Virus record (IMG/VR): IMGVR_UViG_3300030519_000042
Span: 1 to 20,554 of that record
DNA: 20,554 nucleotides
Origin: a virus
Strand: one strand, 5' to 3'
A model generated the notes under the pieces. That model searched no databases. It was not told where the DNA came from and saw only the letters and a list, made by a program, of their open reading frames with translations. This document shows positions 1-20,554 of this stretch, piece by piece. Every line of letters begins with the position of its first letter. The stretch's first letter is position 1. A program made the position numbers and the translations under genes.

Positions 1-2
1 CG

Positions 3-1262
3 GCGGTTTCGGCGGTTGGCGGCGGCACGGGCGCGACTTTCACTTGGACCTATAAGCAGGGCCTCAGCTTGGCGTCAAAGTATACGGGTTCGGGCGCCAA
101 TGCCGACACCGCCCAGTTGATGGCCGGCAATCAGGTCGGAACGTGGGCGGTGGTGATCAGCCATCCGGGTCGATCATCCGAGACGTTCCAAAACATCGGG
201 CTTGGGCTCACGGGTCTAAATCTTTGGACCGCTATCGCCGCCGCGATCAATAACGGTATCGGCGGCCAAGGGCCGTCCCAAATCATGGTCGCCACGGTCG
301 GAACGAGCACGACCGCGCCGACTGCTCAGACGGTCACCCTGTCGGGAGGCACGGACGGATGGTCCGGTGTCACCGATACGACGCTGATCGGCTCAGATTC
401 AGCTCCTCGCACCGGCATGTATGCCCTGCGCAAGAGCGGCGCGGCGCTCGGCATGTTGGCCGACTGCACCACGGAATCGACGTTTCCGACCCAGATTGTC
501 TATGGGCTTTCGGAGGGGACTTACATGGTTGGCGTCACCCCGGCGGGTGACACGATCAGCAACGCCGCGACCACCAAGGCGTCTACCGGCATCGATAGCT
601 ATGCATTCAAGCTGATGTTCGGCGACTGGTGCTATTGGCTGGATAGCGTCAATAACATCCTTCAGCGGCTGGTTTCTCCGCAAGCCTTCGTCGCCGGATG
701 GCTCGCGGCGAATGGTCCGCAAAACTCCTCGCTGAACAAGCAGCTTCAAGGGATCATCGCGACCCAGAAGAGCACGACGCTTGTCCCGTATCAGGATGAC
801 GAGCTGGCTCAGCTCTACACCGCCGGGATCGATGTCATCGCGACGCCTTGCCCTGGCGGCCCGTATTTCGGCGCTCAGAACGGCCACAACACGTCCTCGA
901 ACAACGCCATCTGGGGCGACAACTATTCGAGGATGACCAACTTCCTGGCTGCGACGATCAACACCGGCGTCGGCCCGTTCATCGGTCAGATCCAATATGC
1001 CAAACAGCAGCGCCAAGCCAAGGCCACGCTGACCGCCTTCTTGTCCGATCTGCAAAACGCCAATCCGCCGGTGATCGGCAATTCGTCGGGAACGACGCCG
1101 TTCTCTGTCACCATCGGCAACAATGCGGCGCAGGTCGCGGCCGGTAAGGAAATCGCCACCGTCCAAGTCCAATACGGCGCGATCATTGAGCAATTCATCG
1201 TCAACATCGAAGGCGGCCAGTCGGTGGTTATCACCTCCACTGTGACGACCTCGGCCCCGTAG
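3..1262 (+). CDS. Contractile tail sheath protein (5' end cut by window)
   Basis: This is the tail sheath protein, which polymerises around the tail tube and contracts to drive it into the cell. The frame is open to the first bases of the window (reading AVSAVGGG... from position 3), so the TTG at 69 is internal and the true start lies outside. The visible 419 codons end in the typical sheath C-terminal region: an asparagine-rich NGHNTSSN loop, then WGDNYSRMTNFLAATI, a GPFIGQ turn, an amphipathic helix and a beta-rich end that in this family forms the handshake with neighbouring subunits. The tube gene follows 10 bases after the stop, the standard sheath-tube order. The stop codon TAG overlaps the AGGAGG ribosome site of the tube gene. 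Identification is from family resemblance and gene order (Mu gpL/FI-type sheaths); I am confident of sheath and less sure of subfamily. Confidence 0.92.
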   Translation, partial: AVSAVGGGTGATFTWTYKQGLSLASKYTGSGANADTAQLMAGNQVGTWAVVISHPGRSSETFQNIGLGLTGLNLWTAIAAAINNGIGGQGPSQIMVATVGTSTTAPTAQTVTLSGGTDGWSGVTDTTLIGSDSAPRTGMYALRKSGAALGMLADCTTESTFPTQIVYGLSEGTYMVGVTPAGDTISNAATTKASTGIDSYAFKLMFGDWCYWLDSVNNILQRLVSPQAFVAGWLAANGPQNSSLNKQLQGIIATQKSTTLVPYQDDELAQLYTAGIDVIATPCPGGPYFGAQNGHNTSSNNAIWGDNYSRMTNFLAATINTGVGPFIGQIQYAKQQRQAKATLTAFLSDLQNANPPVIGNSSGTTPFSVTIGNNAAQVAAGKEIATVQVQYGAIIEQFIVNIEGGQSVVITSTVTTSAP

Positions 1263-1272
1263 GAGGTTCTGA

Positions 1273-1713
1273 ATGCCCGCATCCGCCTACAACGTCGGCG
1301 CCGACGCTGTTTTCACCCTGTTTACGTCGGCCGGGATCATCGACACCGATGCGTCCGCCGGTGTGACATCGTTCAAGGCTAAGCAGCTCACGACGCTGAT
1401 CAAGGACATCCGCATCAACGGGCAGATGTATCCGGCGCATCTGCCGGAAGGTTGGGAAGGATCGTTCATTTACACGCGGGTCGATTCCGCGCTGGACGAC
1501 TATTTCGCCGATCTTGAGGCGTCCTACTACCAGGGCAATGATCTGCCGACTGGCACAATCACCCAAACAATCACCAACGTCGATGGCACGATCAGCGAAT
1601 ATCGTTTCGAGGATTTGGCCCTGATGCTCGACGACGCGGGCAATTACGAGGGTAACAAGGAGGTCAAGATGGGCATCTCGTTCGTCGCCGGACGCCGGAT
1701 CAAGGTGCTCTGA
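1273..1713 (+). CDS. Tail tube protein
   Basis: 146 residues, the size expected for a Mu gpM/P2 FII-type tail tube subunit, which stacks as hexamer rings inside the sheath. The protein is beta-rich and lacks cysteine; it has a long central loop (INGQMYPAHLPEGWEGSF) and an acidic helix-forming segment (DSALDDYFADLEASYYQG), then paired strands with TGTITQTITNVDG. The ATG at 1273 has a perfect AGGAGG at 1261-1266, six bases upstream, overlapping the sheath stop. The stop overlaps the ATG of the next gene (TGATG). Position directly after the sheath and before a frameshifted chaperone is the strongest evidence for the tube assignment; sequence motifs alone would be weaker. Confidence 0.88.
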   Translation: MPASAYNVGADAVFTLFTSAGIIDTDASAGVTSFKAKQLTTLIKDIRINGQMYPAHLPEGWEGSFIYTRVDSALDDYFADLEASYYQGNDLPTGTITQTITNVDGTISEYRFEDLALMLDDAGNYEGNKEVKMGISFVAGRRIKVL

Positions 1714-2099
1714 TGGGAACGGCAACTGTTCGGCGCGGTGCTGGCGCGGCGCCGCCGAGTGAGGAATTGGCGAAAGCCGCCGCCGCGCCCGTCGTGTTGA
1801 CGGACGGGTCGGGGCGTAAGATCACGCTGGTTAAGCCGAGCGTCTTGGCTGAATTTCGACTGGTCAAGATCATGGGGCCGGAACTGGCAGCCAATACAAC
1901 CTATATGCAAATGATCCTGCCCTTGATTTATGTGCAGTCGATCAATGATGAAGCCGTCCCGTTCCCGCAATCGGATCGCAACGTCGAGGCGTTGATCACA
2001 CGACTTGGCGAGGACGGAATAGCCGCCGTCATGAGTGCGATGATGAAGCACTTCGCCCATCGCCCGCTTGACGAAGTCCAGGCCGAAATAAAAAACTAG
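1713..2099 (+). CDS. Tail assembly chaperone, short (0-frame) product
   Basis: 128-residue protein corresponding to the short product of the tail-assembly chaperone pair (lambda gpG, Mu gp41-type). In this family it binds the tape measure during tail assembly and is absent from the finished virion. The N-terminus is Ala-rich and disordered (to about residue 27), followed by a small beta unit (VVLTDGSGRKITLVKPSVLAEFR) and helices ending HFAHRPLDEVQAEIKN. Translation in frame stops at TAG 2097-2099 immediately after an A AAA AAC slippery heptamer, so a fraction of ribosomes should shift to the longer product. The start overlaps the tube stop as TGATG, implying coupled translation. Confidence 0.86.
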   Translation: MGTATVRRGAGAAPPSEELAKAAAAPVVLTDGSGRKITLVKPSVLAEFRLVKIMGPELAANTTYMQMILPLIYVQSINDEAVPFPQSDRNVEALITRLGEDGIAAVMSAMMKHFAHRPLDEVQAEIKN

Positions 2100-2275
2100 C
2101 CACCGCCCAGCCGGTTATCGAAGCTCTGTGGCTGGTGCGGAACGGCGTTCCCTTCGATACGGCATTTCAACTTTCAGATGAGGCGCGCCAAGCTTTCGCG
2201 ATAGTCTTTTCGCAATTTGAATCGGGCAATAAATTTGACTGGAATCGCTGGGAATTTCCAGAGAGGGCGGACTGA
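1713..2275 (+). CDS. Tail assembly chaperone, -1 frameshift extended product
   Basis: Predicted join(1713..2096,2096..2275), 187 residues. The first 128 residues are those of the short chaperone. After AAC at 2094-2096 the ribosome slips back one base and reads CTA GCC ACC ..., adding 59 residues that begin LATAQPVIEALW, contain NGVPFDTAFQLSDEAR and FDWNRWEF, and stop at TGA 2273-2275. The extension is fully open, has no start codon of its own with a good ribosome site, and carries the (N/E)GVPFD.AF...FDW pattern I associate with downstream chaperone ORFs of Mu-like phages. The stop overlaps the next start (TGATG at 2273-2277), closing what would otherwise be a 175-base gap. Long and short products are both needed for tail assembly in lambda-type systems; that role is inferred here. 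Confidence 0.82.
2090..2096 (+). promoter_or_regulatory. Programmed -1 ribosomal frameshift site (A AAA AAC)
   Basis: Six A residues plus C in the exact X XXY YYZ register (codons ATA AAA AAC, then TAG), immediately before the chaperone stop codon. Eleven bases on, CCAGCC (2107-2112) can pair with GGCTGG (2130-2135), giving a possible stimulatory stem, though the loop is long. The -1 frame stays open to 2275. A AAA AAC is one of the most efficient bacterial slippery heptamers. Confidence 0.85.
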
Positions 2276-2868
2276 TGACGACCGTATTCAGCAGTTTCGC
2301 GCAAATGGCCGTTCGCTTCATGGAAATGGAAGGCGGCTTGGCGATGTATCTCCAAGACGGACTTAACAAGGCGCTTGGAAAGATTGAGCACTCTGCGAAG
2401 GACATGCTCGGGCATTATCAAGGCTCAGTCGGTCCTTTTCCGGCATGGGCGCCGTTGGCCGAAAGCACGATGGAAGAGCGCGAACACCTCGGCTTTCCAC
2501 CGGATGATCCATTGTATCGTTTGGGCGAATTGCGCGACGCGATTGAGCGCGAGGTTGATGGCTTGGAAGGCGTTGTCGGCGTAAAAGGCGGTCGGTTACA
2601 CTCGCCCTATATCGACAACGATGGCGTGGTCCATGGTGGCGACACCGAAATCGGCGACATCGCGCTTGATCAGGAATTAGGGACACTCCGCATACCGCCA
2701 AGGCCATTCCTTGGCCCAGCGGCATTCCTGAACAAGGAAGCGATCCAAGCCCTCGTAGGGGCGGCGCTGATCAGCGGCTTCGTGACTCAACGGACTGGCG
2801 CGTCGTTTATCCAATCGGTCATGCCCGGATGGATGGGCTATGAGGGCGAGACGCCCGATTACCGCTAG
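2275..2868 (+). CDS. HK97-gp10-like / virion morphogenesis tail completion protein
   Basis: 197 residues. The central part has the signature layout of gp10-like head-tail completion proteins: W(A)PLAESTMEEREHLG, then PLYRLGELRDAIEREV, a VGV beta unit, SPYI, and near the end DQELGT followed by IPPRPFLGPA. In this family the protein closes the tail end that joins the head. The N-terminal 60 residues are helical (FSSFAQMAVRFMEMEGG...). The start overlaps the end of the frameshifted chaperone (TGATG). Its position between chaperone and tape measure is unusual, since such completion genes normally lie upstream of the tube or sheath. There are no cysteines. The stop codon TAG sits in a CTAG shared with the convergent minus-strand gene. 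Family assignment is by motif resemblance, moderately sure. Confidence 0.72.
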   Translation: MTTVFSSFAQMAVRFMEMEGGLAMYLQDGLNKALGKIEHSAKDMLGHYQGSVGPFPAWAPLAESTMEEREHLGFPPDDPLYRLGELRDAIEREVDGLEGVVGVKGGRLHSPYIDNDGVVHGGDTEIGDIALDQELGTLRIPPRPFLGPAAFLNKEAIQALVGAALISGFVTQRTGASFIQSVMPGWMGYEGETPDYR

Positions 2869-3095
2869 GTAGTCACGAATGCGCCGAACACGTCGTAAGC
2901 GATGATAAGCGCGCCAACGAGCAACGTCCCAAAGATCACAATCCCGGCCAGCGAAACGAGGCCAATCGCTACGAGTTGGTAAAGGGGTGGGCGATATGGT
3001 CTCGGCTGGGACCAGACCTGACGCGGTTTGATCTCGACGACGCCTTCGCCATGCAGATCAATGAGCGCCCGCTCAAATCTGTTTCGGCGCCTCAT
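2865..3095 (-). CDS. Small single-pass membrane protein, candidate moron
   Basis: 76 residues on the strand opposite to the whole tail operon, filling most of the 266-base gap between the completion protein and the tape measure. Residues 1-40 are basic and hydrophilic (MRRRNRFERALIDLHGEG...PRPYRPPLYQ); residues about 41-72 form one strongly hydrophobic segment (LVAIGLVSLAGIVIFGTLLV...), so the predicted topology has the N-terminus in the cytoplasm. Its stop overlaps the stop of the convergent gene in a shared CTAG, the tight packing typical of real phage genes. I see no clear ribosome site before the ATG. An inserted small membrane protein on the opposite strand fits a moron, possibly expressed in the lysogen (for example superinfection exclusion), but no family is recognised and the function is unknown. 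Confidence 0.5.
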   Translation of the reverse strand: MRRRNRFERALIDLHGEGVVEIKPRQVWSQPRPYRPPLYQLVAIGLVSLAGIVIFGTLLVGALIIAYDVFGAFVTT

Positions 3096-3134
3096 GATGG
3101 AGAATGACCCATTTTTGAAGCCTATACCATCGCG

Positions 3135-4967
3135 GTGAGGGTGTCGCTCATCAACAATATCTCTTCGGGGTTGATCTCGCTTGCGCGCCAGTTCAGCGCC
3201 GCTCAGGGAAACGCCGCCGCGTTCAAGAAAGAGTTAAGCCAGATCAAGGGCCTTATGATCGCATCTGCAGGTCTTGGCGTCGCTGGTGCGCTGATTGCTG
3301 TTCCGATCGTGAAAGCGGTGTCTAACGCGGCTGAACTGCAAAAACAGATGCTCGGCGTTCAAGCCGCAACGCGCGGATCAACAGCCGAAATGGATGCAAT
3401 GCGGCTCGCGGCGGAAAAGGCATCGTCGGTGACTGTGTTTTCCAGCGTCCAAGTCGCCGGGCTCGCCAAGATCATGGCGACAACTTCAGCTCTGAGCGCA
3501 AGCCAGATCACCGCGGCGATTCCGGCCTATACTCGCTATGCTGACGTCCAATATCTCATGAAGGGGACATCGCCGGAAGAGTCCGTCCGTGAGGGCATCA
3601 CGCTGGCGCACCAAGCTGGACATTTCGATGCAGCGTCGGCGAGCAAATATCTTGACCTATTGACCAAGGCGTCAATGGTCATTCCAGGAAGCGTCACGCA
3701 ACTCGGCCATGCACTGAAATATAGTCAGGGCGTGGCGCGGGCGGAATTGGGCGTTGATGACGACAATATGATATTGCTCACGGCGCTTATGTCGCGCATG
3801 GGCCTTTCAGGATCGCGCGGTGGCACGAATTTGATCGCAGCGATGACCCGTTCAATTCCCGGCATTTTCGGTTCTGGACTTTTGACGGGCAAAAGCGGCG
3901 AAGCGCTCAAAGCCATGGGCATGGTCGATGCTCAAGGACAATCACTGTTTTTGAAAAGCGGAAAGTTCGACACGATCGGCTGGATTGGCGGCCTATCGGG
4001 GTATGTCAATCGCGAGTTCGCATCTCACCCCGAGGGCATTGCGCGTCAGGCCATTCTTTCCAATTTTCAACATGCGTTCGGCACTCAGGGCTCGCGGGTC
4101 GCATCGCTGCTCTCGACACCGATCGCGCTTGAACAATTAAAAATGATTGGCGCCCGTATGCAAAGCGCGGGCGGCGTTGATCAAATCCAATCTATGTTCG
4201 CAGGCCAATCGGTCAGTCAGCAATGGCAGGACGCATCCACCAATTTCCAAAATGCGCTGACCGAACTCGGTTACACGCTTTTGCCAGCGGCGACGAAGGC
4301 GCTTGTTGCGCTCAACTCTCAACTAACTGCGCTCACAAACTGGATTCACAACAACCAAGGCGCCGCAGGAGGGATCATGAAGGGAATGGTCGGCCTATCG
4401 GCGCTTTTACTTCTTGGCTCGCTGATCACCGGCGTCGCCGCTGCGCTCAAAAGTCTGTGGATGGTCGTTACATTCATTCGGCTTCCAGTGCTGTTTGGGG
4501 CTCTCCGGGCCGCGCTCCTTGGCGTTGGTGAGGCGATCGGAGGTGGCGTTGTTGGTGGCGTTTTAGCTGTAGTCGGTGAGTTGGCAGCGGGATTCGCCCT
4601 TGCGGCCGCAGCTGGCGCCGTTCTAGCTGTGACGCTCAAAAGCATCTGCGATTGGATCAATAACGCGCTCGGCATCCATGAAAAGGGCGCCGCATACGCT
4701 CGTGGCCAGGGGCCAGAACCGCCAGCTCATCTTAGCCCCTATAGCCCGCATTTGGCGCCGGGCGCACACGCTCGTGGCCAGGGGCCTTATGTCAGTCCCG
4801 CTGAACGAGGAAAAACGCCTGCGTCCTACGTCGTCATGATGGACGGTCAAAAGGTCGGCGTGCTCGTGTCCAAGCATCAGGCCAATTCGATTGGCGGCCC
4901 TCAACGGGCGTTGAACGGCTTTGATTCCAGCATGTCCTATAGCCCGATTGGATTAAGCGCGGCATGA
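3135..4967 (+). CDS. Tail tape measure protein
   Basis: 610 residues from the GTG at 3135. It sets tail length and passes through the tube during DNA ejection. The N-terminal third has the TP901-type core: helical VRVSLINNISSGLISLARQFSAAQ, a hydrophobic stretch (LMIASAGLGVAGALIAVPIV), then VSNAAELQKQMLGVQAATRGS and a long Ala-rich helical region. Around residues 415-515 lie long hydrophobic helices (SALLLLGSLITGVAAAL; GGVVGGVLAVVGELAAGFALAAAAGAVLAV). The C-terminal part is Pro/Gly/His-rich with a 24-codon duplicated ARGQGP motif. There is only one cysteine. The next gene overlaps by ATGA. The start is unsure: the frame is open back to 3108 and reads PIFEAYTIAV before VRVSL, so the real N-terminus may begin at ATT 3111 (see findings). 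Confidence 0.92.
   Translation: MRVSLINNISSGLISLARQFSAAQGNAAAFKKELSQIKGLMIASAGLGVAGALIAVPIVKAVSNAAELQKQMLGVQAATRGSTAEMDAMRLAAEKASSVTVFSSVQVAGLAKIMATTSALSASQITAAIPAYTRYADVQYLMKGTSPEESVREGITLAHQAGHFDAASASKYLDLLTKASMVIPGSVTQLGHALKYSQGVARAELGVDDDNMILLTALMSRMGLSGSRGGTNLIAAMTRSIPGIFGSGLLTGKSGEALKAMGMVDAQGQSLFLKSGKFDTIGWIGGLSGYVNREFASHPEGIARQAILSNFQHAFGTQGSRVASLLSTPIALEQLKMIGARMQSAGGVDQIQSMFAGQSVSQQWQDASTNFQNALTELGYTLLPAATKALVALNSQLTALTNWIHNNQGAAGGIMKGMVGLSALLLLGSLITGVAAALKSLWMVVTFIRLPVLFGALRAALLGVGEAIGGGVVGGVLAVVGELAAGFALAAAAGAVLAVTLKSICDWINNALGIHEKGAAYARGQGPEPPAHLSPYSPHLAPGAHARGQGPYVSPAERGKTPASYVVMMDGQKVGVLVSKHQANSIGGPQRALNGFDSSMSYSPIGLSAA
4696..4786 (+). repeat. Direct 19-bp repeat in tape measure gene
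   Basis: ACGCTCGTGGCCAGGGGCC occurs at 4696-4714 and again, identical, at 4768-4786: a 72-base (24-codon) in-frame spacing. It duplicates the peptide ARGQGP in the Pro/Gly-rich linker before the C-terminus of the tape measure. Perfect identity suggests a recent duplication or a slippage hotspot able to change linker, and so tail, length in 24-residue steps. Confidence 0.85.
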
Positions 4968-5797
4968 GCCCGATAACGCTCACCCTCGGCGGCGTCGTTT
5001 TCACTGGGATGGAAATCCCGGCCGCGATCTCGTGGGGCGGCGCCCAGGCGCATCAAACCCATAAGATGCTTGGGGGCGCGCGGGTGATTGACGCGCTCGG
5101 CCGCGACGATCGGCCGATCACATGGGCGGGACGCTTCCAAGGCGCGAACGCCCTCACTCGCGCTCAAACGATTGACCAGATGCGGGCTAGCGGCCAGCAG
5201 GTCGCGCTGACCTGGGATAATTTCTCATATCTAGTTTTGGTCGCTGAATTTTCGCCCGATTATCAGCGAACCTACCAAATTCCCTATTCGATCTCGCTTG
5301 AGGTGGTTTCCTCATCTCCTGCGGTCGCGTCAAGCAAAGCGACACTCGACGATCTGGTTGATGGCGACGTGACCAACGCGACCACGATCGCGGCCGGATT
5401 GTCGCCGATCACTCTGCCGGTCGGGAGTGCTGGCCTGACATCGGCGATTGCATCCACGCTCGCCGGATTGCCCGGCAATATCAGCAACCCCATAGCGGCC
5501 CTACAGAGCGCAGTCAGCGCCGTGGGGACACTCCAGGGCGCTTCGCTTCAATCTTTGGGGCCGGTGGCCACGGCGGCCCAACAGGCGTTCTCTGCGATAG
5601 GCGCTGTCCAAACGGCGATGGATGCGGTGACATTAACCGGCTCATCAGTCGCCGGCGTCGTCGCCGGCCAGTTCGCACCGACGAGCATCGCGACATTCAT
5701 CGGCCAAACGTCGCTGATCACGCAGCAAGCCTCGGTTCAGCAAATCCTGTCATTGGTTAGCCGGGTGAAAAAGAACCTAGCTCAGGCGACGGGATAA
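4964..5797 (+). CDS. GpU-like / DNA-circularisation-type tail protein
   Basis: 277 residues. Residues 1-115 are a compact beta domain: a LGGVVFTG opening strand, then KMLGGARVIDALGRDDRPITWAGRF, helix RAQTIDQMRASGQQVALTW, and closing strands YLVLVAEFSPDY and IPYSISLEVV. This matches the pattern of P2 gpU and the N-terminal domain of Mu gpN-type proteins that sit at the tube end or at the baseplate-tube junction. Residues 130-277 are an Ala/Ser/Thr-rich helical tail absent from P2 gpU. The gene overlaps the tape measure stop by ATGA and precedes the LysM/gpX and gpD genes, matching a tail-tip position. No cysteines. Whether it is terminator-like or baseplate-like cannot be settled from sequence alone. 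Confidence 0.65.
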   Translation: MSPITLTLGGVVFTGMEIPAAISWGGAQAHQTHKMLGGARVIDALGRDDRPITWAGRFQGANALTRAQTIDQMRASGQQVALTWDNFSYLVLVAEFSPDYQRTYQIPYSISLEVVSSSPAVASSKATLDDLVDGDVTNATTIAAGLSPITLPVGSAGLTSAIASTLAGLPGNISNPIAALQSAVSAVGTLQGASLQSLGPVATAAQQAFSAIGAVQTAMDAVTLTGSSVAGVVAGQFAPTSIATFIGQTSLITQQASVQQILSLVSRVKKNLAQATG

Positions 5798-5800
5798 ACC

Positions 5801-6013
5801 ATGGCTAATGTCGTCACGGCGGCGCCGGTCCAGACAGTCAATGTAAACGGGGCGAACCTCTATCAGCTCGCGGCTCAATATCTGCTTGATGCGACCCAGT
5901 GGTATCGAATCGCCCAATTGAACGGGCTTTCTGACCCGTTCGTGGTTGGTCCGCTGACCCTGAAAATCCCGCCGATCGGTCCAAGCAATGGCGGGGTGAT
6001 GGGATCGTCATGA
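5801..6013 (+). CDS. LysM-like tail protein (gpX-like)
   Basis: 70 residues forming a single LysM-like unit: an NGANLYQLAAQYLLDATQWYRIAQLNGL segment with the helix-turn-helix spacing of LysM, then DPFVVGPLTLKIPP, where the usual 'G..L.IP' ending of the motif is visible. P2 gpX and related small LysM proteins tie the hub to the tail tube. The ATG comes three bases after the upstream stop (ATAAACCATGG) and the stop overlaps the gpD start (ATGA). The short glycine- and serine-rich C-terminus (GPSNGGVMGSS) is probably disordered. Role in baseplate or tail-tip assembly is inferred from family and position. Confidence 0.8.
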   Translation: MANVVTAAPVQTVNVNGANLYQLAAQYLLDATQWYRIAQLNGLSDPFVVGPLTLKIPPIGPSNGGVMGSS

Positions 6014-7074
6014 TCAGCCTCGTGCGCCAAGTTGGCGGCATCCTTTTGCTCAACGGCGTGCAAGTGCCGTGGAAATCGCTATCAATCAGCAGCAATAACA
6101 ATTACGAGGCCGACACGTTCAAAGCCGATGTCGCCGTAGCGTCGCTTCCAAAGGGACTTCAGCGGGCCGATATTTCCAATCTGACAACCATCACGGCTGA
6201 AATACGTTTTTCGCTCGACGGCAAGAGCTGGACGAGCATGTTAACCGGCGTGGTCGATAAGGTGCGTGACGATTTCGTCGGCGGCACAATCAGTCTTGAG
6301 GGTCGCGACAACACGGCGTCATTCCTCGACACCAAAACGACGGCCAACTTCATGAACCAAACGTCGTCTCAGGTCGTGCAAAAGTTGGCCGCCGGTCATG
6401 GTTTCACGGCTGACGTAACGGCCACGTCCGCCAAGACTGGGCAGTATTATTCCAGCAATTACAACCGATTGACCGATGAAAAGACGGAATGGGATTTGCT
6501 GACCTTTCTGGCGAAGCAGGAAGGATATGCGATATGGATGACCGGGACGACGGTCCATTTTCACCCGGCCAGCCAAACCTATGGAACGCCTGTTCCGATC
6601 ATCTACACGCCGCCGACATCCGCGAGTGTGGCAAGCGGCAATTTTATTAGCCTCGTTTGCGGCCGAGAATTGACCTTGGCGGGCGATGTTTCGGTGCAAG
6701 TCTCTTCGTGGAATCACAAGGGCAAAGTCGCTCTGACCGCAACTGCCAAAGCCACCAAACAGGGACGCAGCACAGGCAAGGCAAGGTCACAACTCTACAT
6801 CCTTCGTGGTCCCGGAAAGACGAAAGCTCAAGCTGATGCGCTCGCGCAAGCCAAGTTGGAAGAAATCAGCCGCCATGAGCGCTCGATCGAACTCGGATTG
6901 CCGGCTGATCTGACCACCACGGCGCGCTCTCAGATCGCCTTGAGTGGAACCCAGACCAGTTACGATCAGACCTATTGGGTAGACACGATCGACCGATCTA
7001 TGGAGTTTGATGGCGGCTTCAAGATGACGATTAAGGGCAAGAACCACTCACCAGTTACGGTGATCACCTCATGA
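6010..7074 (+). CDS. Baseplate hub protein, phage late control gpD family
   Basis: 354 residues, the usual size of gpD/Mu gp44-type hub proteins (T4 gp27-like fold), a trimer linking tail tube to spike. Visible family features: opening beta domain with LLNGVQVPWKSLSISSNNNYEADTF, a VDKVRDDFVGGTISLEGRDNTASFLD stretch with the ubiquitous 'G(R/K)D' turn, helix SSQVVQKLAAGHGF, a central DEKTEWDLLTFLAKQEGY segment with the WD.L..LA...G pattern that is a hallmark of the family, and a late AQADALAQAKLEEISRHE helix followed by DTIDRSMEFDGGFKMTIKGKN. Overlaps its neighbours by ATGA on both sides. One cysteine. Confidence 0.88.
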   Translation: MISLVRQVGGILLLNGVQVPWKSLSISSNNNYEADTFKADVAVASLPKGLQRADISNLTTITAEIRFSLDGKSWTSMLTGVVDKVRDDFVGGTISLEGRDNTASFLDTKTTANFMNQTSSQVVQKLAAGHGFTADVTATSAKTGQYYSSNYNRLTDEKTEWDLLTFLAKQEGYAIWMTGTTVHFHPASQTYGTPVPIIYTPPTSASVASGNFISLVCGRELTLAGDVSVQVSSWNHKGKVALTATAKATKQGRSTGKARSQLYILRGPGKTKAQADALAQAKLEEISRHERSIELGLPADLTTTARSQIALSGTQTSYDQTYWVDTIDRSMEFDGGFKMTIKGKNHSPVTVITS

Positions 7075-7610
7075 TGCGCCAAATTCTCAACGCTGTGCGT
7101 CGCGAAGTCGCGTTGATGATGCAAAACATCGCGACCGTTCGCATGGGCATCGTCGATAGCTATGACCCGGTGACCCATACCGCGAAGGTCAAATTCCAGC
7201 CCGATGACACGTTGAGCGGATGGCTTCCGATCGGATCGGCGCGCGTCGGCGTGAATTGCGGGCTCGTCTTCGCACCAAACATCGGCGATCAGGTCGAGGT
7301 GCGGTTTCTTGAGGGTGTGCATGAGGCGGGTGTGATCGGCCTTCGATTCTATAGCGACCAAGATCCCCCTCCGAATGTCCCGGCTGGTGAATCGTGGTTC
7401 ATCAATGAGCAGGGCTCTGGCTGGAAATTCCACAATGATGGATCGGGAGAAATCACCACGACCGCCGCGCTGACCGTTACGGCGCCGATGATCATCCTCA
7501 CAGGCGAAACCCAGATCGGCGCCCCCGGCGGCAAGAAAGTCGCGTTGGATGGCGATCCAGTCGTTGGTGGGGTGATTCAAGCGTCATCGACCATGACAAA
7601 GGCGACCTAA
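7071..7610 (+). CDS. Baseplate assembly protein V (tail spike, OB-fold)
   Basis: 179 residues. Residues about 22-95 form the gpV/gp45-like OB domain: VRMGIVDSYDPVTHTAKVKF, GWLPIGSARVG, CGLVFAPNIGDQVEVRFLEG, AGVIGLRFY, with the PNIGDQVEV(R)F pattern typical of the family. Residues 100-160 are beta strands with a repeated short period (GESWFINEQGSGWKFHNDGSGEITTTAALTV...), consistent with the triple-stranded membrane-piercing spike, followed by IGAPGGKKVALDGDPVVGG, which is the common end of these proteins. I do not see the HxH iron-binding tip motif of P2 gpV. Sits between hub and wedge genes as in P2/Mu. Translation likely coupled on both sides (ATGA, TAATG). Confidence 0.9.
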   Translation: MMRQILNAVRREVALMMQNIATVRMGIVDSYDPVTHTAKVKFQPDDTLSGWLPIGSARVGVNCGLVFAPNIGDQVEVRFLEGVHEAGVIGLRFYSDQDPPPNVPAGESWFINEQGSGWKFHNDGSGEITTTAALTVTAPMIILTGETQIGAPGGKKVALDGDPVVGGVIQASSTMTKAT

Positions 7611-7981
7611 TGCCCGATATTTTCCATGAATGGGATACCGACCTATTCGCCTCTGCGACGGGCGATCTGGCGACCGTGGACGGCACGACGCTCGGCGAGC
7701 AGCGTGTTTTGCGCCGCCTCCTGACCAATCCAGGGGACTATATTTGGCATCTCGACTACGGCGCGGGCCTTCGTCAGAAAATCGGCACGATCCAAAATGC
7801 CGACGAACTGAGGGGTTTGATTTTGGCCCAAATGGCGCTTGAGGCCGTGGTTCAGCCCGGTTCAGCCGTCGTCACTGTCACACCGCTGGCGTCCAATCTC
7901 AGCCAGGTGGCAATCAATATTCAATACCAGGATGCCTACACAGGCCAGCAGGCGAGCCTGTCCTTCGACCTGGCGGAATGA
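7610..7981 (+). CDS. Baseplate wedge protein, gp25/gpW family
   Basis: 123 residues. The family signature is clear: GDLATVDGTTLGEQRVLRRLLTNPGDYIWHLDYGAGL, where the conserved 'R.LL...G.....DYG.GL' holds the EPR-like core of T4 gp25, then a helix (ELRGLILAQMALEAVV) and a pair of beta strands (AVVTVTPLASNLSQVAINIQYQD). gp25-family proteins start sheath polymerisation at the baseplate and couple baseplate change to sheath contraction. Start overlaps gpV's stop (TAATG) and the gpJ gene follows within four bases, giving the canonical V-W-J order. Confidence 0.92.
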   Translation: MPDIFHEWDTDLFASATGDLATVDGTTLGEQRVLRRLLTNPGDYIWHLDYGAGLRQKIGTIQNADELRGLILAQMALEAVVQPGSAVVTVTPLASNLSQVAINIQYQDAYTGQQASLSFDLAE

Positions 7982-7985
7982 CCCG

Positions 7986-9116
7986 ATGACGATCGCGACC
8001 CAGAATTTCGCCGCCCTGATCGCGAATTGGGCCGCCGTCGTGCAAGCGCAATCGACACCATTGGTGGACTTCACGGAAGGTTCAATCCTTCTCGCGGTTG
8101 ATGAGGCGGATGGTTCGGTCGCGCTTTTCCTGCAAAGCCTCGTGCTACAACTCTTAGCGGTCACCAGGGCAGCGACATCGAACGGTCCAGACCTTGATAG
8201 CTTCGTCGGTGATTTTGGGCTTACGCGCGATCCCGCCGTTGGGGCTCACACACTCCAGACGTTCACAAGCTTATCCCCATCCGCGAGTGCGACAATCCCG
8301 GTTGGCTTCCAGGTCCAGACGGGCGACGGGACTCAGACCTTCGCTGTCACGCTGGATACGTCGAACGCCTATTGGAACGTGGCGGCCAACGCCTATCTGC
8401 GCCCAGCCAACACCGCGAGCATCATAATCCCGGTTCAGGCTATCACGGGGGGCGCCGCGTCCAATGTGCTGGCCAATACGATCACTGTCGTCTTAGCGCC
8501 GATTTCTGGTTTTGACACGACCACCAACGCATCCGCTGCGACCGGCGGCGTTAATGCCGAAACCGATCCAGCGCTTCGCATCCGTTTTCAACAGTTCATC
8601 GCATCGCTGGCGAGCGGGACTGTCACTGCGATTGAGACGGCGGCCGAAGGCGTTCAGGCTGGCCTGACGATCAAGGTCAATGAGAACGTCGATCCAAACG
8701 GAAACCCGGACAATGGTTATCTTTATGTCGTGATCGACGACGGGACGGGAAACCCGTCATCCACATTGATTAATGAAGTCACCGCCGCGATTGATACGCT
8801 GGCCCGAGCCGCCGGAATACGATTTGGGGTATTCGGGCCGACGCTGACGAGCGTATCCGTGTCAATGACGGCGACGGTGCTCACCGGCTATACGCATAGC
8901 GCGGTGGCGGCGCTTATCGTCTCAGCGGTGACAGCCTATATCCAAACGCTTCCTCTCGGAACACCGCTGCTTTGGACCCGCCTGTATCAGGTGGCCTATG
9001 ACGCGTCTCCGGGGATCAATGAACTAACTGGGCTTTTGATCAATGGAGCCACGGCGGACATAGCCGCCAGCGGATCGACTGTGATCCGTCCAACCGGCGG
9101 CGTGACGGTTTCCTGA
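7986..9116 (+). CDS. Baseplate J-like wedge protein (gpJ / Mu gp47)
   Basis: 376 residues from ATG 7986, four bases after the gp25 stop. The frame is open further upstream (to 7839) but that part overlaps the gp25 gene in another frame and has no family features, so 7986 is chosen. N-terminal helical part FAALIANWAAVVQAQSTPLVDFTEGSILLAVDEADG and LDSFVGDFGLTRDPAVGA match the baseplate_J opening, followed by a beta region with IPVGFQVQTGDGTQTFAVT, and NVLANTITVVLAPISGFDTTTNASAATGGVNAETDPALRIRFQQFI, where the 'T.G.N.E.D..LR.R' motif is diagnostic. The C-terminal half is the wedge fold (DLTGLLINGATADI). No cysteines. Stop overlaps the next start (TGATG). Confidence 0.93.
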   Translation: MTIATQNFAALIANWAAVVQAQSTPLVDFTEGSILLAVDEADGSVALFLQSLVLQLLAVTRAATSNGPDLDSFVGDFGLTRDPAVGAHTLQTFTSLSPSASATIPVGFQVQTGDGTQTFAVTLDTSNAYWNVAANAYLRPANTASIIIPVQAITGGAASNVLANTITVVLAPISGFDTTTNASAATGGVNAETDPALRIRFQQFIASLASGTVTAIETAAEGVQAGLTIKVNENVDPNGNPDNGYLYVVIDDGTGNPSSTLINEVTAAIDTLARAAGIRFGVFGPTLTSVSVSMTATVLTGYTHSAVAALIVSAVTAYIQTLPLGTPLLWTRLYQVAYDASPGINELTGLLINGATADIAASGSTVIRPTGGVTVS

Positions 9117-9766
9117 TGGCGATCGGCGACGAAAGCGACATGCTGAACCGTCTTCGGACGGTGCTGCCGAATGGGTGGTTTCCGAGCAGCAACGCTGGGC
9201 TTGATTTGCTGAACCCGATCACGGGCGAACCGCTGATCAACCCCGTTACCGGCTTGCCGTTGATCACGGGCGACACCGGCGCCCCCGATCTCGACGCGCT
9301 TTTGACGGGTAGCGCAACCAATCTCGCCTTTGTCTATGCGTTGATCGCCTATGCACGGCTTCAAACCCGCATCAAAACGGCGACGGATGGATGGCTTGAT
9401 CTGATCGCCTATGATTTTTTCGGCCTTCGCATCCAACGTCAGCCCAGCCAAAGCGATGCATCGTTCCTGACCACGATCCTGGCCGAGATTTTCCGCATCC
9501 GAAACACGAGGGCGGCTTACATCAAGGTTCTTATGGACCTGACCGGCCAAACCGCGATCATTTATGAGGGATGGCGCGACGGCTCTTATCTCAATCAAAC
9601 CGTCTATCTCGGCATTTATGGCCAACTCGGTTCGCGCGGCTATCCCTATACGATTTTCATCAACGCCTTCCGTGGTAACGGCGTGTCAGACGCGCAGATT
9701 TACGCAGCGGTTGAGAGTGTCCGCACGGCCGGAATTACAGCTTGGGTGCTGATCAGCAACCCCTAG
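9116..9766 (+). CDS. Tail protein I-like / Mu gp48-like baseplate protein
   Basis: 216 residues directly after gpJ, where P2 gpI or Mu gp48 lies. It begins DESDMLNRLRTVLPNGWFP, contains an odd duplicated loop rich in the pattern N-P-(I/V)-T-G-x-P-L-I (residues about 38-56), then FVYALIAYARLQTRIKTATDGWLDLIAYDFFG, the 'A...DGWLDLIA.DFFG...R' motif found in many alphaproteobacterial baseplate proteins, and ends GVSDAQIYAAVESVRTAGITAWVLI. The protein is thought to connect the wedge to the fibre; that is inferred from position. The TAG stop overlaps the AGGAGG of the next gene. No cysteines. Confidence 0.75.
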   Translation: MAIGDESDMLNRLRTVLPNGWFPSSNAGLDLLNPITGEPLINPVTGLPLITGDTGAPDLDALLTGSATNLAFVYALIAYARLQTRIKTATDGWLDLIAYDFFGLRIQRQPSQSDASFLTTILAEIFRIRNTRAAYIKVLMDLTGQTAIIYEGWRDGSYLNQTVYLGIYGQLGSRGYPYTIFINAFRGNGVSDAQIYAAVESVRTAGITAWVLISNP

Positions 9767-9770
9767 GAGG
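9765..9770 (+). promoter_or_regulatory. Shine-Dalgarno AGGAGG deciding a TTG start
   Basis: Perfect AGGAGG five bases upstream of TTG 9776 and overlapping the stop TAG of the gpI-like gene. No ATG or GTG in this frame lies nearby, so this site fixes the start of the fibre gene at TTG. The same stop-in-SD arrangement precedes the tail tube gene. Confidence 0.8.
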
Positions 9771-9775
9771 GCTCT

Positions 9776-10897
9776 TTGGAGCGATCAATCGTTTATCCGC
9801 AAGAGCAATTGGCGGACACTGACTGCCTTCACATTTCCAAAGCCCCGCTAGTCGGCGCTGGATGGATGATGCAGGCCGTTCTTGGCACGGGGCCTTATGT
9901 GGATGGCCTCGCGACCACGCCGGGCTCAGGGATGACGGTAAGCGTCGCGGCTGGGCAGATATTCGCTCAGGTCCAGACCGATGCGACGGCCTACGGATCA
10001 CTCGGAACCGACACTCACCAGTTGGTCAAACAGGGTCTGTCCCTTGATCCTGTGGTGCTGAGCACGCCAGCGCCGAGCACGTCGGGTCAGTCGATCAACT
10101 ACCTGGTCGAAGTCGCCTATGCGGACGTGGATCTGAACTCGACGCTGCTTTCCTATTTCAACAGCGCCAACCCGCTCGGGACACCGCTCAGCGGCCCAGC
10201 CAATAGCGGCGCGTCGCAAAACACGATCCGGCGCGGCGAGTGCGTAGTTCAGATCAAGGCCGGAACGCCTGCCACCACGGGATCACAGACCACGCCAAGC
10301 CCAGACAGCGGCTATATCGGAATCTACGTGGTCACAGTCGCCTATGGCGCGACATCAATCTCTTCCGGCAATATTGCGATGGCATCCGGGGCGCCATTCA
10401 TCAATCCGAAGCTTCCTGCGATCGGAGCGGCTATTGCGGCGGCCCAGGCGGCGGCTGAGGCGTTCGCTACGGCTGCCGATGTCACCGTGCTGTCATCGGC
10501 TGAAACCTATGCGGCATCTCAGGCCGCGACGGCGCAATCAAATGCTGAAACCTACGCAGCCAGTCAAGCTGCCACCGCCCAATCAACCGCAGAATCATTC
10601 GCAACCGCCGCCATCGCTGCACTCGGTATCGTCACTAGCGGAACAAACACGGTCAAGCTCGGCCAATATCGAATTGAATGGGGTTATACGCCGTCCGTCA
10701 CAACCGGCACGTCATCCAGCGTTACATTTGGGACCGCTTTTTCCGCTACGCCTTATGTCGTCGCCAGTCCGACATCGCGGGGCTCAACGGCAGGGGGCGG
10801 CTGGGCGGCGGAAAGCCCATCAACGTCGGGCTTCACAATGGACAATCATACCGACACAACCCAAGCCTTTACCTATGTCGCATTTGGATTGGCTTAG
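9776..10897 (+). CDS. Tail fibre protein, no signal peptide
   Basis: 373 residues, start TTG 9776 on a perfect ribosome site. Residues 1-215: a baseplate-attachment-type region (SIVYPQEQLADTDCLHISKAPLVGAGWMMQAVLG, then SVAAGQIFAQVQTDA...) with beta strands. Residues 220-290: an Ala-rich heptad-like stalk with two 15-residue repeats (AETYAASQAATAQSN). Residues 300-373: a C-terminal tip (QYRIEWGYTPSVTTGTSSSVTFGTAFSATPYVVASP... FTYVAFGLA) with the pattern of the gp53-like tail-fibre C-terminal domain, starting with '(I/R)EWG' and ending with 'F.Y.A.G.A'. Two cysteines only. Lying right after gpI, it is the best candidate for the virion-attached fibre. Confidence 0.82.
   Translation: MERSIVYPQEQLADTDCLHISKAPLVGAGWMMQAVLGTGPYVDGLATTPGSGMTVSVAAGQIFAQVQTDATAYGSLGTDTHQLVKQGLSLDPVVLSTPAPSTSGQSINYLVEVAYADVDLNSTLLSYFNSANPLGTPLSGPANSGASQNTIRRGECVVQIKAGTPATTGSQTTPSPDSGYIGIYVVTVAYGATSISSGNIAMASGAPFINPKLPAIGAAIAAAQAAAEAFATAADVTVLSSAETYAASQAATAQSNAETYAASQAATAQSTAESFATAAIAALGIVTSGTNTVKLGQYRIEWGYTPSVTTGTSSSVTFGTAFSATPYVVASPTSRGSTAGGGWAAESPSTSGFTMDNHTDTTQAFTYVAFGLA
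10499..10588 (+). repeat. Tandem 45-bp coiled-coil repeat in fibre stalk
   Basis: Two tandem 15-codon units (10499-10543 and 10544-10588) encode AETYAASQAATAQS plus N or T: 14 of 15 residues identical. At DNA level about 12 of 45 bases differ, nearly all silent, including a TCT to AGT serine switch. A degenerate third unit (AESFATAA) follows. The pattern is an old duplication held by selection on the protein. Confidence 0.85.
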
Positions 10898-10923
10898 CTA
10901 ACCGAGCTTTGAGAGTTCTCCGC

Positions 10924-13911
10924 ATGAAACGTCGTTTTTGTTTAATCGCACTTTGCCTCGCGTGGCCGATCATCGGCCACGCCCAAGGCCAGCCGGTCAA
11001 CACGCTCCCGAACGCGACCACGATCACGTCGGGCGATCGGTTCATGGTTTTGCAGGGCGGCAACAGCGTGAAGCTGGCAACGCCTGCTCAAGTCAGCGCG
11101 TCGGTCTATACCGGCATCACATCGGCTCAGATCGATGCGGCGCTGGGGTTCACGCCAGCGGCCAACGGTGTAAACACCGACATCACAGCATTGAGTGGCC
11201 TGACGACGGTGCTCCCGATTTCCGTGGGCGGGACTGGTGCGAATAGCGCATCCGGCGCCTTAACCTCACTCGGCGGCTTAGCGAAGGCGAACAACCTCTC
11301 TGACGTGGCAAGTTATCCAGCCGTTCGCGCCAACATCGGCTCAGCTAAAATCCGCACGCTTGAGGCCGTCGCGCTCGCCAACGGCACGCCTTATCTCAGC
11401 TCGGATGATGGCGCGACGATCACGGCGGCGAATAGCGAGATCATCAACGCCGCGAGCACGGGCGGCGAAGTCGTGCTCATGCCGGCCTACACGACCATCA
11501 ATAGTTCGGTGGGGCTGATCGCGGCGAACAACGGTGGATGGAGTTGTCCCATCGCGCTTACTTGCGTGTGGTCCAATGTTCGATCAAACTCAAATTCCTC
11601 CGTCACCTATGCCTTCGCCCTCAACACGCAATACGATACCGGATGGTTGCTCGGCCCAATATACTTCAACGGCAATTGGGATCTGGATTGGCTCGGAACC
11701 GGCGCTAAGGCTGCTTGGATCGGCAAACAAAACGGCGCGGTCATCGTCAACGCTTACAACGGATCGGCGAACAGCTATTTTCAGGCTAATAGCAAGGGCG
11801 GACTGCAGGAGCCGGCCGGGACCGTTGACCGCCCCTACTTCACCAACTTCGGTGGCGACTGCTTCGATTGGCAGGGGGCTGGCGGTGGATCGGCGCACGG
11901 CGTTCGCGCGGAAAACTGCGGGGCCTACGGATCGGTTATCAACGTCTACGACACGTCGTTTGTGGACATTGATATCGGGGCAACCGGGCTAAGCACCATG
12001 GTTTGTGGTAGTGTTGGATGCGCCGACGATGAATTCAATAACCTGTATCTGTGGTATGCGGGCGCGGCGCAGAACACCGCGCATGATCATGCGCTTGAGG
12101 TCTACGGCAATTCTAATAACTTCATGGGAATTCGCCTGCAAGACAGCACGGGCGATCTTCTTTACGAGGATAACGACTTTAACAACACCTTCAATGGAAC
12201 GGGAGAATGGCAGGGCTGTCAGGCCTGGATGGCTCCGAACGTCGCAGGCATCCGCACCGGTGGCGGCGCGCAAAACATCCACAACATGAAGATAAGCATG
12301 TTCGGAGTTGGATACGCCTGTCAGGCGTCATTCCCCAACGTGACTTTAGTCGTCAATGACACCCTAAGCACATCGAACCCATATAACCCAGTTTACTCGG
12401 TCCTGAATACCTTCGATTTGCTTGTTCAGGGCTTTCCAGGCGCGTATGTTGGCGACAATCGAAATTATTACTACAATCCCTCTTGGATCGAAGGCCCGCT
12501 TGAAACCACCAACACCTTTAACATCAACGGCGTATCTCGCACGCCGCGCAGCTACGTCGCTGACCCGGCGACCGGACAATACAACTTTGGCATCCCGATG
12601 AACGGCACGGCGGTCGGCTTGGTGGTCAATGGCCCGCTTGGTCCATATCCCGGCGCCACCAGCTTGATCGCCCAGACCGGCGGCGGCTCGCTCCAGGGCT
12701 ACACCACCACGGCGGCGGCGGCGACCGGGACACTCACCGCCTCGACCAATTTCAGCGATGGCCAAGTCGTGGTTATTGGATCGCAGGCGTGGACGATGAA
12801 ATCAACGCTCCTGGCCAACCCGCTGACCTTCACGGGCGCGGCGGCAGGCGGGACATTGACGGTTCAGGAAACGTCGTTCCACCTGAGCGTTGGCGATATC
12901 GTCTATGGCCTTGTGCAGTCGCCAGGAACGCCGATCCCATCTTCGGCCTATGTGTCGGCGCGCGGCTCGTGCGGCGGGTCAACCTGCACCTATACGCTCG
13001 CCAACTATTCCGCGACCGCGCCGCAACAGGTGATGAGCGGTCAATATAATCAGGTGCATATCGGGGCGAGCCTCGCCGCGTCGCTCACTAACCTGTCGAA
13101 CGCGATCAACGGCGCGCGGCCGACCGTGTTCCAGCACGCGAGCCAGATCGGGAACACGCTCACGGTCACCGGCGGCGCGGCAAACGGTGTGATCATGCCC
13201 GGCGACACGCTCAACGCCGTTGATCTGACCAGCGTGCCTAATCCGACGTTGACGCAAGAGCTGATCGTTTCCGGAACCTATGTCCCTCTCGGCACGAGCA
13301 CGTTCACGACCTCTGTGAGCCAGACGTTCAACCCCGTGGCGGCCGGGGCTTGGACGGCCCAACATGGCGTGCAGGGGACGGACTTCAGTTGGTCAAATAC
13401 GGGCTCGCTGAGCGCGACAGCGACAGCCGACGCCACGCACATCTACGTGACGGCAGCCACCGCAGGGACGGCCGGCAACAGCCTCCCACTCACCACCACG
13501 TCGAGCGCGACGCTCAGCGGTTCAACGCTCACAGGCGGCACGGCGGGCGTCCAGTCCTACAACACAGCGCTCTATTGGTTCCCAAACGGCATCGTGTCGC
13601 TTAAGGGATCGCCCACGCTGTCGAGCGGGTTCAACACGATCAGCGGCTCGTGCGCTACGAGTGGTTTCACTGGTCTGCCGCTGGCCGGAACGCTGACGAT
13701 CGGGGCCGGGTGCGTCGCGTCGACCATCATCATGACCTTTGGCTCCAGTGGTCAGCAGACCGCGCCCAACGGCTATGCCTGCTTCATGAGCGACATGACC
13801 ACGCCAGCCGACACCTTCACTGAAACCGCCTATACGCCAACCACAGTCACCTTCACCGGCACGGGCGCGAGCGGCGATCACGTCGTCTATGGATGTCCAG
13901 GCGCGTTCTAA
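10924..13911 (+). CDS. Signal-peptide-bearing tailspike / beta-helix adhesin
   Basis: 995 residues from ATG 10924; the frame is open back to 10678 but that part overlaps the fibre gene, and the ATG is followed by a clear Sec signal peptide (MKRRFCLIALCLAWPIIGHA, cut after A20). Mature part: fibre-type N-terminus with ALGFTPA (about 73-79) and LPISVGGTGANSASGAL (about 96-112), both typical of tail fibres; a beta-helix-like region (about 200-560) rich in G/N/Y with short repeated strands (NVYDTSFVDIDIG, LEVYGNSNNFMGIRLQDS); a 595-870 region of nested beta modules; and a C-terminal tip (SCATSGFTGLP ... NGYACFMSDMTTP ... GDHVVYGC). It has 14 cysteines outside the signal peptide, unusual for a cytoplasmically assembled spike. 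Likely polysaccharide binding or cleaving; no catalytic residues identified. Confidence 0.82.
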   Translation: MKRRFCLIALCLAWPIIGHAQGQPVNTLPNATTITSGDRFMVLQGGNSVKLATPAQVSASVYTGITSAQIDAALGFTPAANGVNTDITALSGLTTVLPISVGGTGANSASGALTSLGGLAKANNLSDVASYPAVRANIGSAKIRTLEAVALANGTPYLSSDDGATITAANSEIINAASTGGEVVLMPAYTTINSSVGLIAANNGGWSCPIALTCVWSNVRSNSNSSVTYAFALNTQYDTGWLLGPIYFNGNWDLDWLGTGAKAAWIGKQNGAVIVNAYNGSANSYFQANSKGGLQEPAGTVDRPYFTNFGGDCFDWQGAGGGSAHGVRAENCGAYGSVINVYDTSFVDIDIGATGLSTMVCGSVGCADDEFNNLYLWYAGAAQNTAHDHALEVYGNSNNFMGIRLQDSTGDLLYEDNDFNNTFNGTGEWQGCQAWMAPNVAGIRTGGGAQNIHNMKISMFGVGYACQASFPNVTLVVNDTLSTSNPYNPVYSVLNTFDLLVQGFPGAYVGDNRNYYYNPSWIEGPLETTNTFNINGVSRTPRSYVADPATGQYNFGIPMNGTAVGLVVNGPLGPYPGATSLIAQTGGGSLQGYTTTAAAATGTLTASTNFSDGQVVVIGSQAWTMKSTLLANPLTFTGAAAGGTLTVQETSFHLSVGDIVYGLVQSPGTPIPSSAYVSARGSCGGSTCTYTLANYSATAPQQVMSGQYNQVHIGASLAASLTNLSNAINGARPTVFQHASQIGNTLTVTGGAANGVIMPGDTLNAVDLTSVPNPTLTQELIVSGTYVPLGTSTFTTSVSQTFNPVAAGAWTAQHGVQGTDFSWSNTGSLSATATADATHIYVTAATAGTAGNSLPLTTTSSATLSGSTLTGGTAGVQSYNTALYWFPNGIVSLKGSPTLSSGFNTISGSCATSGFTGLPLAGTLTIGAGCVASTIIMTFGSSGQQTAPNGYACFMSDMTTPADTFTETAYTPTTVTFTGTGASGDHVVYGCPGAF
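10960..10982 (+). repeat. 23-nt near-perfect palindrome inside signal-peptide codons
   Basis: Eleven-base arms (GCGTGGCCGAT and ATCGGCCACGC) around one central base, centred 47 bases after the tailspike ATG. In mRNA it can form a very stable hairpin just inside the start of the gene; as DNA it could be a symmetric binding site. Seen directly; function is inference. Confidence 0.6.
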
Positions 13912-13953
13912 CTGGCCGTTCACGTTTTCCGAACCCTAGTCGCGTTAGAACGC
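13903..13953 (+). repeat. Inverted repeat spanning tailspike stop codon
   Basis: GCGTTCTAAC (13903-13912) and GTTAGAACGC (13944-13953) are perfect 10-base inverted copies separated by 31 bases. The left arm contains the TAA stop of the tailspike. No U-run follows, so it is not a classic terminator; it may be an RNA stem in the 74-base gap before the next gene or a recombination scar at a fibre-cassette boundary. Confidence 0.6.
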
Positions 13954-13985
13954 CCTCAAGCGCTATTTCGTTGTTGAGGATCGCC

Positions 13986-14507
13986 ATGCGTCGAAATTGG
14001 TTCAGGTCGGTCGGCGCCGCATTGGCGGTTTTGACGATGATGGCTGCGATAGGGCCAGCGCTAGCGCAGGTTATCCCGAACTCGGCGACTTACCCAAATG
14101 GGACGAAGGTCGATACTCAGCCAACATATACGATCAACCCGAACAATGGATCTCCCTGCCTCGTGGGCAACACGGGATGTCCAGTTCCAGGCGGTGGGGG
14201 AGGTGGCGGCGGGACGAGCGCAACTATCGTCTCAGGGCAGGCCGTAATTGCGGTCACCGGAACGGCGGTCCAGTTTCAGACTGCCTCGGCCGCATTGACT
14301 AACGGCCTGATTTTCTGCGCGCCGTCATCGAACAACAGCGCTGGTATCACCGTGGGCGGCTCTGGCGTGACCAACACGACCACGGGCGGCACGGGCAACG
14401 GTTATGTGATCCCGCCTGGCGCTTGCGGCTCCCTGGCCATTTCCAACGCCAACCTGCTCTATTTCAACGGCACGGCTGGCGACGTGCTGACTTATTTGGG
14501 GAATTAG
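13986..14507 (+). CDS. Secreted 173-aa fibre-associated protein
   Basis: Start ATG 13986 with GAGGA at 13976-13980, five bases upstream; the frame is open further upstream to 13893 but those codons precede a clear signal peptide (MRRNWFRSVGAALAVLTMMAAIGPALA, cut after A27), so the longer start is rejected. The mature part has YPNGTKVDTQPTYTIN, a short cysteine pair (PCLVGNTGC), a run of eight glycines as flexible hinge, then a beta domain with ITVGGSGVTNTTTGGTGNGYVIPPGACGSLAI and ending YFNGTAGDVLTYLGN. That ending ('GNGY.I.PG......YFNGTAGD.L.YLG') resembles small beta domains on phage structural proteins. Four cysteines outside the signal peptide. It lies between the tailspike and the esterase; function unknown, probably an adhesin or esterase partner. 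Confidence 0.72.
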   Translation: MRRNWFRSVGAALAVLTMMAAIGPALAQVIPNSATYPNGTKVDTQPTYTINPNNGSPCLVGNTGCPVPGGGGGGGGTSATIVSGQAVIAVTGTAVQFQTASAALTNGLIFCAPSSNNSAGITVGGSGVTNTTTGGTGNGYVIPPGACGSLAISNANLLYFNGTAGDVLTYLGN

Positions 14508-14510
14508 GTG

Positions 14511-16412
14511 ATGAAGAATTTCCTAGCGGCGTTGGCATTATGGGTCATTGCCTCTGCTGCTTTGGCCGGGCCGCCTCCAATTCCGCCGTCCGCTCCTTCG
14601 CCCGCAAATCCTACGCAGTTTTTTGCGCCTTCAATCGCCATGGTCGGCGACAGCTTCACTGACTATGTAGTCCCGGCAGAGCAAACTTCGCTCCCACTCA
14701 CATCGACCACGGCTGGCAATACGTCGATTGTTATGACAAATTCGCCGGATACAGGACGCGTCGCCCCCGGCGATATCATCGAGCTTTGCACGCTCAACTG
14801 TGCGACGAGCGAATATGTGACCGTCGCAAACAGCTGGGGCGGCCCAGGCAACACCACGATACCGATCACCGGAACGGTCGCCAATACGGGCGAGACCTAT
14901 TTCAGTGTCTATTCGGCAAGGATGCCCTTTGTGGGCCTCCTGACAGCGTCACAGTCTTATGGGGCTTATTCATGGGGAGACTTGGCATTGGCGCGGTTAG
15001 GCCAGCCGCTCGTCTATGCGACCGGTCCGCGAAAGCAAGCCAGCGGTTACCCGTCGCGGTCGACACCCGGCCCCGCCGTCTACGGCGAGAGCGGTGCCAA
15101 TTCCGACCAAGTATTAGGGCTGGCGTCCTACACCGATCTGCTTGGGATCACGACCACTCAGAATTGGTTGACCTATGCGCTTCAAAGCAACGCCAATTAT
15201 GTCCATATCCTGATTGGCGCGAACGACATCACCTCCAATTTTACGGCCGCGCACACCGAGGCCAATATCACTACGATGATCAACGCGGTCATCGCATCAG
15301 GCAAGGTTCCGATCGTTGGCACGATCGCGCCCCGATCTGATCCGTTGACCAGCAATTTGTGCACATCCACCGCGCGAACCGCTGCACAATATGCGTTTCA
15401 GGCTCAAGTCAATTCGTGGATTAGGCACCTTCACACGGTCTATCCGAACAAGATTATCGTGGTCGACTATAATCAGGGGCTTGCCGATCCGAAAAGCCCG
15501 ATTAATTGGGCCAGCTCGGGAACGCCAGGCAACGCTTCGGTAGGCGGCAATTATAACATCCCTGTCGGGGTTTCTTACAGCCGGGACTGCGTCCACCCGA
15601 CCACATGGGATGGCGCTTGGATGATGGCGTCAAAGCTGGACGACGCCCTTCAGTCGGCTGGAATATCTGGAACTCTGCAAAAGACGAGCGGTGAAATTCT
15701 CAACATGTCAGGGACATTACCGCCCGCGGCGACGGCGAACTCCGCGCTGAACGCCGATCTAAACTACTCAGCGACCTTTGGGTCAAACCCGCGCGGCAAT
15801 TTCATCACCAATGGCGGCATGTCCAATGCGTCGGCGTCATGCACGCCATCTGGGGGGAGCGCCGGCCAGTGTCCCGATAGCTGGTCGGTCGGCGTCATCA
15901 GAACCCCTGCGAGCGGCTCGATAACTTGGAGCGTAGTCGCGAAGGGCAATACGCCCGGCGATCCGTTTGACAGGGGTTATTGGGCTCAGGTCAACATCGC
16001 CCAAGGCACAGGCACCGATTGGGGCGAGGTTGATTACACGCAATTTGATGTTGCGTCCCTAGCCAGCCAAACTCCGTCAGCCAACACATGGCAAGTCGGG
16101 GACCTAATCACGGCTCAGGCGACAATTAAAATTATCGACGGCTGTTACGCACCGAACCAAAAGTATGCTTCGTTTGGCAACCTGCAAATCCAGTTCAAGA
16201 ATGCGGGGTCGGTTGTAATCAGCCAGCCTTACAACAATTATACGTGGGCCCCCGATAGCCCAACCGATCCCTCCAGTTGCCCCTCTTATGTTGTTCTAAA
16301 GATGCTGCCTGTAGCAATTCCGGCCAACACGAAAAACATCCTACTTAGGGTCTATTTGCAAGGTGTTGGGACCTTCCAGGTTGGCAATGTTGAAGTAAGG
16401 AAGGTGTTCTGA
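14511..16412 (+). CDS. Secreted SGNH/GDSL esterase with C-terminal beta domain
   Basis: 633 residues from ATG 14511 (a GTG one codon earlier abuts the upstream stop). Signal peptide MKNFLAALALWVIASAALA, cut after A19, then a Pro-rich linker. Catalytic domain about 40-390: block I AMVGDSF with nucleophile S48, block III LIGAND (N238), block V D359-C-V-H362 supplying the Asp and His of the triad. These are the S-G-N-H hallmarks, so carbohydrate esterase or deacetylase activity is very likely. Residues about 410-633 are a jelly-roll-like domain (GNFITNGGMSNAS..., ending FQVGNVEVRKVF), typical of sugar binding. Eight cysteines outside the signal peptide. Phage-borne SGNH enzymes can deacetylate O-antigen or capsule; the substrate here is inferred, not seen. 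Stop overlaps the next start (TGATG). Confidence 0.87.
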   Translation: MKNFLAALALWVIASAALAGPPPIPPSAPSPANPTQFFAPSIAMVGDSFTDYVVPAEQTSLPLTSTTAGNTSIVMTNSPDTGRVAPGDIIELCTLNCATSEYVTVANSWGGPGNTTIPITGTVANTGETYFSVYSARMPFVGLLTASQSYGAYSWGDLALARLGQPLVYATGPRKQASGYPSRSTPGPAVYGESGANSDQVLGLASYTDLLGITTTQNWLTYALQSNANYVHILIGANDITSNFTAAHTEANITTMINAVIASGKVPIVGTIAPRSDPLTSNLCTSTARTAAQYAFQAQVNSWIRHLHTVYPNKIIVVDYNQGLADPKSPINWASSGTPGNASVGGNYNIPVGVSYSRDCVHPTTWDGAWMMASKLDDALQSAGISGTLQKTSGEILNMSGTLPPAATANSALNADLNYSATFGSNPRGNFITNGGMSNASASCTPSGGSAGQCPDSWSVGVIRTPASGSITWSVVAKGNTPGDPFDRGYWAQVNIAQGTGTDWGEVDYTQFDVASLASQTPSANTWQVGDLITAQATIKIIDGCYAPNQKYASFGNLQIQFKNAGSVVISQPYNNYTWAPDSPTDPSSCPSYVVLKMLPVAIPANTKNILLRVYLQGVGTFQVGNVEVRKVF

Positions 16413-16780
16413 TGCGCCGTCGTCTCACTCTAATTGGGGCGATGGCCCTTTTCGCAGCGGCACCCTGCTGCGCTGATACCATCCAGGTGAGCCCATCCGT
16501 CGGGCAATATGGGACGCCCGTCGTTTCGTCATGCGGGACAAGCCCATCGCTCGCAACGGGATCGAACGATCAGCGCGGCGTTGTGACTGTAGGGACTGGT
16601 GCGATAACCTCGTGCATAATTACTTTCACAATACCAAAGGGTAGCACGCCTTATTGCGAGATCGCCCCCGCCAATGCGACAGCCGTTGGGCTCGGTTACT
16701 GCACAGTTTCTACCACGGCCATTACTATAACGGGCGTAAGCCTGACCGGAGCGGCGTTTACCTATGTGGTGATCCAATGA
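16412..16780 (+). CDS. Secreted free-standing fibre-tip-like domain
   Basis: 122 residues, start overlapping the esterase stop (TGATG). Signal peptide MRRRLTLIGAMALFAAAPCCA, cut probably after A21; the PCCA does not fit a lipobox. Mature part is one beta domain: VVSSCGTSPSLATGSNDQRGVVTVGTGAITSC, IITF, PYCEIAP, YCTVSTTAITITG, AFTYVVIQ. This 'SCGTSP...G.VTVGTG....C.ITF....P.C' layout occurs at the C-termini of many fibre and beta-helix proteins from alphaproteobacterial prophages (recalled, not searched). It also lines up with the last ~100 residues of the tailspike (SCATSG...AGTLTIGAGC...IIMTF...NGYACFM). Four cysteines in the mature protein, probably two disulfides. Best guess: a soluble receptor-binding module or chaperone-like tip. 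Confidence 0.7.
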   Translation: MRRRLTLIGAMALFAAAPCCADTIQVSPSVGQYGTPVVSSCGTSPSLATGSNDQRGVVTVGTGAITSCIITFTIPKGSTPYCEIAPANATAVGLGYCTVSTTAITITGVSLTGAAFTYVVIQ

Positions 16781-16830
16781 TTGAGGCCCTTTTTCCCGTA
16801 AATCTCATCCGCCGTAGCCCGTTCGGATGA
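16777..16830 (+). other. 17-codon ORF linking two genes by ATGA overlaps
   Basis: ATG 16777 overlaps the upstream stop (ATGA) and encodes MIEALFPVNLIRRSPFG; its TGA (16828-16830) overlaps the ATG of the next small frame (16827), again as ATGA. It could be a coupling micro-ORF, or the 5' piece of a glycine-rich fibre-tip gene broken by a one-base frameshift. Confidence 0.3.
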
Positions 16831-17006
16831 TCGGCGACACTCTAAACCGATCAGTCGTCCTCGGTGGGGCCTATGCGTTCGCGGCTGGCGCCGGCGGCGC
16901 GGGCATTCAGGGTGGCGGCGGCGGTGGTGGTTCGGCGGTCAACGGCGGCACGGCGGGCGCTGGTGGCAATGGCGGCAACGGCTTCGTCTGTCTGTTTGTG
17001 CAATAA
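16827..17006 (+). CDS. Short glycine-rich fibre-tip protein or remnant
   Basis: 59 residues, MIGDTLNRSVVLGGAYAF then a stretch of about 35 residues dominated by Gly/Ala/Asn (GGGGGGGSAVNGG, GAGGNGGNGF) ending FVCLFVQ. A glycine-rich run closed by a short hydrophobic strand is the usual C-terminal end of phage fibre tips that pack as polyglycine helices. No good ribosome site precedes the ATG, but the ATGA overlap with the preceding 17-codon frame could re-initiate ribosomes. Either a real mini-tip gene or the 3' remnant of a longer fibre. Its stop lies five bases before the holin ribosome site. Confidence 0.4.
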   Translation: MIGDTLNRSVVLGGAYAFAAGAGGAGIQGGGGGGGSAVNGGTAGAGGNGGNGFVCLFVQ

Positions 17007-17024
17007 AAACAGAGGAGATTGATC

Positions 17025-17333
17025 ATGACAGACACAGAACCCCTCACCCCGTCGCCGATCATCGTTAACGCCAATCCGGCCCAGGATCAGCTGGAGGCTG
17101 GCGTTCGACAATTCTTGTCCGTTATCGGCTTGTTTTTACCGCTGGTTGGGCTGGCGAAATATACCGGGACGCTCAATTGGCTGATCGCCAATGCGACAAT
17201 CGTTTCCGCCTTGCTCTCGGCCGCCATCGGGCTTGGAGCGATCGTCTGGGGCCAATGGAAAACGAGGGTGATTAGCCAAAAGAGCGCGGCTATGGCGACG
17301 ATTTTGCCCGATAGTGTGGCGACTACAAAATGA
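17025..17333 (+). CDS. Putative holin, two membrane helices
   Basis: 102 residues from ATG 17025, with AGAGGAG at 17011-17017, seven bases upstream; the TTG two codons earlier is less likely. Hydrophilic N-terminus (residues 1-28), membrane segment about 30-47 (FLSVIGLFLPLVGLAKYT), short turn, second segment about 55-78 (ATIVSALLSAAIGLGAIVWGQW), and a basic C-terminus (KTRVISQKSAA). The two-helix layout, size and position 4 bases overlapping the lysozyme start (ATGA) fit a class II-type holin that opens the inner membrane for the endolysin. There is no family motif, so the name rests on topology and context. Confidence 0.7.
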   Translation: MTDTEPLTPSPIIVNANPAQDQLEAGVRQFLSVIGLFLPLVGLAKYTGTLNWLIANATIVSALLSAAIGLGAIVWGQWKTRVISQKSAAMATILPDSVATTK

Positions 17334-17755
17334 CGTCATCTTTCCTGATTCCCGACCTAAAACAGGATGAGGGTTGTCGGCTGTCGGCCTACCAAGACAC
17401 GATGGGAATTTGGACCGTGGGATATGGTCACGCCTATGTGCACCCAGGCACAGTGTGGACCCAAGCCCAGGCTGACGCGCAGCTATTGGTTGATGTTCAG
17501 GCAGTCATATCCAGTCTTGATATTCACCTGCCGTGGTGGACCGATCTTGCCGATCTGCGCCATGACGTGCTGGTCAATATGGCGTTCAATATGGGCGTGA
17601 GCAGCCTATGCCAGTTTCACAACACACTGTCGGCGGTGCAGTCTCAGAACTGGAAGGCTGCTCACGATGGAATGCTCGCGTCTCAATGGGCATCTCAGGT
17701 CAAGGGTCGCGCTATCCGACTGGCTAACCAGATGCTGACCGATACGCATGTTTGA
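17330..17755 (+). CDS. Endolysin, T4-type lysozyme (GH24)
   Basis: 141 residues. The catalytic triad of phage lysozymes is plain: E14 in LKQDEGCRLSAY, D23 in YQDTMGIWTVGYGH, and T29 in the same stretch, equal to T4 E11-D20-T26. Further family marks are GYGH, the DVLVNMAFNMG helix, and the C-terminal W..Q..GRAIRLANQMLT. The enzyme cleaves the MurNAc-GlcNAc bond of peptidoglycan. No signal peptide or SAR helix is present, so it needs the upstream holin to reach the periplasm. Start overlaps the holin stop (ATGA); length is the short end of the family. Confidence 0.95.
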   Translation: MTSSFLIPDLKQDEGCRLSAYQDTMGIWTVGYGHAYVHPGTVWTQAQADAQLLVDVQAVISSLDIHLPWWTDLADLRHDVLVNMAFNMGVSSLCQFHNTLSAVQSQNWKAAHDGMLASQWASQVKGRAIRLANQMLTDTHV

Positions 17756-17816
17756 TTTTATACGTCGTATTTTCGGCGTATTTAACCGAAGCCGATCCGG
17801 CCGGACGGCTACACCC

Positions 17817-17823
17817 GAGAGGA
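17817..17823 (+). promoter_or_regulatory. Shine-Dalgarno GAGAGGA for gene at 17832
   Basis: GAGAGGA eight bases before ATG 17832. It favours this start over the in-frame ATG at 17748, which lies inside the lysozyme end and has no ribosome site. Confidence 0.6.
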
Positions 17824-17831
17824 AATATCCC

Positions 17832-18248
17832 ATGTCTTGGCTTTCCAATCCGAGCGGCACTGTCCGCAAAATCTTCGGCACTGCGGCTGAGGACGCTTTG
17901 AACAATTTCGCTGCGTCGGCTGATACGGCCGTGTCGTCCACCGCTCAGGCGGCGCTCACCAGTCTGAATACGCTGGCGACGACTGAGGGCGCGGCCATTG
18001 TCGCGGCCACACCTGCCACGCCGGTTCCTGCGACGGTCGCGCCGACGTTGGTCACCGATTTGCAAACGACGCTGCAAACTGCGGTCGATACGTTCATCAC
18101 CGGCGCCGCCGGGCCACTTGCTCCCGAAGGTGTCGCCGTCGCCAATGACGCCATTGGTTTCCTTGAAGCCCATCTGCCCAGCTTCTTGTCTGGCCTGTTT
18201 GGCGTCGCCAAGGCGAACACCGCATCGGTGAAAGCACCGACTGCCTGA
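17832..18248 (+). CDS. Ala/Thr-rich protein of lysis region, unknown
   Basis: 138 residues from ATG 17832. No family recognised. The composition is strongly Ala/Thr/Val-rich, with few Lys or Arg: helical N-terminus (SGTVRKIFGTAAEDALNNFAASADTAVSS...), a Pro-rich hinge (TPATPVPATVAPTL), a second helix (VTDLQTTLQTAVDTFITGA) and a third (AVANDAIGFLEAHLPSFLSGLFGV) that is partly amphipathic, then a polar tail. An alternative start at ATG 17748 overlaps the lysozyme end by eight bases and adds 28 arginine-rich residues (FDFIRRIFGVFNRSRSGR); it lacks a ribosome site. Followed by a hairpin at 18267-18297. Being between the lysozyme and a membrane-anchored coiled coil suggests a lysis accessory role, but that is only position. 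Confidence 0.6.
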   Translation: MSWLSNPSGTVRKIFGTAAEDALNNFAASADTAVSSTAQAALTSLNTLATTEGAAIVAATPATPVPATVAPTLVTDLQTTLQTAVDTFITGAAGPLAPEGVAVANDAIGFLEAHLPSFLSGLFGVAKANTASVKAPTA

Positions 18249-18266
18249 TCTATAAACTGTGCCTCT

Positions 18267-18297
18267 GAACCGTCCTGGGATTAACTCAGGGCGGTTC
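18267..18297 (+). terminator. Hairpin, possible transcript 3' end
   Basis: GAACCGTCCTGGG (18267-18279) pairs with CTCAGGGCGGTTC (18285-18297) around an ATTAA loop: 13 pairs, of which two are G-U. These two would be C-A mismatches in RNA from the minus strand, so the hairpin is perfect only in plus-strand RNA. It lies 18 bases after the stop at 18248. No U-run follows, so it may be a processing or Rho-linked end, or an attenuator, rather than a strict intrinsic terminator. Confidence 0.45.
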
Positions 18298-18415
18298 ATG
18301 CCCTCTCAGAAATTGCCGATATGTCCTTGATTGCAATTTCATTTACCCGTTTCGCGCTACTAATCCGCACGACGGTTGGCGCGTGACGATGCAACCGATC
18401 ACGCCACATGGCGCT

Positions 18416-18422
18416 AAGGAGG
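18416..18422 (+). promoter_or_regulatory. Shine-Dalgarno AAGGAGG deciding a TTG start
   Basis: Perfect AAGGAGG five bases upstream of TTG 18428, the same layout as the fibre TTG start at 9776. The in-frame GTG 18383 and ATG 18389 have no comparable site, so TTG 18428 is preferred. Confidence 0.55.
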
Positions 18423-18427
18423 CGGGA

Positions 18428-18865
18428 TTGGACGCGAGTTGGGTTTCTGGTCTTTCCTCTGCCGCCGTGCTCGCAGTGACTATCATTACGCAAGCCGTGG
18501 CGTATGGGCGCAACGCCAACAGGATCGCACGATCAGAGACTGACGTGATTGCGCTCAGCGAACGGATCGGGAAGGTTGAGGCGCTCACCGGCGATGTGAA
18601 GGCGCTGGCCGCCAGCGTCGAGCATTTCAGCGAGCGGCTGACGGCTAGCGACAGGCTAACCCAAACCCAGATGAAGGCGATCACGGACGCGACCAATGGC
18701 GGCCATGCGCTGCTCGGCGCCCAGCTCGGCGCCCTGAAGGAATTGACCGACGCCAAGTTGAACAACCTGACTGAGAACGTATCGGCGATTCGTGCTGGAT
18801 TTGACGAAATGCGTTCCTTCACGGTGAACACGCCGAACCCACGGCAAAGACAAACTCGGACTTAA
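18428..18865 (+). CDS. Membrane-anchored coiled-coil protein, spanin-like or second holin
   Basis: 145 residues from TTG 18428 on an AAGGAGG site (15 more N-terminal residues if ATG 18389 is used). One membrane segment near the N-terminus (GLSSAAVLAVTIITQAVAYG), then about 100 residues of charged heptad-rich helix (SETDVIALSERIGKVEALTGDVKALAASVEHFSERL... LKELTDAKLNNLTENVSAIRAGFDEM) and a basic Pro/Gln/Arg tail. The layout, one anchor plus a long coiled coil in a lysis cassette, is that of an i-spanin (Rz-type), though no outer-membrane lipoprotein partner is visible in the window. It could alternatively be a DUF-type phage membrane protein. The gene ends four bases before the convergent minus-strand gene. 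Confidence 0.65.
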   Translation: MDASWVSGLSSAAVLAVTIITQAVAYGRNANRIARSETDVIALSERIGKVEALTGDVKALAASVEHFSERLTASDRLTQTQMKAITDATNGGHALLGAQLGALKELTDAKLNNLTENVSAIRAGFDEMRSFTVNTPNPRQRQTRT

Positions 18866-18869
18866 ATGT

Positions 18870-19088
18870 CTATTGCAGCCCAACCCCTTCCGGCGGTTTT
18901 GCGGCCATCAAATTGGCGTAGGCGTGCAAGCCTGGCACGAGCGCGTTGACTAGCGCTACCGCTTCAATAAAGCCGATCGTGGCTGACATGCCCTCGCCGC
19001 TTTGGCCGTCGATCAGTTCAATGTGCATTGATCCGTTGTCGCAGACCCACATGCGGACGATGGCCGGCCGCCGGATTTCATCGGTCAT
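18870..19088 (-). CDS. Conserved-looking 72-aa phage protein, unknown
   Basis: 72 residues; last gene of a minus-strand operon, its ATG overlapping the stop of the acyl-carrier-like gene by ATGA. N-terminal beta strands (RRPAIVRMWVCDNGSMHIELIDGQSG) followed by a helical segment (ATIGFIEAVALVNALVPGLHAYANLMA). No family recognised. The tight coupling and the convergent end with the lysis gene (four bases apart) argue that it is real. Nothing in the sequence tells a function; co-expression with the carrier-like protein and the methyltransferase is the only clue. Confidence 0.62.
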   Translation of the reverse strand: MTDEIRRPAIVRMWVCDNGSMHIELIDGQSGEGMSATIGFIEAVALVNALVPGLHAYANLMAAKPPEGVGLQ

Positions 19089-19321
19089 GACGCGCGCTTA
19101 TCAATTAGCGCGACGATCGAGGCGACGGTTGTTGATCCGCTAAATTCATCGTCGGACAGCTCGACATCGAAATGATCTTCCACGGCCATCATCACCTCTA
19201 TGCGGCTCAAGTCGTCGGTTTCCAGATCGGCGAACAGGCACGCTTCGGGCGTCACCTTTTCTGGGTCGCATTTGAGGGTGCTGGCGATGATGGATCGGAC
19301 AGTTTCTAGGGTTGAGGTCAT
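19085..19321 (-). CDS. Acyl carrier protein-like, serine replaced by Asp
   Basis: 78 residues, the exact size of bacterial acyl carrier protein, with the helix order of the family: LETVRSIIASTL (helix 1), loop CDPEKVTPEACLFADLE, then helix 2 DDLSRIEVMMAVEDHFDVEL, and helix 4 TVASIVALIDKR. The acidic surface patch (EVMMAVEDHFDVELSDDE) matches the enzyme-docking helix. Family members carry D-S-L at the start of helix 2, with Ser holding 4'-phosphopantetheine; here the codons are GAC GAC TTG, giving D36-D37-L38. Without that Ser it cannot be a normal carrier. Both flanking joins are 4-base overlaps (ATGA). It may bind acyl-carrier partner enzymes as a decoy or act as a structural module. Origin and role unknown. 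Confidence 0.85.
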   Translation of the reverse strand: MTSTLETVRSIIASTLKCDPEKVTPEACLFADLETDDLSRIEVMMAVEDHFDVELSDDEFSGSTTVASIVALIDKRAS

Positions 19322-20211
19322 GTGCTTGCATCCATGTAAGCGCCTATGAAGTTGGCCGCCGTTTCCGCGTCGATGGCATCGCCGTAATTCCGCAATCGTC
19401 CCATACGGGCGGGAGCCTCATCAACCAACGGGCATGTGCCGGGTTCAACCGGCCTATACGGGCCATCTCGGCAGAGGAGCCAGTCAGCGCCGGGCCTTCG
19501 TGGATCACCTGGTTGCCTAAAGATTCGCCCTTCGACTTCCATCCCCGCTCGTCTAATGATGCCGAATGTGGTGTCCGAAAATCCCGCAGAGTAGGTGTGT
19601 GCCATCCTGACATTTGCACCACGTTCTCCAATGTCACGGTAGCTTTTGACCCGTCCGGTCTGAGGCCACTCGCCGTCGTTCCAAGGGGCACGCTCTGCCC
19701 ACCGCTCGGCGTTGTTGGCGTCGGCCACCCAGAAGTATCGTTGTCTGATATGCGCGCCGGAGAAGCCCGCAGCTGGTATATCAGGCGACCCGAAGGCGTA
19801 GCCTGCGTCTTCCATGTCAGACGATACAAGATCGATCCACGCGTGCGCGTCATCAGATTGCTCACCAAAGCACACGTCAGGCCGGCGCTTGAGGATGAGC
19901 GGAAACCATGACGGCCAAAGATGGCGCGGGTCTTCGAAACCTTTTTTGAGGCCGGCGACGCTAAATGGTCCGCAAGGACAGGAACCGGTCCAAACAGGTC
20001 TGTCATCAGGCCATCCGGCCACGCGAAGGGCATATGACCAGACGCCGCATCCGGCAAAGAAATGACATTGACTGAATCCGTGGAGATCGTCCGGCTGAAC
20101 GGCTTGGATTTTTCGTTCATCAACAACTCCGTGGGCAATCGCGCCAGCTTCGATCAAATGTCGTAAAGTCGCGGCTTTCTGCTTATCCGGTTCATTATAC
20201 CAAGCGGTCAC
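19318..20211 (-). CDS. DNA (cytosine-5) methyltransferase
   Basis: 297 residues from GTG 20211, overlapping the upstream stop as GTGA. It transfers methyl from SAM to cytosine C5. Motifs in order: I at 51-56 (FFAGCG, SAM binding), IV at 79-84 (PCGPFS, nucleophile C80; Gln of the usual PCQ is Gly), VI at 115-118 (FGEQ, catalytic E117), VIII at 155-158 (IRQR), X at 277-280 (GDAI). The N-terminus (AGAIAHGVVDERKI...HGFSQCHFFAGCG) and TGSCPC, DPRHLWPSWF are typical of the phage family. The target-recognition region between VIII and X is short. Most of it is overlapped in another frame by a second coding region. Likely protects phage DNA from host restriction. Confidence 0.92.
   Translation of the reverse strand: MTAWYNEPDKQKAATLRHLIEAGAIAHGVVDERKIQAVQPDDLHGFSQCHFFAGCGVWSYALRVAGWPDDRPVWTGSCPCGPFSVAGLKKGFEDPRHLWPSWFPLILKRRPDVCFGEQSDDAHAWIDLVSSDMEDAGYAFGSPDIPAAGFSGAHIRQRYFWVADANNAERWAERAPWNDGEWPQTGRVKSYRDIGERGANVRMAHTYSAGFSDTTFGIIRRAGMEVEGRIFRQPGDPRRPGADWLLCRDGPYRPVEPGTCPLVDEAPARMGRLRNYGDAIDAETAANFIGAYMDAST
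19344..20120 (-). CDS. Overlapping (nested) GWPTP-family protein in methyltransferase gene
   Basis: 258 residues, wholly inside the methyltransferase gene in another frame of the same strand. ATG 20120 has GGAG six bases upstream (20127-20130 on the plus strand). The protein does not look like a random frame: MTDLFGP, RAIFGRHGFRSSSSAGL, SILYRLTWKTQATPSGR, ISDNDTSGWPTPTTPSGG, RPDGSKATVTLENVV, SGWHTPTLRDF, and NPAHARWLMRLPPVWDDC. I recall predicted phage and prophage proteins with exactly these 'LTWK..(D/A)TP.GR', 'GWPTP' and 'PAH.RWLMGLPP.WD' blocks, annotated as hypothetical or methyltransferase-associated. The shared DNA explains the pairing: the same bases read WVADA in one frame and GWPTP in the other. 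Function unknown; whether it is expressed is untested. Confidence 0.6.
   Translation of the reverse strand: MNEKSKPFSRTISTDSVNVISLPDAASGHMPFAWPDGLMTDLFGPVPVLADHLASPASKKVSKTRAIFGRHGFRSSSSAGLTCALVSNLMTRTRGSILYRLTWKTQATPSGRLIYQLRASPARISDNDTSGWPTPTTPSGGQSVPLGTTASGLRPDGSKATVTLENVVQMSGWHTPTLRDFRTPHSASLDERGWKSKGESLGNQVIHEGPALTGSSAEMARIGRLNPAHARWLMRLPPVWDDCGITAMPSTRKRRPTS
20127..20130 (-). promoter_or_regulatory. Internal Shine-Dalgarno for nested gene
   Basis: GGAG on the minus strand, six bases before ATG 20120, within the methyltransferase coding region. It gives the nested frame its own plausible entry point. Confidence 0.5.
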
Positions 20212-20554
20212 GCCCCCGCCCGCTCTTCCGCTTCGGCCATTTCGATGACCATCAACTGATCGTCATATGCCGTCTGCATGTCAACCAAGCGCTCAGGGTC
20301 GGCACGGTCAACATCTGCGCGCAAGCCCTCGGCCGCCTTCCACATTGCATCCGCTTTGATCTTCGTCGGCGCTGACTTCATGCGGTCGAGAAAGGCCGCG
20401 ATCCGGGTTTCGAGCGGAAGGGGCGCGGTTGGGCTTGTGGTGGCCGTCTGGGCCGGTTTGCGGTCTCCGGGGAAGGTGTCGTCGTCGGACGTGGCGCGGG
20501 CATCCTGGGGCGATTGCTGGCGTTGCGTCGTGGGCGCGCCCACCAACACCTTTT
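20208..20554 (-). CDS. C-terminus of unknown protein (5' end cut by window)
   Basis: The frame is open to the window edge, so the GTG at 20549 is probably internal. The visible 115 codons start with a polar low-complexity linker (TTQRQQSPQDARATSDDDTFPGDR...), which looks like the inside of a multi-domain protein, followed by a helical C-terminal domain (ETRIAAFLDRMKSAPTKIKADAMWKAAEGLRADVDRADPERLVDMQTAYDDQLMVIEMAEAEE). Its stop overlaps the methyltransferase start (GTGA). A helical C-terminus after an acidic linker is seen in phage recombination and DNA-metabolism proteins, but I do not recognise this one. Confidence 0.7.
   Translation of the reverse strand, partial: KVLVGAPTTQRQQSPQDARATSDDDTFPGDRKPAQTATTSPTAPLPLETRIAAFLDRMKSAPTKIKADAMWKAAEGLRADVDRADPERLVDMQTAYDDQLMVIEMAEAEERAGA

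Follow-up and report, generated by a model that had tools for sequence, protein, structure and literature searches.

In multispecific Bacillus phage enzymes, the recognition domains lie between motifs VIII and IX, and these enzymes have a protective role. The small polypeptide of M.EcoHK31I is reportedly read from an overlapping alternative frame, with both polypeptides said to be required; the primary paper on it is reportedly that of Lee, Kam and Shaw (1995, NAR 23:103). In the passages of PMC3404938 that deal with it, M.EcoHK31I (YGGCCR) is a two-polypeptide C5 methyltransferase whose large subunit carries motifs I–VIII and X and whose small subunit carries motif IX, with the predicted target-recognition domain (TRD) assigned to the large subunit. 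The same passages describe M.AquI as split in the variable region, the alpha chain having motifs I–VIII and the beta chain part of the variable region together with motifs IX–X (PMC3404938). Multispecific C5 methyltransferases with tandem target-recognition domains are described for Bacillus phages SPR, SP-beta, and phi3T in the relevant part of PMC8936443.

The window, by which is meant the whole stretch of 20,554 nucleotides analysed here (IMG/VR record IMGVR_UViG_3300030519_000042), contains a methyltransferase gene (A) and, within it, a second frame (B), which lies over its whole length inside A and is the +1 frame of A (Table 1). The initial annotation had described a 258-codon frame with ATG and GGAG running through the methyltransferase gene, and such a frame was recovered as an open frame at 19344–20138 on the minus strand, with 264 codons from a TTG at 20138 and 258 from the ATG at 20120. 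The pairings it quoted proved exact, FWVADA of A being SGWPTP of B and GRLRNYGDAI of A being DDCGITAMPS of B. The GTG start of A shares GTGA with the stop of the upstream gene and the stop of A shares ATGA with the ATG of the next gene, so that A is part of a tight operon. Directly after A comes a gene (19085–19321) for an acyl carrier protein of small size (phrog_5934, 5e-14), which is unexpected next to a phage methyltransferase gene.

Table 1. Positions of the two overlapping genes and their motifs in the window.
Feature	Coordinates	Strand	Description	Evidence or remark
Gene A	19318..20211	-	297 aa; predicted catalytic (alpha) subunit of C5-cytosine methyltransferase	PF00145, phrog_363, AF2 model
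Gene B	19344..20120	-	Nested +1 frame, 258 aa from ATG; proposed specificity (beta) subunit	phrog_1008, selection
B internal start	20118..20131	-	ATG 20120-20118, GGAG upstream (CGGAGTTGTTGATG)	
A motif I	20011..20061	-	FFAGCGVWSYALRVAGW	Comes after motif II/III-like segment
A motif IV	19960..19992	-	WTGSCPCGPFS, with catalytic Cys	
A motif VIII	19720..19758	-	GAHIRQRYFWVAD	+1 reading is B ...SGWPTP
B helix + beta-hairpin	19758..19895	-	SILYRLTWKTQATPSGRLIYQLRAS	Helix 76-92, strands 99-107 and 113-121; block pLDDT up to 82-88
B cassette 1	19605..19727	-	WPTPTTPSGGQSVPLGTTASGLRPDGSKATVTLENVVQMSG	Relatives first in L033-L036, second in L194 and L101
B cassette 2	19470..19604	-	WHTPTLRDFRTPHSASLDERGWKSKGESLGNQVIHEGPALTGSSA	48-62% identical in L034, L194, L068, L235, and L116, at ordinal positions 3-4
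B motif IX	19401..19448	-	LNPAHARWLMRLPPVW	On B, not A; spacing as in HhaI LHPRECARVMGYPDSY
A motif X	19369..19407	-	RMGRLRNYGDAID	Overlaps B C-terminus

Gene A matched PF00145 (2.8e-8) and phrog_363 (1.4e-59) and contains motifs I–VIII and X, with the PC..FS of motif IV and the catalytic fold present; its AF2 model aligned with M.HhaI throughout its length, at Z 14.3 and an rmsd of 2.9 over 167 residues. A pattern search for motif IX in A's own frame found it in 0 of the loci L001–L269. A is a C5-cytosine DNA methyltransferase without motif IX in its own chain. A conserved block ahead of motif X is retained (ADWLLCRDG...PVEPG) and could contact DNA too. The part of A that lies opposite the B cassettes is for the most part (residues 180–221) predicted with very low confidence (AF2). 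At its N-terminus (20011–20211, residues 1–67), a segment resembling HhaI motifs II–III (YNE.D..AA, VDER) precedes motif I (FFAG.G.WS.AL), which is an unusual order; residue 1 of A pairs with HhaI residue 34 (AF2/VIA), and A of a Paenibacillus phage, unlike that of the window, has the usual motif order.

The openness of the nested frame is only modestly unlikely in the window alone, where 8 of the 300 resampled synonymous versions of A proved equally or more open in +1. The initial annotation had pointed to stop codons in the nested frame of relatives as a check; in the loci first retrieved from IMG/VR with the A or B protein as query, the +1 frame was open over most of A in 112 of 112, and a comparably long +2 frame occurred in 0 of these 112. 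Between loci, B proteins share an identity of 0.46, whereas A by itself would predict 0.27. The codon-position check that had also been proposed agreed with a second coding frame: differences per site at positions 1, 2, and 3 of A were 0.17, 0.11, and 0.18 in the overlap (pairs 10–20% different) and 0.05, 0.04, and 0.28 in the non-overlapping 5' part, so that third-position change of A is depressed where B is encoded (0.18 versus 0.28).

Selection was assessed with an OLGenie-style count over 47 independent pairs, with flanking genes handled alike as the control. B gave a dNN/dNS of 0.61 (0.55–0.68) and a dSN/dSS of 0.46 (0.39–0.56), and A a dNN/dSN of 0.48, whereas the flanking-gene control gave 0.85 (0.75–1.00), 0.97 (0.78–1.25), and 0.14, respectively. 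The suggestion that one stretch holds two conserved readings has thus been put on a measured footing by wobble suppression and by these ratios. In the N-terminal zone of B (the first ~75 residues, over A motifs I and IV), constraint on B was weak (0.81, 0.57) and A stood at 0.18; in the helix-hairpin zone over A motifs VI–VIII, both frames were constrained, with a dNN/dNS of 0.54 for B. In the cassette zone between A motifs VIII and X, A was neutral at 1.01 (0.92–1.11) and B remained at 0.56 and 0.42, and where motif IX of B lies opposite the C-block and motif X of A, both frames were again constrained. The A frame was nonetheless open across the cassette zone in 239 of 239 loci versus 13.8 expected; because A is neutral yet always open there, it must be translated through to motif X. 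An internal ATG with a Shine-Dalgarno sequence and 60 open codons was present in 51 of 78 non-redundant loci, compared with 6.5 expected from synonymous resampling. The nested frame B is real and is under purifying selection.

The B protein matched phrog_1008 (2.3e-22, over residues 19–196 of the window ORF) and phrog_31772 (2.1e-15), both labelled DNA methyltransferase, and had no match in Pfam, NCBIfam, or PADLOC. On these profile matches B is a member of the phage family phrog_1008. The statement in the initial annotation that the second product has no known function therefore does not hold, as both frames are annotated in the records of Escherichia coli phage K1H and Paenibacillus phage DevRi, and the part of PMC3404938 on M.EcoHK31I already places motif IX on the small subunit of a two-polypeptide enzyme. 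From its N-terminus, B consists of a weakly constrained region, a helix and hairpin (TWK..TPSG....L..S), the cassettes, and a C-terminal LNPAHxRWLMxLPPxW. Each B contains 1–6 cassettes with a median length of 36 residues, each starting W-P-T-P; 42 of 55 cassette clusters occur at more than one ordinal position, and clusters reappear across different loci. The motif IX pattern was found in the +1 frame of 255 of 269 loci, the window B having MRLP where MGxP is usual, and this C-terminal motif is colinear with motif IX of HhaI but weak in a single-chain profile search. The structure model of B was poor overall (pLDDT 57.6) and good only in the helix-hairpin and the C-terminal helix; a fold search with it returned nothing above Z 3.1, the model being too weak for a conclusion, and a search of solved-structure sequences with the B profile gave chance matches only (troponin, E 4). 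Taken by its sequence features, B is most likely the target-recognising half of one DNA-methylating enzyme. Of the earlier proposal that the companion regulates or guides the methyltransferase, guiding fits a B with motif IX and a cassette region, and regulating found no support.

The locus set comprised 269 loci gathered with A or B queries and with profile searches of viral and genome contigs. A and B were both present and overlapping in all 269 of these, with B in +1 in 268, and phage database matches of B (225 records) sit at the same places as those of A. Loci found with the B of a Paenibacillus phage comprised 57 +1 overlaps and 3 in-frame fusions among 60, and among 38 additional loci, drawn from phage records and from genomes of Pseudomonadota, 36 were +1 overlaps. 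Matches to phrog_1008 occurred in 17 of 299 genomes, all searched within one phylum, Pseudomonadota, that of Caballeronia, and nearly all loci from this genome search have the same +1 overlap. The nested layout of the window recurs in Paenibacillus-type phages, and the register of A motif VIII against the 'TW..SG...L..S..RT....WPTP' of B is identical in proteo-, firmicute-, and actinophages. In profile comparisons, B matched the B of Bacillota phages at 99.7% (hhalign, E 3.6e-25, 197 columns), and its match to the actinophage B, which holds cassettes together with motifs IX and X, was moderate (93%, E 3.5e-7, 145 columns). B is also homologous to a region with LPTP cassettes and motif IX inside single-chain enzymes, the motif IX match being moderate (93.5%, E 2.2e-7). 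One such chain, gp76 of mycobacteriophage Rita, matched phrog_363 over its length, and its residues 196–388 matched phrog_1008 (E 2e-61).

Annotation of these loci is uneven, one frame being named in most records, the other in some, and both in few. In Stenotrophomonas phage SOVA965, the ORF annotated as 'DNA-cytosine methyltransferase' is B (L273, 2484–2984) and the A reading is unannotated; a group of unannotated contigs (L324, 1454–2191) has the same layout. Both were rejected as cases of standalone B, since A is readable in the other frame. The search for GWPTP proteins without an overlapping methyltransferase, which the initial annotation had recommended, yielded in-frame fusions and single chains, and no standalone B was found with phrog_1008 and several B queries. 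Among the loci retrieved with the B of the Paenibacillus phage, L399, L402, and L407 have A-like and B-like parts naturally fused in frame. L143 (2846–4751) holds a tandem of two overlapping A/B pairs, and L031 (2254–3750) has an HNH-endonuclease-like insertion within the overlap that leaves both the A and the B frame open and is reminiscent of the hidden HNH in the ShiLan element (PMC11855218).

The occurrence of the same register in all these phage groups suggests that they share an ancestor that was already doubly coding, although repeated changes of frame might also have produced it, and a recent origin of B by overprinting was dropped because this register is found in very distant phages. 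It is likely that one ancient overlap in one register was inherited by phages of Pseudomonadota, Bacillota, and Actinomycetota, with the +1 frame encoding shuffling recognition cassettes and motif IX and the 0 frame the catalytic chain with a neutral, always-open linker able to accommodate any cassette.

On the evidence of sequence, A and B very probably form one C5-cytosine methyltransferase as its two subunits, coded by the same DNA in frames that overlap, with B as the specificity (beta) subunit. M.EcoHK31I offers an experimental precedent for such a division, and the multispecific Bacillus phage enzymes one for recognition domains in tandem. Features that count against this reading are the poor model of B, the moderate strength of the 93% profile matches, the TRD predicted on the large subunit of M.EcoHK31I, the conserved block of A ahead of motif X, the MRLP in motif IX of the window, and the weak constraint on the first ~75 residues of B. 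A, as the alpha subunit, would hold the catalytic and cofactor motifs I–VIII plus the C-terminal motif X, and its portion over the cassette zone would be a flexible linker, kept open to reach motif X. B would be translated in the +1 frame of the same transcript, beginning at an internal ATG of its own, and would contribute motif IX along with a series of exchangeable cassettes for target recognition; as B would supply both, the enzyme would be active only as an A–B complex and B would set the sequence methylated. We infer the physical complex, target recognition by the cassettes, and a likely use in which the phage modifies its own DNA against host restriction.

The view that no B protein exists, and that the frame is open and conserved as a by-product of a conserved A and high GC, can draw on the resamplings (8 of 300 as open, for the window alone) and on the position of several B motifs over conserved A motifs. 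It is already contradicted, and has next to no probability, in light of the wobble suppression, the omega values below 1 with a control near 1, the constraint on B exactly where A is neutral, the start with Shine-Dalgarno in 51 of 78 loci against 6.5, and the existence of in-frame fusions. Hardly more credible is an independent B, a regulator or anti-restriction factor merely sharing the locus: B carries the motif IX that A is without, and nearly all searched loci show it overlapping or fused to a C5 methyltransferase and never alone, even though the lack of a Pfam, NCBIfam, or PADLOC match would suit such a protein.

Programmed frameshifting that joins A and B in one chain is very improbable, as two opposite shifts would be required, B is equipped with a start and a ribosome-binding site of its own, and A is open to motif X in every locus; in its favour, single-chain homologues are known, and a +1 followed by a -1 shift would put the cassettes and IX of B back between VIII and X of A. 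It is also unlikely that B gives motif IX only, with recognition residing on A and the WPTP cassettes serving otherwise. The conserved C-terminal block on A and the TRD predicted on the large subunit of M.EcoHK31I, in the part of PMC3404938 concerned, would agree with this, but A is neutral from motif VIII to its C-terminal block, the cassettes of single-chain enzymes lie between VIII and IX, where TRDs lie, and the size and tandem arrangement of the cassettes fit the multispecific phage enzymes.

No account of this A/B overlap was found in the open-access literature searched, which is no proof of absence. The protein family and the two-chain principle are already known; apparently undescribed are the fixed-register conservation in phages of Pseudomonadota, Bacillota, and Actinomycetota and the shuffling of cassettes in doubly coding DNA. 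The locus presents a same-strand overlap of genes in DNA phages that is long and conserved very widely and whose two products can both be assigned to one enzyme, and would account for the many phage 'Dcm' genes that seem to be without motif IX and a recognition domain. If the two-subunit reading is true, the methylation specificity of many phages sits on a gene usually omitted by standard annotation, the annotated gene expressed alone may yield a dead enzyme, and the B cassettes may indicate a natural library of modules that set methylation specificity. Overlap evolution also becomes testable, as A is neutral in one zone, B weak in another, and both are constrained elsewhere.

Likened by motif layout, the A/B pair of the window resembles M.EcoHK31I, having motifs I–VIII and X on one chain and IX on the other, and B likewise lies in an overlapping frame, which is +1 in 268 of the 269 loci. 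In M.EcoHK31I the predicted TRD belongs to the large subunit, whereas in the present locus B carries the cassettes and the variable region of A evolves neutrally. Two actinophage loci (L299 and L302) are closer to M.AquI, as their A ends after motif VIII and their +1 frame carries cassettes, IX, and X with a two-frame overlap of ~190 bases, whereas in the window motif X remains on A and B is fully nested. Like the enzymes of SPR, SP-beta, and phi3T, the window's pair is phage-encoded and has cassettes in tandem, here putative recognition modules, but those enzymes are a single chain in a single frame and the array of the window is on a separate chain in the other frame. In Rita gp76 and its relatives, motif VIII is followed by LPTP cassettes, a motif IX reading EWMMGWP, and motif X, all within a single chain and, unlike in the window, a single frame, with the N-terminal block of B still readable in +1.
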